From Capillimicrobium parvum (lineage in GTDB: Bacteria > Actinomycetota > Thermoleophilia > Solirubrobacterales > Solirubrobacteraceae): a stretch of DNA of 64,000 nucleotides. How positions within the stretch are numbered: the stretch's first letter is position 1; every line of letters begins with the position of its first letter. A program made the translations under genes and the position numbers. Positions 1 to 64,000 of the stretch are shown here, piece after piece. The stretch is taken from the NCBI RefSeq assembly GCF_021172045.1, contig NZ_CP087164.1, forward strand, positions 3,472,001-3,536,000, read 5' to 3'. The notes under the pieces were generated by a model, which did not search any database, had not been told where the DNA came from, and worked only from the letters and a program-made list of their open reading frames with translations.

Positions 1-579
1 GACGGGCTCATCGGCGGCCGCAGCGACCCGCCGCTCAACGCCCGGGGCCGCGAGCAGGCCGCCGCTGCGGCGCGGCGGCTCGCCGGCGAGCCGGTCGGCG
101 CGGTGTTCGCGACGCCCCTGCGGCGTGCGGCGCAGACCGCCGCGGCGGTCGCGAAGGGGCACGGGCTCGAGCCCGTGGTCCTCGACCAGCTCAACGAGGT
201 CTACCTCGGCGAGTGGGAGGGCCACGGCATCCACGCGCGCGGCGCCGCCGCCGACCCAGAGTTCGTCGCGATGCTGCGGGCGCAGCGCTGGGACGTGATC
301 CCGGGCGCCGAGCCGGCCGGCGACTTCGGCGCGCGCGTGCGCGCCGGGATCGAGGCGATCGCCGACGCGGGCGCCGACGGCGTCGTGTCGGTCGCGGTCA
401 CCCATGCCGGCGTGATCGCCGAGGTGCTGCGCCAGGTGACCGGCAGCGAGCCGTTCGCGTTCCTCATGTCCGCCAACGGCTCGATCTCCCGGGTCATGCG
501 GATGCCCGACGGCCGGTGGACGCTGATCGCGTTCAACGACACCGCTCATCTGACCGCGGCCCGGCGCGACGGCGCTTGA
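1..579 (+). CDS. Histidine phosphatase family protein, 5' truncated
   Basis: The frame is open from the first base, so the start codon and the catalytic RHG motif lie outside the window. What remains begins with GRSDPPLNARGREQA, the segment that normally follows RHG in the phosphoglycerate-mutase-like branch. It then has the EWEGH acid region (about codon 71) and VTHAGVIAEVLR, which carries the second catalytic His near the C-terminus. By family it should be a cytosolic phosphomonoesterase using a phospho-His intermediate. The substrate cannot be read from this fragment; SixA-like, alpha-ribazole-phosphatase-like and broad-specificity members all look alike here. It ends 120 bases before the next gene on the same strand, so co-transcription is possible but not shown. 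Confidence 0.85.
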   Translation, partial: DGLIGGRSDPPLNARGREQAAAAARRLAGEPVGAVFATPLRRAAQTAAAVAKGHGLEPVVLDQLNEVYLGEWEGHGIHARGAAADPEFVAMLRAQRWDVIPGAEPAGDFGARVRAGIEAIADAGADGVVSVAVTHAGVIAEVLRQVTGSEPFAFLMSANGSISRVMRMPDGRWTLIAFNDTAHLTAARRDGA

Positions 580-699
580 GCTGAGAGGGCGAGACCGGGG
601 CATCGATCGGGGCTGGACGCTAGCGCGGTGTCCACACCCGCCGCCCCGCCCTCCGGCTCCGCCCTGTGCGTTCCTCCAAGCTTGGCCTACGCTGGCGCC

Positions 700-969
700 A
701 TGTGCCGCAACATCCGCACCCTCCACAACTTCGAGCCCCCGGCCACGGACGACGAGGTCCGGGCCGCGGCGCTGCAGTACGTCCGCAAGATCAGCGGGTC
801 CACGAAGCCGTCGCAGGCGAACGCCGAGGCGTTCGAGCGGGCCGTCGATGAGGTGGCCGACGCATCGCGCCGGCTGCTCGACTCGCTCTCCACGGCCGCG
901 CCGCCGAAGGACCGCGAGGTCGAGGCGGCCAAGGCGCGCGAGCGCGCCGCCAAGCGCTACGCGGCCTGA
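700..969 (+). CDS. DUF2277 family protein
   Basis: This 89-residue protein starts MCRNIRTLHNFEPPATDDEV, the hallmark N-terminus of DUF2277, and continues with the conserved ALQYVRKISG and DREVEAAKARERAAKR segments. The ATG at 700 was chosen over an upstream GTG at 628 because family members begin exactly at MCRNI. There is no signal peptide or membrane segment, so it is probably cytosolic. The function of the family is unknown. The invariant Cys2 and the basic helical C-terminus are the only evident features. The 170 bases that follow, up to the convergent gene, show no clear terminator hairpin. Confidence 0.9.
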   Translation: MCRNIRTLHNFEPPATDDEVRAAALQYVRKISGSTKPSQANAEAFERAVDEVADASRRLLDSLSTAAPPKDREVEAAKARERAAKRYAA

Positions 970-1142
970 CCGCGGCGGGTCGCCTGGCCGGGGCAGGCGC
1001 TCGAGGACCGTCTGCGAGCTACGCGCAGGCCAGGCCGAGGGGTCCCCGCGGCGCGGCGCCGTCATGCTCCGCCGAGCCGGGCTGTCACGCCGGCGCGACA
1101 AGAGCTCCCACTCGTCGCGGTTCGCCGGCGCCTCGCGGGCCG

Positions 1143-1580
1143 CTATCCCCGCCTGGCGGTGAACTTCAGCTCGTACGTGTCGCACGTCGAGCCGGCGACG
1201 ATCGACTCCTGGCGGATCACGCCGGTCGCCGTCGTCGGGCTGGTGAAGCGGCCCTCGAGCGTCGTGTAGAGCGTGACGCCGTCCTGGGTCTCCTTCAGCC
1301 GGCCGGAGAACCGGCCGCCCTTGACCGACCAGGTGAGGCCGGGTCCGACGGTCGTCGTGGAGGAGGTCGACTCGCCGGCGCACGTCTCGAGGACGTGGGC
1401 GACGAGGCCGGAGATCCGCTTGCCGCCCTTGTCGACCTTGAACGTCAGGTCGTAGCCGCGCTGCACCTTTCCCTCGGGTGCCGTGAACGTGCCCGGCCTG
1501 GGAGTCGCGGCCTGCGCGACGGCGGCGGACGCGGGCAGCGAGGCGAGGGCGAGGGCGGCGGCGATGCGGAGCTTGAGCAC
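1143..1580 (-). CDS. Small secreted protein of unknown function
   Basis: This is a 145-residue protein from a GTG start, preceded by AAGGA about 5 bases upstream. Residues 1-25 form a classical Sec signal peptide: a positive start (KLR), an Ala/Leu-rich core and an AQA-A cleavage site near residue 24. The mature part is rich in Gly, Thr and Ser and predicts as beta strands, with three Cys (in ETCAG, the STCDT region and its neighbourhood) that could form a disulphide outside the cell. I do not recognise a named family; similar short exported beta proteins are common in soil actinobacteria. It is transcribed away from the RarD-like gene, with about 100 bases between the two starts. Confidence 0.7.
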   Translation of the reverse strand: MLKLRIAAALALASLPASAAVAQAATPRPGTFTAPEGKVQRGYDLTFKVDKGGKRISGLVAHVLETCAGESTSSTTTVGPGLTWSVKGGRFSGRLKETQDGVTLYTTLEGRFTSPTTATGVIRQESIVAGSTCDTYELKFTARRG

Positions 1581-1681
1581 GGCGATCCTTGGGGTTCGAT
1601 ACGACGAAAGGAGGTTCTTCGGCAGCGGCTCGCCCGACCTTGAGCCGGGCGCCGGGTCGCCGCTCTGCGACTCTGTGACAG

Positions 1682-2599
1682 GTGCGTGCCGGCGTGCTCT
1701 TCGGGATCGCGGCCTACGGGCTCTGGGGCGTCTTTCCCCTCTACCTCCACCTCCTCGACGACATCCGTCCGATGGAGGTCGTGGCCAATCGCATCGCCTG
1801 GTCGCTGATCGTCGTCGCGGCGATCCTGTTCGTCACCCGGCGGCTGGGCCGGATCGGCGCCATCATGCGCGACCGCCGCCTGCTGCGGCTCCTGGCCCCC
1901 GCGGCCGTGCTCATCGCGGTCAACTGGGCGGTCTACATCTACGCGATCTCCGTCGACCGGGTCATCGAGGGGGCGCTCGGCTACTTCATCACGCCGCTGG
2001 TCAGCGTCGCCTTCGGGATGGCGGTCTTCGGCGAGCGCCTCCGGCGCGCGCAGGCGGTCGCGCTGGTCCTCGGCACCCTGGCGGTCGTGGTGCTGACCGT
2101 CTACTACGGCGGCTTCCCGTGGATCTCGGTGACGCTCGGGCTGTCGTTCGGCACGTATGGGCTGCTAAAGAAGCTGGCCGACGTCCCGACGGCCGAGGCG
2201 CTCGCGGTCGAGACGCTGCTGCTGTTCCTGCCGGCCGTCGCCCTGATGGCCGGGCTCGCGTGGACCGGCGAGGGCGCGTTGTTCAGCGACGGGGCCGGCA
2301 CGACGCTGCTGCTCGTGGGCGCGGGCCCCGTCACCGCCGTGCCGCTGCTGCTCTTCGGAGCGAGCGTGACGCGCGTGCCGCTGACCACGATCGGACTGAT
2401 GCAGTACCTCACCCCCGTGCTGCAGTTCCTCATCGGCTGGCTCGTCCTGGGCGAGGCGATGCCCGCGACGCGCTGGATCGGCTTCGCGCTCGTGTGGTCG
2501 GCGCTCGCCGTGCTCACCTGGGACGCCCTGCGCGCGGTCCGCCGCGAGGGGGCGGCCGGCGAGCGGGTGCTCGCCGAGGAGATCGTCGAGCCGGCGTGA
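1682..2599 (+). CDS. rarD: EamA/RarD family transporter
   Basis: This 305-residue integral membrane protein has about ten hydrophobic helices arranged as two EamA repeats. It starts MRAGVLFGIAAYGLWGVFPL, and the AYGLWGVFPLY and VNWAVYIYAI segments are characteristic of the RarD branch (named for chloramphenicol sensitivity in Escherichia coli) rather than RhaT or YdcZ. The start is a GTG at 1682 with only a weak ribosome site. It is probably an inner-membrane permease for a small metabolite of unknown identity. It stands alone: the gene to the left diverges and the gene to the right converges, ending 4 bases after this stop. Confidence 0.88.
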   Translation: MRAGVLFGIAAYGLWGVFPLYLHLLDDIRPMEVVANRIAWSLIVVAAILFVTRRLGRIGAIMRDRRLLRLLAPAAVLIAVNWAVYIYAISVDRVIEGALGYFITPLVSVAFGMAVFGERLRRAQAVALVLGTLAVVVLTVYYGGFPWISVTLGLSFGTYGLLKKLADVPTAEALAVETLLLFLPAVALMAGLAWTGEGALFSDGAGTTLLLVGAGPVTAVPLLLFGASVTRVPLTTIGLMQYLTPVLQFLIGWLVLGEAMPATRWIGFALVWSALAVLTWDALRAVRREGAAGERVLAEEIVEPA

Positions 2600-2603
2600 T
2601 CAC

Positions 2604-5339
2604 TCACGCGGGCCGCAGCGCCGGCTCGGGCAGCCGGGGCGGCGCCGGGCGGACGCGGGCACGGGCGTCGACGGCCAGCGCCCCGCCCGGACCGGCCATC
2701 ACGGGGTTGCACTCGATCTCGGCGATCTCGGGATGCGCATCGGCCAGCGCGGCGAGGCGCACGATCAGGTCCACCAGCGCGTCCGTGTCGCACCGCGGTG
2801 CGCCGCGGTAGCCGTCGAGCAGCGGGAACGTGCGCAGCGAGCGGACCATCTCCCCCGCCCGCCGCCGGCCGAGCGGCGTGAGGCGGATCGCGCTGTCGCC
2901 GAGCAGCTCCGCGCTCGTCCCGCCGGCCGCGCACGCGACGACCGGCCCGAACGTCGGGTCGGCGACGACGCCGACGAGCATCTCCACGCCGGGCGGCGCC
3001 ATCGCCTGTACGAGGAACCCGCCGGCGTGCAGGCCGTCGCGCCCGAGCCGGCGGCGCATGTCCGCCGCCTCCCGCTCGACGGCGGCGGCGCTCCCCAGCC
3101 CGGTGGTCACGGCGCCGGCGTCCGTGCGGTGCACGAGCCCCGGCGCCACCGCCTTCAGCGCGACGGGGAAGCCGATCTCGCGGGCCGCGAGGACCGCCTG
3201 CCGGGCGCTGCTCGCGATCCGCTGCTGCGGCCGCGCGATGCCGTAGGCGTCGAGCAGGGCCGCGACCTCCTCGGGATCCAGCCACCCCTCTCGATTCGAC
3301 TCGACCTTGGCCGGTGTGCCGCGCGCGAGCGCGCCGGCGATGACGGCAGCGGCCCTGCCCGTCTCGCCCTCGACGCCGTCCTCCACGTCGGGCGCGAGCG
3401 CGCGCCAGGCGCCGTACCGCGCGGCCCGGGCCACCGCCTGCGCGGCGTTCTCGGGCAGCCGGAAGGACGGCACGCGCATCTCGCCCTCGGCGAGCTGGTC
3501 ACGCGGCGGGTCGGCCATCGCCATCACCGCCGCGACCGGGACGTCCGCCGCGCCGGCCCCACGCCGGATCGCGCCGGCGATCGAGCCCGGGTCGCTGACC
3601 ATCGGCGGGACGTAGATCGCGATGACGGCGTCGACGCTGGCGCTCGTCCCGACCGCGGCGATCGCGTGCTCGAAGTCCTCCGGGGTCGCCGCCGCGAGCA
3701 GGTCGATCGGGTTGCGCAGCGCCGCGCCGCGGGCCACGCCGCGCCGCAGCCGGCGCTGCAGCCGGGAGGGCAGCGCGACCACGTCGAGCCCGGCGGCGGC
3801 GCACGCGTCCGCGCAGAGGATGCCGAGGCCGCCGCCGTTCGTCACGATGCCCACGCGCGGGCCGGCGGGCGGCGGCTGGTCGGTCAGCAGCGTGGCCACG
3901 TCGAACAGCTCGCCGAGCGTGTCGGTCGGGATCACGCCGGCCTGCTCGAAGAGCGCCTGCACCGTCGCGTCCGAGCCCGACAGCAGCGCGCCGGTGTGCG
4001 ACCCCGCGGCCTGCAGTCCCGCGGTGGACCGGCCGCCCTTGACCACGACGATCGGCTTCGCCCGCGCCACGCGCCGGGCGACACGCGCGAACTTGCGCGG
4101 GTTGCCGAACGACTCGAGGTAGAGCAGCACGACCGAGGTGCGCGGGTCGCGCTCCCAGTAGGCGAGGAAGTCGTTGCCCGACAGGTCGGCCTTGTCGCCC
4201 ACGGAGACGAACGACGAGAGCCCGAGGTCGCGCTCGCGCGCGGTGTCGACCGCGGCGATCGCCAGCGCACCGCTCTGCGACAGGAACGCGACGCGGCCGG
4301 GCGGCGGGCGGCGCGGGGCGAACGACGCGTCGAGGCGGACGGCGGGGTCGGTGCTCATCACGCCGAGGCAGTTCGGCCCGACGAGGCGCATGCCGCTGCG
4401 CCGGCAGACGGTGACGAGCGCGTGCTGGCGCCGGCGCCCGGCGGCGCCCGCCTCGCCGAAGCCGTCGGAGATGACGACGAGCGCGCGCACGCCGTGGCGC
4501 GCGCACTCCTCGGCCGCGCGCACCACGCCGCGGGCCGGGATCGCGATGACCGCCAGCTCCACCGGCTCGGCGATCTCGCGCAGCGCGGCCACGGCGGTGA
4601 CCCCCGCGATCGCCGGCCGGCGCGGGTTGACCGCGTGCAGCCGGCCGGCGAACCCGGCGGCGACGATGTTGCGCAGCACCGCCCCGCCGATCGAGCCGGG
4701 CCGGTCGGACGCGCCGATCACCGCGACGGACGCGGGCGCGAGGACGTGCGCCACGGCCGCGGCCGCGGCCTCGCCGTCGCGCCGGTCGAACGCCTCGAGC
4801 GCCTCGGCGCCGAGCGCGGCGGGCATCCTCACGTTCAGCTCGTCGGGCCCGGCCCAGACGGTCGGGCGCAGCCCGCTCTCGCGGAACACGTCGATCATCG
4901 CGCCGTTGCGCGGCAGGACGAACGCGGTCAGCCACTGCACCCCCGCGTCGCCGGCCGCCTGCGCGAGATGGGCCAGCATCGCCGTGGCGATGCCCTCGCC
5001 ACGCAGCCGCTCGTCGACGGCGAAGGCGACCTCGGCCTCCGTGGCGCCGGGCGCGCTGCGCACGGCGCAGCCGTGGCCGAGGATGGTGCGGTCGTCCGCG
5101 GCGACGGCGACGAGCCCGAAGCGCTCGCGGCCGTCGACGGCGACCGCCCGCGCGGCCACCGCCGCCAGGTTCACGCCGCCGCTGAAGAAGCGCAGGTAGC
5201 GGTCGTCGGGGTCCATCGACGCCAGGAACGCGAGCAGCGGTCCTTCGTCGTCGGGGCGGATCGGGCGCACCCGGACGGAGCGCCCGTCGCGCAGCGGGAT
5301 GTCCACCGCTCGCAGGTCGTCGGTCACGCGCTCGCTCAC
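2604..5339 (-). CDS. GNAT acetyltransferase fused to ADP-forming acyl-CoA synthetase-like protein
   Basis: This protein has about 911 residues with four parts. A GNAT domain spans about 20-170, with acetyl-CoA loop RLRGEGIA at 111-118. A CoA-binding Rossmann domain spans about 200-300 (AVIGASDRPGSIG) and a succinyl-CoA-ligase-like domain about 345-500. An ATP-grasp domain fills the last 210 residues (FPVALKAVAPGLVHRTDAG; EIECNPVMA near the end). GNAT first, synthetase second is the order of the Streptomyces PatA-type protein lysine acetyltransferases and the reverse of enterobacterial Pat. The His of the SHTGAL motif (about H448), the phospho-acceptor in true synthetases, is present. Start: GTG at 5339; a second GTG at 5327 is possible. 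It probably regulates acyl-CoA enzymes by acetylation, or is a bifunctional synthetase. Confidence 0.85.
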   Translation of the reverse strand: MSERVTDDLRAVDIPLRDGRSVRVRPIRPDDEGPLLAFLASMDPDDRYLRFFSGGVNLAAVAARAVAVDGRERFGLVAVAADDRTILGHGCAVRSAPGATEAEVAFAVDERLRGEGIATAMLAHLAQAAGDAGVQWLTAFVLPRNGAMIDVFRESGLRPTVWAGPDELNVRMPAALGAEALEAFDRRDGEAAAAAVAHVLAPASVAVIGASDRPGSIGGAVLRNIVAAGFAGRLHAVNPRRPAIAGVTAVAALREIAEPVELAVIAIPARGVVRAAEECARHGVRALVVISDGFGEAGAAGRRRQHALVTVCRRSGMRLVGPNCLGVMSTDPAVRLDASFAPRRPPPGRVAFLSQSGALAIAAVDTARERDLGLSSFVSVGDKADLSGNDFLAYWERDPRTSVVLLYLESFGNPRKFARVARRVARAKPIVVVKGGRSTAGLQAAGSHTGALLSGSDATVQALFEQAGVIPTDTLGELFDVATLLTDQPPPAGPRVGIVTNGGGLGILCADACAAAGLDVVALPSRLQRRLRRGVARGAALRNPIDLLAAATPEDFEHAIAAVGTSASVDAVIAIYVPPMVSDPGSIAGAIRRGAGAADVPVAAVMAMADPPRDQLAEGEMRVPSFRLPENAAQAVARAARYGAWRALAPDVEDGVEGETGRAAAVIAGALARGTPAKVESNREGWLDPEEVAALLDAYGIARPQQRIASSARQAVLAAREIGFPVALKAVAPGLVHRTDAGAVTTGLGSAAAVEREAADMRRRLGRDGLHAGGFLVQAMAPPGVEMLVGVVADPTFGPVVACAAGGTSAELLGDSAIRLTPLGRRRAGEMVRSLRTFPLLDGYRGAPRCDTDALVDLIVRLAALADAHPEIAEIECNPVMAGPGGALAVDARARVRPAPPRLPEPALRPA

Positions 5340-5410
5340 CGCCGGGAGGCTCGCACAGCGAACCGCCGCCGTCGTCGGGGCGAACTGCGTATCCGGGCTG
5401 CGGGTCGCCC

Positions 5411-6595
5411 TCAGCCCGCGGCGTCGGGCACGTCGTGCTCCAGCGGCACCTCGATGTCGATCGAGCGCTCCGCCGGCGCGCCCTGCCGGCGCGGCTCGCG
5501 CTCCACGAGCCACGGCCCGAGGTAGCGGCCCGCCACCTTGGTCGGCGGCCACCAGAGCGCCGCCTCGGCGGTCTCGCCGTGCCGGTCGGCCGTGTCGCGG
5601 CGCAGAAACGGCGAGTCCGCGCCGGTCAGCAGCTGCCCGCGCAGCACCGGCCGGAACGGCTGCGGCGTGACCGGCGCACCGGCGCGCGCGGCGATGGCCT
5701 CGGCGGCGGCGTCCGCCTGCTGGGTGGCGATGCCGCCCTGCTTGACGGGGAACGTGGTGCCGTCGCCCGCCGCGTAGACGTCCTCGGCGCCGATCACCCG
5801 CGCGTGGCCGTCGATCGGGATGAAGCCGTTCTCGTCTCGCGGCACCCCCGCGATCCGCGGGCCGTCGAGCACCGCCAGCGCGACGATCCGCTGCGCGTCG
5901 ACGGTGCGCCCGTCGCCGAGCTCGATGTGCCCGCCCGCCCGGACGTCGGCCTGCGCCGAGCCCTCGAACGCGACCCCCATGTCGTCGAGGATGCCCGCGA
6001 CGGCGTCGCTGGCCTCGGTTCCGAACACGTCCAGCGGCCGCGTCTCCGGGGTGATGAGCGTGATCGTCACGTCGTCGAGCCCCATCGCCCGCACGTCGCG
6101 GGCGGTCAGCAGCGCCAGCTCGTACGCGGGGAGCGGCCACGTCACGCCCGGCGGGACCACGAACGCCACGCTGTGCGACCAGCCCTCCTCGAGGTCGGCG
6201 ATGAGGCCCGACAGGGCGGTCGGGTCGTCCTCGGCCGCGAAGGTGTGGACGTGGCCGTACGCGGCGACGGGCCGCGCGCCCGGCGCCAGCAGCAGCACGT
6301 CGTAGCCGAGCTCGGAGCCGTCGGTCAGCTCGACCGTGTGGTCGTCGCGGCGCACCCGCGTCACCGCGCCGGCGACGACGCCGATGCCGATCTCGTCGGC
6401 CAGCGCCTCGAGGTGCCGGCGCCCGGCGTGGCCCGCCGAGAACGGCTCGCCGACCGCCATCGGCGTCAGGACGAAGTCCGGCCGCGGGCTGACCAGGGTC
6501 ATCGACACGCGGTCGCCCGCGAGGTCGCGCAGGGCGAGCGCCGCTTCGACGGCGGCCACGCCGCCGCCCGCGATCACGACGTGCATCTGAGACAT
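5411..6595 (-). CDS. NAD(P)/FAD-dependent oxidoreductase, SQR/NDH-2-like (paralogue 1 of 3)
   Basis: This 394-residue flavoprotein opens with a dinucleotide fold (VVIAGGGVAAVEAALAL) and has the FAD-ribityl motif EDVYAAGDGTTFPVKQGG. The KQGG that follows is where sulfide:quinone oxidoreductases and type 2 NADH dehydrogenases contact quinone. A conserved tail motif, LWWPPTKVAGRYLGPWL, is shared with two paralogues near 13.3-16.0 kb. The translated sequence contains no cysteine at all, so the redox Cys pair needed for sulfide oxidation is absent; it is unlikely to be a sulfide:quinone reductase. It has no signal peptide. It lies 48 bases downstream of a universal stress protein gene and 71 bases upstream of the GNAT/synthetase gene on the same strand. 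The electron donor and acceptor are unknown. Confidence 0.82.
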   Translation of the reverse strand: MSQMHVVIAGGGVAAVEAALALRDLAGDRVSMTLVSPRPDFVLTPMAVGEPFSAGHAGRRHLEALADEIGIGVVAGAVTRVRRDDHTVELTDGSELGYDVLLLAPGARPVAAYGHVHTFAAEDDPTALSGLIADLEEGWSHSVAFVVPPGVTWPLPAYELALLTARDVRAMGLDDVTITLITPETRPLDVFGTEASDAVAGILDDMGVAFEGSAQADVRAGGHIELGDGRTVDAQRIVALAVLDGPRIAGVPRDENGFIPIDGHARVIGAEDVYAAGDGTTFPVKQGGIATQQADAAAEAIAARAGAPVTPQPFRPVLRGQLLTGADSPFLRRDTADRHGETAEAALWWPPTKVAGRYLGPWLVEREPRRQGAPAERSIDIEVPLEHDVPDAAG

Positions 6596-6643
6596 GCCCT
6601 CACCGTACGCCCCGGCGCCCGGCCGTGCACGCCGGCCGCGCGA

Positions 6644-7093
6644 TCAGCCGATGCCGACCGCGCCCGGCGGGATGACCGTCACCGGCCGGTCGGCGTCGCG
6701 GACCAGCTCGGCCGACACGCTTCCCAGCCGCTCGGCCACCGAGACGAACCCGCGCGAGCCGACGACGATCGCGTCGGCGCCGACCTCGCGCGCCACCTCG
6801 GCGATCGCGCGCGCCGGCGCGCCCGAGGCCAGCCGGGCCTCCCACGAGGCGGCGGCCAGCTCCGGCGCCTCCTGGGGAGCGGCGTCGAGCATCGCCCGGC
6901 GCCCCGCGTCCTGGTCGGCGTCGAGCAGCTCGCGCCAGCGGGAGGTCGCCCGCGGCGGCGCCGGCTCTCGCGCGTGCACGAGGACGATGCGTCCGCCGCC
7001 GGCCAGCCAGACCGCGTAGGCGACGGCCCGGCGCGCGGCGGCGGAGCCGTCGTAGCCGACGACGACCGTGGCGGTGCGGGAATCCGAGCTCAT
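6644..7093 (-). CDS. Universal stress protein (UspA family)
   Basis: This is a single-domain 149-residue USP. VVVGYDGSAAARRAV at residues 10-24 is the N-terminal signature. GSRGFVSVAERLGSVS (about 112-127) is the ATP-binding pattern G-x2-G-x9-G-S, so it belongs to the ATP-binding subgroup and probably acts as a cytosolic dimer. ATG at 7093 overlaps the stop of the upstream flippase-like gene (ATGA), so the two are translationally coupled. Being the last overlapping member of an export/envelope operon, it may be a stress or energy sensor for that operon; that role is inference. Confidence 0.9.
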   Translation of the reverse strand: MSSDSRTATVVVGYDGSAAARRAVAYAVWLAGGGRIVLVHAREPAPPRATSRWRELLDADQDAGRRAMLDAAPQEAPELAAASWEARLASGAPARAIAEVAREVGADAIVVGSRGFVSVAERLGSVSAELVRDADRPVTVIPPGAVGIG

Positions 7094-8166
7094 GTGCTGC
7101 GGGACGATAGGGCTTCGGGCCCCTGTTGCGTCAGCGCGCCGGCCGGCCCCCACCCGCGCACGTCGCGCAGCAGCCGCAGGTACGCCAGGATGCCCGGCAC
7201 GGTCGGCAGCCAGAACGAGAACGCGCGGTAGGACAGCACGGCGGCGATGGCCAGGCCGCCGGGCACGCCGAAGCCGATGAGCGCGGCGATCATCCCGCCG
7301 TCCACACCGCCGATCCCGCCGGGCAGCGGCAGGAGGTTGCCCAGCATGCCGACGAAGTAGGCCATGACCACGCCGGTCACCGGGGGCGAGCCGCCGAACG
7401 CGTGCAGGCACGCCCAGAGCACCGCGATGTCGAACCCCCACCACGCCACCGCCGCCGCGACGGCCCGCCACTCGCCGGTGCGCACCAGCGCCAGCGCCTC
7501 GCGCACGCCGTCGCCGACGGTGGCCGAGCCGATCGCGACCCAGCGCAGCACCCGTCTGCCGCTGTGGCGTGAGGCGAGGTCGTGCGGCACGAGCGCGAGC
7601 AGCAGCGCCACGACGATGACCGCCGCGCCGAAGATCCCTGGCACGAGCGTCAGCCCGGCGGGCGCCGGACCGGGCAACACGCCGACATAGAGCCCGAACC
7701 CGCCGACGACCAGCACGATCATGTAGATCCCGTAGAGGATCACCATGAACGCGGTCATGCGGGCTCCGACCATGCGAGCCGGCAGCCCTGATCGTCGCAG
7801 CGCCCAGGCGGTCAGCGCGATGCCGCCCGCCCCGCCGGCGGCGAGCAGCCGCGTCGCGGCGACGCCGGCGATCGAGATCAGCACGCTCTCGCGCAGGCCC
7901 AGCCACGACGGCGGCCGGGCCAGCACACGCCGGAAGAGCACGACGTACCCGGCGTACGAGAGGAACTCGAGGCCCGCAGCGGCGAAGAGCCACAGCGGAT
8001 CGCCGTTGCGCACCCGCTCCCAGGTGTCGTCGAGGCCGGCCAGCCGCGGCAGCAGCAGGTACAGGGCGACGGCGGCACCGGCGAGGAGGGCCGTGCTGAC
8101 CAGCAGCCGCCGGCGGCTGATGCGAGGCTGCGACCGGGCGTCCGCGCCGCCGGGCGCAGCGCTCAT
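7090..8166 (-). CDS. Flippase-like (UPF0104 / lysylphosphatidylglycerol synthase TM) membrane protein
   Basis: This 358-residue protein has about eight hydrophobic helices after a short Arg-rich cytosolic N-terminus (SRRRLLVSTALL). It carries the family's typical GAGGIALTAWALRRSGL and YFVGMLGNLLPLPGGIGGVDGG segments. The family is the membrane half of MprF-type proteins and is thought to move lipids or lipid-linked compounds across the membrane. The soluble aminoacyl-transferase half is missing here. It overlaps both neighbours by 4 bases (ATGA): the ABC permease upstream and the USP downstream. A second copy is present at 23150-24430. Confidence 0.82.
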   Translation of the reverse strand: MSAAPGGADARSQPRISRRRLLVSTALLAGAAVALYLLLPRLAGLDDTWERVRNGDPLWLFAAAGLEFLSYAGYVVLFRRVLARPPSWLGLRESVLISIAGVAATRLLAAGGAGGIALTAWALRRSGLPARMVGARMTAFMVILYGIYMIVLVVGGFGLYVGVLPGPAPAGLTLVPGIFGAAVIVVALLLALVPHDLASRHSGRRVLRWVAIGSATVGDGVREALALVRTGEWRAVAAAVAWWGFDIAVLWACLHAFGGSPPVTGVVMAYFVGMLGNLLPLPGGIGGVDGGMIAALIGFGVPGGLAIAAVLSYRAFSFWLPTVPGILAYLRLLRDVRGWGPAGALTQQGPEALSSRST

Positions 8167-10736
8167 TCGTAGGTGAGCGCGCGGATCACGTCGACGCGGG
8201 CGGCCCGGCGCGCGGGCAGCACCGCGGCCAGCACCCCGAGGGCCACCGCCACGGCGGCCACGATCAGCGTCGCGCCCACCGGGAACCGGAACGTGATCCC
8301 CGGGAGGACGTCGCCGAGCCCTGCGATCCATGCCACACCGATCACCAGACCCGACAGTACCCCGACGACGGCCCCGGCGAGCGTCAGCAGCAGGCTCTCG
8401 TCGACCAGGCTCGAGCGCACGAGCCACCGCGAGGAGCCCAGCGCGCGCAGCACGCCGATCTCGCGCGTGCGCTCGATCACCGACATCGCCAGCGTGTTGA
8501 CCACGCCCAGCAGGGAGACGAGCACGGCGATCACGAGGATGCCGTTGAACAGCGCGAACTGCTGCTTGACCTGGTCGTCGAGCTTCTGGCGCAGCTCGGT
8601 CGTCGAGAGCAGCTCGAGGTTCGGGTGGTCGCGCGCGATGATCGCGTCGACCTTCCGGCGCAGCGCCGGCGCCTGGCCCGGCGAGCGCGCCTTGATCGCC
8701 AGCTGGACGTCGTCAGTCGGCCCGTAGACGCGGTCCATCGTGGCCAGCGACATCTGCATCACCATCCCGCCGAACTCGGTCAGGGTCCGCAGCTCGCCGA
8801 CCACCGGGGCGCGGACGGTGGCGCCGGCACCGCTGTGCAGCGTGACGACGTCGCCGACGCGCAGTCCCGCCTCGTCCGCGTAGGCGGCGGCCACGATGAC
8901 CCCGCCGCGGCCGAGCCCCGCGAGCGCGTCGGCGCGCGGGGCGCCGCCGATCTCCGAGCGATCCACCTTGCCGTACTCGGCGGGATCGACGCCGACCGCC
9001 AGCCCGTTGGCCGCGGTGGTCCGCGTCCCGGGCAGGTGCACGAGCCGGGCGCGGACGGGCGTGACGACCCCCGCCTCCGGCAGCCGCGCGAGACGCTCGC
9101 GCAGCGACGGCGCGATCGGGTACTGCTCTCCGGTCGCCAGCCCGCCGCCGATCGCCTGGACCGTGAGGTCGCGGGCGAACCCGCGGTCGATCTGGTCGCG
9201 GACGGTGCCGAGGAAGCTCGACGTGAACACGCTGTTGACGACGAACACCGACAGGCCGATGGTCAGCGCGGCCGCGGTCGCGGCCGTGCGCGCCGGGTTG
9301 CCGGTCGCCGAGTCGATCGCCAGACGGCCGCCGGTGGGCGACAGCCGGCGCAGCGGGACGGCGAGCAGCCGCAGGATCGGCATGACCGTGTAGGGCGCCG
9401 TCATCGCGATGCCGGCGAACATGCCCATCGTCATGGCGATGCCCAGCAGCGCCGACAGCGTCCCGCCGGTGTTGCCGCCGCCCATCCAGAAGCGCCCGCC
9501 GAGGATGCAGCCGGGCAGGAAGAGCGCCACGCCGGCCAGCGCGCGCACGGGCGACGGCCGGCGCTGCACGTCACGTCCGCCGAGCACCGCGCGGATCGGC
9601 TCGACGCGCCCGGCGCGACGGGCCGGCCAGATCGCCGCGACGAGGGTCACGACCAGGCCGACGACGATCGCGGCGATGAGCGCGCCGGCCCCGACGGACA
9701 GCCCGCCGACGGGCAGGCCGAAGCCGCGCATGGCGGCGATGAGCGCCAGCGCCAGCCCGAGGCCGAGCAGCAGCCCGACCAGCGTGCCGGCCACGCCGAC
9801 GACGAGCGCCTCGACGAGCACCGTGCGCACGACGGTCCCGCGCGTGGCCCCCAGCGTGCGCAGCGTGCCGAGCTCGCGGATGCGGTGCAGCACGGTCATG
9901 TTGAAGCTGTTGAGGATCAGGAACCCGCCGACGAACAGCGCGACCCCCGAGAAGAAGTAGAGGACGACGTTGAGCGCGTCGAGCTGGCGGCCGACGTCGT
10001 CGCCGAGCTCCTGCGGCGACTTGACCTGCGCCCCCGCGCCCAGCGCCCGCTGCAGCGTGCGGCGCAGCGCGGCCACGTCGCCGCGGTCCCCGGCGCGGAC
10101 CGCGATCTGGTCCCAGCCGGCCGGCCGGTGCATGATGCGCCGCGCCTCCGCGATGGGGATCCCGGCGAGACCCTGGCCGCCGAACGATGCGCCGCCCGAC
10201 AGCGCGAAGATGCCGACGACGCGCAGCTGCGCGCGTCCGGTGGCCGTCGCGACGGAGAAGCGGTCGCCGAGGCCCAGGCCGCGGCTCGACGCCCAGTCCT
10301 TCTCCAGGATCACCTCGGGCCCGGCGCGCTGGTAGCGCCCCTGCACGATGTGGAAGTCGTAGGGCGACGCGCTCGGGTCGAAGCCGGCCACCCACATCTG
10401 CCCGCTGCGCGAGCGGATCGCCCGGCCGTGCGCGTCGACCCGGACGAACACGCCGCCGACCATGGCCCCGGCCTTCTCGACGCCGTGCGTGCCCTGGATC
10501 GTCGCGAGCGCGGACTGCGGCAACTGGCCGCCCGCCTGCGCGGTGATGATGAGGTCGCTGCTGCCCCACGCCGAGTCGATCAGCGTGTCGAAGGTGTGAC
10601 GGATCGTGCCGACGAGCAGCAGGACCCCGAACACCATGCCGACGCCGAGCACCACGCCGAGCCCGGTCAGCGCCGAGCGCAGCTTGCGGGTTCGCATCTG
10701 GCGCAGCGCCAGGCGGTCGAGCGACCGCAGCGCCAT
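8163..10736 (-). CDS. ABC transporter permease, FtsX/MacB-like, duplicated
   Basis: This 857-residue permease begins MALRSLDRLALRQMRTRKLR, with one membrane helix near residue 25 and a large extracytoplasmic domain. It then has three helices (about 270-370), a second helix cluster near 400-450, a second external domain and a final set of three helices ending LPARRAARVDVIRALTYE. This doubled FtsX layout is typical of lipid/antibiotic efflux or lipoprotein-handling ABC permeases. The ATG at 10736 lies 11 bases downstream of the ATPase gene stop. The protein should pair with that ATPase. The exported substrate cannot be deduced. Confidence 0.87.
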   Translation of the reverse strand: MALRSLDRLALRQMRTRKLRSALTGLGVVLGVGMVFGVLLLVGTIRHTFDTLIDSAWGSSDLIITAQAGGQLPQSALATIQGTHGVEKAGAMVGGVFVRVDAHGRAIRSRSGQMWVAGFDPSASPYDFHIVQGRYQRAGPEVILEKDWASSRGLGLGDRFSVATATGRAQLRVVGIFALSGGASFGGQGLAGIPIAEARRIMHRPAGWDQIAVRAGDRGDVAALRRTLQRALGAGAQVKSPQELGDDVGRQLDALNVVLYFFSGVALFVGGFLILNSFNMTVLHRIRELGTLRTLGATRGTVVRTVLVEALVVGVAGTLVGLLLGLGLALALIAAMRGFGLPVGGLSVGAGALIAAIVVGLVVTLVAAIWPARRAGRVEPIRAVLGGRDVQRRPSPVRALAGVALFLPGCILGGRFWMGGGNTGGTLSALLGIAMTMGMFAGIAMTAPYTVMPILRLLAVPLRRLSPTGGRLAIDSATGNPARTAATAAALTIGLSVFVVNSVFTSSFLGTVRDQIDRGFARDLTVQAIGGGLATGEQYPIAPSLRERLARLPEAGVVTPVRARLVHLPGTRTTAANGLAVGVDPAEYGKVDRSEIGGAPRADALAGLGRGGVIVAAAYADEAGLRVGDVVTLHSGAGATVRAPVVGELRTLTEFGGMVMQMSLATMDRVYGPTDDVQLAIKARSPGQAPALRRKVDAIIARDHPNLELLSTTELRQKLDDQVKQQFALFNGILVIAVLVSLLGVVNTLAMSVIERTREIGVLRALGSSRWLVRSSLVDESLLLTLAGAVVGVLSGLVIGVAWIAGLGDVLPGITFRFPVGATLIVAAVAVALGVLAAVLPARRAARVDVIRALTYE

Positions 10737-10747
10737 GACCGGACCCC

Positions 10748-11542
10748 TCAGGCCCCCGCGGCGGTGCCGCCGGCGATCGCCACGGCCGCGTCCTCGCCGT
10801 CGGGCAGCAGCGTCCGGTAGAAGTCGATGACCGACTCGGTCGACCCGCCGGCCACCTCGCCGGCGACGCGGCCGTCGCGCAGGAAGATCACGCGATCGGC
10901 GATCGCCGCCGCGCTCGGATCATGGGTCACCATCGCGACGGTGTGGCCCTCGTCGCGGCTGAGCTCGCGGACGAGGGCGAGGACGTGGGCCCCGGCGCGC
11001 GAGTCGAGGTTGCCCGTCGGCTCGTCGGCGAGCAGCAGCTCGGGCGACAGGAGCAGGGCGCGGGCGATCGACACGCGCTGCTGCTCGCCGCCCGACAGCT
11101 CGCTCGGACGGTGCTCCGCGCGATCCTGCAGGCCGACTCGGCGCAGCAGGTCCCCGGCGCGGGCGCGGCGCTCGCGGGTGAGGTCGCGGGCGATCAGCGC
11201 GGGCAGGAGCACGTTCTCGAGCGCGCTGAGCGACGGCAGCAGGTTGAAGAACTGAAAGACGAAGCCGATGTGCTCGCGGCGCAGGCGCGTCAGCTCGCGG
11301 TCGTCGAGCCCGCCGAGCTCGCGGCCGGCGATCCGGACGCTGCCGGCCGTCGGGCTCTCCAGCGCACCGACGATGTGCAGCAGCGTGCTCTTGCCGGAGC
11401 CGGACGGACCCATGATCGCGGCGAACTCGCCGGCGGCGAGCGTCGCGTCGACGCCGCCCAGCGCGTGGGTGGCGGCGGCGCCGGTCCCGTAGACCTTCTC
11501 GAGCGCACGGACCTCGACGGCGGGCGGCGGCGACATGGACAT
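10748..11542 (-). CDS. ABC transporter ATP-binding protein (MacB/LolD type)
   Basis: This 264-residue ATPase has Walker A GPSGSGKST, the Q-loop region GFVFQFFNLLPSLSALENV, signature LSGGEQQRVSIARAL, Walker B LLLADEPTGNLD and H-loop MVTHDP. The FQFFNLLP and GNLDS segments mark the MacB/LolD/FtsE branch that partners FtsX-type permeases, which fits the gene just downstream. A C-terminal extension of roughly 35 residues follows the core. Start: ATG at 11542, with another in-frame ATG six bases in. It is the first gene of the operon ATPase-permease-flippase-USP. Confidence 0.92.
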   Translation of the reverse strand: MSMSPPPAVEVRALEKVYGTGAAATHALGGVDATLAAGEFAAIMGPSGSGKSTLLHIVGALESPTAGSVRIAGRELGGLDDRELTRLRREHIGFVFQFFNLLPSLSALENVLLPALIARDLTRERRARAGDLLRRVGLQDRAEHRPSELSGGEQQRVSIARALLLSPELLLADEPTGNLDSRAGAHVLALVRELSRDEGHTVAMVTHDPSAAAIADRVIFLRDGRVAGEVAGGSTESVIDFYRTLLPDGEDAAVAIAGGTAAGA

Positions 11543-11675
11543 GGCACGAGCATCGCCGCGCCGGCCTTCGAGATCGTCCCGACTTTGCCGTGGTGATCCG
11601 CGGCAAACCACGGAGCGCGGCGGTGGGCGACCGCTGAGGCGCAGGCCGGCGCCAGCCGGCACCGTCCGCGCAGCC

Positions 11676-11793
11676 GGTCGCCGAGACGCCCGCCTGGCGC
11701 GTCAGCCCTGCCCCGGCCAACGGTCGAGCGCCGCGGTCGCCGGGACGCCCGCCTGGCGCGTCAGCCCTGCCCCGGCCAACGGTCGAGCGCCGC
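11676..11793. repeat. 59-bp tandem duplication over the 3' end of the kinase-fusion gene
   Basis: Two adjacent 59-bp copies (11676-11734 and 11735-11793) differ at one base (GAG versus GGG in the eighth to tenth bases). The second copy contains the last codons and the stop (11761-11763) of the minus-strand kinase gene. The first copy is therefore a spare, untranslated 3' end lying downstream of the stop. Confidence 0.95.
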
Positions 11794-13311
11794 GGCGAGC
11801 TCGCCCAGCGCGCCCGCGCCGGGAGCGTCGGTGCGCACGTGGACGACAAGGTCGAGCTCGGGGTCGCCGTCGAGCGGCTCGAAGCCGGCGGCCAGCCGCG
11901 CGGCGACCTCCGGGTCGGCGTCCGACACGCGCCCCGGGTCCTCCAGGCGCCGGCGCGCTCGCTCGCGCACCACGTCGGGCCGCGCGGCGCAGACCGCGGC
12001 GACGACCGGCGCGGCACCGCCCAGCTCCCGCAGCAGCAGCCGGCGCACCGCGCGCGACCGGCTCGTCGCGTCGACGATCGCCCCACCGTGCTGCGCGGCG
12101 ATGCGCGCTGCGCGGCGACCGGCCTCCGCGTAGACCTCCGCGGTCGCCTGCTCGGTGTAGGCCTCGGGTCCGAGGCGGTCCGTCGGCGCGGCGCCGTGCA
12201 GCGCCTTGCGCAGCGGGTCGGTGGCGACGACCGGCAGACCCGTGCGTTCGGCCAGCTGGGCGGCGAGCGTCGACTTGCCGCTGGCCGGCGGCCCGGCGAC
12301 GAGCAGCACCACGGGAGCGCGCACGCGCCAGGCCAGCCGGTCGGCGAGCGCCAGCAGGCGCGAGAGCTCCTCCTCACGCTCGCGCAGGAGCGCGATCTTC
12401 GCGCGCACCATCGCACGCTGCCAGCCGAGGAGGGCTCGCAGCCGCGGCGTCCCGGGATCGCCCTGCGCACGCTCGTACGTGGCGACGAGGCGATCGGCCG
12501 CCCAGCGGGCGTCGTGCAGCTCGAGGTCCATGAGCAGGAAGGCGAGGTCGGCGGCCACGTCGGTGCAGCGCAGCTCGCGATCGAACTCGAGGCGGTCGAC
12601 GAGGAGCGGGCCGTCGGCGTCGAGGACGACGTGCTCCGCGCGCAGGTCGCCGTGGCCGTCGCGGCGCAGGCCGGCCTCGGCGCGCCGGTCGAGCTCCGGG
12701 CCGAGGGAGCGCAGCGCCCCGTCCGCGAAGGCGCGCAGCGCGCCGGCGTCGACGTCCGCCCGCTCGCCCGCCAGGTCCGCGATCTCGGCCACGTCCGCCT
12801 GGACGCGGCGGGCGAACGGCGCGGCGCCGCCGCCCGGGCACGCCGCGGCGCCGGCATGGAACGCGGCGATGCGCACGCCCACGACATCGACCTGATCGAC
12901 GGTGAGCGTCCCCGTGTCGCACAGCGCGGCCATCGTGCGGTCCTCGTCGAAGCGCCGCATCTCGACGGCGTACTCCACGGCGCCCGGAACGGGCACGGCG
13001 GCGCGGGGGCCGAGCGCGTGGCCCGCGGACGCCTCGACGCGGGGGCCGAGCACGAGGCCCGCGGGCGCCTCGACCAAGGCACGGACGCCGAGATAGATCC
13101 CCGGGGCCAGCGGCGCGTTGAGCTCCACCTCGGCCAGGCCGGCGGCCAGGCGCCGCTCGGGCGTCGAGTAGTCGAGGTACGGCAGCCGCACCGGCTTGCG
13201 CACCTTGAGCGCGCGGTCGCCCGTGAGCAGCACCCACGCGCCGTGCGTCTCGCGCATGTCGACCGGCCCGGGCAGCGTCGCGGCGAGGCGCTGCGCGGAG
13301 CCATCCGTCAC
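11761..13311 (-). CDS. Aminoglycoside-phosphotransferase-like domain fused to a P-loop kinase
   Basis: This 516-residue protein has two kinase-like halves. Residues about 20-310 resemble aminoglycoside/choline kinases: LKVRKPVRLPYLDYST in the N-lobe, the loop GHGDLRAEHVVLD at 219-231 and LLVDRLEFD at 236-244. Residues about 333-516 form an AAA_33/gluconate-kinase-like P-loop domain with Walker A GPPASGKST at 340-348. Fused proteins of this type are widespread in bacteria and of unknown substrate. The GTG start at 13311 overlaps the stop of the oxidoreductase upstream (GTGA), so the two are co-translated. The 3' end carries a 59-bp duplication and an internal 36-bp repeat adds 12 residues (about 80-103). 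Confidence 0.8.
   Translation of the reverse strand: MTDGSAQRLAATLPGPVDMRETHGAWVLLTGDRALKVRKPVRLPYLDYSTPERRLAAGLAEVELNAPLAPGIYLGVRALVEAPAGLVLGPRVEASAGHALGPRAAVPVPGAVEYAVEMRRFDEDRTMAALCDTGTLTVDQVDVVGVRIAAFHAGAAACPGGGAAPFARRVQADVAEIADLAGERADVDAGALRAFADGALRSLGPELDRRAEAGLRRDGHGDLRAEHVVLDADGPLLVDRLEFDRELRCTDVAADLAFLLMDLELHDARWAADRLVATYERAQGDPGTPRLRALLGWQRAMVRAKIALLREREEELSRLLALADRLAWRVRAPVVLLVAGPPASGKSTLAAQLAERTGLPVVATDPLRKALHGAAPTDRLGPEAYTEQATAEVYAEAGRRAARIAAQHGGAIVDATSRSRAVRRLLLRELGGAAPVVAAVCAARPDVVRERARRRLEDPGRVSDADPEVAARLAAGFEPLDGDPELDLVVHVRTDAPGAGALGELAAALDRWPGQG
13003..13074. repeat. 36-bp in-frame tandem repeat inside the kinase-fusion gene
   Basis: Copies at 13003-13038 and 13039-13074 differ at a few bases and encode VEASAGHALGPR and VEAPAGLVLGPR. 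The repeat unit is exactly 12 codons, so it lengthens a surface loop without shifting the frame. Confidence 0.85.
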
Positions 13312-14678
13312 CGCGCGGCCAGCCAGCGTTCGCGCTTGCGCTCGTACGCCGGCGGCAGGACGCCATCGAGCGCCTGCGCGGCCTCCAGCGCGCGGACCGC
13401 GGCGCCGAAGTCCCCCCAACGCGCCTCGCTGTCGGCCAGCAGCAGCGCGAGATCGCGCGCCTGCTCGTGGCTGTGACCGAGCGCCGCGGCGGCCGGCTCC
13501 GCACGGTCGACGAGCGTCGGGGCGCCGGTCAGGGACGGGCGCGCGGTGGCGAGGTACGGGCCGAGGTACCGGGCGGCGACCTTCGACGGCGGCCACCACA
13601 GCGCCTGGCCCGAGGCGACCGACGCCCCTCCGATGCGCTCGGCCGTCCCGCTCGCGCCCGGCGTCCCGACCTCGGCGCGCAGGTACAGCGGGGCGCCGCC
13701 GATGAGCAGCATCCCGCGGATGACGCTGCTGAACGGCTGCGGGTCGATCGGTGCGCCCGCGGAGGCGGCGATGGCCTCGGCGACGGCGTCGGCCTGCTGG
13801 GCGGCCAGGCCGCCCTGCTTGAGCGGGAACGCGATGGCGTCGCCGGCGGCGTAGACGTCGTCGACGCCCGCGACCCGCCCGTGGCGGTCAACCGGGATGA
13901 ACCCGCCGCGGTCGGTGGGCAGACCGCTCATCGGCTTGCCGTGCGGGACGGGCAGCGCGACGACGCGGTCGGCGTCGACGTCGGCGCCGTCGGCGAGGAC
14001 GAGGCGCCCGGACTCGACGGCGACCGGCCGCGCGCCGGTGTGCACGCGCACGCCGCGGTCGGCCATCAGCGGCGCGAGGGCCTCGGCGGCGCGGGGGCCG
14101 AACAGGGCCAGCGGCGCCTGCTCCGGCGTGACGATCGTGATCGGAGCGTCCGTGACGCCGTGACCGCGCAGGTCGGCGCCCATCATCAGAGCCAGCTCGT
14201 AGAGGGGCACGGGCCACACGGACTCGGAGGCCAGCGCGAACGCGACCGAGCGCGCCGCGCCGGAGCGCAGCTCGTCGCGCACGCCCCGGAGGGCGTCGAC
14301 GTCATGGGCGCCGTGGAAGGTGAGCGCGCCGTGGACCGCCGCGACCGCCCCCGCCCCGGTGGCGACGACGAGCCGGTCGTAGGCCAGCTCCCCGCCGCCG
14401 CTCAGCACGGCGACGTTCTCGTGCGGCCGGACCGCGGCGAGGCGCTCGTGGACGAGCTCGACGCCCAGGTCGGCGGCGATCGCATCGAGATGCCGCGTGG
14501 GCGCGATCGCCCGGTCGAACGGCTCCGCGACGGTGATCGGCCGCTCGATGGTCTGGCTCGCCATCGTCACGAGCGTCATGCGGACCCGCCTGCCGGCGAG
14601 ATCGCGCAGGGCGAGCACCGTCTCCAGGCCGGCGACGCCGCCGCCGGCGATCACGACGTGGACGCTCGGGTGGGGCAT
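13308..14678 (-). CDS. NAD(P)/FAD-dependent oxidoreductase, SQR/NDH-2-like (paralogue 2 of 3)
   Basis: This 456-residue flavoprotein is clearly homologous to those at 5411-6595 and 14688-15986. It has N-terminal VVIAGGGVAGLETVLAL, VDDVYAAGDAIAFPLKQGG and tail motif LWWPPSKVAARYLGPYL. It differs by a C-terminal extension of about 75 residues that is Ala-rich and helical and ends YERKRERW; it may be a small docking or TPR-like segment. No cysteine is present, so a sulfide:quinone reductase mechanism is improbable. Its stop overlaps the kinase-fusion start (GTGA) and its ATG at 14678 lies 9 bases after the stop of paralogue 3. Confidence 0.82.
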   Translation of the reverse strand: MPHPSVHVVIAGGGVAGLETVLALRDLAGRRVRMTLVTMASQTIERPITVAEPFDRAIAPTRHLDAIAADLGVELVHERLAAVRPHENVAVLSGGGELAYDRLVVATGAGAVAAVHGALTFHGAHDVDALRGVRDELRSGAARSVAFALASESVWPVPLYELALMMGADLRGHGVTDAPITIVTPEQAPLALFGPRAAEALAPLMADRGVRVHTGARPVAVESGRLVLADGADVDADRVVALPVPHGKPMSGLPTDRGGFIPVDRHGRVAGVDDVYAAGDAIAFPLKQGGLAAQQADAVAEAIAASAGAPIDPQPFSSVIRGMLLIGGAPLYLRAEVGTPGASGTAERIGGASVASGQALWWPPSKVAARYLGPYLATARPSLTGAPTLVDRAEPAAAALGHSHEQARDLALLLADSEARWGDFGAAVRALEAAQALDGVLPPAYERKRERWLAAR

Positions 14679-14687
14679 GCTCCGATC

Positions 14688-15986
14688 CTAGGCCCGCTTC
14701 GGCGCGCCGACGGCGTGCGCGGCGCGGCCCTCGTCCGGCGCGATGGTGAGGGGGCGGAGGTGGCGTTCGGTGGGCAGCTCGGCCTCGACCTCGATGGAGT
14801 GGCGGCCGGGCCGGGGCGACCCGGCGAGGGCGGCATGCCGGGCGAGCCACGGCGCCAGGTAGTGGCCGACGACCTTCGCCGGGGGCCACCACAGCGTCTC
14901 GTCGGACACCTGCGCCGGGCCGCCGCCCCCGGCGACCGGGTTGCGCATGAAGCGCGGCTCGGATCCGGTCAGCAGCAGGCCGCGCATGACGGGACGGAAC
15001 GGCACGGGCTCGACCGGGGCCCCGGCGCCGGCGGCGATGTGGCGGGCCGCGGCGTCGGCCTGCTGGGCGGCGAGGCCGCCCTGCTTGACGGGGAAGTTCG
15101 CTCCGTCGCCCACCGCGTACACGCCCGCGCAGCCGATCACGCGCCCGTGTTCGTCGGTCGGGACGAAGCCGTGGTCGTCGGCGGGGACGCCCGGCATCGC
15201 GCGCCCATCGACGGTGGGCAGCGCGACGACGCGGGCGACGTGCAAGCGCCGCTCGCCGGGCATCAGCGTGATGCGCCCGCCGGGTTCGATGGAGGCGTAC
15301 GAGTCGGTGTGCACCGTGATGCCCGCCTGCTCGAGGAGCTCGGTCACCGCCGCGCTCGCCGGCGGCCCGAAGATCGCGAGCGGCGCCGGCTCGGGCGTGA
15401 CGACGTGCATCGGCAGCTCCATCCCGGCCTCATAGGCGTGGCGCGCGATGAGCAGCGCGAGCTCGTAGACGGGCAGCGACCACGAGCCGCTCGGGGGCAC
15501 CACGAGCGCCAGCGACGGGCAGTAGCCCTGCTCGATGTCGCGCAGCAGCCCGCCGATGAGGACGGGGTCGTCGTCGGTGAAGGTCAGGGCGTTCGCGTAC
15601 GCGGGACGACCGACCGCGCCGGTGGCGAGGACGAGGACGTCGTAGTCGAGCTCGGTGCCGTCCGAGCAGTGCACACGGCGCGCGGCGGCGTCGACGGCCT
15701 CGACGCCCGTACGGCGGCGCTCGGCACCGAACTCGGCGCACGCCTCGTCGAGCGACACGTGCGTGACGTGTCCGGCGGAGAACGGGACGGCGACGGACAT
15801 CGCACGCAGGACGAAGTCCTCGCGGGGCGCGACGAGCGTGAGGCGGAACTGCGCCTCACCCAGGTCGTGCAGCGCCATGAGGGTCTCCAGCGCGGCGACG
15901 CCCCCGCCGGCGATCACGATGCGAAGCGGGGCGATGCGTGCAGCGGTCATGAGATTCATGGTGGCGACTGCCGCGCCGGGCGCCAT
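14688..15986 (-). CDS. NAD(P)/FAD-dependent oxidoreductase, SQR/NDH-2-like (paralogue 3 of 3)
   Basis: This protein of about 432 residues has the core of the other two paralogues: IVIAGGGVAALETLMAL, GVYAVGDGANFPVKQGG and LWWPPAKVVGHYLAPWL. It keeps several Cys (EACAEFG, VHCSDG, GYCPS, IGCAG), but none sits in the CxxxxC-type arrangement expected of a sulfide oxidase. The ATG at 15986 is chosen because GGAGGG lies 10 bases upstream. Starts at 15959 or 15950 would also leave the FAD motif intact. It is the first gene of a three-gene operon: paralogue 3, paralogue 2, kinase fusion. Confidence 0.8.
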   Translation of the reverse strand: MAPGAAVATMNLMTAARIAPLRIVIAGGGVAALETLMALHDLGEAQFRLTLVAPREDFVLRAMSVAVPFSAGHVTHVSLDEACAEFGAERRRTGVEAVDAAARRVHCSDGTELDYDVLVLATGAVGRPAYANALTFTDDDPVLIGGLLRDIEQGYCPSLALVVPPSGSWSLPVYELALLIARHAYEAGMELPMHVVTPEPAPLAIFGPPASAAVTELLEQAGITVHTDSYASIEPGGRITLMPGERRLHVARVVALPTVDGRAMPGVPADDHGFVPTDEHGRVIGCAGVYAVGDGANFPVKQGGLAAQQADAAARHIAAGAGAPVEPVPFRPVMRGLLLTGSEPRFMRNPVAGGGGPAQVSDETLWWPPAKVVGHYLAPWLARHAALAGSPRPGRHSIEVEAELPTERHLRPLTIAPDEGRAAHAVGAPKRA

Positions 15987-16044
15987 CGGGACAAGGCCCT
16001 CCGGCCGATCCGTAGTCCGCCGCACGGCGGGGAGGGGACGTCCG

Positions 16045-16659
16045 TCAGGTCTGCTTGAGCACCGCGTACCAGACGCGCTCGGCCACCACGATGACCTCGT
16101 CGCCCGTCCGCGCGAAACGCCGGTACAGCTCGCGGCGCGCGGTCACCACGTGGAGGTCCTCGAGCTCGATGAGCGCGGACATCGCCGCCCGGTAGGTGTG
16201 CTCCAGGTTCCGCGCTGACTTCACCGCCGCGTCGGCGGCGGTCGTCGCCGCGTCGGCCTCCTCGGGCCGCAGGCGCGCGAACGCCGCCTCCAGCTGCCGC
16301 GCGCCGTCGGCGAGCTGCCGGGCCATGGCGGCCATGGCGTCGTCCGGCGACGAGCCCATGAGCTCCGCCTCGCGCACCGTGTTCTTCGCGCTGTTGAGCA
16401 CCTCGTCGAGGCCGCGCGACAGCTCGAAGATGTCCTCGGGCTCCAGGGGCGTCAGGAAGGCCGTGGTCAGCGCGCGCCGCAGCTCGCGCTTGTGGTCGTC
16501 GGCCCGGTGCTCGCACGCCCGCAGGCGCGCCGCCGCCTCCTCGTCGCCGGCCGCCCACGCGACGAGCTCGGCCAGCCCCTCGACGGTGATGGCGGCCTGT
16601 TCGCGCAGCATGCCGACGACGTCGGGGCTCTCGGGCAGGAACCAGCGGTGTGGCGTCAC
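16045..16659 (-). CDS. DUF47 / PhoU-like phosphate transport regulator
   Basis: This 204-residue all-helical protein begins VTPHRWFLPESPDVVGMLREQ and contains ACEHRADDHKRELRRAL and LTPLEPEDIFELSRGLDEVL. These are diagnostic DUF47 segments, with Glu/Asp clusters that bind metals in PhoU-like folds. The GTG start at 16659 overlaps the stop of the Pit transporter gene (GTGA). DUF47 proteins are the usual partners of low-affinity Pit phosphate permeases and probably modulate the transporter from the cytosol. Confidence 0.9.
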   Translation of the reverse strand: MTPHRWFLPESPDVVGMLREQAAITVEGLAELVAWAAGDEEAAARLRACEHRADDHKRELRRALTTAFLTPLEPEDIFELSRGLDEVLNSAKNTVREAELMGSSPDDAMAAMARQLADGARQLEAAFARLRPEEADAATTAADAAVKSARNLEHTYRAAMSALIELEDLHVVTARRELYRRFARTGDEVIVVAERVWYAVLKQT

Positions 16660-17660
16660 GAGACGGCCTCCCAGACGAGGAACACGAGCGCGCCCGCCGC
16701 AGCGGCCGCGGGCAGCGTGGTCACCCACGCCACGCTGATCGAGCGCACGACCTGCCAGTGCACGTGGCGCCAGCGGCGCCGGCCGGCCCCCACGCCGACG
16801 ACCGACGAGGCGACGACCTCGGTGGTCGACACGGGCGCGCCGCCGACCGACGCGGCGAGGATCACGCCGGCCGACGCGGTCTGCGTGGCCAGCGCGTCGA
16901 CCCGCGCCATGCGGATGATCCGCCGGCCGATCGTGCGCACGATCCGCCACCCGCCCATCGCGGTGCCGACGGTCAGCGCCGCGCCGCAGACGACCTTCAC
17001 CCAGAGCGGGACGGTCAGGGTGTCGATATGGCCCGTCGCCAGCAGGAGCGCGGCGATGACGCCCATCGCCTTCTGCGCGTCGTTGGCGCCGTGCCCGAAC
17101 GACAGCGCGGCCGCCATCGCCCACTGCGCCCGCCGCACCGGCACGCGGACGCCGGAGGCGGCGGAGCGCAGGACCCGCCGGTTGGCGCGCACGAGCGCGG
17201 CGCCCGCGGCCAGCCCGATCACCGGCGAGACGGTCAGCGCGATCAGGACGCCGACGACGCCGACCGGGCGCCAGCCGTCCAGGCCGCCCCAGTGCACCGC
17301 GCCCGTCCCGCCCTCCACGAGCGCCGCCCCCACGAGCCCGCCGACGAGAGCGTGCACCGAGCTCGACGGCAGCCCCAGCCACCACGTCGCGACGTTCCAC
17401 ATGGTCGCCGCCAGGACGCCCGCGCCGATCACCGCGACCGCGTCGTCGGGCGACACGTCGACGATCCCGGCGATCGTGTCGGCCACGGCGCTGCCGACGA
17501 GCAGCGCGCCGGCCATGTTGAAGACGGCCGAGAACGCGATGGCCGGCCCCGGCCGCGCGCCGCGGGTCGCCACGAGCGCCGCGATCGCGTTGGCGGCGTC
17601 GTGGAACCCGTTCGTGACGGCGAAGGCGATGGCGAACGCGATCGCCAGCTCGAGGCCCAT
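16656..17660 (-). CDS. Inorganic phosphate transporter, PiT family
   Basis: This 334-residue membrane protein has the two signature repeats of the PiT family, GFHDAANAIAALVATR near the N-terminus and SFGHGANDAQKAMG in the middle. About ten hydrophobic helices surround a short cytosolic loop of Arg-rich sequence (VRVPVRRAQ). It should import metal-phosphate with protons at low affinity. ATG at 17660 is preceded by GGGGATGA. It forms a two-gene operon with the DUF47 gene that overlaps its stop. Confidence 0.92.
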   Translation of the reverse strand: MGLELAIAFAIAFAVTNGFHDAANAIAALVATRGARPGPAIAFSAVFNMAGALLVGSAVADTIAGIVDVSPDDAVAVIGAGVLAATMWNVATWWLGLPSSSVHALVGGLVGAALVEGGTGAVHWGGLDGWRPVGVVGVLIALTVSPVIGLAAGAALVRANRRVLRSAASGVRVPVRRAQWAMAAALSFGHGANDAQKAMGVIAALLLATGHIDTLTVPLWVKVVCGAALTVGTAMGGWRIVRTIGRRIIRMARVDALATQTASAGVILAASVGGAPVSTTEVVASSVVGVGAGRRRWRHVHWQVVRSISVAWVTTLPAAAAAGALVFLVWEAVS

Positions 17661-17688
17661 CCGGCGATCATCCCCGACGGCGCGCCGG

Positions 17689-18762
17689 CTACGTCGTCGC
17701 CCGTAGGAAGCCGAGCACCCGCGCGGCGTAGGCGGCGGGGTGGCGCTCGACGGCCTTCGTGTGGGCCGCGTCGGGCACGGACCACAGCACGGCCCGCGGG
17801 CCGATGCGCTCGCGCAGCCGGGCGTCGATCTCGCGCTCGTGCCTCGCACCGGAGGCGATGAGCAGGACCGGCGCGCCGATGCGCCCCGCGACGTCCGCCA
17901 GCGCCGCCGGCTCGTCACCGCCGCCGAGCAGCTCGACGCCGCGCATCGTCACCCAGGTGACCGACGCGGGCAGCGGGCCGCCCTCGACGAGCCGCTGGTC
18001 GCCGGAGGTCGAGGCCCCGGCTCCGTCGGCGACGACCGCCGCGAGCGGCACGCCGCCGGCTGCGGCCCGCAGGGCCTCCTCCGCCCCCATCGACAGGCCG
18101 AGCATCGCAACCCGCTCGACACCGGGCTGCCGGCGCAGGAACGCGGCGGCGCCGGCGACGTCCTCACGGCCCTGCCAGCCGAGCGCGTTCGTGGCGCCCG
18201 CGCTCTCGCCGTGGCCGCGGGCGTCGTAGGCGAGCACGCCGTAGCCGGCGCGGGCCAGGAGCCGCAGATGGACCAGCGTGTCGGAGCGGTCGTCGTGGGA
18301 TCCGTGGGCCAGGACGACCGCGGTCCCGTGGCGTCCCGGCACGTACCAGCCGGCGAGGCGCACGCCGTCGGACGCCGTGAACGCCACGTCGCGGGCGCCC
18401 GGCAGGCCGAGCGTCGCGGCGCTCGCGACCTGCTCGCGCGGCGCGTTCGTCGCCAGGCCGGCGTTGATGACCGGCACGAGCCACCACTGCGCCACCACGG
18501 CGACGGCCACGACGACCGAGACGATCTGCACCCACCGCCGCCGGCCGCGCAGGGCCGTCGTCGCGGCGACGGCGAGCAGCGCGACGCCCACGGGGATGAG
18601 CAGGATGCCCAGCACGTCCACGGGCCGCACGCCGGTGAGGATCGCGTGCGCGAGGAACACGGCGCCGCCCGCCGCCAGGGCGACGAGTCCGAGGACGCCG
18701 GCGAGCGCGGCGCGGGCCGCGCGCGGCAGCCGCGCGGTCGCGGTCGTGGCGGGGACGAGCAT
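17689..18762 (-). CDS. Membrane-anchored alpha/beta hydrolase
   Basis: This 357-residue protein has three to four hydrophobic helices in residues 10-105, then an alpha/beta hydrolase domain with VVLAHGSHDDRSD (oxyanion region), nucleophile elbow GLSMGAEEAL and a late DAAHTKAVERHP carrying the catalytic His. The acid is likely in the IASGARHEREID region, where Asp is displaced by nearby charged residues. The catalytic domain probably faces outside or is tethered to the inner face; the sequence does not settle which. Related bacterial enzymes are esterases or peptidases of unknown substrate. It is transcribed separately, 28 bases upstream of the Pit gene start. Confidence 0.8.
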   Translation of the reverse strand: MLVPATTATARLPRAARAALAGVLGLVALAAGGAVFLAHAILTGVRPVDVLGILLIPVGVALLAVAATTALRGRRRWVQIVSVVVAVAVVAQWWLVPVINAGLATNAPREQVASAATLGLPGARDVAFTASDGVRLAGWYVPGRHGTAVVLAHGSHDDRSDTLVHLRLLARAGYGVLAYDARGHGESAGATNALGWQGREDVAGAAAFLRRQPGVERVAMLGLSMGAEEALRAAAGGVPLAAVVADGAGASTSGDQRLVEGGPLPASVTWVTMRGVELLGGGDEPAALADVAGRIGAPVLLIASGARHEREIDARLRERIGPRAVLWSVPDAAHTKAVERHPAAYAARVLGFLRATT

Positions 18763-18829
18763 GAGCGGACGGTAGGCGGCGGTGGGCGCCGCGCCATCCG
18801 GGGCGGCCCACCGACCGTGTCCGCGCTTT

Positions 18830-20062
18830 CTACGGCGCCGGCAGCACGGCCTCGAAGCGCGACCCGTGCCGCACGGACAGCTCGCCGCCGCCCCGGCGCA
18901 CGAGATCGCGCGCGAGCGCGAGGCCCACCCCGCTGCCTCCGGCCGCCGAGTGGCCGCGCAGGAACACGAGGTCGCGGTCGGCGTCGGCGACGCCGGAGCC
19001 CTCGTCCTCGACCGCCAGGCGCGACCAGCTCGGGCCGGTGGTGACGGACACGCTCGTCGCGCCGTCGCCGTGCGCGAGCGCGTTGTCGAGCAGCACGTCG
19101 GCGATCTGGCGGATCGCCTCCGGGGCCAGCCCGACCGGGGCCTCGTCGGGGACGTGGACGACCAGCGCGCGCCGCGCGGCGTCGAACCGGGGCCGCCAGA
19201 CGGCGCGCGCCTGCTCGTCGACGATCCCCGCGAGGTCGGCGACCGGGCCGGCGCCCGCCGCCTCCCGCCGGCGACCGACCGCCTCGAGGTGCTCGATCGT
19301 GTCCATGAGCCGGTCCGCCTGGCCCTGGGCGGCCGCGGCCTCCTGGGCGATCGGCCCATCGTCGGCGAGGACGTTGATCTCCTCCAGCCGCAGGCGCAGG
19401 CCGGTGAGCGGGCTGCGCAGCTGGTGCGAGGCGTTGGCGGAGAACTCGCGCTCGGCGCGCAGGAGATCGGCGATGCGGGCGTCGGCCGAGGTCAGGGCCT
19501 GCTCGACCGCGTCGACCTCGGGCACGCCACTGATCTCGTGCTCGGTGGCGAAGCCCGGATGGCCGACGCCGGCGGCGCGGCCGGCGAGCCGCTCGAATGG
19601 CCGCGCGAGCCGCCGCGCCTGCACCAGGGCGAGCACGACCGCCGCGACCACCGCCAGCAGCGAGAGCAGGCCGACCGCGAGCCAGACGGTGCCGACGCGC
19701 TCCGTGCTCTCGTCGCCGGGCGCGACCGCCACCACCCGCCGGAAGCCCGCGTTGCCGTCGGCCGGGACGCGGAAGCCGCCGTCGTCGATGCGGTCGCCGC
19801 CCGACACGACGCGCCCGTTCCTGAGCGTGACCTCGAGCCGGTGGCCGGGCGCGGCGACCTCGGCGAGCAGCGCGGCGTCGATCCGGCGACCGGCGGCGCG
19901 CTCGGCCGCCAGCCGCGTGGCCGCCCGGTCCGCCTCGCGCTCGAGGCGCTGGTTCGCCGACTGGCGCAGGAGCTGCGTGCCGACGACGCCGAGCGGCACG
20001 CCGAGCAGCAGCACCGCCGCGACGGCGATCAGCGCGGTGGAGAGGACCAGCCGCCGGCGCAT
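18830..20062 (-). CDS. Two-component sensor histidine kinase
   Basis: This 410-residue kinase has a first membrane helix at about 6-30, an external sensor of about 95 residues, a second helix at about 124-148, a HAMP linker and a dimerisation/phospho-acceptor helix with SANASHQLRSPLTGL (H213). The ATPase core has N-box DVLLDNALAHG, G1 VEDEGSGVADAD and G2 GVGLALARDLVRRGGG. Its ATG overlaps the stop of the response regulator by one base (TGATG), so the pair is co-translated. The stimulus is unknown; the short sensor suggests an envelope or solute signal. Confidence 0.93.
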   Translation of the reverse strand: MRRRLVLSTALIAVAAVLLLGVPLGVVGTQLLRQSANQRLEREADRAATRLAAERAAGRRIDAALLAEVAAPGHRLEVTLRNGRVVSGGDRIDDGGFRVPADGNAGFRRVVAVAPGDESTERVGTVWLAVGLLSLLAVVAAVVLALVQARRLARPFERLAGRAAGVGHPGFATEHEISGVPEVDAVEQALTSADARIADLLRAEREFSANASHQLRSPLTGLRLRLEEINVLADDGPIAQEAAAAQGQADRLMDTIEHLEAVGRRREAAGAGPVADLAGIVDEQARAVWRPRFDAARRALVVHVPDEAPVGLAPEAIRQIADVLLDNALAHGDGATSVSVTTGPSWSRLAVEDEGSGVADADRDLVFLRGHSAAGGSGVGLALARDLVRRGGGELSVRHGSRFEAVLPAP

Positions 20063-20754
20063 CAGCGGGCGGCGGCCGTGTCCTCGCCGTCGGCCTCGAA
20101 GCGGAAGCCGACGCCGCGCACGGTCGTGATGAGGGGCGGGTCGCCGAGCTTGCGCCGCAGCCACCCGACGTGCACGTCGAGCGTCTTCGTCGATCCCCAC
20201 CAGTTCTCGTCCCAGATGCGGCTCATGAGCTCGTCCCGGCGCACGACCGCGCCGGCGCTCTCGACGAGCACGGCGAGGAGGTCGAACTCCTTCGGCGCAA
20301 GCTCGAGCTCGCGGTCGTCGCGCCACGCCCGCCTCGCCGCCCGGTCGACGCGGACGCCCGCCGCCTCGGCCGGCCCGGTGGCGGTGCGGGCGCCCCGGCG
20401 GCGCAGCAGCGCCCGCACGCGCGCGGTGAGGACGGCGAGCGTGAACGGCTTGGTGACGTAGTCGTCGGCGCCGGCGTCGAGCCCGAGCACCTCGTCGAGC
20501 TCAGAGCTGCGCGCGGTGAGCATGAGCACCGACGGCCGCGACTCGCGCTCGTGCAGCCGGCGGCAGACCTCGATCCCGTCGATGCCGGGCAGGCCGAGGT
20601 CGAGCACGACGACCTCGAACGGCGCCTCGGCCGCCGCCTGCAGCGCGTCCTCGCCGGTGCCCGCATGCTCGACGTCGTGCCCCTCGCGCTCGAGCGCCCG
20701 CACGAGCGGATCGGCGATCGCGGCGTCGTCCTCCACCACGAGCAGTCGCGCCAT
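20062..20754 (-). CDS. Response regulator, OmpR/PhoB family
   Basis: This 230-residue regulator has receiver motifs VVEDD at 6-10, phospho-acceptor D52 in LDLGLPG, LTARS and YVTKPF. It also has a winged-helix DNA-binding domain with LAPKEFDLLAVLVES, TLDVHVGWLRRKLG and ITTVRGVGFRFE. It partners the kinase immediately downstream. Three ACCT direct repeats in its own upstream region are a candidate autoregulatory site. Targets are otherwise unknown. Confidence 0.94.
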   Translation of the reverse strand: MARLLVVEDDAAIADPLVRALEREGHDVEHAGTGEDALQAAAEAPFEVVVLDLGLPGIDGIEVCRRLHERESRPSVLMLTARSSELDEVLGLDAGADDYVTKPFTLAVLTARVRALLRRRGARTATGPAEAAGVRVDRAARRAWRDDRELELAPKEFDLLAVLVESAGAVVRRDELMSRIWDENWWGSTKTLDVHVGWLRRKLGDPPLITTVRGVGFRFEADGEDTAAAR

Positions 20755-20772
20755 GGCGGGTCAGGCTACGGA

Positions 20773-20797
20773 AACCTGGAACACCTTTGCCGAACCT
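20773..20797. promoter_or_regulatory. Candidate direct-repeat binding site in the regulator/membrane-protein divergent region
   Basis: Three ACCT-centred copies, AACCT (20773-20777), CACCT (20782-20786) and AACCT (20793-20797), are spaced 9 and 11 bases apart, about one helical turn. OmpR-family regulators bind such direct repeats. The site sits 19-43 bases upstream of the response regulator start and about 50 bases upstream of the divergent gene. Confidence 0.35.
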
Positions 20798-20846
20798 TGT
20801 CGCGGGCTTGCGCGGCACTTGCGCGGACGTCGGGCACCCTCGGGGC

Positions 20847-21305
20847 ATGAACAGGACACCAGATCTCACCACCCTCGCCCGCGACGGCATCGCCCGCGCG
20901 GTGGGCGTCGTCGGGCTGGCCGGAGTCGGCCTGATCCACCTGCTCGACGCGCCCGGCAAGTTCGAGGAGACCCCGTACATGGGCTGGATGTACGTGGCGC
21001 TCATCGCCGGCTGCCTCGTCGTGGCCGCGGAGCTCCTGCGCACCGGATCGCGCGCCGCGTGGACCGGCGCCGCGCTGCTGGCGCTCTCGGCCCTCGTCGG
21101 CTTCACCCTGACCCGCACCGTCGGCCTGCCGCAGGCGACCGGGGACATCGGCAACTGGAGCGAGCCGCTCGGCATGGCGTCACTGTTCGTCGAGGGCTGC
21201 CTCGTCGCGCTGAGCATGGCCGCGCTGACCCTGAGCGGCGCGGCCGGCCGGGTGCGCGCGGAGCGCTCGCCGGGGCGCCGGACGCTCGCGGGTCAGAACG
21301 CCTAG
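20847..21305 (+). CDS. Small integral membrane protein of unknown function
   Basis: This 152-residue protein starts MNRTPDLTTLARDGIARAVG, followed by four hydrophobic helices at roughly 17-33, 46-64, 72-92 and 110-132. A hydrophilic segment with FEETPYMGWMY precedes helix two and GNWSEPLGM precedes helix four. I do not recognise a named family; short four-helix proteins of this shape are common next to two-component systems in actinobacteria. It diverges from the response regulator, so it may be a target of it. Its stop shares the palindrome CTAG with the stop of the convergent gene. Confidence 0.65.
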   Translation: MNRTPDLTTLARDGIARAVGVVGLAGVGLIHLLDAPGKFEETPYMGWMYVALIAGCLVVAAELLRTGSRAAWTGAALLALSALVGFTLTRTVGLPQATGDIGNWSEPLGMASLFVEGCLVALSMAALTLSGAAGRVRAERSPGRRTLAGQNA

Positions 21306-21991
21306 GCGCGGTGGCGGGCGACGGCGATCGCGTTCGCCCAGCGGTACGGCGCGTCGTAGCGCGCGTCCGCGACCTCGGTCGCCGTCGCCTCGACCCAGCG
21401 GTTGTCGGCGCTGACCCGGCGCAGGAAGCCGATGCGGTCGTAGGGCAGCGCGCCGGCGTGCAGCGCCTCGTCCAGGCCCGGGTTGTGGCCGATCGGCCAC
21501 GACAGCCACAGCTCGCCGCCGGGGCGCAGCAGCCGCACGAGGTGGGCCGCGGCGCGCACCGCCTTCCCGCGGTCCTGCGGCTCCTCGTCCCAGCCGACGT
21601 GCTCGATGGTCGAGACCGACACCACCAGGTCGTAGAGCGGCACGGGCGCGACGTCGAGGATGTCCTCGTTGCGCACGCCCGGCGCGTGCTCGTACTTGTC
21701 GACGACGTCGTGGCCCGTCACGCCGTAGTGGGCGAGCACGTGGCCGAGCTCGAGGGTCCGGGCGTTCGGGCGGTCGCGCACCGCCTGCGACGCCATCGCC
21801 ACCTCCACCGACCGCTCGTTCTCGAACGCCCAGTTGTAGGGCGCGAACGCGTAGCGGTACGTGCGCCCGTCGAAGGCGAACGTGCGCCGCCCCCGCGTCA
21901 CCCCGTACGCGCGTGCGAGCGTCTCGCGGCGCACGTCGAGCCGGCGCAGGCGCAGCCAGTCGGGGAAGGAGTCGGCGCCGCGGAAGGGCAT
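21302..21991 (-). CDS. SAM-dependent methyltransferase-like protein
   Basis: This 229-residue protein resembles class I methyltransferases. ARTLELGHVLAHYG sits where the glycine-rich SAM loop lies, but it is degenerate (ELGH rather than DxGxGxG). YDLVVSVSTIEHVGW is motif II/III and LVRLLRPGGELWLSWPIG is post-motif III. The core suggests a Rossmann fold that may or may not still bind SAM well. Start: ATG at 21991. It lies 16 bases downstream of the glycosyltransferase stop, so the two probably act together, for example on a cell-envelope glycan or small glycosylated product. Confidence 0.65.
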   Translation of the reverse strand: MPFRGADSFPDWLRLRRLDVRRETLARAYGVTRGRRTFAFDGRTYRYAFAPYNWAFENERSVEVAMASQAVRDRPNARTLELGHVLAHYGVTGHDVVDKYEHAPGVRNEDILDVAPVPLYDLVVSVSTIEHVGWDEEPQDRGKAVRAAAHLVRLLRPGGELWLSWPIGHNPGLDEALHAGALPYDRIGFLRRVSADNRWVEATATEVADARYDAPYRWANAIAVARHRA

Positions 21992-22007
21992 CGCGAGAGA
22001 GTAGGGC

Positions 22008-23258
22008 TCAGGCCGCCGCGCCCGCGGCGCGCGCCCGACCGGCCGCCACGCCGCGTAGCAGCTCGGCCCAGGCCCGGACCATCGCCGCGCGGGTGAAGCG
22101 GGCCTGCAGGAGCGCGTGGCCGGCCTCGCCCAGGCGCGCGCGCCGCTGCGCATCGGCGGCCAGCGCGGCCAGCGTCTGCGCCAGAGCGGCCGCGTCGCCC
22201 GGGGCGACGAAGGCGGCGGCGGCGCCAGCGATCTCGCGCTGGCTCGGGCTGTCGCCCAGGACGACCGGCAGCCGCCGGTCCCACGCCTCGAGGGTCGTCA
22301 GGCCGAAGGACTCGGCGTGCGAGGGCGAAGCGAACACGTCGGTGTCGGCCAGCAGCGCCGCCTTCTCCTGCGCGGGGACGTCGTGGCGGACGACGACGCG
22401 GGCGCGGGCGGCCGGGTCGAGCGCCGCGATCTGCTCGGCCAGCCGGTCCGAGTACGGGGTGCGCGCGCCGGCGAGCACCAGCCATGCGTCCGGCCGCTGC
22501 GCCAGGAGGGCGGGCACGGCGGCGACGAGCGTGTCGAGGCCCTTGTGGGACCCGTGCTGGCCGACGTAGGCGACGATCGTGTCGTCCGTGCCGATGCCGT
22601 GCGCGGCGCGGAAGGCGCCGCGGCGCCCGCCGGCCGCGCCGGTGTCGATGCCGGCCGGGATGACGTGCAGGCGCTCCGGCCGCACCCCCTGCTCCGCCAG
22701 CCAGTCGCGCTCGTGCGCGGTGAACGGGACCGTCGCGGCACCACGGTTGAGGACCCGGACGAGGTTCGGGCGCTCGTAGCCCCAGCGGTCGCCCGTGTGG
22801 GCGGCGGGCAGGAAGACGACGGGTGCCCCGTCGGCGCGGCCGACCGGGTAGTGCAGGTGGTTGAGCGGCAGCGACGCGGCGGCGACCACGTCGGCCGGCA
22901 GCGTGCGCGCCGCACGGCGCAGCGCGGGGCTCAGCGGGCCGCTGCCCCACGTCCGCAGCACGTCGTTGCCGGGCAGCCGGGCCTTCCAGGCCGCGAACTG
23001 GGCGCGGTACACCGCACCGCACAGCCATGTCCGGGTGCCAAAGCGCAGGATCCGCACGCCGTTGCGCACCTCGTCGGATGGCGCGGCGACGCGCGGGAGG
23101 TGCGGGTCGCGAAAGCCGTCGACGCTCTGGGCGTCCGTCGTCGCGACGGTTACGCCGAAGCCGTGATCGGCGGCCAGGCCCTCGCACAGGTCGGCGACGA
23201 CCCGCTCGACGCCGCCGATCGCCGGCGGGTAGCAGTGGACGACCCAGAGCAGGCGCAC
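22008..23258 (-). CDS. Glycosyltransferase family 4
   Basis: This 416-residue GT-B enzyme starts MRLLWVVHCYPPAIGGVERV, the classic GT4 acceptor-binding N-terminus, with GVE as the conserved motif. The donor half has IVAYVGQHGSHKGLDTLVAA and the nucleotide-sugar motif FASPSHAESFGLTTLEA (an EX7E-type pattern). By family it transfers a sugar from a nucleotide donor, probably at the cytosolic membrane face; the acceptor is unknown. The GTG start at 23258 lies 109 bases inside the 3' end of the upstream flippase-like gene. Confidence 0.9.
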   Translation of the reverse strand: MRLLWVVHCYPPAIGGVERVVADLCEGLAADHGFGVTVATTDAQSVDGFRDPHLPRVAAPSDEVRNGVRILRFGTRTWLCGAVYRAQFAAWKARLPGNDVLRTWGSGPLSPALRRAARTLPADVVAAASLPLNHLHYPVGRADGAPVVFLPAAHTGDRWGYERPNLVRVLNRGAATVPFTAHERDWLAEQGVRPERLHVIPAGIDTGAAGGRRGAFRAAHGIGTDDTIVAYVGQHGSHKGLDTLVAAVPALLAQRPDAWLVLAGARTPYSDRLAEQIAALDPAARARVVVRHDVPAQEKAALLADTDVFASPSHAESFGLTTLEAWDRRLPVVLGDSPSQREIAGAAAAFVAPGDAAALAQTLAALAADAQRRARLGEAGHALLQARFTRAAMVRAWAELLRGVAAGRARAAGAAA

Positions 23259-24430
23259 CGCGCGATGCTAGTGGCGGGGCGGCGGTCGGGGCGGGCCGGC
23301 TCGACGGGCTCGGCCGGCGGGGTCTCGGCGACCGGCGCGGCGGCCGGCGCGGCGCCCGCCGCATCCTCGGCCGTCCAGCGCTTCACGCTGCGGCGCAGGC
23401 CGGCGAGCGCGACCGCTCCGGGAGCGACCGGGGTCCACACGGCGAGGGCGCGGTACGCGAGGACGGCGGCGAGGGCCATGTCGACCGGCGTGCCGAACGC
23501 GACGAGCACGCCGACGAGGCCGCCGCTGACGCTGCCCGGGAGCGGGATCGTGTTCGCGAGCTGGCCGACGAAGTAGGCGAGGACGAGCACGGCGAACGGC
23601 GGTGGGGCGCCGAACGCGTGGAAGGCGGCCCACAGGGCGGCGATGTCGAAGCCCCACCAGACCGGGGCGCCGAGCAGGCGCGCGTCGGGGCGGCGGGCCA
23701 GGCGCAGGGCGTCGGCGACGGCCTCGCCCATCACACCGCTGTGGCCGCGCAGGCGCGCGAGGCGGCCGGCGCCGGGCATCGCCGGCGCGGGCGCGGCGGC
23801 CGGCGAGCGCAGCCGGCGGATGCCGAGTGTCAGGGCGCTCACGATCACCGCGGCGCCGGCGAAGATGCCGAGCGCCTCGAAGGCGACGGGGCCGTGGCCC
23901 GGTGCCGTGTGCGTGATGAGCAGGACGCCGACGGTCAGGATCGCGGCGAAGAAGACGCCGTAGAGGATCACGAGGAAGGTCAGCAGCGTGCGGACGGCGG
24001 CGCGGCCGCGATGCCCGGCGCGCTGCAGCGTCCACAGCGTGAGGGCGACGCCGCCCATGCCGCCGGTCGGCAGCAGGCGCGTCGCGGCGGCGCCGGCGAG
24101 CGTCACCTGGTAGCTCGTGCGCAGGTCGATGCGCGACGAGCCGCGCCCGGCGACGTGCCAGAGCAGGAGGCTGTAGCCGGTGATGGAGACGAGCTCGAAG
24201 CCAACGGCGGCGAGCGCCCATCCCGGCTGAGCGGAGAAGATTCGATCGAGCGCGTCGGCGAAGGCCTGCGCCGGGCGGCCGCCCAGGAGGAGGACGGCGG
24301 CAACTGCCGCGCCGCCGGCCGCCGCGAGGAGGAGAGCCCGCGGCGGCCGACGTCGCGATGCATGGGCCGCACCCCAGTGCCGCGACGGGGAGAGAGGAGT
24401 GAGGACAGCGGCTGAGGGGCGGGGTTCCAT
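23150..24430 (-). CDS. Flippase-like (UPF0104) membrane protein, second copy
   Basis: This 426-residue homologue of the protein at 7090-8166 shares GGMGGVALTLWTLQRAGH, ILYGVFFAAILTVG and YFVGQLANTIPLPGSVSGG, with about eight membrane helices. After the core (about residue 340) it has an Ala/Pro-rich tail of about 85 residues, of which the last 36 lie out of frame over the start of the glycosyltransferase gene. That tail may be true coding sequence or simply the absence of stops in GC-rich DNA. Context with a glycosyltransferase and a methyltransferase-like protein suggests handling of a lipid-linked glycan. Confidence 0.78.
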   Translation of the reverse strand: MEPRPSAAVLTPLSPSRHWGAAHASRRRPPRALLLAAAGGAAVAAVLLLGGRPAQAFADALDRIFSAQPGWALAAVGFELVSITGYSLLLWHVAGRGSSRIDLRTSYQVTLAGAAATRLLPTGGMGGVALTLWTLQRAGHRGRAAVRTLLTFLVILYGVFFAAILTVGVLLITHTAPGHGPVAFEALGIFAGAAVIVSALTLGIRRLRSPAAAPAPAMPGAGRLARLRGHSGVMGEAVADALRLARRPDARLLGAPVWWGFDIAALWAAFHAFGAPPPFAVLVLAYFVGQLANTIPLPGSVSGGLVGVLVAFGTPVDMALAAVLAYRALAVWTPVAPGAVALAGLRRSVKRWTAEDAAGAAPAAAPVAETPPAEPVEPARPDRRPATSIARCACSGSSTATRRRSAASSGSSPTCARAWPPITASA

Positions 24431-24480
24431 GCAGCAGCGACGCTACGCCCGCTCCTGGAGCGAGGCGCTGGGGCCTGCCT

Positions 24481-24516
24481 GTCAACCGGGGTGCGGATAT
24501 CCGCACCCCCGGTGAC
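24481..24516. promoter_or_regulatory. Large inverted repeat between the MDR and flippase-like genes
   Basis: An almost perfect palindrome is centred on GGAT/ATCC (24497-24504). ACCGGGGTGCGGAT on the left matches ATCCGCACCCC-CGGT on the right with one extra C, and GTCA/TGAC extends it to 24481-24516. It lies 50-86 bases upstream of the flippase-like gene start and about 90 bases after the MDR gene stop. Without a T-run it could be an operator or a terminator for the MDR gene. Confidence 0.55.
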
Positions 24517-24605
24517 GGTCTGCCCCCACACCCCGCCCGGACGCTCGGCCACGTCGCCATCTCGTTGGCCTCCCGGCCCCGCCGCTGACGGCCGTGCGCA
24601 GCGCC

Positions 24606-25586
24606 CTACCGCGGCAGGTCGACGAGCACCTTGCCGACGAAGCCGGCCTCGACGGCGTCGTGCGCGGCGGTGATCTCCTCCAGCGCGAAGCGCCGCACCG
24701 GCAGCTGGGTCAGCGCGCCGTCGCGCAGCGCCTCCGTGACGTCCGCCACGGCCTGCCGCTTCGCCGCCTCCGGCATGGTGTAGACGAGCACGAACTCGAT
24801 CGCCGCGTTGCGGATCATCATCGTGCGGCTGGCCTGCATCGGCTTCGGCGACACCGCGTACGTGCTCACGACCCCGTGGTCCCCCACCACCTCGGCGTCC
24901 ACATCCGCGTTCGCCGGCAGATCGACCTCCACGACGCGCCGCACCCCGTCCGGCGCCCATTCGCGCACCGCGGCGACCACGTCCTCGTTGCGGTAGTCGA
25001 CCACGAGCTCCGCGCCGGCCGCCCGCGCCAGCTGGGCCTTCTCCGGCGAGCTCACGGTCGACGCGACCCGCGCGCCGCGCCACACCGCGAGCTCGATCGC
25101 CGCGTGGGCGACGGCGCCGGCGCCGCCATGGACCAGGACCGCGTCGCCGGCGCCGATCCCGTCGCCGGAGAACAGGCAGCGGTGCGCCGTCATCGCCGGG
25201 ATGCCGAGCCCGGCGCCGAGGTCGAGCGAGCTGCCGTCGGGCAGCGCGACGGCCTGCTCGGACGGCAGCGCCACCAGCTCGGCGGCCGTGCCGTGCGCCC
25301 GCTGCCACTGCGCGAGCCACAGCCAGACCCGCTCGCCGACGCGGCGCTCGTCGACGCCCGCGCCGACGGCCTCGATCACCCCGGCGCCGTCCTGGTTGGG
25401 GATCACCTCGTCGAGTCCGGCGGCGGTGAGCCCGCCGCCCTTGCGCGACTTCCAGTCGGTCGGGTTCACGCCGGACACCGAGACGCGGACGCGCACCTCG
25501 CCCGGCCCGGGCTCCGGCACGTCGCGGTCGACGATCTCGAGGACGCCGGCGTCCGGGCCGCCGGTCAGGTATCGCGCAGCTCGCAT
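24606..25586 (-). CDS. NADPH:quinone reductase-like MDR oxidoreductase
   Basis: This 326-residue medium-chain dehydrogenase/reductase has no zinc ligands. GroES-like N-half: VSGVNPTDWKSRKGG and IPNQDGAGVIEAVG. Rossmann half: LVHGGAGAVAHAAIELA followed by STVSSPEKAQLARAAGAELVVDYR. The QDGAG and GGAGAV patterns place it among quinone reductase/zeta-crystallin-like enzymes that reduce quinones or enones with NADPH. The ATG at 25586 gives the usual N-terminus (MRAARYL). It diverges from the EthD-like gene, with about 100 bases between. Confidence 0.87.
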   Translation of the reverse strand: MRAARYLTGGPDAGVLEIVDRDVPEPGPGEVRVRVSVSGVNPTDWKSRKGGGLTAAGLDEVIPNQDGAGVIEAVGAGVDERRVGERVWLWLAQWQRAHGTAAELVALPSEQAVALPDGSSLDLGAGLGIPAMTAHRCLFSGDGIGAGDAVLVHGGAGAVAHAAIELAVWRGARVASTVSSPEKAQLARAAGAELVVDYRNEDVVAAVREWAPDGVRRVVEVDLPANADVDAEVVGDHGVVSTYAVSPKPMQASRTMMIRNAAIEFVLVYTMPEAAKRQAVADVTEALRDGALTQLPVRRFALEEITAAHDAVEAGFVGKVLVDLPR

Positions 25587-25688
25587 GCCGCGAGCATACG
25601 GGTGGCCTCGCCCGGGCCGGCTGCCGAAGTAGGCTGCGGTCGTCGGTCGCGCCCAGACGGCGCGCGTGTCCACGAGGAGGAGAGCCGG

Positions 25689-26000
25689 ATGATCAAGCTC
25701 AGCGTCCTGTATCCCAACGGCGACGGCATCACCTTCGACCACGACTACTACGTGCAGACGCACATGCCGCTGGTCCAGGACCGCCTGGGCGACGCGCTGA
25801 AGGGCGTCGGCGTGGACCGGGGCGTCGGCGGCGTCGGCCCGGGCGAGCCGCCCGCCTTCGTCGCGGCCGGGCACCTCATGTTCGACTCGGTCGAGGACTT
25901 CCAGACGAGCTTCGGGCCGCACGCGGCGGAGATCCAGGGCGACGTGCCGAACTTCACGAACGCGACGCCGACCGTCGTCGTCAACGAAGTCCTCGTGTAG
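25689..26000 (+). CDS. EthD family protein
   Basis: This is a 103-residue dimeric alpha/beta-barrel-type protein. It starts MIKLSVLYPNGDGITFDHDY and has YVQTHMPLVQDRLGD, the His-containing core of EthD-like proteins, and VEDFQTSFGPHAAEIQGDVPNF in its second half. GAGGAGGAGAG lies just upstream of the ATG at 25689. EthD was found in ether-degradation loci and its exact role is unresolved; most members are small cytosolic proteins of unknown ligand. It converges with the flavin monooxygenase gene downstream. Confidence 0.85.
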   Translation: MIKLSVLYPNGDGITFDHDYYVQTHMPLVQDRLGDALKGVGVDRGVGGVGPGEPPAFVAAGHLMFDSVEDFQTSFGPHAAEIQGDVPNFTNATPTVVVNEVLV

Positions 26001-26111
26001 GCGCGGCCGTCCTGCGCCACAGCTTCGTGCCGCGCACGCCGGCGCCCGGCCTGTGGCTCACGGGCGTGGCGACGTCGGCGGGCGCCGGCATCAACGCGCG
26101 CCGGCCGGCGA

Positions 26112-27875
26112 TCACACGGCGCGCGCGGTGCTCGCCTCCGGCAGGAGCCCGGTCTCCAGGGCCTTCAGGCGCAGGGCGAGGTAGCGCGAGAAGAACCGGC
26201 ACAGGTGCAGGTTGCCGCCCATGAACCAGAGTCCCGGATGGCCTGAGTCGCGCCAGATCGTGCGCAGCTCGCCCTCCTCGTCGAGTCCCCACACGGGAGT
26301 GCAGCGGTCGGCCACCTCGTCGCCCAACAGCCGCCGCGCCGTCTCGCGCATGTCCTCGTATCCGGTGGCGAGCACGACGACGTCGGCCTCGAGCGACGTG
26401 CCGTCGGCGAAGGCCAGGCCGGTCTCGGTGAACCGCTCGATCGCGACGCCCTGCTTGACCTTGACCTTGCCCTCGGCGATGAGCCGTGAGCAGCCCACGT
26501 CGATGTAGTAGCCGCCGCCCCGGGTGAGGTACTTCGTCAGCAGGCCGCTGCCGTCCTCGCCGAAGTCGATGGCGAAGCCGGCCTCCGAGAGGCCCTCGAG
26601 CAGCTCGCGGTCGAGCTCGGCGATCGCCTGCGTCGTCTGCTTGTTGAGCTCGCCCAGCAGTGGGAACGGGAACGCCGCGAACAGCAGGTCGGCGTCCTCC
26701 GTCGGCGGCCCTCCCTCCTCGTAGAGCCCGGCGAACACGAGCGGGATGCCGTGCTCGCTGCTCATCACGTAGGTCGACGAGCGCTGCACCATCGTCACGT
26801 CGGCGCCCTGCTCGTGGAAGTCGTGGGCGATGTCGTGCCCGCTGTTGCACGCGCCGACGACGACGGCCCGCCGGCCGGCGAACGCCTCGCCGCCGGGATG
26901 GCCGCTGGAATGCGACACGGTCCCGCGGAAGTCCTCCAGGCCCGGGATCTCCGGGACGCGCGGCTCGCCGCTGGCGCCGGTGGCGAGCACGACGTGCGCG
27001 GGGCGCAGCGCCCGCTCCTCGCCGCCCGGCCGGCGCACCCGAACGTCCCAGGTCCCGGCCGCGTCGTCGTAAAACGCGCCGACCAGCTCGGTCTCGGTCC
27101 ACACGTCGAGCTCCATCGCGGCGGCGTAGGACTCGAACCACTCGGCGAGCTTGTCCTTCGGCGTGAACACCGGCCACGTCGGCGGGAACGCCAGGTACGG
27201 CAGGTGGTCGTACCAGACCGGGTCGTGCAGGACGAGGCTGCGGTAGCGCCTGCGCCAGTTGTCGCCGACGCGCCGGTTGCGCTCGACGACGAGCGTGTCG
27301 ACGCCGAGCTGGCGCAGGCGCGCCGCCACGGTGAGCCCGCCCTGGCCGGCGCCGACGACGAGCACGCGCGGCTCGCGGTCCTCGAAGGACTGCTCGCGGC
27401 GGCGGCGGTCCAGCCAGATCTCGCGGCCGGCCTGCTCGCCGTGCTCCACGCCCCAAGGGCGGCGCGGGCCGGCGTGCTCCTCGTGGCCCTTGAGCTCCTG
27501 CAGCGCGGTGAGCAGCGTCCATGCCCGCCAGCCTCCACCGTCGGGCATCAGCCGCACGACGCCGCGCCCGCGGCCCACCGCCGTCTCGAAGTCGAAGAAC
27601 GCCTCGATCCACCGCACGTCCTCGGCCGGCTCGACGAGCGCGACGGGCTTGCCCTCGGTCAAAGTGAAGCCGCTCGGCGACGCGGCGTCCAGATGCTCCT
27701 CGAGCATGCCCCGGATCCGGTCGGTGCCGCGCAGGGTGCGCAGGTCCCAGGTCAGCGCGAGCAGATCGCGCCACCAGCCGTCGGGCAGGAAGAGATCGTC
27801 GATCGCGTCCAGGTCACGCTGCTCGAGCGCCTCCGACAGGCCGGCCAGCCACTCGCGCGCCACGGTCTCGGTCAT
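26112..27875 (-). CDS. Flavin-containing monooxygenase with N-terminal SnoaL-like domain
   Basis: This 587-residue protein has an N-terminal SnoaL/NTF2-like domain (about 10-150, with LDAIDDLFLPDGWWRDLLAL). An FMO-type oxygenase follows: FAD motif VVGAGQGGLTVAARL near 195, LPYLAFPPTWPVFTPKDKLA typical of flavoprotein monooxygenases, and NADPH motif VVGACNSGHDIA near 365. STYVMSSEHG and LATGYEDM are also characteristic. It probably hydroxylates or Baeyer-Villiger-oxidises a small organic molecule in the cytosol. GGAGAG sits 7 bases before the ATG at 27875. It diverges from the acyl-CoA dehydrogenase-type gene at 28026. Confidence 0.85.
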   Translation of the reverse strand: MTETVAREWLAGLSEALEQRDLDAIDDLFLPDGWWRDLLALTWDLRTLRGTDRIRGMLEEHLDAASPSGFTLTEGKPVALVEPAEDVRWIEAFFDFETAVGRGRGVVRLMPDGGGWRAWTLLTALQELKGHEEHAGPRRPWGVEHGEQAGREIWLDRRRREQSFEDREPRVLVVGAGQGGLTVAARLRQLGVDTLVVERNRRVGDNWRRRYRSLVLHDPVWYDHLPYLAFPPTWPVFTPKDKLAEWFESYAAAMELDVWTETELVGAFYDDAAGTWDVRVRRPGGEERALRPAHVVLATGASGEPRVPEIPGLEDFRGTVSHSSGHPGGEAFAGRRAVVVGACNSGHDIAHDFHEQGADVTMVQRSSTYVMSSEHGIPLVFAGLYEEGGPPTEDADLLFAAFPFPLLGELNKQTTQAIAELDRELLEGLSEAGFAIDFGEDGSGLLTKYLTRGGGYYIDVGCSRLIAEGKVKVKQGVAIERFTETGLAFADGTSLEADVVVLATGYEDMRETARRLLGDEVADRCTPVWGLDEEGELRTIWRDSGHPGLWFMGGNLHLCRFFSRYLALRLKALETGLLPEASTARAV

Positions 27876-28025
27876 TCCCGCTCTCCAATCGGGGTGTGTG
27901 CGCGCAGTCAACGCTGCGCGGGCGCCCCCGTCAAGCAGATGGTCGGTGGCCCGACAATCGGACCGCAACGCACTCGGCTAGGGTGAGCCGCCGCGCAGCG
28001 AGCACACCACCCAGGAGCGTTGGAC

Positions 28026-28883
28026 ATGGTCGAGGTCATCGGAGTCGTCGGAGCCGGATTCATGGGCTCGGGCATCGCGGAGTCGGCCGCCCGCGCCGGC
28101 GTCGGCGTCCATCTCTACGAGCCGCAGGACGACGCGCTTGCACGATCGGACCAGCGCATCGCCGACTCCGTACGCCGGGCGGTGTCGCGCGGGAAGATGT
28201 CCGAGGACGACGCGACCGCCCTGCGCGACCGCATCCACTTCACGACGTCCCTCGAGGACCTCGGCCCGGTGCAGGGCGTCGTCGAGGCGATCGTCGAGGA
28301 CCCGCAGGCGAAGGGCCAGGTGTTCGCCACCCTCGACGCCGCGCTGCCCGACGCGCGCTTCCTCGCCTCCAACACGTCGTCGATCCCGATCGCCCAGATC
28401 GCGTCGTGGACGCACCGGCCCGAGCGCGTGCTCGGCCTGCACTTCTTCTCGCCGGTGCCGGTGATGAAGCTCGTCGAGGTCGTCGTGGCGCTCGACACCG
28501 CCGAGCAGGCGGTCGAGGAGGCGATGGCCGTCGCCCAGCAGCTCGGCAAGCACCCGATCCGCACGAAGGACCGCGCCGGGTTCATCGTCAACATGCTGCT
28601 CATCCCCTACCTGATGGCCGGCGTGCGGATGTTCGAGGAGGGCTTCGCCAGCCGCGAGGACATCGACGAGGGCATGAAGCTCGGCGCGAGCCACCCGATG
28701 GGGCCGCTCGAGCTGTGCGACTTCATCGGGCTCGACGTCCTCTATGCGGTGTGCGACTCGCTCTACGAGGAGTTCAAGCGCCCCGAGTACGCGCCGCCGC
28801 CGCTGATGAAGCGGATGATCCTGGCGGGCAAGCACGGCCGCAAGACCGGCCAGGGCTTCTACGACTACCGTCCCGCCGGCTGA
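28026..28883 (+). CDS. 3-hydroxybutyryl/3-hydroxyacyl-CoA dehydrogenase
   Basis: This 285-residue NAD-dependent enzyme has Rossmann motif IGVVGAGFMGSGIAES, LASNTSSIPIAQIA, the catalytic-His segment GLHFFSPVPVMKLVEVV and a C-terminal domain with GFIVNMLLIPYLM and GRKTGQGFYDY. Its length matches single-function Hbd/FadB2 enzymes, which oxidise 3-hydroxyacyl-CoA to 3-ketoacyl-CoA. The ATG at 28026 is 9 bases after AGGAG; the TTG at 28020 is too close to that site. Neighbouring MarR and acyl-CoA mutase genes suggest short-chain acyl-CoA metabolism. Confidence 0.92.
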   Translation: MVEVIGVVGAGFMGSGIAESAARAGVGVHLYEPQDDALARSDQRIADSVRRAVSRGKMSEDDATALRDRIHFTTSLEDLGPVQGVVEAIVEDPQAKGQVFATLDAALPDARFLASNTSSIPIAQIASWTHRPERVLGLHFFSPVPVMKLVEVVVALDTAEQAVEEAMAVAQQLGKHPIRTKDRAGFIVNMLLIPYLMAGVRMFEEGFASREDIDEGMKLGASHPMGPLELCDFIGLDVLYAVCDSLYEEFKRPEYAPPPLMKRMILAGKHGRKTGQGFYDYRPAG

Positions 28884-28891
28884 CGCGGCGC

Positions 28892-29422
28892 TCAGCCGGC
28901 GGCGCGGTCGCCCTCGTCGTCGAAGTCCGCGGCGCCGACGCGGAGGCGCCGCAGGACGTCGGTGAGGTCGCGCAGGTGGTCCTCGTCGAGCGGCTCGGTG
29001 CCGAAGCGCTGCTCGTTGAGCGCCTCGGTCGCGCCGGCCGCGGCCTGCCGTCCCGCCTCGGTGATCGTGGCGAGCGTGGTGCGCCGGTCGGTCGGGTGCG
29101 GCGAGCGCTCCGCGTAGCCGAGCCGCTCGAGGCCGTCGATGAGGTTCGTGACGCTCGTGCGGTGCACCTGCAGGCGGGTGCCCATCTTGCCCAGCGGCAG
29201 CGCGCCGCGGCGGCTGAGGTACAGCAGCATCAGCGCCTCGTAGCGCGGGAAGGTCAGCGAGAACGGCTCGAGCGTCGTGTTCAGGCGCGCCATGAGGATC
29301 TGCTGCGCGCGCATGACCGAGGTGACGGCCATCATCGGCGCGACGGTGTCCTCGCCCCACCGCGCGCGCCACTGGTTGCCCGCCTCGGCGATCGGATCGA
29401 AGCTCAGGCCGCTCGTCGTCAT
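28892..29422 (-). CDS. MarR family transcriptional regulator
   Basis: This 176-residue winged-helix regulator has SLTFPRYEALMLLYLSRRG leading into the recognition helix LQVHRTSVTNLIDGLERLG and the wing RSPHPTDRRTTLATIT. It follows the acyl-CoA mutase gene by 8 bases on the same strand, so the two are co-transcribed. MarR proteins in such loci usually sense an acyl-CoA or aromatic ligand. The palindrome at 31140-31156 upstream of the mutase is a candidate operator for it. Confidence 0.92.
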   Translation of the reverse strand: MTTSGLSFDPIAEAGNQWRARWGEDTVAPMMAVTSVMRAQQILMARLNTTLEPFSLTFPRYEALMLLYLSRRGALPLGKMGTRLQVHRTSVTNLIDGLERLGYAERSPHPTDRRTTLATITEAGRQAAAGATEALNEQRFGTEPLDEDHLRDLTDVLRRLRVGAADFDDEGDRAAG

Positions 29423-29430
29423 GCGCGGGC

Positions 29431-31074
<1,644 letters not shown>

Positions 31075-31139
31075 CAGATAGTCGGAATTTAGCGCTTTCT
31101 GGCGGCAACACCTGATCCCGCGGCCGCCTCGCGCGCCGC

Positions 31140-31156
31140 AGCAGATGTGATCTGCT
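31140..31156. promoter_or_regulatory. 17-bp perfect palindromic operator between the acyl-CoA mutase and LuxR genes
   Basis: AGCAGAT and ATCTGCT are perfect inverted arms around GTG. The site lies almost midway between the divergent starts, 66 bases from the mutase start and 69 from the LuxR start. It has the size and symmetry of a MarR- or GntR-type dimer site; the MarR regulator of the same operon is the nearest candidate. Confidence 0.6.
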
Positions 31157-31224
31157 CGCTCGGCGGTTAGGATCGCGGCGACGCCGAGGACTTCGAGCGC
31201 GGAGACCGAGAGGAGGATCCGTCG

Positions 31225-32082
31225 GTGATGACTGGCGCGGACTGGTCGGATATCGCCCGGTTCGGGGAGACGGTCTGCGAGACGCTGCGCTCGGTCGCGG
31301 TCCAGCGGCGTGCGCTTCCGGCATTCACGCGCCTCACGTCCAGCGACTCAGGCGGCATCTACGTGTTCGATCACCGCTACCGCGCGACGATGGCCTCGAT
31401 CGTCGGCGCTCCCAGCGTGCTGCTCTACGAGTTCGAGGAGCTCGGCCGGCGCGACTGCACCTACATGCAGCGCTCGATGGCGTCACGGTTTCCCGTACAC
31501 GACGCCATGCTGCATCCGACGAGCCGCGCCCATCGCAACGCGCCGCAGGGCCGGCTGCTGCAGAAGTACGGGCTCGAGCATTGCATGCTCATCCCCCTCA
31601 TCCGCAACGGACGCACCGTCGGCGCGGTCAGCATCGCGCGCGAGACGGGGCGGCCCCCGTTCAGCATCGCCGAGCAGCGCGTGGCCGATCGCCTGGCACG
31701 GTTCGTGTCCATCGCGCTGATCAACGCCGCGCTCCACGAGGCGATCGCGGGAGTCGACGACGACGCGGTCGCGGTCTCCGGCGACGGCGACCGCGACGGC
31801 GACGGCGACTCGGTGGAGACCGTGCGGATGCGCGACGAGGCCGGCGTGGCGCGCTACGCCGCGCGCCGAAGGAAGGCGACGGCCCTGCGCGGGACGCTCA
31901 GTGCGCGCGAGATCGAGGTGTTCGAGCTCATGGCCACCGGCCTGACGAACGCCGAGATGGCGGGCGAGCTGAACATCGCGGTCAACACCGTCAAGCAGCA
32001 CGTCAAGCAGATCTTCCGCAAGCTCGGCGCCCGCTCGCGCCTCGAAGCGGTCCATCACGGGTACGGCCCGCCGGTGCACTGA
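31225..32082 (+). CDS. GAF-like sensor/LuxR family transcriptional regulator
   Basis: This 285-residue protein's residues about 40-180 look like a GAF domain (IYVFDHRYRATMASIVG, HCMLIPLIRNGRTVGAVSIA). An acidic Asp/Gly linker follows at about 180-200, then a C-terminal LuxR/NarL helix-turn-helix (LSAREIEVFELMATGLTNAE, VNTVKQHVKQIFRKLGARSR). The GTG at 31225 is 8 bases from AGGAGG; an ATG three bases on is the alternative. It probably binds a small ligand and controls the divergent acyl-CoA mutase operon. Confidence 0.85.
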   Translation: MMTGADWSDIARFGETVCETLRSVAVQRRALPAFTRLTSSDSGGIYVFDHRYRATMASIVGAPSVLLYEFEELGRRDCTYMQRSMASRFPVHDAMLHPTSRAHRNAPQGRLLQKYGLEHCMLIPLIRNGRTVGAVSIARETGRPPFSIAEQRVADRLARFVSIALINAALHEAIAGVDDDAVAVSGDGDRDGDGDSVETVRMRDEAGVARYAARRRKATALRGTLSAREIEVFELMATGLTNAEMAGELNIAVNTVKQHVKQIFRKLGARSRLEAVHHGYGPPVH

Positions 32083-32130
32083 CCGGCGTCCCGGCCGCGT
32101 CGGCGCGGCTCGCGCGCGGGCCAGGTGCTG

Positions 32131-33261
32131 CTAGCCCAACACCCGGGCAGGCTCGCGGAGACCCTCCCGTACGAGCATCGGCAGCACGGACTCGCCGAAG
32201 GTGGCCAGACCGCCCTCGTAGTCGAGCCAGGTCAGCAGCAGACCGTCGACGCCGGCGTCGCACAGGGACGCGAGGGTCGCCGTGATCTCCTCGGCGGGGC
32301 CCAGGATCGGATAGCCGCCGTAGCCGGCTGCGATCGCGAAGCGGACCTGGTCCAGCACGCCCTCCGGGAACGTGTGGGCGTTACCCACGTTGTTGGCCAG
32401 GAAGGCGTCGACACCCTCCCGATCGCCGCGCGTCACGACGTAGTCCTGGACGTAGGCGCGGGCCTGCTCCATGGTGTCGCGCTGCACGACGTAGCTCGAC
32501 ATCCAGACCTGGATCTCCTTGCCGTACCGCTCCCGCGCCAGGTCCCGGTACTGGTCGACCTGCCTCTTCAGCGCTTCCGGCCGCGGGTCCTGCGGGATGA
32601 TGAAGGCCACGTCGCAGTCCCTCGCCGCGAAGTCCTGGCCCCGCTCCGACCCGCCCGCGTTCAGGAGGATCGGCCGCCGGTACGGCGACCGGGGTTGCAC
32701 GATCGCGCCCTTGAGATCGTAGAAGCGGCCGGTGAAGTCGAAGCCGGCCGGATCGTGCCAGAGGCGATCGAACACCTCCACCCATTCGTGCGCCAGGGCG
32801 TAGCGGTCCTCGTGGCCGTACATCGGGTCGCCGAACATCTCCATCTCGGCGCGATACCAACCGCAGACGAGGTTGAGGCCGAACCGACCGCTCGAGATGA
32901 GGTCGATCGTGGCCGCGCTCTTGGCCGCGATCACGGGATGGACCACCGAGAGGTGCACCGTGCTCATCACGCTGATGCGCTCGGTCACAGCAGCAACCGC
33001 GGCCGCCCAGGCGAAGGTCTCGAACAGATCCCCTGAGTAATGGCCGTCGCTGGCAAAGGGCTTCCAGCGCGAGGCGGAGACCGCGGCCTCCATGCCCAGT
33101 CGATCCGCAAGCTGCGCGATCCGGACGTTGTTGTCCCACGTCGGCACGAAGCGGTCAGGATGATTCGTGAACGCCGCTCCACCGTTGAAGCCGAAGACAC
33201 CGAGCTTCAGCCGGTTGGTGGAGCTGTGGATCGGGTTCATCGTGCTCCGGGTGCTGCTCAT
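32131..33261 (-). CDS. LLM-class flavin-dependent monooxygenase, RutA/DszA-like
   Basis: This 376-residue bacterial-luciferase-like TIM-barrel enzyme has STVHLSVVHPVIAAKSAATI and GRFGLNLVCGWYRAEMEMFG, the flavin-binding strand typical of the RutA/DszA/NtaA branch, and ends GLLLTWLDYEGGLATFGESV like the pyrimidine oxygenase RutA. It probably uses FMNH2 supplied by a separate reductase to open a ring or oxidise a heteroatom. AAAGGA is 7 bases upstream of the ATG. It is the last gene of the transporter/amidohydrolase operon, 43 bases after the amidohydrolase. Confidence 0.86.
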   Translation of the reverse strand: MSSTRSTMNPIHSSTNRLKLGVFGFNGGAAFTNHPDRFVPTWDNNVRIAQLADRLGMEAAVSASRWKPFASDGHYSGDLFETFAWAAAVAAVTERISVMSTVHLSVVHPVIAAKSAATIDLISSGRFGLNLVCGWYRAEMEMFGDPMYGHEDRYALAHEWVEVFDRLWHDPAGFDFTGRFYDLKGAIVQPRSPYRRPILLNAGGSERGQDFAARDCDVAFIIPQDPRPEALKRQVDQYRDLARERYGKEIQVWMSSYVVQRDTMEQARAYVQDYVVTRGDREGVDAFLANNVGNAHTFPEGVLDQVRFAIAAGYGGYPILGPAEEITATLASLCDAGVDGLLLTWLDYEGGLATFGESVLPMLVREGLREPARVLG

Positions 33262-33304
33262 GTTCAGGGTCCTTTCGAGGCTCGGCGTGGTCACCGTGCA
33301 GGCG

Positions 33305-34705
33305 TCACTCGACGACGATCGGCCAGCGTGACGCCGGGCGGAGCCCGAGACGCTCGAGCGCCTGCGATCCCACCCGATCGATCTCAGCGGCGAGCCCTTG
33401 GACATCGACCGTGGTGAGACGTCCGCCCTCCATGACCACCCGACCGTCGATGACCACGAGCTGCGCGGCACTCCCGCCGGCCCCGTAGATCAGGTCCGGG
33501 ATGGGATTGCCGAAGCGATCCGGCGAGAAGGCGAGCTCCGTCGCGTCGAACAGCGTGAGGTCAGCCGCCGTGCCGGCCTCGATCGTCCCGATGCGATCGT
33601 CCCAGCCCAGGGCACGCGCCGCGTTCACGGTCCCCATCTCGAACGCCTGGTAGGCGCCCATGATCAGCGGATCGCGGCGGGCATCCTTGTGGGCGGTGGC
33701 GGCGAGATGCATCGTGCGCACGAGGTCGAGGAACCGGCTGATCGCGGCGGCGTCAGTGCCGACGGCGGCGTTGACGCCCGCGGCGATCAGATCCGGGACG
33801 ACGCCGCCGGCGACCCACCCGTTGCCGCCGAGCAGGCTCGCTCCGGGGCAGTGCGCGATCGAGGCGCCCGAGGCGGCCAGCCGCGCGATGTCGTCGCCGT
33901 CGAGCCAGTTGATGTGCGCCAGGAGCAAGCACACGCCGGGTTCCAGCAGTCCGAAGCGCTCGTAGCGGTCCAGATCGGCGTTACCCGTCGGGGCCTCCGG
34001 GTCCGGCGGCCGGAACCCGAGGAAGTGGCCGAGGATCCCTGCGCCACGGAGACGGGTGCGCTGGGCGATCTCTTCGACCAGGCGGTCGCTGACCGCCGCC
34101 GGCATGTCGAGGTCGTACCAGACCCGCAGCCGGCCGTCGCCGGCTCCGTCGAAGCGGTCGACGGCTTCGTCCGCCTCCCTCAGGGCCTGGTCCGTGCTGC
34201 GCACCTCGCCGCCGAACGGGCTGGGAAGGTCAGCGGTCTTCGGGGCGAGGACACCTCGGATGCCGATCTCGATCGCGGCGCGAGCTGTACCGGCCGTCTG
34301 TGGACCGCCCCCGTCGCCGAAGCAGGTCGTGCCGTGCCGGATCATCTCGGCGAATGTGCCGAGGGCCGCGACATAGGCTTCCTCCTCGGTGAGCAGATCC
34401 TCGTGCGGGATGACGCGCTCGCCGAGCCGCTGCATCTGCGGCAGGTCGTCGCAGAGGCCCTTGATCAGGTACCCCCCGGCCGGATGGTTGTGCACGTCGA
34501 TCAACCCCGGCGTGAGAAGCCCGTGCGGCGCGTCGATCACCCGCTCGGGCGCGAACCCGGCCAGGATCTCGTCGCGCCGCGCGACCGCGACGATGTCCGT
34601 GCCGGCGACGGCCACGGCCCCGTCGAGCAGGATCCGGCGCGAGGAGTCCATCGTGACGACGGCTCCCGCGGTGATGACCAGGTCGGCGGGCTGGCGGTCG
34701 GTCAT
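33305..34705 (-). CDS. Amidohydrolase of the cyclic-amidine/S-adenosylhomocysteine deaminase type
   Basis: This 466-residue metal-dependent hydrolase has GLIDVHNHPAGGYLIKGL (first metal ligands), HGTTCFGDGG, ILGHFLGF, LLAHINWLDGDD, ASIAHCPGASLLGGNG and VGTDAAAISRFLDL. These match the TrzN/AtzA/guanine-deaminase/MtaD branch rather than dihydropyrimidinases. Expected reactions are deamination or dechlorination of N-heterocycles. It lies between a CUT2-type importer and a RutA-like oxygenase, so an imported N-containing ring compound is the likely substrate. ATG at 34705. Confidence 0.87.
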   Translation of the reverse strand: MTDRQPADLVITAGAVVTMDSSRRILLDGAVAVAGTDIVAVARRDEILAGFAPERVIDAPHGLLTPGLIDVHNHPAGGYLIKGLCDDLPQMQRLGERVIPHEDLLTEEEAYVAALGTFAEMIRHGTTCFGDGGGPQTAGTARAAIEIGIRGVLAPKTADLPSPFGGEVRSTDQALREADEAVDRFDGAGDGRLRVWYDLDMPAAVSDRLVEEIAQRTRLRGAGILGHFLGFRPPDPEAPTGNADLDRYERFGLLEPGVCLLLAHINWLDGDDIARLAASGASIAHCPGASLLGGNGWVAGGVVPDLIAAGVNAAVGTDAAAISRFLDLVRTMHLAATAHKDARRDPLIMGAYQAFEMGTVNAARALGWDDRIGTIEAGTAADLTLFDATELAFSPDRFGNPIPDLIYGAGGSAAQLVVIDGRVVMEGGRLTTVDVQGLAAEIDRVGSQALERLGLRPASRWPIVVE

Positions 34706-34721
34706 GACGCGATTCGCTCCT

Positions 34722-36245
34722 TCATCCTCGAGCTGTGGTGGGTGACGATTGCGGGGCGCCGCCGAGCGTGGCGACGAGCAGGGCGTGCTCGGTGAGCGAC
34801 TCGCCCGTGAGGGCCTGGGAGACCCGGCCGTCGCGCAGGACGAGGACGCGATCGCACACCTCGGCGAGGTCCTCGAGCTCGGCGCTGCAGATGACGATGC
34901 CGGTGCCACCCTGGGCACGTTCGGCCAGCAGGCGGTAGATCGCGGACTTCGCCGCGACGTCGACGCCCTGGGTGGGCTCGTCGAGGACGAGGACGCGCGG
35001 ATCGGTGCGCAGCCAGCGGGCGAGCACCGCCTTCTGCTGATTGCCGCCGCTGAACAGGTCGATGGGGCGCTCCGGGTCGGGCGGGACGAGCTCGACCGCC
35101 TCGGCCCAGCCGCGGACGTTGCGGCGCTCGCGCCGGCGCGAGAGATGCGTGCCGGTCCACAGTGGCCGCAGCCGGGGCAGCGTGATGTTCGCGCGCGCCG
35201 AGTGGCCCGGCACGAGCGCGCGCGCCGACCGGTCCGCCGGGACCATGACCAGACCGCGGCGCACGCACACAGCCGGGGAGCGGAGGCCGATCGGCACGCC
35301 GTCGACGTCGACGTCGCCTGCGGCGCCGGGATGGCTGCCGAAGAGCACGTCGGCGACGTCCTCGCGCCCGGATCCCAGCAGCCCCGTGACGCCGAGGACC
35401 TCGCGTTCGTGCAGATCGAGGTCGAGGTCCCGCAGCCGCCCGCCGGACAGGGCGCGGGCCCGCATCACGACCGCCTCCCGCGGCCGCACGGGCGCCGGGT
35501 ACATCTGCTCGACGGGCCGCCCCGCGATCAGGGTGACGAGGTCGTCGTGCGTGAGCTCCGCCGCGGGGCGCACCGCCACCATCCGGCCGTCGCGCAGGAC
35601 GCCGACGCGGTCGCAGAGCGCGAGGATCTCCTCGAGGCGATGGGAGACGAACAGCACGCCGGCGCCCGCCCCGGCGATGCGGCGCACCGTGGCGAACAGG
35701 CGCTCGACCTCACGCTCGGGCAGGGCCGCGGTCGGCTCGTCGAGGACGAGCACGCCCTGCGAGGAGCCCCAGCCGATCGTCGCCCGGACGATCGCGATCG
35801 CCGCGCGCTCGGCCGCGCTGAGCTGCGACACCGGCCGCGTGACGTCGAGCTCGATCCCGAACTGCGCGAGCGCCTCGACGACCCGCCGGCGCTGCGCCCG
35901 CCATCGGATCCGCCCGAGCCGCCCGGCGTCGAAGCCGCTGCCCAGGCCGACGTTGTCGACGGCGTCGAGCGAGCCGACGAGGCCCAGGTCCTGGTGGATG
36001 AACCGCAGACGGTCGTCGCCGGCGCCGCCCTCGAGATCGAGCGGCCTGCCGTACAGCGTGGCGCGCGCCCCTGGATCGGCCCGGTGATAGCCGGCGAGCA
36101 CCTTGATGATCGTGCTCTTCCCGGAGCCGTTCTGGCCGACGAGGCCGAAGATCTCCCCGGCCGCGATGCGCAGCTCGACGTCGTCCACCGCCTTCTGCCC
36201 GGGGAACGTCTTGCTGAGCGACTCGACCTCGAGGCCCGTCGTCAC
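34722..36245 (-). CDS. CUT2-type ABC transporter ATP-binding protein (two ATPase domains)
   Basis: This 507-residue protein has the RbsA/XylG layout. Domain 1: Walker A GQNGSGKST and Walker B LVLDEPTA, with a degenerate signature LSAAERAA in place of LSGGQ. Domain 2: a degenerate Walker A (GLLGSGRED) but an intact signature FSGGNQQKAVLARWL and Walker B LVLDEPTQGVDV. Degenerate domain-2 Walker A is normal for this class; the altered domain-1 signature is less usual. The GTG start overlaps the permease stop (GTGA). Confidence 0.9.
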   Translation of the reverse strand: MTTGLEVESLSKTFPGQKAVDDVELRIAAGEIFGLVGQNGSGKSTIIKVLAGYHRADPGARATLYGRPLDLEGGAGDDRLRFIHQDLGLVGSLDAVDNVGLGSGFDAGRLGRIRWRAQRRRVVEALAQFGIELDVTRPVSQLSAAERAAIAIVRATIGWGSSQGVLVLDEPTAALPEREVERLFATVRRIAGAGAGVLFVSHRLEEILALCDRVGVLRDGRMVAVRPAAELTHDDLVTLIAGRPVEQMYPAPVRPREAVVMRARALSGGRLRDLDLDLHEREVLGVTGLLGSGREDVADVLFGSHPGAAGDVDVDGVPIGLRSPAVCVRRGLVMVPADRSARALVPGHSARANITLPRLRPLWTGTHLSRRRERRNVRGWAEAVELVPPDPERPIDLFSGGNQQKAVLARWLRTDPRVLVLDEPTQGVDVAAKSAIYRLLAERAQGGTGIVICSAELEDLAEVCDRVLVLRDGRVSQALTGESLTEHALLVATLGGAPQSSPTTARG

Positions 36246-37327
36246 GTCACCGGCCCACTTCGGCTCGCAGCGGGCGAGGACGGCGTCCGCCCCGACGACG
36301 GCCCGGGGGCAGCCCCCGGACCGGACCGGTCGAGCTCGCGCTCGGACTCCCGGGTGCGGATGGACCGCTGCACGTTCGCCAGGCCGACGGCCACCAGCAG
36401 CGCGACGCCGTTGAACAGGTCCGGGAGCCAGTATGGAGCGCCCGCCAGCTCGAGGCCCTTGACGCCCACCGCGAGCACGTAGACGGCCAGCACCGTCCCC
36501 CAGACGTTGAACTGGCCGTTGCGGAACTGGGTGGCGCCGAGGAACGCGCCGGCGAAGACCGGAAGCAGGTACCCCACACCCGTCGTCGAGGTCGCCGAGC
36601 CGGCCCGGGCCGTGGCCAGCATGCCGGCCAGGGTCGCGACGATCGCGGCCGCCACGAACGCGCCGGCGACGATCCGGCCGGTGTGGACGCCGGTCAGGCG
36701 CGCGGCCTCCGCGTTGCCGCCCGTCGCGTACACGCGGCGTCCGACGGGCGTGTGCTCGAGCATGTACCAGACGACCAGGGCGACGATCGCCAGGTAGAAC
36801 ACCGGCAGGCCGATCCCCAGGATCTCGGTGCTGCCGAGGTCCTGGAAGAACGGGGTCAGCCCGATCAGCTGATCGCCGTTGGTCAGGGCGTTGCCCAGCG
36901 CCGTGAGCATCGAGAACATCGCGAGCGTCGCGATCAGCGAGTTGATGCGGAACCTGACGACGGAGATCGCGTTGATCGCCCCGATGCCCGCACCCACGCC
37001 CACGGTGGCCGCGATCGCCGGGACCGTGCCCCATCCGTGGGTGCCCATCAGCCACGCGACGAAGAGCGCGCCGGTGCCGAGCACCATCGCGATCGACAGG
37101 TCGATGGCCCCGGCGGCCAGCGGGATGACGAGCGCCACAGCGGCCATCGCGACGACCGACTGCTCGACGAGCAGGCTGCGCAGGGTCGTCGACGTGAGGA
37201 ACGTGTCCCCCACCCACAGCGAGTACACGACGAACAGCGCCACGAGCAGGTAGACGGCGCTGATGTTGCGAAACGACAGTGCTCGCGTCCAGCGGCCGCG
37301 AGCGCCGTCGACGGGCCGCGCGCTCAC
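36242..37327 (-). CDS. CUT2-type ABC transporter permease
   Basis: This 361-residue permease has about ten hydrophobic helices. It has VIPLAAGAIDLSIAMVLGTGA, the family's conserved GxxDLSV-like loop, and GRRVYATGGNAEAARLTGV, the RbsC cytosolic coupling segment that docks onto the ATPase. A Pro/Ser-rich C-terminal tail of about 40 residues is unusual. The start is GTG at 37327, 43 bases after the binding-protein stop. Only one permease gene is present, so it should work as a homodimer. Confidence 0.9.
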   Translation of the reverse strand: MSARPVDGARGRWTRALSFRNISAVYLLVALFVVYSLWVGDTFLTSTTLRSLLVEQSVVAMAAVALVIPLAAGAIDLSIAMVLGTGALFVAWLMGTHGWGTVPAIAATVGVGAGIGAINAISVVRFRINSLIATLAMFSMLTALGNALTNGDQLIGLTPFFQDLGSTEILGIGLPVFYLAIVALVVWYMLEHTPVGRRVYATGGNAEAARLTGVHTGRIVAGAFVAAAIVATLAGMLATARAGSATSTTGVGYLLPVFAGAFLGATQFRNGQFNVWGTVLAVYVLAVGVKGLELAGAPYWLPDLFNGVALLVAVGLANVQRSIRTRESERELDRSGPGAAPGPSSGRTPSSPAASRSGPVT

Positions 37328-37370
37328 GGTTCCAGCTCGTGCGGTCGGGCTCGACGGGGACTTCCGGCCG

Positions 37371-38537
37371 TCACTCGCCGCCCCAGAGGGCGGTGAACTT
37401 GGCCGGGAAGTCCGGGACCGACGGCCACGGCTCGCTCGGCGGGAAGTCCAGGTTCTCCTGTGTCAGGAACTGGATCGGGATGTCCCCCACCGTGTTCTCC
37501 GGGTCCTGGCCGGCGAGCATCCTCGCCGCGACGTCGAGGGCCTTGAACCCGAAGAACTCCATGTTGAAGCCGACGTCGGCGGTCTGCTGACCCGCCTTGA
37601 TGTATTCGTAGTTGGCCTGCTGGCCGGCGATGGTGATCGCCTTGACGCCGTCGATCCCGGCGGACTGCAGCGCCTGCGGGACCCCGATGTACATGTCGCC
37701 GAACGTGCCGGTGATCCAGTTGATGCTCGGGTCCTTCTGCACCGCGCTGACGACCTTGCTCGCAAGGGACGGCCGGCCCAGGTCGGAGATGGCGATGTCG
37801 AGGACGGTCAGCTTGCAATCCGGGCAGGCCTTCGCGTAGCCCTCCTTGAAGCCATCCAGGCCCGCCGGCACGCCGCCGCCGGCGAGGTTGAGATAGAGCG
37901 TGCTGGCGCCCTTGCCGCCGGCGTCGGCGGCGATGAACTGCGCCATCTGGCCCTGCGTGAGGGCGGTCGCCTCGTTGCCGTAGATGGAGACCGTCCCTGG
38001 GGCGTCGGGCACCGACCATGTGACGACCGGGATCTTCGCGTCGCCGGCCTGCTTGAGCTCCGCCTGGTAGAGCTGCGTCGGGGTCCCGGGTGCCACGATG
38101 ATCGACGGCTTCAGGGCGAGGCCGGCCTTCCAGGCCTTGCTGACCGTCTCCGGGGTGAAGCCCTGCGGTGGCGACTCCGCGAACTTCATCCCCATCGCCT
38201 TCGCTGCGGCCTCGGTCCCCTGGCTCTGGCGCTCGCAGATCGGCTGCGAGCAGCGCATGAACACCACGGTGCCCGTCGGCGCCTGCTTCAGCGGCTCGCT
38301 CACGCCGATGTCCTGCGGCACCTGGCTGTACTTCGCCACGGTCGCCTTCGCCGCAGCGAGCGCCGGGTCGGCCGCGGTCGTGTCCGCGGCTGCGGTCGCG
38401 GCGGCAGTGGAGACCGCGGTGGTCGCGCCGTCCTCCCCGCTGGACCCGCAACCGCTCGCGACCAGCGCGGCGGCGACGAGTCCCAGCATCAGCGTGCGGG
38501 CCCGCGCTCCGGGCGTCCGTGGCAGACCGAGCTGCAT
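37371..38537 (-). CDS. ABC transporter substrate-binding lipoprotein
   Basis: This 388-residue protein has an N-terminal signal ending in lipobox LVASGC (Cys at about 30), then a low-complexity Ala/Thr linker and a periplasmic-binding-protein type 1 fold (QGTEAAAKAMGMKF, VVTWSVPDAP, FGFKALDVAARMLAG). Two extra Cys pairs (RCSQPIC and ACPDC) are uncommon and may form disulphides near the binding cleft. It is anchored outside the membrane and delivers solute to the permease. The ATG at 38537 is preceded by GAGGGG. First gene of the operon. The ligand is unknown; the downstream enzymes suggest an N-heterocycle rather than a sugar. Confidence 0.88.
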   Translation of the reverse strand: MQLGLPRTPGARARTLMLGLVAAALVASGCGSSGEDGATTAVSTAAATAAADTTAADPALAAAKATVAKYSQVPQDIGVSEPLKQAPTGTVVFMRCSQPICERQSQGTEAAAKAMGMKFAESPPQGFTPETVSKAWKAGLALKPSIIVAPGTPTQLYQAELKQAGDAKIPVVTWSVPDAPGTVSIYGNEATALTQGQMAQFIAADAGGKGASTLYLNLAGGGVPAGLDGFKEGYAKACPDCKLTVLDIAISDLGRPSLASKVVSAVQKDPSINWITGTFGDMYIGVPQALQSAGIDGVKAITIAGQQANYEYIKAGQQTADVGFNMEFFGFKALDVAARMLAGQDPENTVGDIPIQFLTQENLDFPPSEPWPSVPDFPAKFTALWGGE

Positions 38538-38833
38538 GTGCTCGCCCCTCTCCCCTCGAGTTCCGTGGTCAGGCCGGATGGCGAAGCGCGGCGACCCGGC
38601 CACCCATCCGTCGATGACGCGGCATCCTCGGAGACGGGCCGAGCACCGGCAATGACCCTGAGGGGTTATTCCTGCCGCGGGCTGGGCGCCGCCGGACGGC
38701 CGGAGCGGCTGCGGCGGCGATCAGATGCCGCGGCCGCGGCGGCGCTCATATGCCGCGGCCGCGGCCGCGCCCGGCATTGCCGCGCGCAAGCCGGTCTGAG
38801 ATGCTGGACAGCCCCGGCTCCAAGGAGCATCGG
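38538..38833. promoter_or_regulatory. Divergent intergenic region with a GC-rich repeated motif
   Basis: These 296 bases separate the transporter operon from the oxidase gene and must hold both promoters. ATGCCGCGGCCGCGGC occurs at 38725-38740 and again at 38750-38765, 25 bases apart, each copy containing palindromic CCGCGGCCGCGG. No confident -10 or -35 boxes could be assigned. Confidence 0.4.
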
Positions 38834-40243
38834 ATGAGCATCTCGGCTTCCACCCAGGACCGCCGGCAGCTCCTCGCGGAGCGATTCGACGGCATCCTCA
38901 CCGGGCCCGGCGACGCCGCCTACGACGAGACCCGGCGCTGCTACAACGGCCTGGTCGACAAGCGTCCGGCGATCATCGCCACGTGCCGCGGCACCGCCGA
39001 CGTCGTCGAGGCCGTGCGGTTCGCCACCGGGCAGGGACTGGACGTCGCGGTGCGCGGCGGGGGCCACAACGCGGCGGGCCGCGCGATGTGCGACGACGGC
39101 CTCGTGGTGGACCTGTCGCTGATGCGCGGCGTCGACGTCGACCCGGAGACGCGCACCGCCCGCGTCCAGGGCGGCGCGCTGTGGCGCGACGTCAATCGCG
39201 AGACCGGCGTCCACGGGCTGGCGGTCACCGGCGGAGCGATCTCCACGACGGGCGTCGGCGGCTACACGCTCGGCGGCGGCCTCGGTTGGCTGATGGGCCT
39301 GCACGGCCTGGCGGCCGACAACCTCGTCGAGGCCGAGGTCGTGCTGGCCACGGGCGAGGTCGTGCGCGCCCGGGCCGATCACCACGAGGACCTGTTCTGG
39401 GCGATCCGTGGAGGCGGCGGCAACTTCGGCGTCGTCACGTCGTTCGCCCTGCGCCTGCATCACCACCCGGAGGTGGTCGGCGGCGTCATCGCCCACCCGC
39501 TCGACGCGGCCGCGGACATGCTGCGCTTCTACCGAGAGGTCACGGCCGACGTCCCGGACGCGCTCACCGTCTTCGCCGCGGTGCTGCACGCGCCCGACGG
39601 GTCGGGCGTGCCGCTCGGCGCGCTGCTCGTCTGCCATGCCGGCGAGCGGGCCCAGGCCGAGCGCGACGTGCAGCGGTTGGCGGAGTGGGGCTCGCCCGTC
39701 ATGGCCGAGGTGGGCCCGATGCCGTATCCGGCGGTGAACACGATGCTCGACGCGGGGTTCCCGCCCGGGTCGCTGAACTACTGGAAGTCGACGTTCGTGC
39801 GCGACCTCGACGACGGTCTGTTCGAGTTGATGGTCCACCGCATCGCCGACTGCCCGTCGCCGATGACCGGGATCCTCCTCGAGCACTTCCACGGCGAGGT
39901 GACGCGCGTCGATCCGGCCGCGACCGCCGTCCCGCACCGCCGGCCCGGCTACAACCTGCTGATCCCGTCGCTGTGGACGGACCCGGCCACGACGGACGCG
40001 AACGTCCGCTGGGTTCGCGAGACCTTCGCGGCGACGGCGCCGTACCGCGCCGGCGCCCGCTGGCTCAACTACTTCGACGACGACGAGGAGCCCGGGTCGC
40101 TCGACCACGCCTACGGGCCGAACCTGGTCCGGCTCGCACAGGTCAAGCGCCGCTACGACCCGGCCAACGTCCTCCATCACAACCAGAACATCCTCCCCGC
40201 CCGCGACGAGGCGGGTGCCCCGGCGAGCACGGCCGGCCGGTGA
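38834..40243 (+). CDS. FAD-linked oxidase, berberine-bridge-enzyme type
   Basis: This 469-residue oxidase has an N-terminal PCMH-type FAD-binding domain with VRGGGHNAAGRAM, whose His is the usual 8-alpha covalent FAD site, and STTGVGGYTLGGGLGWL. The Cys used for the second FAD bond in bicovalent members is absent (Thr in that position). The C-terminal BBE motif is YDPANVLHHNQNI. It has no secretion signal, so it is probably a cytosolic oxidase of an alcohol, sugar or secondary metabolite. AAGGAG lies 7 bases before the ATG at 38834; an upstream ATG at 38801 is less well served. Confidence 0.88.
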   Translation: MSISASTQDRRQLLAERFDGILTGPGDAAYDETRRCYNGLVDKRPAIIATCRGTADVVEAVRFATGQGLDVAVRGGGHNAAGRAMCDDGLVVDLSLMRGVDVDPETRTARVQGGALWRDVNRETGVHGLAVTGGAISTTGVGGYTLGGGLGWLMGLHGLAADNLVEAEVVLATGEVVRARADHHEDLFWAIRGGGGNFGVVTSFALRLHHHPEVVGGVIAHPLDAAADMLRFYREVTADVPDALTVFAAVLHAPDGSGVPLGALLVCHAGERAQAERDVQRLAEWGSPVMAEVGPMPYPAVNTMLDAGFPPGSLNYWKSTFVRDLDDGLFELMVHRIADCPSPMTGILLEHFHGEVTRVDPAATAVPHRRPGYNLLIPSLWTDPATTDANVRWVRETFAATAPYRAGARWLNYFDDDEEPGSLDHAYGPNLVRLAQVKRRYDPANVLHHNQNILPARDEAGAPASTAGR

Positions 40244-40244
40244 C

Positions 40245-41312
40245 GTGCGCGCGGAGATCCGCTTCTGCACGGCGCCGGACGGAACGTCCCTGGCCTACGC
40301 GCAGCACGGGCGCGGCCCGCCGCTCGTGCGCGTGGCGACCTGGCTGACCCACCTCGAGCTCGATGCCCGCAGCCCCGTCTGGGGCCACTGGCTCGACCGC
40401 CTGGGCGAGCGCCACACCCTGTTGCGCTACGACGAGCGCGGCTGCGGCCTGTCGGGGGGCCCGGTGGGCGCGCTGTCGGTGGACGCATGGGTCGGCGACC
40501 TCGAGGCCGTGGTCGACGCGGCCGGCGTCGACCACTTCGCGCTGCTCGGCGTATCCCAGGGCGCGGCGGTCGCCGTCGCGTTCGCGGCGCGTCATCCCGA
40601 GCGCGTCAGCGAGCTGGTGCTCTACGGCGGCTACGCGCGCGGCCGGCGGGTGCGCGGAGAGGACCGGCGGGAGGAGGCGATGCTGGCCTCGATCCGCGCC
40701 GGCTGGACCGACGCCGACGCGACGTTCCGTCACCTGTTCAGCCTCCTGTTCCTCCCGAACGGGACGCCCGACCAGATGGCCTGGTTCGACGAGCTCCTGC
40801 GCACCACGACCACGCAGGAGACTGCGCTGAAGCTGTTCGCGGCCCGCGGCGCGATCGACGTGCGCGGCGAGGCGCCGGGCGTGTCGGCGCCGACCCTGGT
40901 GATGCACGCCCGGGACGACCGGGTCGTCGGCGTCGAGGAGGGGCGCATGCTCGCGCGGCTGATCCCGCGGGCGAGACTGCTCGTGCTCGACTCCGCCAAC
41001 CACATCCTGCTGGCCGACGAGCCCGCGTGGGAGGAGTTCGTGTCCGCGCTGCACGCCTTCCTCGCGGTCGCGCCGCCGGCCGCTGCCGAGCCCGCCACGT
41101 CCGAGCTGAGCCCGCGCGAGCTCGAGGTCCTCGAGCTCGTGGCGGACGGCCTCACGAACGAGGCGATCGCGCAGCACCTGTTCCTCAGCGTCCGGACGGT
41201 CGAGCGCCATCTCTCGAACGTCTACGCCAAGCTGCGGCTGTCGGGCAAGGCCGCGCGGGCGGCGGCCGCGGCCGCGTTCGCCGGACGGCGCGAGGCGGCG
41301 CGAGGCCCGTAG
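40245..41312 (+). CDS. Alpha/beta hydrolase fused to a LuxR-type DNA-binding domain
   Basis: This 355-residue protein's residues about 5-275 form an alpha/beta hydrolase: LLRYDERGCGLSGG, nucleophile elbow GVSQGAAVAVAFA, MHARDDRVVG with the acid and DSANHILLADE with the His. The C-terminal 65 residues are a LuxR helix-turn-helix (LSPRELEVLELVADGLTNEA, SVRTVERHLSNVYAKL). The triad looks intact, so it may sense or process its ligand enzymatically, or the fold may only bind it. GTG at 40245 follows the oxidase stop after one base, so the two are co-transcribed. Confidence 0.87.
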   Translation: MRAEIRFCTAPDGTSLAYAQHGRGPPLVRVATWLTHLELDARSPVWGHWLDRLGERHTLLRYDERGCGLSGGPVGALSVDAWVGDLEAVVDAAGVDHFALLGVSQGAAVAVAFAARHPERVSELVLYGGYARGRRVRGEDRREEAMLASIRAGWTDADATFRHLFSLLFLPNGTPDQMAWFDELLRTTTTQETALKLFAARGAIDVRGEAPGVSAPTLVMHARDDRVVGVEEGRMLARLIPRARLLVLDSANHILLADEPAWEEFVSALHAFLAVAPPAAAEPATSELSPRELEVLELVADGLTNEAIAQHLFLSVRTVERHLSNVYAKLRLSGKAARAAAAAAFAGRREAARGP

Positions 41313-41429
41313 CGCCCTGCGTGGTGGCCGCCACCCGCGGCCCGCGCGATTGGGTGATGTCACGGATGCCGCGAACGCCTCCGCGGCGTACGTTCGGCCT
41401 CGCCATCGACGCGTGAGAGGAGATGCGCC

Positions 41430-42311
41430 ATGACCACTCCGTCGACCATCGATCCCCCGCAGCCCGTCGCGACCGGGCCCGTCCGGGAGCGCGACGTCCG
41501 CGGAGGCGCCGGCACCAGGCTCCACGTGCGCGAGTGGGGCGACCCCGATGGACCCCCCATCGTGTTCGTGCACGGCTGGTCGCAGGCCGACCTGTGCTGG
41601 AGGCGCCAGGTGAGCGGGCCGCTGGGCGCGACGTTCCGGCTGATCACGTTCGACAACCGCGGGCACGGGCGCTCGGAGAAGCCGCTCGATCCCGCGTCCT
41701 ACGCCGACGGCGACCTGTGGGCCGCCGACCTCGACGCGGTGATCGAGCAGACCGGGCTCGAACGGCCGGTGCTGGTCGCGTGGTCCTACGGCGCCCTCAT
41801 CGTGGCCGACTACCTGCGCGTCCACGGCGATGCCGCGATCGGCGGCATCGACCTCGTGGGCGGGGCCGCGGTCCTGCGCCCTCCGGCGTTCGACCACATC
41901 GGCCCGGCCTTCCTCGACGCGGCGCCCCGCGCCTGCAGCAGCGACCTCGAGACGAGCATCCCCGCGCTGCAGCGCTTCCTGCGGGCGTGCACGGCCCGGC
42001 CGCTCGACGACGAGACGTCGAGCGCGGCGCTGTGCTGGAGCATGCTCACGCCGCCCGAGGTGCGCGGCGCGCTGCTCGCCCGTGAGCTCGACGCGACGGA
42101 CGTCCTGGCGCGGGTCGAGGTGCCCGTGCTCGTCACCCATGGCCGCCGCGACGCGATCATCCTGCCGTCGATGGCGGAGCACGTGCTCGCCGCCTGCCCG
42201 GCGGCCGTCGCCTCGTGGTACGAGGACGCGGGACACATGCCGTTCCTGGAGGACGCCACGCGCTTCGACCGCGAGCTGGCGGCGTTCGCGGACGCGCGGC
42301 GGTCCCCTTAG
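41430..42311 (+). CDS. Alpha/beta hydrolase
   Basis: This 293-residue enzyme has VFVHGWSQADLCWRRQ (oxyanion), FDNRGHGRSEKP, nucleophile elbow VAWSYGALIVADY, VTHGRRDAIILPS with the catalytic Asp and EDAGHMPFLED with the His, giving a full triad. The pattern fits non-heme haloperoxidase/esterase-like hydrolases. GAGAGGAGA lies 7-15 bases before the ATG. It is cytosolic and shares direction with the hydrolase-LuxR gene 117 bases upstream, which may regulate it. Confidence 0.9.
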   Translation: MTTPSTIDPPQPVATGPVRERDVRGGAGTRLHVREWGDPDGPPIVFVHGWSQADLCWRRQVSGPLGATFRLITFDNRGHGRSEKPLDPASYADGDLWAADLDAVIEQTGLERPVLVAWSYGALIVADYLRVHGDAAIGGIDLVGGAAVLRPPAFDHIGPAFLDAAPRACSSDLETSIPALQRFLRACTARPLDDETSSAALCWSMLTPPEVRGALLARELDATDVLARVEVPVLVTHGRRDAIILPSMAEHVLAACPAAVASWYEDAGHMPFLEDATRFDRELAAFADARRSP

Positions 42312-42330
42312 TGGTTCGTCTGGTGACTAT

Positions 42331-42349
42331 CGGCCCGCATTTCGGGTCG
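42331..42349. terminator. Possible bidirectional terminator hairpin
   Basis: CGGCCCG (42331-42337) pairs with CGGGTCG (42343-42349) with one G:T, giving a 7-bp stem and 5-base loop between two convergent genes. There is no T-run, so this is weak. Confidence 0.3.
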
Positions 42350-42367
42350 AGGTTGCGGGACGGGCCA

Positions 42368-43123
42368 CTAGATGGCCGCGCTCAGATACCAGGCCCCGAA
42401 GAGCAGGCTGACCGCGCCGAGCACCGGGACGAGGCGCTCGAAGGCGCGCAGGGCCGGGCCGAGCGCGAGCGCGTAGCCGAACGCGGCGGACACGGCGGCC
42501 ATCGAGACCGCCGTCGCGCCCGCGAAGAGGACCAGCGCGCCGGCCGCGGCCGCGCCGCCCGTGATGCTGCCCACGAGCAGGATGCCCAGGCCGCCGGAGC
42601 CGCCGACGCCGTGCAGCAGCCCGATGCCGTAGGAGGCGAGCGGGCTGCGGCCCAGCCGCTCCTGATGGGCGTGCTCGTGGCCGTGCTCGGCGGGATGCGG
42701 CGCGTCGCGTGGATGTTCGTGGACGTGCGGATGCACGTGGCGCACCTCGCCGTGGACGTGCGGATGCAGGTGCAGGTAGCCGCGCTTCCAGCGGACGAGC
42801 AGCCGGATGGCGAGCAGGACGATCACGGCGCCGACCATCGCCTCGGCGAGGCGTTCGACCGCCGGCGGCAGCTCGCCGTGCAGCAGCACGAGCGGCAGTC
42901 CGAGCAACAGCAGCATCGTGGCATGCCCCGCCCCCCAGGACAGTCCGAGGATCGCCGCTCGCCGCGCCCGCCGGTCCTCGCGCTCGGACAGCACGAGGGT
43001 CGAGACCGCGGTGAGGTGGTCGGGGTCCGTGGCGTGGCGCAGGCCCAGCAGGACCGCCGCGACGAGCGCGATGACGATGCCGCCGGTGCCGAGGCCGGCG
43101 AGGGCGTCGTCGAGCGAGCTCAC
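42368..43123 (-). CDS. Nickel/cobalt permease-like protein (NicO/UreH type)
   Basis: This 251-residue membrane protein has six to seven helices. LRHATDPDHLTAVSTLV near residue 28 resembles the nickel-site helix motif HxxDxDH of Ni/Co permeases. A His-rich loop of about 45 residues (HLHPHVHGEVRHVHPHVHEH and onward, roughly 15 His) lies between helices three and four and is suited to metal capture. Its position as last gene of the hydrogenase operon supports nickel supply for the NiFe site. The GTG start carries GGAGG 8 bases upstream, provided by a 26-bp duplication that separates it from hypF. Confidence 0.82.
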   Translation of the reverse strand: MSSLDDALAGLGTGGIVIALVAAVLLGLRHATDPDHLTAVSTLVLSEREDRRARRAAILGLSWGAGHATMLLLLGLPLVLLHGELPPAVERLAEAMVGAVIVLLAIRLLVRWKRGYLHLHPHVHGEVRHVHPHVHEHPRDAPHPAEHGHEHAHQERLGRSPLASYGIGLLHGVGGSGGLGILLVGSITGGAAAAGALVLFAGATAVSMAAVSAAFGYALALGPALRAFERLVPVLGAVSLLFGAWYLSAAI

Positions 43124-43159
43124 CGCGCGCCTCCGTCGAGCGAGCTCACCGCGCGCCTC
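43108..43159. repeat. 26-bp perfect tandem duplication at the hypF/nickel permease junction
   Basis: Two identical 26-bp copies (43108-43133 and 43134-43159), plus three matching bases after the second, span the junction. Copy 2 holds the hypF stop; copy 1 holds the permease ribosome site and GTG start. Removing one copy would restore a 4-base GTGA overlap between the genes. Confidence 0.97.
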
Positions 43160-45443
43160 CGTGCAGGTCACGCCACGCCGCAACCGCCGCCTGCCCGAAC
43201 GACACGCCGCCGTCGTTCGGTGGCAACCGCACCGGCACCAGCACGCGCAGGCCCGCCGCGCGGACGCGCTCGCCGACCGCCAGGGTCAGCCGCCGGTTCT
43301 GGAAGACGCCGCCAGAGAGCACCACGCTGCGGATCCTCTCAGCCTCGGCCAGCTCCGCGAGCGCCGTCGCCGTGGCGTCGGCCAGCCCGGCGTGGAAGCG
43401 CGCGCTGATCGTCGACGGCGACCGGCCTCCCGCCGCATCGCGCGCGGCGCCCAGCACCGCGTCGCGCGGATCGAGGCACAGTCCGCCGGCTCCCGGGACC
43501 ACGGCGACCGGATATGCCCCGCGCTCGCCCGGGTCGGCGACCGCCTCGAGCTCCATCGCCGCCTGACCCTCGTACGTGCAGCGGGCGCACAGGCCGCACA
43601 GCGCCGCGACCGCGTCGAAGAGCCGCCCCGCGCTCGTCGTCACCGGCGCGCCGAGCCCGCTCTGCGCCATCCGCGTGATCGCCCGCCAGTCGCGCTCGGG
43701 GACGTTCGCGGCGAAGGTCGCCGGCCGGCGCTCCTCCCCCGCGGCCACCAGCCACGCGCACGCCATGCGCCACGGCTCCCGGGCGGCGCGGTCGCCGCCC
43801 GGCTGGCGCACCGCGAGGACATGCCCTGCACGCCGGTATCCGCCGAGATCGCCGACGAGGAGCTCGCCGCCCCACACCGTCCCGTCGGGTCCCAGCCCCG
43901 CGCCGTCGAAGATCGCCCCGACCGCCGCAGCCGTCTCGCCGTGCTCGGCCAGGCACGCCGCCAGATGGGCGTGGTGGTGCTGGACGGCGACGTGGTCGAC
44001 GCCCTCGCGCGCCAGCGCCTCGCTCGTCGAGAGGTAGTCCGGATGCTCGTCATGGGCGACGACCTCCGGCGTGACGGCGAACAGCTGCTCGAAGTGCTCG
44101 ACGCCCTCCCGGAACGAGCCCAGCGTCTCCCAGCTCTTGAGGTCGCCGATGTGATGGCTCACCCACGCACGGCGGCCCTTGGCGACGCAGAACGTGCTCT
44201 TGAGCTCGGCGCCGACCGCCAGGATCGGCCGCGGCGCCACGACCGGCAGCGGCACGCTCCCCGGGACCGACCCGCGCGCCCGGCGCATGAGCAGCGGCGG
44301 CCGTCCGGGCACGGCACGCACGACGGAGTCGTCGGTGCGCATGTGGATCGGCCGGTCGTGCACGAGCAGGACGTCGGCGATGGCGCCCAGGCGCTGCCGG
44401 GCGTCGGCGTCCTCGTAGGCGATCGGCTCGTCGGAGACGTTGCCGCTCGTCATCACCAGCGTCACGCCGGCGTCCGCCAGCAGCAGGTGGTGCAGCGGGG
44501 TCGCGGGCAGCATCACCCCCAGCTCGGACGTCGCGGGTGCCACCGCCCGCGCCACGCGCGCGGCCGGGCGCCTCGGCGCGATGACGATCGGCCGCTCCAC
44601 GGACTCGAGCACCGCCAGCTCCGCATCATCGAGCACCACCAGCGCCGCGGCCGCGGCGGCGTCGGGCGCCATGAGGGCGAACGGCTTCTCCTCGCGGTGC
44701 TTGCGCGCGCGCAGCCGGTGCACCGCCGCCTCGTCGTCCGCGCGGCAGGCCAGGTGGTAGCCGCCGAGCCCCTTCACCGCGACGATCGCGCCCGCCAGCA
44801 GCGCCGCCGCGGCGTTCTCGACGGCGTCGCCGCGCAGATCCCGGCCGTCGCCGTCGATCAGCCGCGCGCGCGGACCGCAGGCCGGGCATGCGTTCGGCTC
44901 GGCGTGGAAGCGCCGGTCCCGCGGATCCTCGTACTCGCCCCGGCAATCGGCGCACATCGCGAACCCGGCCATCGTCGTGCGCGCGCGGTCGTAGGGCACG
45001 GCGCGCACGATGGTGAACCGCGGCCCGCAGTCGGTGCAGTTGACGAACGGGTAGCGGTACCGGCGATCGGCCGGGTCGAAGAGCTCGCGCAGGCAGGCCG
45101 CGCAGGTCGCCGCATCCGGGGCGACCGGCGCCGCGGGCTCCCCCGCCTGCGCGCTGGGCGCGATGACGAAGGACCGCTCCCCGCGCGGCTCGACCTCCTC
45201 GGCGCCGACCCGCTCGACCGCGGCCAGCGGAGGCGCCTCGCGCGGCAGCCGGGCCAGGAAGCGCTCGACCGCCCCCGGCGCCCCCTCGACCTCCAGCACG
45301 ACCCCGAGCTCGTCGTTGCCGACCCAGCCCGCGAGCCCGAGCTCGCCGGCGAGGCGGTACACGTACGGGCGGAAGCCGACGCCCTGCACCGTGCCGTCAA
45401 CGCGCGCGCGCACGCGCGTGGGCCCGCGGGCGGCGACCGTCAC
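43146..45443 (-). CDS. hypF: Carbamoyltransferase HypF
   Basis: This is a 765-residue, full-length HypF. The acylphosphatase domain has VDGTVQGVGFRPYVYRLA at 15-32. Two Cys4 zinc fingers use C114/C117/C136/C139 and C164/C167/C186/C189. The YrdC-like adenylation domain has VKGLGGYHLACRADDE and KHREEKPFALM. The Kae1-like carbamoyltransferase domain has QHHHAHLAACLAEHG and, near the end, VVLSGGVFQNRRL. It makes the thiocyanate precursor of the CN ligands on HypE from carbamoyl phosphate. The GTG start overlaps the SIS gene stop (GTGA). Confidence 0.97.
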   Translation of the reverse strand: MTVAARGPTRVRARVDGTVQGVGFRPYVYRLAGELGLAGWVGNDELGVVLEVEGAPGAVERFLARLPREAPPLAAVERVGAEEVEPRGERSFVIAPSAQAGEPAAPVAPDAATCAACLRELFDPADRRYRYPFVNCTDCGPRFTIVRAVPYDRARTTMAGFAMCADCRGEYEDPRDRRFHAEPNACPACGPRARLIDGDGRDLRGDAVENAAAALLAGAIVAVKGLGGYHLACRADDEAAVHRLRARKHREEKPFALMAPDAAAAAALVVLDDAELAVLESVERPIVIAPRRPAARVARAVAPATSELGVMLPATPLHHLLLADAGVTLVMTSGNVSDEPIAYEDADARQRLGAIADVLLVHDRPIHMRTDDSVVRAVPGRPPLLMRRARGSVPGSVPLPVVAPRPILAVGAELKSTFCVAKGRRAWVSHHIGDLKSWETLGSFREGVEHFEQLFAVTPEVVAHDEHPDYLSTSEALAREGVDHVAVQHHHAHLAACLAEHGETAAAVGAIFDGAGLGPDGTVWGGELLVGDLGGYRRAGHVLAVRQPGGDRAAREPWRMACAWLVAAGEERRPATFAANVPERDWRAITRMAQSGLGAPVTTSAGRLFDAVAALCGLCARCTYEGQAAMELEAVADPGERGAYPVAVVPGAGGLCLDPRDAVLGAARDAAGGRSPSTISARFHAGLADATATALAELAEAERIRSVVLSGGVFQNRRLTLAVGERVRAAGLRVLVPVRLPPNDGGVSFGQAAVAAWRDLHGGAR

Positions 45444-46564
45444 GGCTCCTCGATCAGCGTGCGCAGGACGTGCCAGGCCGTCGCCTGGGCCTCCTGGATG
45501 CGGGGGATGTGCTGGGAGCGGCTGACGACGACGTCGTCGGCGAGCCCGTCCGCGGCGATCTGCCCGCCGTCGTAGCCGACGAACGCGATCGAGCGCAGGC
45601 CGCGCCGGCGCCCTTCGGCCAGCGCGGCGATGACGTTGCCCGAGTTCCCGCTCGTGGTGAAGCACAGCAGCACGTCGCCCGGGCGGCCGTAGGCGATGAC
45701 CTGGCGCGAGAACACCGCCTCGGTGCCGATGTCGTTGGCGATCGCGGTCAGGATCGCCGGGTCGCCGGTCAGGTCGAGCGCCCGGCGCGCCGGCCATCCC
45801 GCGGGCGGGTGGCGCAGGTCGGCGACCGCGTCCATGGCGTCGGTGGCCGAGCCGCCGTTGCCGAGCGCCAGCACGGTCGCGCCGGCCTCGAGCGCGGCGC
45901 GCGTGGCGGCCGCCGCCGCGACCAGAGCCGGGCGGCCCTCGTCGATCGTCTGCCGGCGCAGGTCGCCGACCTCGCGCGCCTTCATCAGCACGGACGCGCG
46001 CACGTCGGCGATCACCGCCTCCTCGTCGTCGGCGCGCTGCCCCGACAGGAACGGATAGAGGAACGCCGAGGCGCCCGGGTCGGGCGCCCGCGCGTCCGGC
46101 CGCCGGTCGAGGAAGACGTGCACGAGCTCCCACAGCACGTGGTAGAGGGTCTCGACGATCTCCTGCTCGACGAACGGGTCGCCGAGCTCGACGTGCGGCG
46201 CGACGACGAGGCATCCGCGCTCGCGGGCCGCCTCCAGTCCCGGGCTCGGCTCGAAGCCCATGACGATGTCCGCGGCGTCGACGTTCAGCCCGACGGCCGA
46301 CGGCTCGAGCGCCAGCGCGGGCAGCGCTCGCTTGCCGACGATGACCGGATGCACGAACTCGACGGCGACGTGGCGCGCGTCGGAGCTGGCGACCGGCGAG
46401 CCGGCGAGAGCCACGAGCCGGCCGCCGCCGGCGAAGCGCCCGGCCATCTCGCGGCACAGCCGCGCGATCGCGTCCGCCTCGGCCTCGAAGTACCGCTCCG
46501 CCGCGGCGAGCCGGCGCTCGAGGAGCTCGTCGACGAGGCCGAGCGCCGCGGCGGGCCGGCTCAC
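45440..46564 (-). CDS. Double-SIS-domain protein of the hydrogenase operon
   Basis: This 374-residue protein has two SIS-like halves. The second (about 185-374) is close to sedoheptulose-7-phosphate isomerase GmhA, with GNGGSATDA at 235-243 and CFTTSGNSGNVIAAL at 301-315. The first half (about 1-165) resembles the same fold but has lost these loops. SIS domains bind phosphosugars, yet no heptose pathway is visible here. Its place between hypB and hypF, overlapping both by 4 bases, implies a role tied to hydrogenase assembly or regulation; the reaction is unknown. Confidence 0.85.
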   Translation of the reverse strand: MSRPAAALGLVDELLERRLAAAERYFEAEADAIARLCREMAGRFAGGGRLVALAGSPVASSDARHVAVEFVHPVIVGKRALPALALEPSAVGLNVDAADIVMGFEPSPGLEAARERGCLVVAPHVELGDPFVEQEIVETLYHVLWELVHVFLDRRPDARAPDPGASAFLYPFLSGQRADDEEAVIADVRASVLMKAREVGDLRRQTIDEGRPALVAAAAATRAALEAGATVLALGNGGSATDAMDAVADLRHPPAGWPARRALDLTGDPAILTAIANDIGTEAVFSRQVIAYGRPGDVLLCFTTSGNSGNVIAALAEGRRRGLRSIAFVGYDGGQIAADGLADDVVVSRSQHIPRIQEAQATAWHVLRTLIEEP

Positions 46565-47244
46565 AGCGGCATCGTCTCCCGCGAGCGGGTCCGCTCGCAC
46601 AACCAGTCGCGCCACGCGTCGACGCCCTCCCCCGTCCGCGCGCTCATGAGCATCCGCGGCACGCCCGGGTTCACCGCGTCGAGGTGGTGCAGGAACAGGT
46701 CGAGGTCGAAGTCCAGGTGCTCGAGCAGGTCGATCTTGTTGACGAGCACCAGCTCGCAGGCCCGGAACATCAGCGGGTACTTCAGCGGCTTGTCCTCCCC
46801 CTCGGTGACCGCGGACACCATCACGCGCGCGTCCTCGCCGATGCGGAACTCCGCGGGGCAGACGAGGTTGCCGACGTTCTCGACGATCAGCAGGTCGAGG
46901 TCGTCGAGCGGCAGCGCGCCGAGCGCCGTCCGGACCATGTTCGCGTCGAGGTGGCACTCCCCGCCGAAGCCGGCGTCGGTGTTCAGCTGCACGACGGGGA
47001 CGTGCAGCGACGCGAGCCGGTCGGCGTCGAGGCTGCCCTGGACGTCGCCCTCGAGCACGCCGGCCCGCACCTCCGGGAGGTCGCGCAGCACCCGTTCGAG
47101 CACCGACGTCTTGCCCGCACCGGGCGCCGACATCAGGTTCACGACGGTCACCCCGGCGCGATCGAAGTCGGCGCGGTTGGCGCGCGCGATGGTGGTGTTG
47201 GCGTCGAGGACGTCCTCGACGACGCGGACCTTCGTGCGATGCAT
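46561..47244 (-). CDS. hypB: Hydrogenase nickel incorporation GTPase HypB
   Basis: This 227-residue SIMIBI GTPase has P-loop SAPGAGKTS at 39-47, the metal-site segment GGECHLDANM with C97/H98, VENVGNLVCPAEF and guanine specificity LVNKIDLL. It lacks the N-terminal CxxCGC or His-rich nickel store found in some HypBs, which fits the presence of a His-rich nickel permease in the same operon. It works with HypA to insert nickel. Its ATG directly abuts the stop of the 33-residue peptide gene. Confidence 0.97.
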   Translation of the reverse strand: MHRTKVRVVEDVLDANTTIARANRADFDRAGVTVVNLMSAPGAGKTSVLERVLRDLPEVRAGVLEGDVQGSLDADRLASLHVPVVQLNTDAGFGGECHLDANMVRTALGALPLDDLDLLIVENVGNLVCPAEFRIGEDARVMVSAVTEGEDKPLKYPLMFRACELVLVNKIDLLEHLDFDLDLFLHHLDAVNPGVPRMLMSARTGEGVDAWRDWLCERTRSRETMPL

Positions 47245-47346
47245 CTACATCCTCGAGATCTTCAGGTAGCGCTTGATCTCGGGCAGCTGCGCGGCGACGG
47301 CCACCCCGGCGGCGGCGATCGCGGCGAGGCCCAGCACCTTGGTCAT
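47245..47346 (-). CDS. 33-residue membrane peptide
   Basis: This short gene fills the space between the protease and hypB with no slack: ATG at 47346 overlaps the protease stop (ATGA) and its own stop abuts the hypB ATG. The product has a hydrophobic Ala/Val-rich stretch (residues 4-19) and a basic, amphipathic end QLPEIKRYLKISRM. It resembles very short actinobacterial proteins now grouped as DUF6893, by recollection of pattern only. A single membrane-embedded helix with a positive cytosolic tail is likely; the role is unknown. Confidence 0.7.
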   Translation of the reverse strand: MTKVLGLAAIAAAGVAVAAQLPEIKRYLKISRM

Positions 47347-48134
47347 GGCGAGAGCTCCTCTCGTTGAGCGGTCAGGTCGGCCAGGAGCGAGCGCACGAGC
47401 TCCTCGGCGGCGGGCAGGGCGGCGCGCACGGGCGCGCTGAGCTCTCCCACCAGCTCGTCCTCGTCCCCGGTCATGCGCACCAGCGGCTCGCAGCCGACGA
47501 CGAGCGTGCGCGCCGGGGTCGCGCCCAGCGTGCGCGCCAGCGCCAGCACCGACACCGGATCCATGCCGTGGGCGTCGAGCGCGGCGTCCTCGGCCTCCTC
47601 GATGCGCGGCTCGATGATCGACAGCGTGCCCGGCGGCTCCCCACGCGGCACGGCGTCGAGCAGGACGACGGCGTCCCAGCCGTCGCCCATCGCGTAGGCG
47701 AGGTCCATGCCGCGGATGCCGTAGTCGACCACCTCGACGCCCGGCGGCAGCGTGGCCCCCGCGAGCCGCTGGGCGAGCGCGACCCCGAAGCCGTCGTCGG
47801 CGAGGAAGACGTTGCCGATCCCGGCCACGAGCACCCGCAACCGGGCGAGCGGCTCCACCTCCTCGGGCGCGAAGAAGAACGTGTGGCCCGGCTGCCGGCG
47901 CGCGGCGAGGTCGCGCCCCGGGTCGTCGTCGACGCTCACCGTCAGGTGGAGGCGGTCCTCCATGTCCTGCTCGATGCCCTCGACCACGCCGGTGCGGCCC
48001 GCGAGCACGGTGTCGAAGACGTCGGCGCCCGCCCGCGGGCGCAGGCGCACCCGGCTGCCGCGGCGCACCTCGACGCCGCCGATGACGACGGCCTCCGGGG
48101 CCGCGCGGGCGAGCTCGTCCCACGCCCCCGTCAT
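47343..48134 (-). CDS. Hydrogenase maturation protease with N-terminal extension
   Basis: This 263-residue protein's residues about 99-263 are a HybD/HupD-type endopeptidase with VLVAGIGNVFLADDGFG at 101-117 (nickel-sensing acid at D113/D114), VVDYGIRGMDLAYAM for the second acid and DAHGMDPVSVL for the His. It should cut the 21-residue C-terminal extension of the large subunit after nickel insertion. Residues 1-98 form an extra beta-rich domain (RRGSRVRLRPRAGADVFDTV) not found in classical proteases. It overlaps both neighbours (ATGA). Confidence 0.9.
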   Translation of the reverse strand: MTGAWDELARAAPEAVVIGGVEVRRGSRVRLRPRAGADVFDTVLAGRTGVVEGIEQDMEDRLHLTVSVDDDPGRDLAARRQPGHTFFFAPEEVEPLARLRVLVAGIGNVFLADDGFGVALAQRLAGATLPPGVEVVDYGIRGMDLAYAMGDGWDAVVLLDAVPRGEPPGTLSIIEPRIEEAEDAALDAHGMDPVSVLALARTLGATPARTLVVGCEPLVRMTGDEDELVGELSAPVRAALPAAEELVRSLLADLTAQREELSP

Positions 48135-49084
48135 GCCGGCCGCACCATGCCGTGCAGGCGCATGAGCTGCTCGGGCTCGAGGGCCTCGCAGCGGGCGAGG
48201 ATCTCCGCGGCGCGCGGGTCGCTGTCGCGCATCTCGGCCTTCTCGGCGTCCGTGAGGCCGAGGATGCTGAGGATCAGCAGCTGGTCGATCTCACCGCCGT
48301 CGAAGAGGTCGCCGGGGCTCTCGGGCGCGATGCGCGGGTGGTCCTCGAGGATGATCGGGGACGACAGCACCGTGCGGTCGTCACCGATGAGCACGGGCCA
48401 CACGCCCTCGTTGCGGCACGTGGCCGCCACGCCCGCCAGCGCCGGCGGCGGATCGGTCAGCGAGACGAAGCGCCCCGTCCTCGTGCGCAGCACCGCGTGC
48501 GTCGAGCAGAACGTGCGCCGCAGCGCCGCCTCGCGGTCGCAGCCGGCGAACGGCGTGGTGTTCGCCACGGCCACCGTCACGCGCCAGAGGCCGTCGCCGA
48601 CGGGCGCGACGTCCACGCCGACGCTGCCGGTGAGCCCCTCCCAGCGCCGGATCAGCGCTCCCGCCCGCGTCCCGTCCTCGTCGAGCAGCGGCTCCTCCTC
48701 GACGCCCGCGGCGATCGACACCGCGCCGGGCGCGCCGATCTCGCGTTCGGCGGCCTCGTCCCACGCGAGATGGCGGCGTCCCGCCACCGTCAGCTCGTCG
48801 ACGTCCACGAGCCGGCCGCCGCCGTCGTCGCGGGCCACGTCGCGGCGCACGACGTGCAGGAACCGCACCCGGACGTCGATGTCCGGCGGGCGGTCCTGCT
48901 CCACGAGGCACTCGGTCCGCTGCAGCCAGCGGTCGTCCGGGTGGCGCTCGCTGTGCGCGCGTGGGTGCACGCCGCCGAAGGTCCAGCGGCGCTGGTTCTT
49001 CAGCGCCGAGCGCCGGTAGGGCCACAGGACGTAGCCCTCGTAGAGGACGGCGTCGGCGATGCGGCGTACGGGGTCCTCGGTCAC
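48131..49084 (-). CDS. Conserved hydrogenase-operon protein, unknown function (317 aa)
   Basis: This 317-residue protein begins VLYEGYVLWPYRRSALKNQ around residue 13. It has no signal or membrane segment. It contains TFGGVHPRAHSERH, RFLHVVRRDVARDDGGG, a Cys pair in FAGCDREA and RTFCSTHAVL, and a helical C-terminus (LLILSILGLTDAEKAEMRDSD). I do not recognise a characterised domain; proteins beginning in this way occur next to DUF6084 and DUF5947 in actinobacterial hydrogenase clusters. The GTG start overlaps the DUF6084 stop (GTGA), and its stop overlaps the protease start (ATGA). Confidence 0.8.
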   Translation of the reverse strand: MTEDPVRRIADAVLYEGYVLWPYRRSALKNQRRWTFGGVHPRAHSERHPDDRWLQRTECLVEQDRPPDIDVRVRFLHVVRRDVARDDGGGRLVDVDELTVAGRRHLAWDEAAEREIGAPGAVSIAAGVEEEPLLDEDGTRAGALIRRWEGLTGSVGVDVAPVGDGLWRVTVAVANTTPFAGCDREAALRRTFCSTHAVLRTRTGRFVSLTDPPPALAGVAATCRNEGVWPVLIGDDRTVLSSPIILEDHPRIAPESPGDLFDGGEIDQLLILSILGLTDAEKAEMRDSDPRAAEILARCEALEPEQLMRLHGMVRPA

Positions 49085-49725
49085 GGCAGGAGCTCCGCGA
49101 AGACGTCGTCCCACGTGGCCAGCGCGCGCCGCGACTTGTAGGCGCACAGGGCGTCGTAGGCGTCCTTGGGCAGGCGCAGCCAGGCGGTGCCGGGGAAGTG
49201 GCGCTCCATCGTCTCGCGCCACACCGCCACCGGCAGGCGGTACTCGGCCTCCTCCTCCCAGGAGATGCGGGCGGTCTGCAGCCGGCCGTCCGCGGCCGCG
49301 TAGAAGACGCTGCCGCTGAAGAGGAACTCGAGGGGCACGTCGCCGTCGGGCAGCGCGTCGAGGTAGCGCGATGCGGCGACCTCGAGGTCGTAGGTGCACG
49401 GCACGTCGAGCTCGGCGACGGTGGATCCCTCGAACGCCGGCACGACGAGCGTGGTGCGCGTCCACAGCAGCGTGCGCAGCGTCGTGCCCCAGTCGGCCGG
49501 CGGCCCGAATAGCTCGAACAGCCGGTCATGCGAGCGCTCGTCGTAGCGGCGCCGCCGCGCCGCGATCTGCACCTGCACGGACAGCAGGACCGAGCGGATC
49601 GGCCGCGCGTCGTCGCCGTCGATGCGCAGCGCGAAGCGCAGCGTCGGGACCGCCGCGCGCGGCACGGGCGCGGCACCCTGCACCGCGAAGGCGAGGCGGG
49701 GGATCGTCTCGATCGTGGCGTCCAC
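49081..49725 (-). CDS. DUF6084 family protein
   Basis: This 214-residue protein is mostly beta strand: PTLRFALRIDGDDARPIRSV, the conserved aromatic/basic RRYDER and LFELFGPPADWGTTLRTLLW, then CTYDLEVAASRYLDAL, VPLEFLFSGSVFYAA and a helical end ALCAYKSRRALATWDDVFAEL. These match the pattern of DUF6084, known only from such hydrogenase clusters. It is cytosolic with no metal motif. A structural or scaffolding role is possible but unproven. The start is GTG at 49725, 5 bases after the 70-residue gene. Confidence 0.82.
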   Translation of the reverse strand: MDATIETIPRLAFAVQGAAPVPRAAVPTLRFALRIDGDDARPIRSVLLSVQVQIAARRRRYDERSHDRLFELFGPPADWGTTLRTLLWTRTTLVVPAFEGSTVAELDVPCTYDLEVAASRYLDALPDGDVPLEFLFSGSVFYAAADGRLQTARISWEEEAEYRLPVAVWRETMERHFPGTAWLRLPKDAYDALCAYKSRRALATWDDVFAELLP

Positions 49726-49730
49726 CGGCG

Positions 49731-49943
49731 CTATCCCGGCGAGAGGTTCGGCATCCGCGGGTCGATCGGCTCGACGCCCTTCGGATTGATGCCGGTGGAG
49801 CGCACGGCCGTCGAGGTGCCGTCGGGGTTGTGGCCCTTCATGCGCTCGTAGTTGCCGGTGCTGTTGCCCTGCTTCGTGCCCTTGACGTGCCCGAGCGAGT
49901 CGGTGTCGATGTCGGGCTTGCCGGTGATCGCGTCGTCGGCCAT
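49731..49943 (-). CDS. 70-residue hydrophilic protein of the hydrogenase operon
   Basis: This short gene has an excellent ribosome site (AAGGGAG, 5 bases before ATG at 49943). The product is Gly/Asn/Asp/Thr-rich with almost no hydrophobic core: KGTKQGNSTGNYERMKGHNP, then STAVRSTGINPKGVEPIDPR and PNLSPG. It is likely disordered alone and may fold on a partner. The motif-like KGHNPDGTSTAVRSTGI is probably the conserved core. It is spaced 1 base from DUF5947 and 5 from DUF6084. Confidence 0.72.
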   Translation of the reverse strand: MADDAITGKPDIDTDSLGHVKGTKQGNSTGNYERMKGHNPDGTSTAVRSTGINPKGVEPIDPRMPNLSPG

Positions 49944-49944
49944 C

Positions 49945-50598
49945 TCATCTCCCTTCGGTCGTCCGTCCGGCCGGCCGCGCGCGGCGGTCGAGCTCGGCGA
50001 AGAACCGCCCGAGCTCCTCCCACACCTCACGGCCGCCGGTGAAGCCGCGCCAGTGCATGCGGATCAGGCCGACGAGCGCATGGCACTCGTCGATCGGCAC
50101 GATCCAGTGGCCGCGCGCGCCGCGCACGCGGTTGACGAGCAGCGCCTCCACGTCGGGATCGAGCGAGCCGAGCACCGGGTTCGCCGCCACGAGGTCGCTC
50201 CACGCCCCGAGCCCCAGCAGCGACTCGGTCGCCCCCATCGGGCTCGGGTAGTACGCACGCACGCGCCCCTCGCGCGAGTCGTCGACGAAGAACACGATGT
50301 CGACCGGGACCCGCAGCTCCTCCCACGCGGCGTCGTCGAGCGCGAGGTCGGCGATCGCCAGGCGGCGGTCGCCGACCAGGCGCAGGGTCCCCTGGGCGGC
50401 GGCGGCGCGGTCGAACAGCAGCGCGCACGCGCGGCACGTGCACCGCAGTTCTCGCTCGCCGACGTCGAGCAGGTGGCGGTGGCGGGCTTCGATCGGCGTG
50501 CCGCACAGGTCGCAGCGCTCCCCGGCGGCCGCCGGTGCGGCGGCGCTGCGGCGCGCCATCCGGCGCAGCCGCGACCCGCTCAGCGGCGTGACCGTCAC
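49945..50598 (-). CDS. DUF5947 family protein
   Basis: This 217-residue protein has an N-terminal zinc-ribbon or FeS-type cluster of Cys: C29/C32 (ERCDLCGTPI) and C53/C55/C58 (LRCTCRACALLF), with His residues between (ARHRHLL). The rest has VDIVFFVDDSREGRVRAYYP, SPMGATESLLGLGAW and IVPIDECHALVGLIRMHWRG, the conserved DUF5947 segments. A rubredoxin-like metal or FeS centre is plausible, making an electron-transfer or assembly role possible. The GTG start overlaps the NifU-like stop (GTGA). Confidence 0.83.
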   Translation of the reverse strand: MTVTPLSGSRLRRMARRSAAAPAAAGERCDLCGTPIEARHRHLLDVGERELRCTCRACALLFDRAAAAQGTLRLVGDRRLAIADLALDDAAWEELRVPVDIVFFVDDSREGRVRAYYPSPMGATESLLGLGAWSDLVAANPVLGSLDPDVEALLVNRVRGARGHWIVPIDECHALVGLIRMHWRGFTGGREVWEELGRFFAELDRRARPAGRTTEGR

Positions 50599-51164
50599 GC
50601 GCGGACCTCGGCCATCGGCAGCGGGCAGACCAACGGCAGTTCGACGGTCCCGGGCGCGACGGGCGCCGGGGCGGCCGCGGGCGGCACCGCGCCCTGCGCC
50701 TCCACGCCCTCGAGATCCGGCGCCGCCGTCGCGATCGCCTCCTCGATGGCCAGCCGCAGCGTCGCCGTCGACGACGGGCAGCCGTTGCACGTGCCCTCCA
50801 GGCGCAGCCAGGCCACCCCGTCGCGCACCTCGAGCAGCGCGACGTCGCCGCCGTGCGTGCCGAGGTACGGGCGGACCTCGTCGAGCGCGGCGCGCACACG
50901 GTCCTCCACCGGCACGGGGTGCAGCCCGTGGACGAGCAGCAGGTGCGAGACGAGCTCGTCGGCCACCACCGCCTCGGCCAGCCGGCCGTCCGCATCGCAC
51001 TCGGCGACGTGCTCGACCAGCCGCTCCAGCCCGTCCCCGTACAGGTCGAGCAGCGCCTGCGCGAGCTGCGTGGCGGTGTCGCGCGCGGCCGGATCGGCGA
51101 TCTGCTCGACGGCCTCCAGCAGCGCCTCGACCTCGGTCACCCGTTGCTGGGCGAGCGCGTCCAT
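50595..51164 (-). CDS. NifU-like FeS protein of the hydrogenase operon
   Basis: This 189-residue protein is helical at first (about 1-75). A NifU C-terminal-type domain follows, with LGTHGGDVALLEVRDGVAWL and the CxxC of GTCNGCPSSTATL (C126/C129). A Pro/Ala tail ends with LVCPLPM. NifU_C domains bind a bridging 4Fe-4S cluster in a dimer. It could deliver clusters to the small subunit or carry electrons from it. It overlaps the large subunit stop by 1 base (TGATG). Confidence 0.87.
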   Translation of the reverse strand: MDALAQQRVTEVEALLEAVEQIADPAARDTATQLAQALLDLYGDGLERLVEHVAECDADGRLAEAVVADELVSHLLLVHGLHPVPVEDRVRAALDEVRPYLGTHGGDVALLEVRDGVAWLRLEGTCNGCPSSTATLRLAIEEAIATAAPDLEGVEAQGAVPPAAAPAPVAPGTVELPLVCPLPMAEVRA

Positions 51165-52951
51165 CAGCCGTGCTCGCCGAACATCGGGTGGTGCACCTGC
51201 TTGATCGTCCTGCCGCCGCCGAGGTACATGTGCACGCCGCACGGCAGGCACGGGTCGAAGCTGCGGACCGCGCGCATGATGTCGATCCCGCGGAACGCGT
51301 CCGGGCCGTTCTCCTCGAAGATCGGCATCCCCATGCAGGCGTCCTCGTACGGCCCCGGGGTGCCGTAGGAGTCCGTCGGGCTGCCGTTCCACGGCGTCGG
51401 CGGATACGGGTGGTAGTTGGCGATCTTGCCCTCGCGGATGACCAGGTGGTGCGACAGGACGCCGCGCACCGCCTCATGGAAGCCGCAGCCGATCGCCTCG
51501 TCGGGGACGTCGAAGTCCTCGAAGACCTTCGTTCGCCCGGAGCGCACCTCGCTGAACGCCCGGTCGAGGAAGTGCAGCGCCATCCCCGCCGCATACGCGA
51601 CGAAGTAGATGCGCGCCCGGTCGCGCTCGATCGCGTTGGACCACTGCGGGACCTTCCACTCCAGGTCGACGGCCGCCGAGTCGGGCGTCTTGGGCAGGTG
51701 CATCATCACGCTGCTGCCGGTGGCGCTGACGTACGGCGTCTTGACCTTGTTGGCCAGCGCCGTGACCCACAGGCGCGCGAGCGCGCCGCCGCCCGTGTCG
51801 AGCGCCAGGTGGTCGCCGGTGCGCTTGTCGTACCAGCGCGGGCTCATCACCCAGCTGTAGTTGCCGCCGTCGAGATCGCGCTTCTGCGGCTTGGGGATCG
51901 TCGTCTGGTTCCACGGGTGGCGCTGGTCGACGGGGTTGCCCAGCGGGTCCTTGGCCACGAACGTCTCCTCGCCCACCCAGTCCTGGTAGTAGGAGCTGCC
52001 GAGCAGGATGCGGATGCCGAGGTTGATGTCGACCAGGTTCGTCGTGACGAGCTCGCCGTCGACGACCACGCCCGGGGTCACGAACATCTCGTTGCCCCAG
52101 TGGTCCATGTCGCGGTAGTCGTAGTTGACGTGGTCGGGGTTGTTGAACGCGCCCCAGCAGCCGAGCAGGATCCGCCGCCGGCCGACCTCCTCGTAGCCGG
52201 GCAGGGCCTCGTAGAAGAAGTCGAAGACGTCGTCGTTCATCGCGACGGCCTTCTTGATGAAGTCCAGGCAGCGCAGCAGCCGGCTGAGGTAGTCGGTGAA
52301 CAGGGTGGGGGTCGCCGCCGTGCCCACCCCGCCCGGATAGACGGTCGAGGGGTGCACGTGGCGCCCCTCCATCAGGCAGATCATCTCCCGCCCGATCCGG
52401 CTCATGTGCAGCGCCTCGCGGTACGTCTCGCCCGTGAACGGGTTGTACGAGCGCATGATGTCGCCGACCGTCCTGTAGCCGTGCTGGTCGGCATGGGGCG
52501 CCGCCGTCTGCTCGGCCTTCGCCCACAGGCTCGGGTTCGTCTCCTTGACCAGCTGCTCGCAGAAGTCGACGAACACCAGGTTGTCCTGGAAGATGATGTG
52601 GTCGAAGATGTACTCGGCCGCCTCGCCGAGGTTGACGATCCACTCCCCCAGCGGCGGCGGCTTGACCCCGTAGGCCATCTGCTGCGCGTAGCACGAGCAG
52701 ACCGCGTGATTGTCGCCGCAGATGCCGCAGATGCGGCTGGTGATGAAGTGCGCGTCCCGCGGGTCCTTGCCCTTCATGAAGACGCTGTAGCCCCGGAACA
52801 GCGACGACGTGGCCTTGCACGAGACGACCTCGCGGTTGTCGAAGTCGATCTTCGTGTAGAGGCCGAGATTGCCCACGATCCGCGTGATCGGATCCCAGGC
52901 CATGTCGACGACCCTGCCGGCCTCCGGCGTCACCTTCTCGCGAACGGCCAT
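51164..52951 (-). CDS. hhyL: [NiFe]-hydrogenase large subunit, group 1h
   Basis: This is the 595-residue catalytic subunit. L1 motif: RICGICGDNH (C75/C78/H82). L5 motif: DPCLPCGVH (C568/C571/H574), giving the four Cys ligands of the NiFe site. Twenty-one residues after H574 form the pro-peptide removed by the maturation protease. DPCLPCGVHMYLGGG is typical of the high-affinity actinobacterial group 1h enzymes that oxidise trace H2. AGGAGGGG lies 4 bases before the ATG and overlaps the small subunit stop. The mature enzyme should be cytosolic or on the inner membrane face, since its partner lacks a Tat signal. Confidence 0.97.
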   Translation of the reverse strand: MAVREKVTPEAGRVVDMAWDPITRIVGNLGLYTKIDFDNREVVSCKATSSLFRGYSVFMKGKDPRDAHFITSRICGICGDNHAVCSCYAQQMAYGVKPPPLGEWIVNLGEAAEYIFDHIIFQDNLVFVDFCEQLVKETNPSLWAKAEQTAAPHADQHGYRTVGDIMRSYNPFTGETYREALHMSRIGREMICLMEGRHVHPSTVYPGGVGTAATPTLFTDYLSRLLRCLDFIKKAVAMNDDVFDFFYEALPGYEEVGRRRILLGCWGAFNNPDHVNYDYRDMDHWGNEMFVTPGVVVDGELVTTNLVDINLGIRILLGSSYYQDWVGEETFVAKDPLGNPVDQRHPWNQTTIPKPQKRDLDGGNYSWVMSPRWYDKRTGDHLALDTGGGALARLWVTALANKVKTPYVSATGSSVMMHLPKTPDSAAVDLEWKVPQWSNAIERDRARIYFVAYAAGMALHFLDRAFSEVRSGRTKVFEDFDVPDEAIGCGFHEAVRGVLSHHLVIREGKIANYHPYPPTPWNGSPTDSYGTPGPYEDACMGMPIFEENGPDAFRGIDIMRAVRSFDPCLPCGVHMYLGGGRTIKQVHHPMFGEHG

Positions 52952-52961
52952 GGTGCCCCTC

Positions 52962-54011
52962 CTAGTTGCCCCAGCGGGGGCTGTAGCCGGTGGTCAGCTG
53001 GCGGCGGTTGTGGCGCCACTTGGGCTCCTTGTTGACCGTCTTGTTCGTGATGCCGCGCATCCTGCGGATGAACGGGCCGTAGACGCCGCTCACCGCCGAC
53101 GACAGCCCGGCGCCGGGAGGCGCATCCATGAACGGCATGAACTTGTCGGGGAAGCCCGGCATCGTGCAACCGATGCAGATGCCGCCCACGTTCGGGCAGC
53201 CGCCGATGCCCGCCATCCAGCCGCGCTTGGGCACGTTGCAGTTGACCACCGGCCCCCAGCAGCCGACCTTCACGAGGCACTTGACCGAGTTGTAGTCCTC
53301 GGCGAAGTCGCCCTGCTCGTAGTAGCCGGCGCGGTCGCAGCCCTCATGGACGGTCTTGCCGAACAGCCACTGCGGCCGCAGCTGCGAGTCCAGCGGGATC
53401 ACCGGCGCCAGGCCGGCGGCCTGGTAGAGCAGCCAGGTCAGCGTCTCCATGAAGTTCTCCGGCTGGACCGGGCAGCCGGGGACGTTGACGATCGGCAGGC
53501 CGCCCGCCGAGCGGAAGTCCCAGCCGAGGTAGTCGGCCAGGCCCATGCAGCCGGTCGGGTTGCCCGCCATCGCGTGGATGCCGCCATAGGTCGCGCAGGT
53601 TCCGATCGCGACGACGCCCCACGCCTTCGGCGCGAGCCGGTCGATCCACCAGTTCAGGGTGAGCGGCTCGCCGGTGGCCTCGTCGTTGCCGAACGACGTC
53701 CAGTAGCCCTCGCCGTTGATGTTCTCGTTCGGGATCGACCCCTCGATGACCAGCACGAACGGCGCGTCGAGCTGATCCACGGCGGCCTGGCGGAACGGCG
53801 CAAGGAACTCCTCCCCGCCCAGCGTCGGCGAGAGGACCTTGTTGTGGAGGTGGACCTTGGGCAGGCCCGGGATCGCCCCGAGCAGGACGTCCTCGATGCC
53901 CGGTTGGCCGGCCGCCGTCACCGACACGGAGTCGCCGTCGCAGCTCATCCCTTCGGAGATCCACAGGATGTGGACCTCCTCGACCGCGGGTGCCTTCGGC
54001 TCAGTCGCCAC
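52962..54011 (-). CDS. hhyS: [NiFe]-hydrogenase small subunit, group 1h
   Basis: This 349-residue FeS subunit has proximal cluster ligands C24, D27, C139 and C180: the usual CxxC is CxxD (SCDGD), the 3Cys-1Asp pattern of oxygen-tolerant group 1h enzymes. Distal: H222/C225/C245/C251. Medial: C258/C272/C279/C282. No twin-Arg signal precedes the fold and no C-terminal membrane anchor follows. It relays electrons from the NiFe site, finally to the respiratory chain. The GTG start at 54011 overlaps the end of hypA by 11 bases. Confidence 0.96.
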   Translation of the reverse strand: MATEPKAPAVEEVHILWISEGMSCDGDSVSVTAAGQPGIEDVLLGAIPGLPKVHLHNKVLSPTLGGEEFLAPFRQAAVDQLDAPFVLVIEGSIPNENINGEGYWTSFGNDEATGEPLTLNWWIDRLAPKAWGVVAIGTCATYGGIHAMAGNPTGCMGLADYLGWDFRSAGGLPIVNVPGCPVQPENFMETLTWLLYQAAGLAPVIPLDSQLRPQWLFGKTVHEGCDRAGYYEQGDFAEDYNSVKCLVKVGCWGPVVNCNVPKRGWMAGIGGCPNVGGICIGCTMPGFPDKFMPFMDAPPGAGLSSAVSGVYGPFIRRMRGITNKTVNKEPKWRHNRRQLTTGYSPRWGN

Positions 54012-54366
54012 TGCCCACCCCTTCCATCGTCGTCTCGTCCAGTTCCAGCGACTCCACGCGCAGCTCCTCGCCGCGCAACAGCTGGAGGTCCAGCCCGCCG
54101 CAGGCGGCGCAGTGCAGCGGGAAGCCGTCGAGCACGGTGACCGTCGCGCACGCGCGGCAGCGCCCCTCCGCCGGCACGGTCACGACGTCCAGCTCCGCCC
54201 CCTCCACCGCGGTGCCGACCGCGACCAGCTCGAACGCGAACTCGAGCGCCGACGGCACCACCTGGCGCAGGTGCCCGATCGCCACCTCGACGCACATGAC
54301 CCGCCGCCCGGCGGCGTGGGCGTCGGCGATGCGCACGATGGCCTCGGCGATCGAGAGCTCGTGCAT
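54001..54366 (-). CDS. hypA: Hydrogenase nickel-incorporation protein HypA
   Basis: This 121-residue HypA starts MHELSIAEAIVRIAD, with His2 and Glu3 as the nickel ligands. Its zinc site is C70/C73 and C86/C89 (CRAC and CAAC). Length and order match the family, though the last 20 residues are acidic. It delivers nickel with HypB to the large subunit. Its ATG shares one base with the hypE stop (TGATG). Confidence 0.97.
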   Translation of the reverse strand: MHELSIAEAIVRIADAHAAGRRVMCVEVAIGHLRQVVPSALEFAFELVAVGTAVEGAELDVVTVPAEGRCRACATVTVLDGFPLHCAACGGLDLQLLRGEELRVESLELDETTMEGVGSGD

Positions 54367-55457
54367 CAGCAGATCCTCGGCAGCGGGTCGCCGACGAGCT
54401 GGTCCATCACCCGCCGGCCGCCGAACGCGGTCTCGACGAGCACCATGCCGGGCGGCTCGGTGCGCACCTCGCCGATCTCGGCCGCCGCCTCCCCGCCCGG
54501 GACCGCCTGCAGCGCGTGGAGCGCCGCACCGGCGGCCTCCGGGGCGACGAAGGCCACCAACCGCCCCTCGTTGGCGACGTAGAGCGGGTCGATCCCGAGC
54601 AGTTCGGCGGCACCGGCGACCTCGGGGCTCACCGGCACGTCTGCCTCGCGAACGACCATCGCCACGCGCGAGGCGCGGGCGAGCTCGTTGAGGACCGACG
54701 CCACGCCCCCGCGCGTGGCGTCGCGCATCGCCCGCAGGTCCGGCCCGGCCGCGTCGAGCACGGCGTCGACGGTCGGCCACAGGCTCCGGGTGTCGGAGAC
54801 GATGTCGGCCTCGAGCCCGAGCTCGCCGCGGGCCAGCATGATCGCCGTGCCGTGCTCGCCGATCGTCCCCGAGACGAGGATGCGGTCGCCGGGCCGCAAC
54901 CCGGACGGCGACAGGCGGGCGCGCGGGTCCCGGCGGCCGAGGCCGGTCGTGCACACGTACATGCCGTCGGCGTGCCCGCGCTCGACCACCTTCGTGTCGC
55001 CGGCGACGACGTGAACGCCGGCCGCCGCGGCCGCCGCGCCGATCGCCTCGACCTCGGCGCGGAGGGTCTCGGAGGGCAGGCCCTCCTCGAGGACGAGGCT
55101 CAGGGTCAGCGCGAGCGGCCGGGCGCCCGACACGGCGAGGTCGTTGACCGTGCCGTTGACCGCCAGCTCGCCGATCGAGCCGCCCGGGAACCGCAGCGGC
55201 TTGACGACGAAGCTGTCGGTCGTCAGCGCGAGCTCGGCGCCGTCGACCTCGACGGCTCCCGCATCGCCGAGCGCGCTGAGCTCTGGTGAGGCGAAGGCGG
55301 GGACGAACAGCCCCTCGATCAGCGTCTGCGTCGCCTTGCCGCCGGCGCCGTGGGCCATCGTGATGCGGTCGTCCTTGAAGCGGGCCGGCTTCGCGCGCGC
55401 GGTCTCGATGATCGAGAGGATCCGCTCCTCGCGCTCGCTGACGTCGCTGCCGGCCAC
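54366..55457 (-). CDS. hypE: Carbamoyl-dehydratase HypE
   Basis: This 363-residue PurM-like enzyme has MAHGAGGKATQTLIEGLFVP, LALTTDSFVVKPLRFPGG and VVAGDTKVVERG for ATP. It ends LPRIC, the canonical C-terminal Cys that carries the thiocarbamate/thiocyanate. It dehydrates the carbamoyl group from HypF to cyanide for the Fe site. The GTG start at 55457 shares its G with the hypD TAG stop. All catalytic features look intact. Confidence 0.97.
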   Translation of the reverse strand: MAGSDVSEREERILSIIETARAKPARFKDDRITMAHGAGGKATQTLIEGLFVPAFASPELSALGDAGAVEVDGAELALTTDSFVVKPLRFPGGSIGELAVNGTVNDLAVSGARPLALTLSLVLEEGLPSETLRAEVEAIGAAAAAAGVHVVAGDTKVVERGHADGMYVCTTGLGRRDPRARLSPSGLRPGDRILVSGTIGEHGTAIMLARGELGLEADIVSDTRSLWPTVDAVLDAAGPDLRAMRDATRGGVASVLNELARASRVAMVVREADVPVSPEVAGAAELLGIDPLYVANEGRLVAFVAPEAAGAALHALQAVPGGEAAAEIGEVRTEPPGMVLVETAFGGRRVMDQLVGDPLPRIC

Positions 55458-56572
55458 TAGACCACCGCCCGCTCCCGCGCGAAACGCCCGTAGTTGTAGT
55501 ACGCGGCGCACGCGCCCTCGGGCGACACCATGCACGTCCCGATCGCGTGCTCCGGGGTGCAGGCCGTGCCGAAGACCTTGCACTGCCACGGCTTGATGAC
55601 GCCCTTGAGCACCTCGCCGCACTGGCATGCCTTCGGGTCGGCGACCCGCACCCCGGGGACGCCGAAGCGCTGCTCGGCGTCGAAGTCGGCGTAGGCGTCC
55701 GAGAGGCGCAGCGCGCTGTCGGAGATGAAGCCGAGGCCGCGCCACTCGAAGTGCGGGCGCAGCGCGAAGACCTCGGCCATGACCTCGAGCGCGCGCAGGT
55801 TGCCCTCGTAGGGCACGACCCGCGTGTACTGGTTCTCGACCTCGCAGCGGCCCTCGTCGAGCTGGTGCAGGATCATCGCTATCGCCTGGAGCAGGTCGAG
55901 CGGCTCGAAGCCGGCGACGACGAGCGGCCGCTCGTACTGCGCCGGGATGAACTCGAACGGCCGCGCACCGACGACGGTGGCGACGTGGCCGGGGCCGATG
56001 AAGCCGTCCAGGCGCAGGTCCGGTGAGTCCAGCAGCGCCCGCAGCGGCGGCAGGATCATCACGTGGTTGCAGACGCACGAGAAGTTCGTCACGCCCTCCA
56101 TGCGCGCGCGCTTGAGCGTGAGCGCCGTCGACGGCGCGGTCGTCTCGAAGCCGATCGCGAAGAAGACGACCTCGCGGTCCGGGTGCTCCTTGGCGATCCG
56201 CAGCGCGTCCAGCGGCGAGTAGACCATGCGCACGTCGGCGCCCTGGGCCTTCGCGTCGAGCAGCGTGCCGTCGGCCCCGGGCACGCGCATCATGTCGCCG
56301 AAGCAGGTGAAGACGACCTCGGGCCGGCGGGCGAGCGCGATCCCGTCGTCGACGCGGCCCATCGGGATTACGCACACCGGGCAGCCGGGCCCGTGCACGA
56401 GCTCGACGTTCGCCGGCAGCAGGTCGTCGAGGCCGTACTTGTAGATCGCGTGCGTGTGGCCGCCGCAGACCTCCATGAGCTTGTAGTGGCGACCGGGCTC
56501 GACCGTGGAGAGAACCTCGGCCGCCAGCGCCCGGCCGAGCTCCGGGTCGCGGAACTCGTCGACGAACCTCAC
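55457..56572 (-). CDS. hypD: Hydrogenase formation protein HypD
   Basis: This 371-residue FeS scaffold has MEVCGGHTHAIYKYGL, HGPGCPVCVIPMG with the redox CxxC, IGFETTAPSTALTL and the C-terminal 4Fe-4S region with Cys in ACQCGEV, WQCKVFGTAC, GTCMVSPEGAC. With HypC it assembles Fe(CN)2CO. The GTG start at 56572 overlaps the stop of the HypC-like gene (GTGA). The length matches the family. Confidence 0.97.
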   Translation of the reverse strand: MRFVDEFRDPELGRALAAEVLSTVEPGRHYKLMEVCGGHTHAIYKYGLDDLLPANVELVHGPGCPVCVIPMGRVDDGIALARRPEVVFTCFGDMMRVPGADGTLLDAKAQGADVRMVYSPLDALRIAKEHPDREVVFFAIGFETTAPSTALTLKRARMEGVTNFSCVCNHVMILPPLRALLDSPDLRLDGFIGPGHVATVVGARPFEFIPAQYERPLVVAGFEPLDLLQAIAMILHQLDEGRCEVENQYTRVVPYEGNLRALEVMAEVFALRPHFEWRGLGFISDSALRLSDAYADFDAEQRFGVPGVRVADPKACQCGEVLKGVIKPWQCKVFGTACTPEHAIGTCMVSPEGACAAYYNYGRFARERAVV

Positions 56573-56802
56573 CTCGCGGCCTCCTGCGCCTCGAGCGCGG
56601 CGATCGCCACGCCCGCGTGGACCAGGACCCGGCCGCCGGCGGCGACCGGCGCCACGAGCGCCACCTCGACGGTGCGGCGCGTGCCGTGCTCGTCCTCGCA
56701 CAGCGCCAGGCCGCGCTCCTCGTCCACCCGGAGGACCCGCATCGCGTCGGCCTCGTCGCCGCACGTCGCGCAGTGGCCTCCGGGTGGACAGAGCTCGGTC
56801 AT
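56569..56802 (-). CDS. HypC-like protein, Cys-rich N-terminus
   Basis: This 77-residue protein has the HypC beta-barrel pattern (VLRVDEERGLALCEDEHGTR, then VEVALVAPVAAGGRVLVHAG). It does not begin Met-Cys, the catalytic feature of HypC. Instead it has MTELCPPGGHCATCGDEADA, with Cys at 5, 11 and 14 that may bind a metal. It may be a second chaperone for HypD or the large subunit, or a diverged copy. It overlaps both hypC and hypD (ATGA, GTGA). Confidence 0.82.
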   Translation of the reverse strand: MTELCPPGGHCATCGDEADAMRVLRVDEERGLALCEDEHGTRRTVEVALVAPVAAGGRVLVHAGVAIAALEAQEAAR

Positions 56803-57065
56803 TCGATCGCGCTGGCCTTGAGCTCCTCGAGCTCCTGGTCGTACTCGGCGCCCATCGCCTCGAGCAGCTCGAGCGTCGCCCGGGCTTCCTCTTCGTCGAC
56901 CTTCGACAGCGCGAAGCCCACGTGGATGAGCACCCAGTCGCCCGGCCCGATGCCGTCGAGCAGACCGACGTTGACGGTGCGGCGGACGCCCGCCACCTCG
57001 ACGGTCGCGAGCCCCCTCTGCTCGTCGACCAGTGTCACGACTTGGCCTGGGATAGCCAGGCACAC
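56799..57065 (-). CDS. hypC: Hydrogenase assembly chaperone HypC
   Basis: This 88-residue HypC starts MCLAIPGQVVTLVDEQRG. Cys2, exposed after Met removal, is the Fe-carrying ligand. The core VNVGLLDGIGPGDWVLIHVG is normal, and the C-terminus is an acidic helix (YDQELEELKASAIE). The start is GTG, 7 bases after GGAGG. It is the first gene of the 18-gene hydrogenase operon. Confidence 0.96.
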   Translation of the reverse strand: MCLAIPGQVVTLVDEQRGLATVEVAGVRRTVNVGLLDGIGPGDWVLIHVGFALSKVDEEEARATLELLEAMGAEYDQELEELKASAIE

Positions 57066-57238
57066 GGCCGGACCTCCACTCCCTTGCGCCACCCCCGAGG
57101 CGGCGACGCGCTCGACTGTACGCCTCTGGTCACCGATGGACAAGAACGGCCGGTCTCGAGCGTCTGGTCCCACGTCCGGCGTCGGACGTTCGGTGGACGG
57201 GTACGGGACGGAGGTATCTGCGACCGCAGGAGAACCGC
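57066..57238. promoter_or_regulatory. Upstream region of the hydrogenase operon
   Basis: These bases lie between hypC and the decayed gene on the other strand and must contain the operon promoter. The hypC ribosome site (GGAGG) is at about 57073-57077. I found no confident -10/-35 pair or palindromic operator. Confidence 0.4.
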
Positions 57239-57680
57239 ATCGCAGATCTCACCGGGCTCGGCGATCGCTCGCGGAGGTTGTCGGGCGCGCGCAGGCGGCG
57301 CAGAACGCGACCGACCAGGTCGCGTCGATGGAGGGCGGCGAGGACTTCGCCGACACGCCGCGCACGATGGGCGAGCAGGCGGCCGAGACCGAGCGGCGCA
57401 CCGGCGCGCTCGTGAGTCGACGGCAGGAAGACCGCGATCCGCGAGCCGGCCCGGAAGACGAACGCCCGAGGCCATCGAGGTGATGAAGACCTACCTCGAA
57501 GGCGAGGAGGAGGAGGAGGCGCTCGACGCCTTCGAGTTCCTCGCGATGGCCGCGGCCGCCGAGCTCGGCCACTGGGAGATCGTGCAGCAGATGGCGACCA
57601 TGACCGGCGCCGCCGGGGTGCGCGGGCTCGGCGCCGCCGGTCCGCCGGTTCTGTCGCGTCGACGGCGTCAGGCGCCGTGA
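57239..57680 (+). pseudogene. Decayed gene for a ferritin-like/helical acidic protein
   Basis: Three frames in succession carry protein-like sequence: an Ala/Glu-rich stretch (VGRAQAAQNATDQVASMEGG, then MGEQAAETERRTGALV), a short piece TAIREPARKTN in a second frame, and EAIEVMKTYLEGEEEEEALD then AMAAAAELGHWEIVQQMATM in a third. AGGAG at 57228-57232 precedes ATC at 57239 where an ATG is expected, consistent with a lost start. The 3' end stops inside palindrome copy 1, which adds LSRRRRQAP and the stop. At least two frameshifts make it non-functional. The original family is uncertain; it looks all-helical. Confidence 0.6.
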
Positions 57681-57688
57681 ACGCGACA
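57652..57688. repeat. 37-bp palindromic repeat, copy 1
   Basis: Outer arms TGTCGCGT/ACGCGACA, a 2x2 internal mismatch, inner arms ACGGCG/CGCCGT and a TCAGG loop. It contains the stop codon (57678-57680) of the decayed gene. Confidence 0.9.
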
Positions 57689-57775
57689 ACCACGCCTCGC
57701 TCGAGCTCGCCGCCGAGGAGACGAGCGAGATGGCGGCGAGCCCTTGGAGGCTCGCCGCGGCCGGTCCGCCGATTC

Positions 57776-58028
57776 TGTCGCGTCGACGGCGTCAGGCGCC
57801 GTGAACGCGACAACCGCGCCGCACGCCTCGCACGACCCGCCCAGCTCTGTCGCGTCAACGGCGTCAGGCGCTGTCAACGCGACAGCCGCGCCGCACCTCT
57901 CGCACGACCCGCCCAGCTCTGTCGCGTCGACAGCGTCAGGCGCCGTCAGCGCGACAGCCGCGCCGCACGCCTGGCACGGCCCGCCCAGCTCTGTCGCGTC
58001 GACAGCGTCAGGCGCCGTGAATGCGACA
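57776..58028. repeat. 72-bp tandem array of the palindrome (copies 2-5)
   Basis: Palindrome copies at 57776-57812, 57848-57884, 57920-57956 and 57992-58028 are spaced exactly 72 bases apart by 35-bp spacers that are nearly identical (GCCGCGCCGCACGCCTCGCA-like). 72 is 24 codons, so several frames stay open through it. The spacers' similarity rules out CRISPR. Copies differ at a few arm positions, for example CGCTGT in copy 3 and ATGCGACA in copy 5. Confidence 0.95.
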
Positions 58029-59017
58029 TGTCCGGGGGGGCGAGTTCCCGGGCCCGGCGCCCTGACGTCCCCATAGGACGTCACCTCGAAATCGAGCGCC
58101 GCGTCGCCGCGCTCGCCACACGCCAGCACGGCGTGGTCACCCGCCGCCAGCTGGTCGAGCTCGGACTCGGCGTGGCGGCGATCGACCACCGCGTCCGCAG
58201 CGGGCGGCTCATCTCCCTGCACCGGGCGGTCTACGCGCCCGGGCATGGGGCGCTGCGGCCGGAGGGCCATCTGCTCGCGGCCGTCCTGGCATGTGGACCC
58301 GGAGCCGTGCTCAGCCACGCCAGCGCCGCGCTGTGGTGGGGGCTGCGCGACTCACGGGCCCGGGTCGTCGACGTCACGGTGGCCTCCGACGCGGGACGGC
58401 GACGCCGGCGCGGGACGCTGCGCATCCACCGCCGCGCGGCGCTGCGGCCGGAGGAGGTCACGACGCACCGCGACATCCCCATCACCACGCCCGCCCGCAC
58501 CCTGCTCGACCTCGCCTCGGTGACCGACCGCCGCCCGATGGAGCGGGCGATGGACGAGGCCGAGGTGCTCGGGCTCTTCGACCGCCACGCGCTCGAGGCG
58601 GTCCTCGCCGCCCATCCGAGCGCGCCCGGTGCTCGGCTGTTCGCCGCGGTCCTGGCCGGGCACGCGGCCGGTTCCACGCTCACTCGGACGGATCTCGAGG
58701 AGCTGTTCCTCGCCTTCTGCGACGAGCGCGGTCTCGACCGGCCGGTCGTCAACGGGATCATGGCCGGCCTCGAGCTCGACTTCTTCTGGCCGGCGCAACG
58801 CCTCGGCGTCGAGGTCGACGGCTACGCGTTCCACCGGACCCGCTCCGCGTTCGAGCGCGACCGCGAACGGGACGCCATCCTCACCGCCGCGGGCGTGCGC
58901 GTGCTGCGGTTCACCGACCGCCAGATCAAGACGCGGCCGGCCGAGGTGCTTCGCGCGATCGCGACAGCGCGCGATGAGCAGGCGATCCTGTCGCGAACAC
59001 GGCGTCAGGCGCCGTGA
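58028..59017 (+). CDS. DUF559 (Vsr-like) endonuclease-domain protein with AbiEi-like N-terminus
   Basis: This 329-residue protein's N-terminal winged-helix domain (about 20-75; ALATRQHGVVTRRQLVELGL, HRVRSGRLISLHRAVYAPGH) is like AbiEi antitoxins. The middle has TPARTLLDLASV. The C-terminal DUF559 domain resembles very-short-patch repair nucleases: LELDFFWPAQRLGVEVDGYA with catalytic Asp/Glu, then FHRTRSAFERDRERDAIL and VLRFTDRQI. The ATG shares its A with the last base of palindrome copy 5, and the last codons (SRTRRQAP) and stop are in copy 6. A run of seven G follows the start. A longer in-frame start through the repeats is unlikely. Confidence 0.8.
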   Translation: MSGGASSRARRPDVPIGRHLEIERRVAALATRQHGVVTRRQLVELGLGVAAIDHRVRSGRLISLHRAVYAPGHGALRPEGHLLAAVLACGPGAVLSHASAALWWGLRDSRARVVDVTVASDAGRRRRRGTLRIHRRAALRPEEVTTHRDIPITTPARTLLDLASVTDRRPMERAMDEAEVLGLFDRHALEAVLAAHPSAPGARLFAAVLAGHAAGSTLTRTDLEELFLAFCDERGLDRPVVNGIMAGLELDFFWPAQRLGVEVDGYAFHRTRSAFERDRERDAILTAAGVRVLRFTDRQIKTRPAEVLRAIATARDEQAILSRTRRQAP

Positions 59018-59025
59018 ACGCGACA
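58989..59025. repeat. 37-bp palindromic repeat, copy 6
   Basis: The same architecture as copies 1-5, with left arm TGTCGCGAACACGGCG and right arm CGCCGTGAACGCGACA. It supplies the stop (59015-59017) of the DUF559 gene. Confidence 0.92.
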
Positions 59026-59256
59026 GCCGCACGGAAGCCGACGCCGCCGACGGTCACGATGGCGTGGTTGACGAGGAACACGGCGTCGCGGTCGCCCCGC
59101 AGCCGGCCGCGTCGCAGGCCGAGCAGTGCCCCCAGACGAAGTCGTCGTGGCCGTTGGCGGCGGGCGCGCGCGCCGCGCGCGCCGCGCGCGCGAGCGCGAC
59201 GAGCTCGCGGGTCTCGTGGTCGCCTCGCCGCCGCCCGCCCGCGAGCCGCCGCTCAC
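59026..59256 (-). pseudogene. Possible decayed Cys-containing gene fragment
   Basis: On the minus strand a GTG overlaps the LuxR gene stop (GTGA). Protein-like sequence follows in shifted frames: HETRELVALARAARA, NGHDDFVWGHCSACDAAGCG and, after a 2-base shift, DRDAVFLVNHAIVTVGG, then palindrome copy 6. An intact frame is not possible. The Cys/His-rich part suggests a lost metal-binding protein. This could also be chance in very GC-rich DNA. Confidence 0.3.
59163..59199. other. Alternating GC tract
   Basis: A run of almost pure CG dinucleotide alternation (GCGCGCGCGCC, GCGCGCGCC, GCGCGCGCG) of about 35 bases. Such tracts can form Z-DNA and are prone to slippage. Confidence 0.7.
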
Positions 59257-60191
59257 GACCCGGCCGGACCGCCCTGGCCCAGGGTCAGCCGCAGATACCG
59301 CGACGTCGCCTCCGCCCGGTTGGCCGCGTGCAGCTTGCGCAGGATGTTCTTCACATGGAACTTCACGGTGCCCTGCGAGACGACGAACTCCCGCGCGATG
59401 TCGGCGTTCGTACGGCCCTGGACCATGAGCCGCAGCACCTCGAGCTCGCGGCGCGTGAGCAGCTCCTGCAGCGCCGACTCGCCCGTGCCGTCGCCCCGGC
59501 CCGCCGTGCCGGTCCCTGCGGCCGTCGAGCCGCCCGCCGCCTCGAAGTCGTCGGGCCCGAGCGCGATCGCGCGGTCGGTGAGCTCGCTCGTCCGGCTTGC
59601 CGCCCACGACGCGATCTGGCGCATCTCCTGGCGCTGGATGCGCAGCCGCGTGCGCAGGATCGCCCGCTCGTAGACGATCGCGAAGCAGAGCGCGAAGGTG
59701 CCCATGTTCGCGGCGTCCTGCTCGTCGAGCGCGCGGTTGCCCGCGTGGCGGTCGCCGTGGAAGAAGCCGATGACGCGGCCCTCGAGCATGATCGGCGCGA
59801 CGACATACTCGCGCCAGCCCATGACGTCGGCGTACGCGCGCCGCTCGACCGGGTCGCCCTCGGCCACCCGGACCAGCTGGGGGCGCCGGCGCCGCAGCAC
59901 CTCGCCCTCCACGCTCGGGTAGTCGATCGACGCCGACGCGGCGCGCAGCGCGATCAGCGCGTCCTCGGCCGAGTACTGCCACGCCGGCGCATGAAGCGAC
60001 TGGGCGGTCAGCCGGCCGTTGTCGACCCGGCTGAGCACGATCCGGTCGAGGTCGAGCGCCGCAGCCGCCTCGGCCGGCGCGCGCTCGAGCAGCTCGCTCG
60101 GCGGCCCCAGCTCGTCCAGCCGGGCGAGCGTCTCGGCGAACCGGTCGCTGCCGAGCGACGGCTCGAGGGCGGCGATGGCGCCGACGGTCAT
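59253..60191 (-). CDS. GAF-like/LuxR family transcriptional regulator
   Basis: This 312-residue regulator's residues about 15-195 form a GAF-like sensor (DLDRIVLSRVDNGRLTAQSL, VAPIMLEGRVIGFFHGDRHA). A Gly/Thr linker follows, then a LuxR/NarL helix-turn-helix (LLTRRELEVLRLMVQGRTNA, SQGTVKFHVKNILRKL). The ATG at 60191 has GGAAGG 7 bases upstream and overlaps the methyltransferase-fusion stop (ATGA). A start 15 bases further up is possible. It probably regulates the one-carbon operon it belongs to. Confidence 0.87.
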   Translation of the reverse strand: MTVGAIAALEPSLGSDRFAETLARLDELGPPSELLERAPAEAAAALDLDRIVLSRVDNGRLTAQSLHAPAWQYSAEDALIALRAASASIDYPSVEGEVLRRRRPQLVRVAEGDPVERRAYADVMGWREYVVAPIMLEGRVIGFFHGDRHAGNRALDEQDAANMGTFALCFAIVYERAILRTRLRIQRQEMRQIASWAASRTSELTDRAIALGPDDFEAAGGSTAAGTGTAGRGDGTGESALQELLTRRELEVLRLMVQGRTNADIAREFVVSQGTVKFHVKNILRKLHAANRAEATSRYLRLTLGQGGPAGS

Positions 60192-61975
60192 CGGTAGGCC
60201 TTCCATGGCGGCTGCTCCCGGTCGTCCTCCGCCTGCACATGGCGGATCTCGAGGAGGTAGGTGGCGAGCACGTCCTCGTCGGCGAGACGCAGATGCGGCG
60301 CGTCGCTGAGCTCGATGACGTGCTCGATGTGCTCGCGGTTGGAGTCGTAGGCGGCGGGACGGTCGGTCAGCTCCCACGCGACGACCTCGGCCTCGAGGCC
60401 GTGGGCCTCGAGCAGCTCGTCGGTGCGCGATTGCGACAGGATCGACGTGACCGTGACGAGCGCGACGCCTTCCGGTGCCAGCGCCTGCGGCAGCTTCGAG
60501 ATCACCTGATCGACGAGCCCGCGGCCCCAGTAGTCGATCGGCCGGTGCGAGGACGGGTCGGTCGGCTCGGTCGGGCTCTGCGGCAGCGTCGCGACGATCA
60601 CCTCGTAGCGCGCATCCGGGATCCACGGATAGAGGTCCGCCGTGGCCCCCGTCACCCGGTCGGCCACGCCGTTGCGAAACGCGTTGTCGAGCGTGTTCGC
60701 GACGGCGCGCCCGTCGACGTCGAGGGCATGGACGTGCGTCGCGCCGTTGAGCGCGAGCTGCACCGTCTGCAGCCCGACGCCGCTGCCGACGTCGAGGCAG
60801 CGCTGGTGCGCGCCGACGTTCTCGTCGTAGAGGTAGCGCCAGGTCAGGTACGTGCCGGGGATCGACCGCGCCACCCCGCGGTGACGCGCGATCTCCGGCA
60901 GCGGCAGCGGCGAGACGGGACGCCGGCTGCGGTCGAGCCACGGCGACGAGCGGCGCGGCGGGCGGGCGAGCGCGATGGCGGCGTCGTCGGCACCGGCGGC
61001 GCCCCGGCGGCGGTGGCCGCGCGGCGCGTCGCGCAGCGCCGTCCGCGCCGCGGCGATGTGCTCGGGCCCCGTGCCGCAGCAGCCGCCCACGATGTCCGCA
61101 CCCTCCTCGCGCCAGCGCAGCGCCATCTCCGCGAACTGCTCGCCGCCGACCTCGCCCGAGAAGCGCCAGCCGGCGTTTGTCAGATAGCCCAGGTTCGGGT
61201 AGACGCCGAGCGGCAGGTCGGTGAAGTCGCGCAGATAGGAGATCATCCCGTCGACGTGGTCGGGCGGGATGCAGTTGATGAGCAGCGCCTGCACCCCGAG
61301 CTCCTCGAAGCGCCGCGCGGCGCGCCCGAACGCGTCGCCCTCGGGCCCGCCCCAGTGCTGGCCGTAGACGCCGCACAGCCCGTGGCGGCAGCGCCTGAAC
61401 GACAGCCACACGGGCGGGCCGGTCTCGACGAGCTGCTCGACGACCCCGAACAGCGAAGGGCGTACGAGCGAGAGCGTCTCGGCCAGGATCAAGTCGGGCG
61501 GCGCGTCGCCGAACGCGCGCTCGAGCAGCGGCGCGGTGACCCCGGCGCCGGGGCGGTCGATGTCACCGTTGAGTGCGAACGCAACCGCGCAGTCGTCCTC
61601 GCGCCCGTGGTCGGCGATCGCCTGGCGCACGAGGCGGATGCCGCGGCGCGCGATCTCCATCCAGTGCACCGGCTCGCGCTGCTCGTCCCAGATGTGGGCG
61701 TCGCCGGCGAGCGCCGTCGCGAGGCCCCACGTGTTCGTCGTGACGACGTCGGCGCCGGCCGCGACGTAGCTGCGGTGGACGTCGAGCACCTCCGCCGGGC
61801 TCGAGGCGAGCGCCTCCATCCCCCACAGCCGCTCGTCCTCCTGGCCGTGCTTGTGCTCGAGCTGGGTGGCGATCCCGCCGTCGAGCACCACGCAGCGCTG
61901 CCGGGCGAGCGCGTCGCGGACCAGCTGCGCGCCCGCAGGCGTGCTCGTGGTGTCCACTTGCGGCCGCTCTCGCAT
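60188..61975 (-). CDS. Homocysteine S-methyltransferase fused to a class I methyltransferase
   Basis: This 595-residue protein's N-terminal half (about 20-315) is a betaine-homocysteine/MetH-type (BHMT) barrel: VVLDGGIATQLE, zinc ligands C235 (LLINCIPP) and C299/C300 (GGCCGTGPEHIA). A linker rich in Arg/Ala follows, then (about 365-595) a SAM-binding Rossmann domain with CLDVGSGVG at 393-401 and HALDVDGRAVANTLDNAF. It may make methionine from an unusual donor or couple methyl transfer to a second substrate. ATG at 61975. It lies 60 bases downstream of the MTHFR-like gene. Confidence 0.86.
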   Translation of the reverse strand: MRERPQVDTTSTPAGAQLVRDALARQRCVVLDGGIATQLEHKHGQEDERLWGMEALASSPAEVLDVHRSYVAAGADVVTTNTWGLATALAGDAHIWDEQREPVHWMEIARRGIRLVRQAIADHGREDDCAVAFALNGDIDRPGAGVTAPLLERAFGDAPPDLILAETLSLVRPSLFGVVEQLVETGPPVWLSFRRCRHGLCGVYGQHWGGPEGDAFGRAARRFEELGVQALLINCIPPDHVDGMISYLRDFTDLPLGVYPNLGYLTNAGWRFSGEVGGEQFAEMALRWREEGADIVGGCCGTGPEHIAAARTALRDAPRGHRRRGAAGADDAAIALARPPRRSSPWLDRSRRPVSPLPLPEIARHRGVARSIPGTYLTWRYLYDENVGAHQRCLDVGSGVGLQTVQLALNGATHVHALDVDGRAVANTLDNAFRNGVADRVTGATADLYPWIPDARYEVIVATLPQSPTEPTDPSSHRPIDYWGRGLVDQVISKLPQALAPEGVALVTVTSILSQSRTDELLEAHGLEAEVVAWELTDRPAAYDSNREHIEHVIELSDAPHLRLADEDVLATYLLEIRHVQAEDDREQPPWKAYR

Positions 61976-62035
61976 CTGTCCAGAAGGGTAGGACGGCCCT
62001 GGTCGTGACCGCGCTATCCCCACGGACGGTTCTCC

Positions 62036-63664
62036 CTATCCGGGTGGGATGGCGCCGGGCGGGTGCGCGTGGTGGTCGCGTCCCAGGAAGGTGTTCGCCC
62101 ACGCGCTCGTGTGCGCGAGCGCGTTGTCCTTGACGACCACCGGCCCGTCGAGCATCGTCGTCTCCTCGCCGTAGGCCTTCAGGCGGTCGTAGGCCAGCGC
62201 CCAGATGCACGTCTTCTCGCCCACCTCGCACTTGCTGTCCTCCCGCGTCCCGCCGCACGGGCCGTTGCGCTGGTTCTTCGCGCACTGCGACTCCGGGCAC
62301 AGGTAGGCGATGTCGGGCAGCGAGCAGTCGCCGCAGTCGCGGCAGCCGAACATCGGGACCTTCGCGGCCTGCTCGGCCGCGTGCAGCGCGCGCCCCACGA
62401 CCTTCGGCGCCCGTTCGACGCGCTCGTAGAGCCTGCGCGCCGGCTCGTGCAGCGGCGCGTCGTCGGCGAACGCGGCGTTGTGCAGCGCGCGGCTGAGCTT
62501 GTAGCGCCCCGGGGCGCCCCGCCCCCGCGGCCGGCGCGCGGCCCGCTTGCGCGACGCGACGTAGTCGCGGCTGAGCTCGGCCGACGCCAGCCCGGTCTGC
62601 GCGTCGCGCTCGTAGAGGTACCACTCGCCCGGCACCTCGAACCCGATGTCGCGTGCCACGTCGCGCCACCCGCCGGCGTAGGCATCGGCGGCGTCGAGGA
62701 TCGCCAGGTAGTCGGCGGCGTCGAGATGGCCCCCGAGGTACGCGCCGCGGAAGCCGAGCCCCCGGGCGATCGCGACCTGGCGCGCGGCGAGGTCGTGGAA
62801 GAACGCCCGGCCGCCGTCGGCCGACGCCGCCTCGCGCGCCACGATCGCCGCCAGCTCGTCGGACACCGCCACGCCGGGCACCCGGCCGGCGTTGAACGCA
62901 CGCGCCGCGCCTGGCGACAGCACGAACACGTTGGCGAGCACCGGCACGTCGAGGCCCTCGGCGCGCATCCACCGAAGCAGCTCGTGGTCCTTGCGGGCGT
63001 TGTAGCCGATCTGGTTGATGACGAACCGGGCGCCGCTGGAGACCTTCTTGCGCAGCTTGAGCAGCTGCGGAATGACCTCGTTCTCGTTGGCCTTGTGGTT
63101 CGTCACGACCGTGCCGAGGAAGAACTGCGTGCGCTGCACCTCCGCCTCGGTGCGCCCGTGCAACACCGTCCCAGCGTTCATGTCGGTGTACATCTGCAGC
63201 AGGCCGACCGAGTCGATGTCGAACACGGGCGACGCCACGCCGCGGTAGCCGCCGCTCGGCGCGTCTCCGGACAGCGCGAGGATGTTGTGGAAGCCCTCCG
63301 ACGCGAGCTTCCACGCCCGACTCTGGATCGCGTTGCGGTTCCAGTCCTTGCAGGCCAGGTGGATGATCACCTCCTGGCCGCGGGAGATCAGGTCGGTGCC
63401 GAGCGTGTCCGCGGCGAGCATCGCGTTGCCCGCCGGGTTGTCGGTCATCGACAGCACGTCGATGCGCGGGTGGCGCGCCAGCTCGCGCGCGAGCTCGAGC
63501 ACCCGCTGCGGCTTGCTCTCGGTGATCAGCCCGCGGCTGGTCACCAGCTCCACCGCGGTGATGAACCGGCCGGTCTCGGTGAGCAGCCGGCGCAGGGACG
63601 GCTCGGCGTCGGTCGGCGCCACCGGCTCCGGCTCGCGGGCCCCGGTGCGGCCGTCGCGCCTCAT
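62036..63664 (-). CDS. MTHFR-like protein with Cys-rich C-terminal domain
   Basis: This 542-residue protein's N-terminal part (about 25-330) is a methylenetetrahydrofolate-reductase-type barrel with MTDNPAGNAMLAADTLG, HLACKDWNRNAIQSRAW and LALSGDAPSGGY. The C-terminal 130 residues form the MTHFR_C-type domain with many Cys: FGCRDCGDCSLPD, LCPESQCAKNQRNGPCGG and KCEVGEKTC, likely binding FeS clusters. The order of Cys fits acetogen/actinobacterial MetV-like modules fused to a MetF-like barrel. Its ATG overlaps the metF stop (ATGA), so the two are partner subunits. Confidence 0.85.
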   Translation of the reverse strand: MRRDGRTGAREPEPVAPTDAEPSLRRLLTETGRFITAVELVTSRGLITESKPQRVLELARELARHPRIDVLSMTDNPAGNAMLAADTLGTDLISRGQEVIIHLACKDWNRNAIQSRAWKLASEGFHNILALSGDAPSGGYRGVASPVFDIDSVGLLQMYTDMNAGTVLHGRTEAEVQRTQFFLGTVVTNHKANENEVIPQLLKLRKKVSSGARFVINQIGYNARKDHELLRWMRAEGLDVPVLANVFVLSPGAARAFNAGRVPGVAVSDELAAIVAREAASADGGRAFFHDLAARQVAIARGLGFRGAYLGGHLDAADYLAILDAADAYAGGWRDVARDIGFEVPGEWYLYERDAQTGLASAELSRDYVASRKRAARRPRGRGAPGRYKLSRALHNAAFADDAPLHEPARRLYERVERAPKVVGRALHAAEQAAKVPMFGCRDCGDCSLPDIAYLCPESQCAKNQRNGPCGGTREDSKCEVGEKTCIWALAYDRLKAYGEETTMLDGPVVVKDNALAHTSAWANTFLGRDHHAHPPGAIPPG

Positions 63665-64000
63665 CCGGTCGCGGCGGGGCGCAGTGCGGCCGCGTCGACG
63701 ATGCGCGGCACGGCTTCGGTCTCCCAGCCCGGGGCCATGAGGTGCACGCCGGCGACCCCTGGGATGTCGCGCAGCCGCCGCACCAGCTCGGCCGCGATCG
63801 CGATGCCCTCGGTCTTCGCGGCGTCGCCCTCGAGGCCGTCCATGCGGGCGAACGTCGCGTCGTCGACCTCGACGCCGGGGATGTTGTCGTGCATGTGGCG
63901 CAGCATCCGGGTGCTGCGCGGCGGCGTGACGCCGACGAGGAACGGGGCACGCTCGGAGATCCCCGCCTCGGCGAACGGCGCGAACCAGGCGGCGAAGCGC
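63661..64000 (-). CDS. metF: Methylenetetrahydrofolate reductase, MetF, N-terminus outside the window
   Basis: Partial: the frame is open through the window edge and the start lies beyond it. The visible 112 residues are the C-terminal part of the barrel: RAPFLVGVTPPRSTRMLRHM, the TEGIAIAAELVRRLRDIPGV segment and GVHLMAPGWETEAVPRIV. These are characteristic of MetF, which reduces methylene-THF to methyl-THF. The stop overlaps the ATG of the MTHFR-like gene. Cofactor and length cannot be judged. Confidence 0.88.
   Translation of the reverse strand, partial: RFAAWFAPFAEAGISERAPFLVGVTPPRSTRMLRHMHDNIPGVEVDDATFARMDGLEGDAAKTEGIAIAAELVRRLRDIPGVAGVHLMAPGWETEAVPRIVDAAALRPAATG

Follow-up and report, generated by a model that had tools for sequence, protein, structure and literature searches.

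Gene content and the transporter

The window, a stretch of 64,000 nucleotides from Capillimicrobium parvum, carries on its minus strand (32131-38537) five consecutive genes, which encode, in order, a substrate-binding lipoprotein, a permease, an ATPase, an amidohydrolase and a luciferase-like monooxygenase (LLM); family profiles matched all five, in agreement with the gene classes named in a preliminary description of this DNA. The binding protein (37371..38537; Peripla_BP_4, PF13407, 6.1e-19), the permease (36242..37327; BPD_transp_2, PF02653, 5.1e-29) and the double ATPase (34722..36245; ABC_tran, PF00005, in two stretches) form a complete CUT2-type importer set, each part matched by its family profile as had been claimed. 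These genes are followed by a COG0402-type amidohydrolase without the HxxE glutamate (33305..34705) and by a group C, FMN-type LLM with a RutA-type oxygen motif (32131..33261; Bac_luciferase, PF00296, 1.1e-52). The ATPase gene starts with a GTG that overlaps the stop of the permease gene, and the remaining gaps measure 43 nt (binding protein to permease), 17 nt (ATPase to amidohydrolase) and 43 nt (amidohydrolase to LLM); Shine-Dalgarno-like sequences precede the amidohydrolase and LLM genes, the latter starting with ATG and having AAAGGA upstream. Given these short gaps and ribosome-binding-like sites, the five genes likely constitute a single operon. On the plus strand, an EncM-like FAD oxidase gene (38834..40243; EncM, E 1.5e-90) diverges from this operon and a gene for a GAF and LuxR-type regulator (31225..32082; PF00196, PF13185) converges with it.

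With regard to the transporter, the binding-protein gene starts with the ATG at 38537 and encodes the lipobox LVASGC, whose cysteine is C52 in the numbering of a longer 410-aa open reading frame. The unusual cysteine pairs noted earlier are real (C118/C123 and C260/C263 in the same numbering) and also occur in LLM-linked relatives; six compared binding-protein relatives reached the Peripla_BP_4 profile, and that of locus L035 missed it. In one MAFFT alignment of remote homologs, the binding protein kept 0 of the ten positions that we take to be the ribose contacts of RbsB, as against seven in AlsB, six in YtfQ and three in LsrB; eight of the 32 further binding proteins encoded by this genome keep one to four of these positions. 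A simple sugar is thus an unlikely ligand, which favors the earlier suggestion of a non-sugar substrate. The idea that the operon encodes an ordinary sugar importer with two bystander enzymes draws on the PDB matches of the binding protein, most of which are named sugar binders (10 listed by sequence and 50 by fold, the latter from a weak AlphaFold model, pLDDT 69); set against the absence of any RbsB contact residue, we consider it extremely improbable.

For the permease, the best NCBIfam model was AraH, followed by RbsC, all below cut-off. The first ATPase signature is non-canonical (LSAAE) and the second is normal (SGGNQQK); as the first signature is likewise non-canonical in E. coli RbsA, AlsA, YtfR and LsrA, this degeneracy is ordinary for the CUT2 class, and we rejected it as a sign of novelty. 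The system hence shares gene set, families and ATPase motif pattern with RbsABC, AlsABC, YtfQRT and LsrABCD, but differs from them in the two cysteine pairs and the lack of RbsB ribose-contact residues in its binding protein, and in that catabolic enzyme genes come after its single permease gene.

Active sites of the two enzymes

E. coli RutA acts on uracil, and the LLM belongs to the same group C FMN monooxygenase family, with 27-29% identity to RutA. It scored 149.2 bits against the RutA model TIGR03612 (cut-off 498.3) and 185.2 bits against TIGR04021, the model of the dimethylsulfone monooxygenase SfnG (cut-off 382.95), SfnG being both its best curated model, ahead of RutA, and its best PDB match (8t0u); with scores this far below both curated cut-offs, orthology to either was rejected. 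The motif associated with the flavin-N5-peroxide is given in PMC8234197 as F/L - T/S - NxV - A - F/L/Y, and its role is also described in PMC7662398 and PMC11134501. The LLM reads V-T-NLV-A-F, i.e., T105, N134, V136, A206 and F224 are kept, as in RutA, and only the first position (65) departs from the published motif, with Val in place of Phe or Leu. This change is conservative. In the LLM and 34 relatives, the first position is V, I or L in 35/35 sequences; T105, N134 and A206 are identical in all 35. E. coli SsuD, by contrast, has Ala at 105 and Gly at 206. The label "RutA-like" is apt where the residues that bind oxygen are concerned, but it does not hold at the level of the family; the motif supports a tentative assignment to the ring-opening type of flavin oxygenase.

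The higher SfnG score and the 8t0u match could also be read as marking a C-S cleaving monooxygenase in an operon for sulfur acquisition. We regard this as very unlikely, since the LLM falls far short of the SfnG cut-off, SfnG has Ala in the alignment where the LLM has Thr105, the oxygen motif is incompletely conserved in SfnG according to PMC8234197, and an amidohydrolase would have no role in such an operon.

The Amidohydro_1 match of the second enzyme (PF01979, 8.6e-39) bears out its assignment as an amidohydrolase, and the metal-site and catalytic residues H77, H79, H232, H269 and D323 (numbered along the translated stretch, P0002), corresponding to HxH, His, His and Asp, are kept. COG0402 deaminases use a catalytic Asp-His-Glu set (PMC12828455, PMC13054789); of this set the amidohydrolase retains Asp and His, and the Glu position, 235, is occupied by Gly. 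Because the catalytic Glu is replaced, the hydrolytic deamination proposed in the preliminary description finds no support. The AlphaFold model (pLDDT 83) matches deaminases, AtzA and TrzN, with a Foldseek E value of 7.7e-38 to the adenosine deaminase 4gbd; given the missing Glu, this match speaks for the fold only, and deaminase by homology was rejected as the default reading. The enzyme shares fold, five metal-site residues and catalytic Asp and His with 4gbd, AtzA, TrzN and guanine deaminase, but unlike COG0402 deaminases and triazine hydrolases it has Gly for the HxxE glutamate and Asp for the PHAP histidine. It fell below the cut-off of every NCBIfam model among the 25 listed.

Distribution and context of relatives

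The amidohydrolase and the LLM are also adjacent to each other in Burkholderia sp. L27(2015), with 57% and 76% identity, respectively, and with the same Gly in the amidohydrolase, although the 16S rRNA of the two organisms is only 79% identical; this recurrence indicates that the two enzymes are a real module. At loci L060, L062 and L059, the LLM is without the RutA motif, and the motif-bearing pair was therefore seen in Burkholderia only. Near the Burkholderia pair are genes for an AraC regulator, an outer-membrane Phenol_MetA_deg protein, a flavin reductase (37% identity to RutF) and a nitroreductase (24% to RutE, E 3e-4), the last two recalling the Rut pathway. In the window itself, a set of 21 queries detected no flavin reductase and no hydantoinase, and of the Rut pathway only RutA and, weakly, RutD (22% identity, 40386-41024); unlike the Rut pathway, the locus thus has no match to RutB, C, E, F or G, and its importer is an ABC system rather than RutG.

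At the thresholds used, the order and the phylum to which the window belongs yielded no close copies of the operon. For the LLM (P0003), E<=1e-60 returned 8 of 201 genomes of the order, its own included (best other identity 47%), and E<=1e-90 only its own among 396 genomes of the phylum, as did the amidohydrolase at E<=1e-75 among 396 genomes. Corresponding searches around the Burkholderia genome gave 7 of 398 genomes in its family (E<=1e-95; itself and six others at 41-45%) and 2 of 398 in its phylum (itself and one at 46%); all of these genomes were drawn samples, so rarer copies may be missed. Viral contigs yielded no pattern match to the LLM of the window; the Burkholderia LLM matched in 15 phage records, with 24-28% identity among the five matches listed. 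No publication on the operon appeared among the matches listed in a literature search in which most subscription journals lay outside the coverage; among these matches, one paper, PMC8506256, mentions Burkholderia sp. L27.

Genomic neighbors of amidohydrolase relatives support an N-ring substrate. In the clade without Glu, a hydantoinase, an M20 peptidase, an LLM or a permease of the cytosine/purine type is a neighbor in 5/7 loci (a count biased upward by the closeness of L060 and L062 and by the use of some of the same loci as a source of queries), as compared to 1/34 loci with Glu (Fisher 1.6e-4); for all loci without Glu, the count is 6/12 (6.0e-4), including the frame-broken L101, for which this state is unreliable. 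The survey comprised 44 of 46 loci aligned (the partial matches L100 and L102 were dropped) plus L056 and L057, on contigs of 3.6 to 25 kb, the shorter of which may hide neighbors; the tree was built with 20 of the relatives, and the GTDB scan with the amidohydrolase used exact short patterns, which favors close relatives. The earlier characterization of the enzymes as typical of N-heterocycle metabolism thus holds for the neighbors of some amidohydrolase relatives but not for deamination.

The context of other relatives suggests aromatics rather than an N-ring. The operon might degrade a plant- or soil-derived aromatic or O-heterocycle, the LLM hydroxylating or opening the ring and the amidohydrolase cleaving off an ester or amide group. 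In Sphingobium AntQ-1, whose LLM (52%) is the closest relative observed apart from that of Burkholderia, the neighboring genes encode a cupin, an FAA hydrolase and a class II aldolase; a Rieske ring-hydroxylating dioxygenase occurs near the CUT2/LLM set of L036, and the Phenol_MetA_deg protein close to the Burkholderia pair fits as well. By contrast, the neighbors of the amidohydrolases without Glu indicate hydantoin- or nucleobase-type metabolism, and the oxygen motif suits attack on a carbonyl carbon as in RutA, yet DszA, which acts on an aromatic sulfone, has a similar pocket according to PMC11134501. On balance, we judge an aromatic or O-heterocyclic substrate unlikely.

The importer and the two enzymes do not necessarily act on the same compound, since no CUT2 part was detected by tblastn in the 21 kb examined around the Burkholderia pair and the amidohydrolase was present in 0/20 LLM stretches of the window's order (tblastn). 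If they act on different compounds, recombination may have made them neighbors, and the third-position GC of the enzyme genes (~0.90, vs 0.94-0.95 in the transporter genes) is in line with this. On the other side stand the 17-nt gap from the ATPase gene to the amidohydrolase gene and the co-occurrence of an LLM with at least two CUT2 parts within one stretch of <=20 kb in 7/20 relative stretches (tblastn; the 20 include overlapping ones on contig G083:C92 and three belonging to this genome). The observation that 7/33 binding proteins of this genome lie <=6 kb from an LLM, with 2.8 expected and a count equaled or exceeded in 653 of 20000 circular shifts, also weighs weakly against separate substrates, which we consider improbable.

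A putative catabolic pathway and its significance

Gene content, operon layout, motif states and the pairing of the two enzymes in a very distant bacterium are observed; to these we attach, at slightly less than an even chance, the reading of a catabolic operon in which an N-ring compound is imported, its ring opened by the LLM and one hydrolytic step carried out by the amidohydrolase. The lipoprotein together with the ABC importer of CUT2 type would take up a small nitrogen-containing ring compound, our best guess being a cyclic imide, a hydantoin, a ureide or a lactam-like ring; the nucleobase or triazine suggested earlier would be a further candidate. With FMNH2 presumably supplied by a reductase encoded elsewhere, the LLM may form a flavin-N5-peroxide and, as RutA does, open the ring by oxygenolysis at a carbon adjoining nitrogen. 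The amidohydrolase, as a mononuclear metal hydrolase, would catalyze one hydrolytic step before or after ring opening; since the Glu that would shuttle protons is missing, hydrolysis of an activated C-N or C-O bond appears more likely than classical nucleobase deamination, with Asp205 (P0002 numbering) perhaps serving as the acid. The complete combination of a CUT2-class importer for a non-sugar N-ring compound, an N5-peroxide ring opener and a hydrolase in which the acid has moved from the lost Glu to the Asp205 loop is doubtful; if true, the amidohydrolase clade without Glu performs chemistry not known for COG0402.

The two-enzyme module common to two very distant bacteria is testable. The data further indicate a clade of monooxygenases that is sister to RutA, in whose sampled members the N5-peroxide motif is conserved at its core, and outline a branch of deaminase-like amidohydrolases without Glu. 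Finally, nitrogen compounds may be the cargo of some of the CUT2 "sugar" importers, and automatic annotations would be corrected accordingly.

An importer, amidohydrolase and oxygenase gene set

The products of the five genes at 32131-38537 (minus strand) are a lipoprotein (Peripla_BP_4), a permease (BPD_transp_2), a double ABC ATPase, an amidohydrolase (Amidohydro_1) and a luciferase-like monooxygenase (LLM; Bac_luciferase). Successive genes are separated by 43 nt, an overlap, 17 nt and 43 nt, and both enzyme genes are preceded by Shine-Dalgarno-like sequences; gene starts, gaps and these sequences argue for one operon. The gene set named in the preliminary description stands as an observation, with two corrections (i.e., the oxygenase is RutA-like and not RutA, and the ATPase is ordinary). 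Since the approximately 6-Mb genome (5.95 Mb, one contig, G000:C1) holds 33 Peripla_BP_4 matches (CUT2-type binding proteins), 49 Bac_luciferase (LLM) matches and 10 Amidohydro_1 matches, each part is common singly, and the combination is what counts. An LLM lies within 6 kb of 7 of the 33 binding proteins (expected, 2.8), and 653 of 20,000 circular shifts gave a count as high; the genome-wide association is weak.

The divergent neighbour (38834-40243, plus strand) encodes an FAD oxidase resembling the flavin-N5-oxide enzyme EncM (E 1.5e-90); it keeps the GGGH stretch and has A-I-S-T-T for EncM V135-V-S-H-T139; because of this neighbour, enzymes of the N5-oxide and N5-peroxide types may adjoin here. 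At 40215-41312 (plus strand) lies an alpha/beta hydrolase with a LuxR-type DNA-binding domain and weak similarity (22%) to RutD.

Monooxygenase and amidohydrolase

The curated model that scored best with the LLM (32131..33261, minus strand) was SfnG, at 185 bits (cut-off, 383), followed by RutA at 149 bits (cut-off, 498); on these scores the LLM belongs to neither family. For RutA and certain enzymes of group C, PMC8234197 gives an oxygen-reactivity motif of F/L, T/S, NxV, A, F/L/Y; PMC7662398 and PMC11134501 cover the RutA residues and the DszA pocket, respectively. What stands of the earlier term "RutA-like" is this motif, matched at every position but the first, which is Val. Across 35 sequences (the window LLM and 34 relatives), T105, N134 and A206 are invariant (35/35), while position 136 is V in 30 and I in 5, position 224 is F in 31, Y in 3 and L in 1, and position 65 is V in 15, L in 12 and I in 8. 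In E. coli SsuD, positions 105, 134, 206 and 224 are Ala, Asn, Gly and Leu, and the PDB alignment places an Ala of SfnG opposite T105. The tree joins the window protein to that of Burkholderia sp. L27(2015) (support 1.00) and then to Sphingobium (0.997), and places RutA outside the relatives on a long branch.

The amidohydrolase retains H77, H79, H232, H269 and D323 (numbering of its translated stretch, P0002), with Gly235 for the HxxE glutamate and Asp205 for the PHAP histidine; the Burkholderia protein has identical states at all these sites. According to PMC12828455 and PMC13054789, the catalytic set of guanine and cytosine deaminases comprises Asp, His and the HxxE Glu, with a conservation of this Glu of 98.0% in one cluster and 99.9% in another. 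With Gly235 at this position, the deamination step proposed earlier is not supported. A tree of 20 relatives groups seven of them with the window protein (support 0.96), and the Glu is absent from each of these (replaced by G, S, V, V, T, T or P); Asp205 is shared by Burkholderia only. A predicted structure (pLDDT 83) matched adenosine deaminases best, then AtzA, isocytosine deaminase and TrzN.

Transporter

The ATPase signature, earlier considered altered, is ordinary: the first Walker A is good and the second degenerate, the first signature is degenerate and the second normal, just as in E. coli RbsA, AlsA, YtfR and LsrA. The binding protein has, in a weak model, the fold of RbsB; in alignment it shares no residue at ten positions that we take to be the RbsB ribose contacts, of which AlsB keeps 7, YtfQ 6 and LsrB 3. 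Eight of the other 32 binding proteins in the genome keep 1 to 4; seven LLM-linked binding proteins of relatives (6/7 Peripla_BP_4 by Pfam) keep 0 each. Of the cysteine pairs, C118/C123 is found again in locus L035 and, more widely spaced, in both L039 and L041; C260/C263 (CPxC) recurs with identical spacing in L039, L041, L042 and L044 (L039/L041 and L042/L044 being close pairs), and L033 and L036 have different cysteine patterns.

Gene neighbourhoods and the substrate

In Burkholderia sp. L27(2015), the row comprises amidohydrolase (57% identity), AraC regulator, LLM (76%), flavin reductase, nitroreductase and Phenol_MetA_deg protein; no CUT2 parts were found in this 21-kb stretch. The LLM identity is high for the distance, as the 16S rRNA is only 79% identical to that of the window's genome. 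Taken together with third-position GC, which is lower in the two enzyme genes (0.905 and 0.895) than around them (0.92-0.96), it suggests that these genes moved by transfer.

Within the window's order, 20 stretches that surround LLM relatives were compared by tblastn: 7 contain at least two CUT2 parts and none the amidohydrolase; in one of the seven (L045), the CUT2 parts lie several kb from the LLM. L041 (5017-10537) and L039 (9408-14975), from two genomes, hold another, unassigned CUT2/LLM operon type, in which genes for a CUT2 binding protein, an ATPase, a permease, a SnoaL-like protein and an LLM stand in a row. L042 (3986-13720) and L044 (6699-16380) carry CUT2 genes, an SDR, an isopropylmalate-dehydrogenase-like gene, an LLM and then a second CUT2 ATPase and permease. 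In L035, a hydantoinase A gene lies about 3 kb past the LLM of the CUT2/LLM set.

Among loci of 46 amidohydrolase relatives (12 without and 34 with the Glu), those of the Glu-less clade have as neighbours hydantoinases A and B with M20 (L056) or an LLM (L060), hydantoinase A and an LLM (L062), M20 and a permease of the cytosine/purine/uracil/thiamine/allantoin family (L084), or an LLM and a flavin reductase (L058); L057 and L059 had none at the threshold used, two weaker LLMs of L059 falling below it. Such neighbours thus occur at 5/7 clade loci and 6/12 Glu-less loci overall vs 1/34 Glu-bearing loci (L082, LLM and M20), with Fisher values (1.6e-4 and 6.0e-4, respectively) that overstate the difference because L060 and L062 are near-identical and these loci were the source of several queries. 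In L060 and L062 (proteobacterial and deltaproteobacterial MAGs), the Glu-less amidohydrolase adjoins a different LLM type; the RutA oxygen motif is absent from the LLMs of L060, L062 and L059.

Against import and breakdown of a nitrogen-ring compound stand the aromatic-type neighbours in the Sphingobium and L036 relatives and the lack of a flavin reductase in the window with the queries used. Some LLMs open pyridine-type rings, so substrates of this type are also possible. The proposed import and breakdown of a nitrogen-ring compound stands in its broad form, its deamination step being unsupported; as the best-supported explanation, if one we hold at slightly under an even chance, the compound would be imported and then broken down by oxygenolysis plus hydrolysis.
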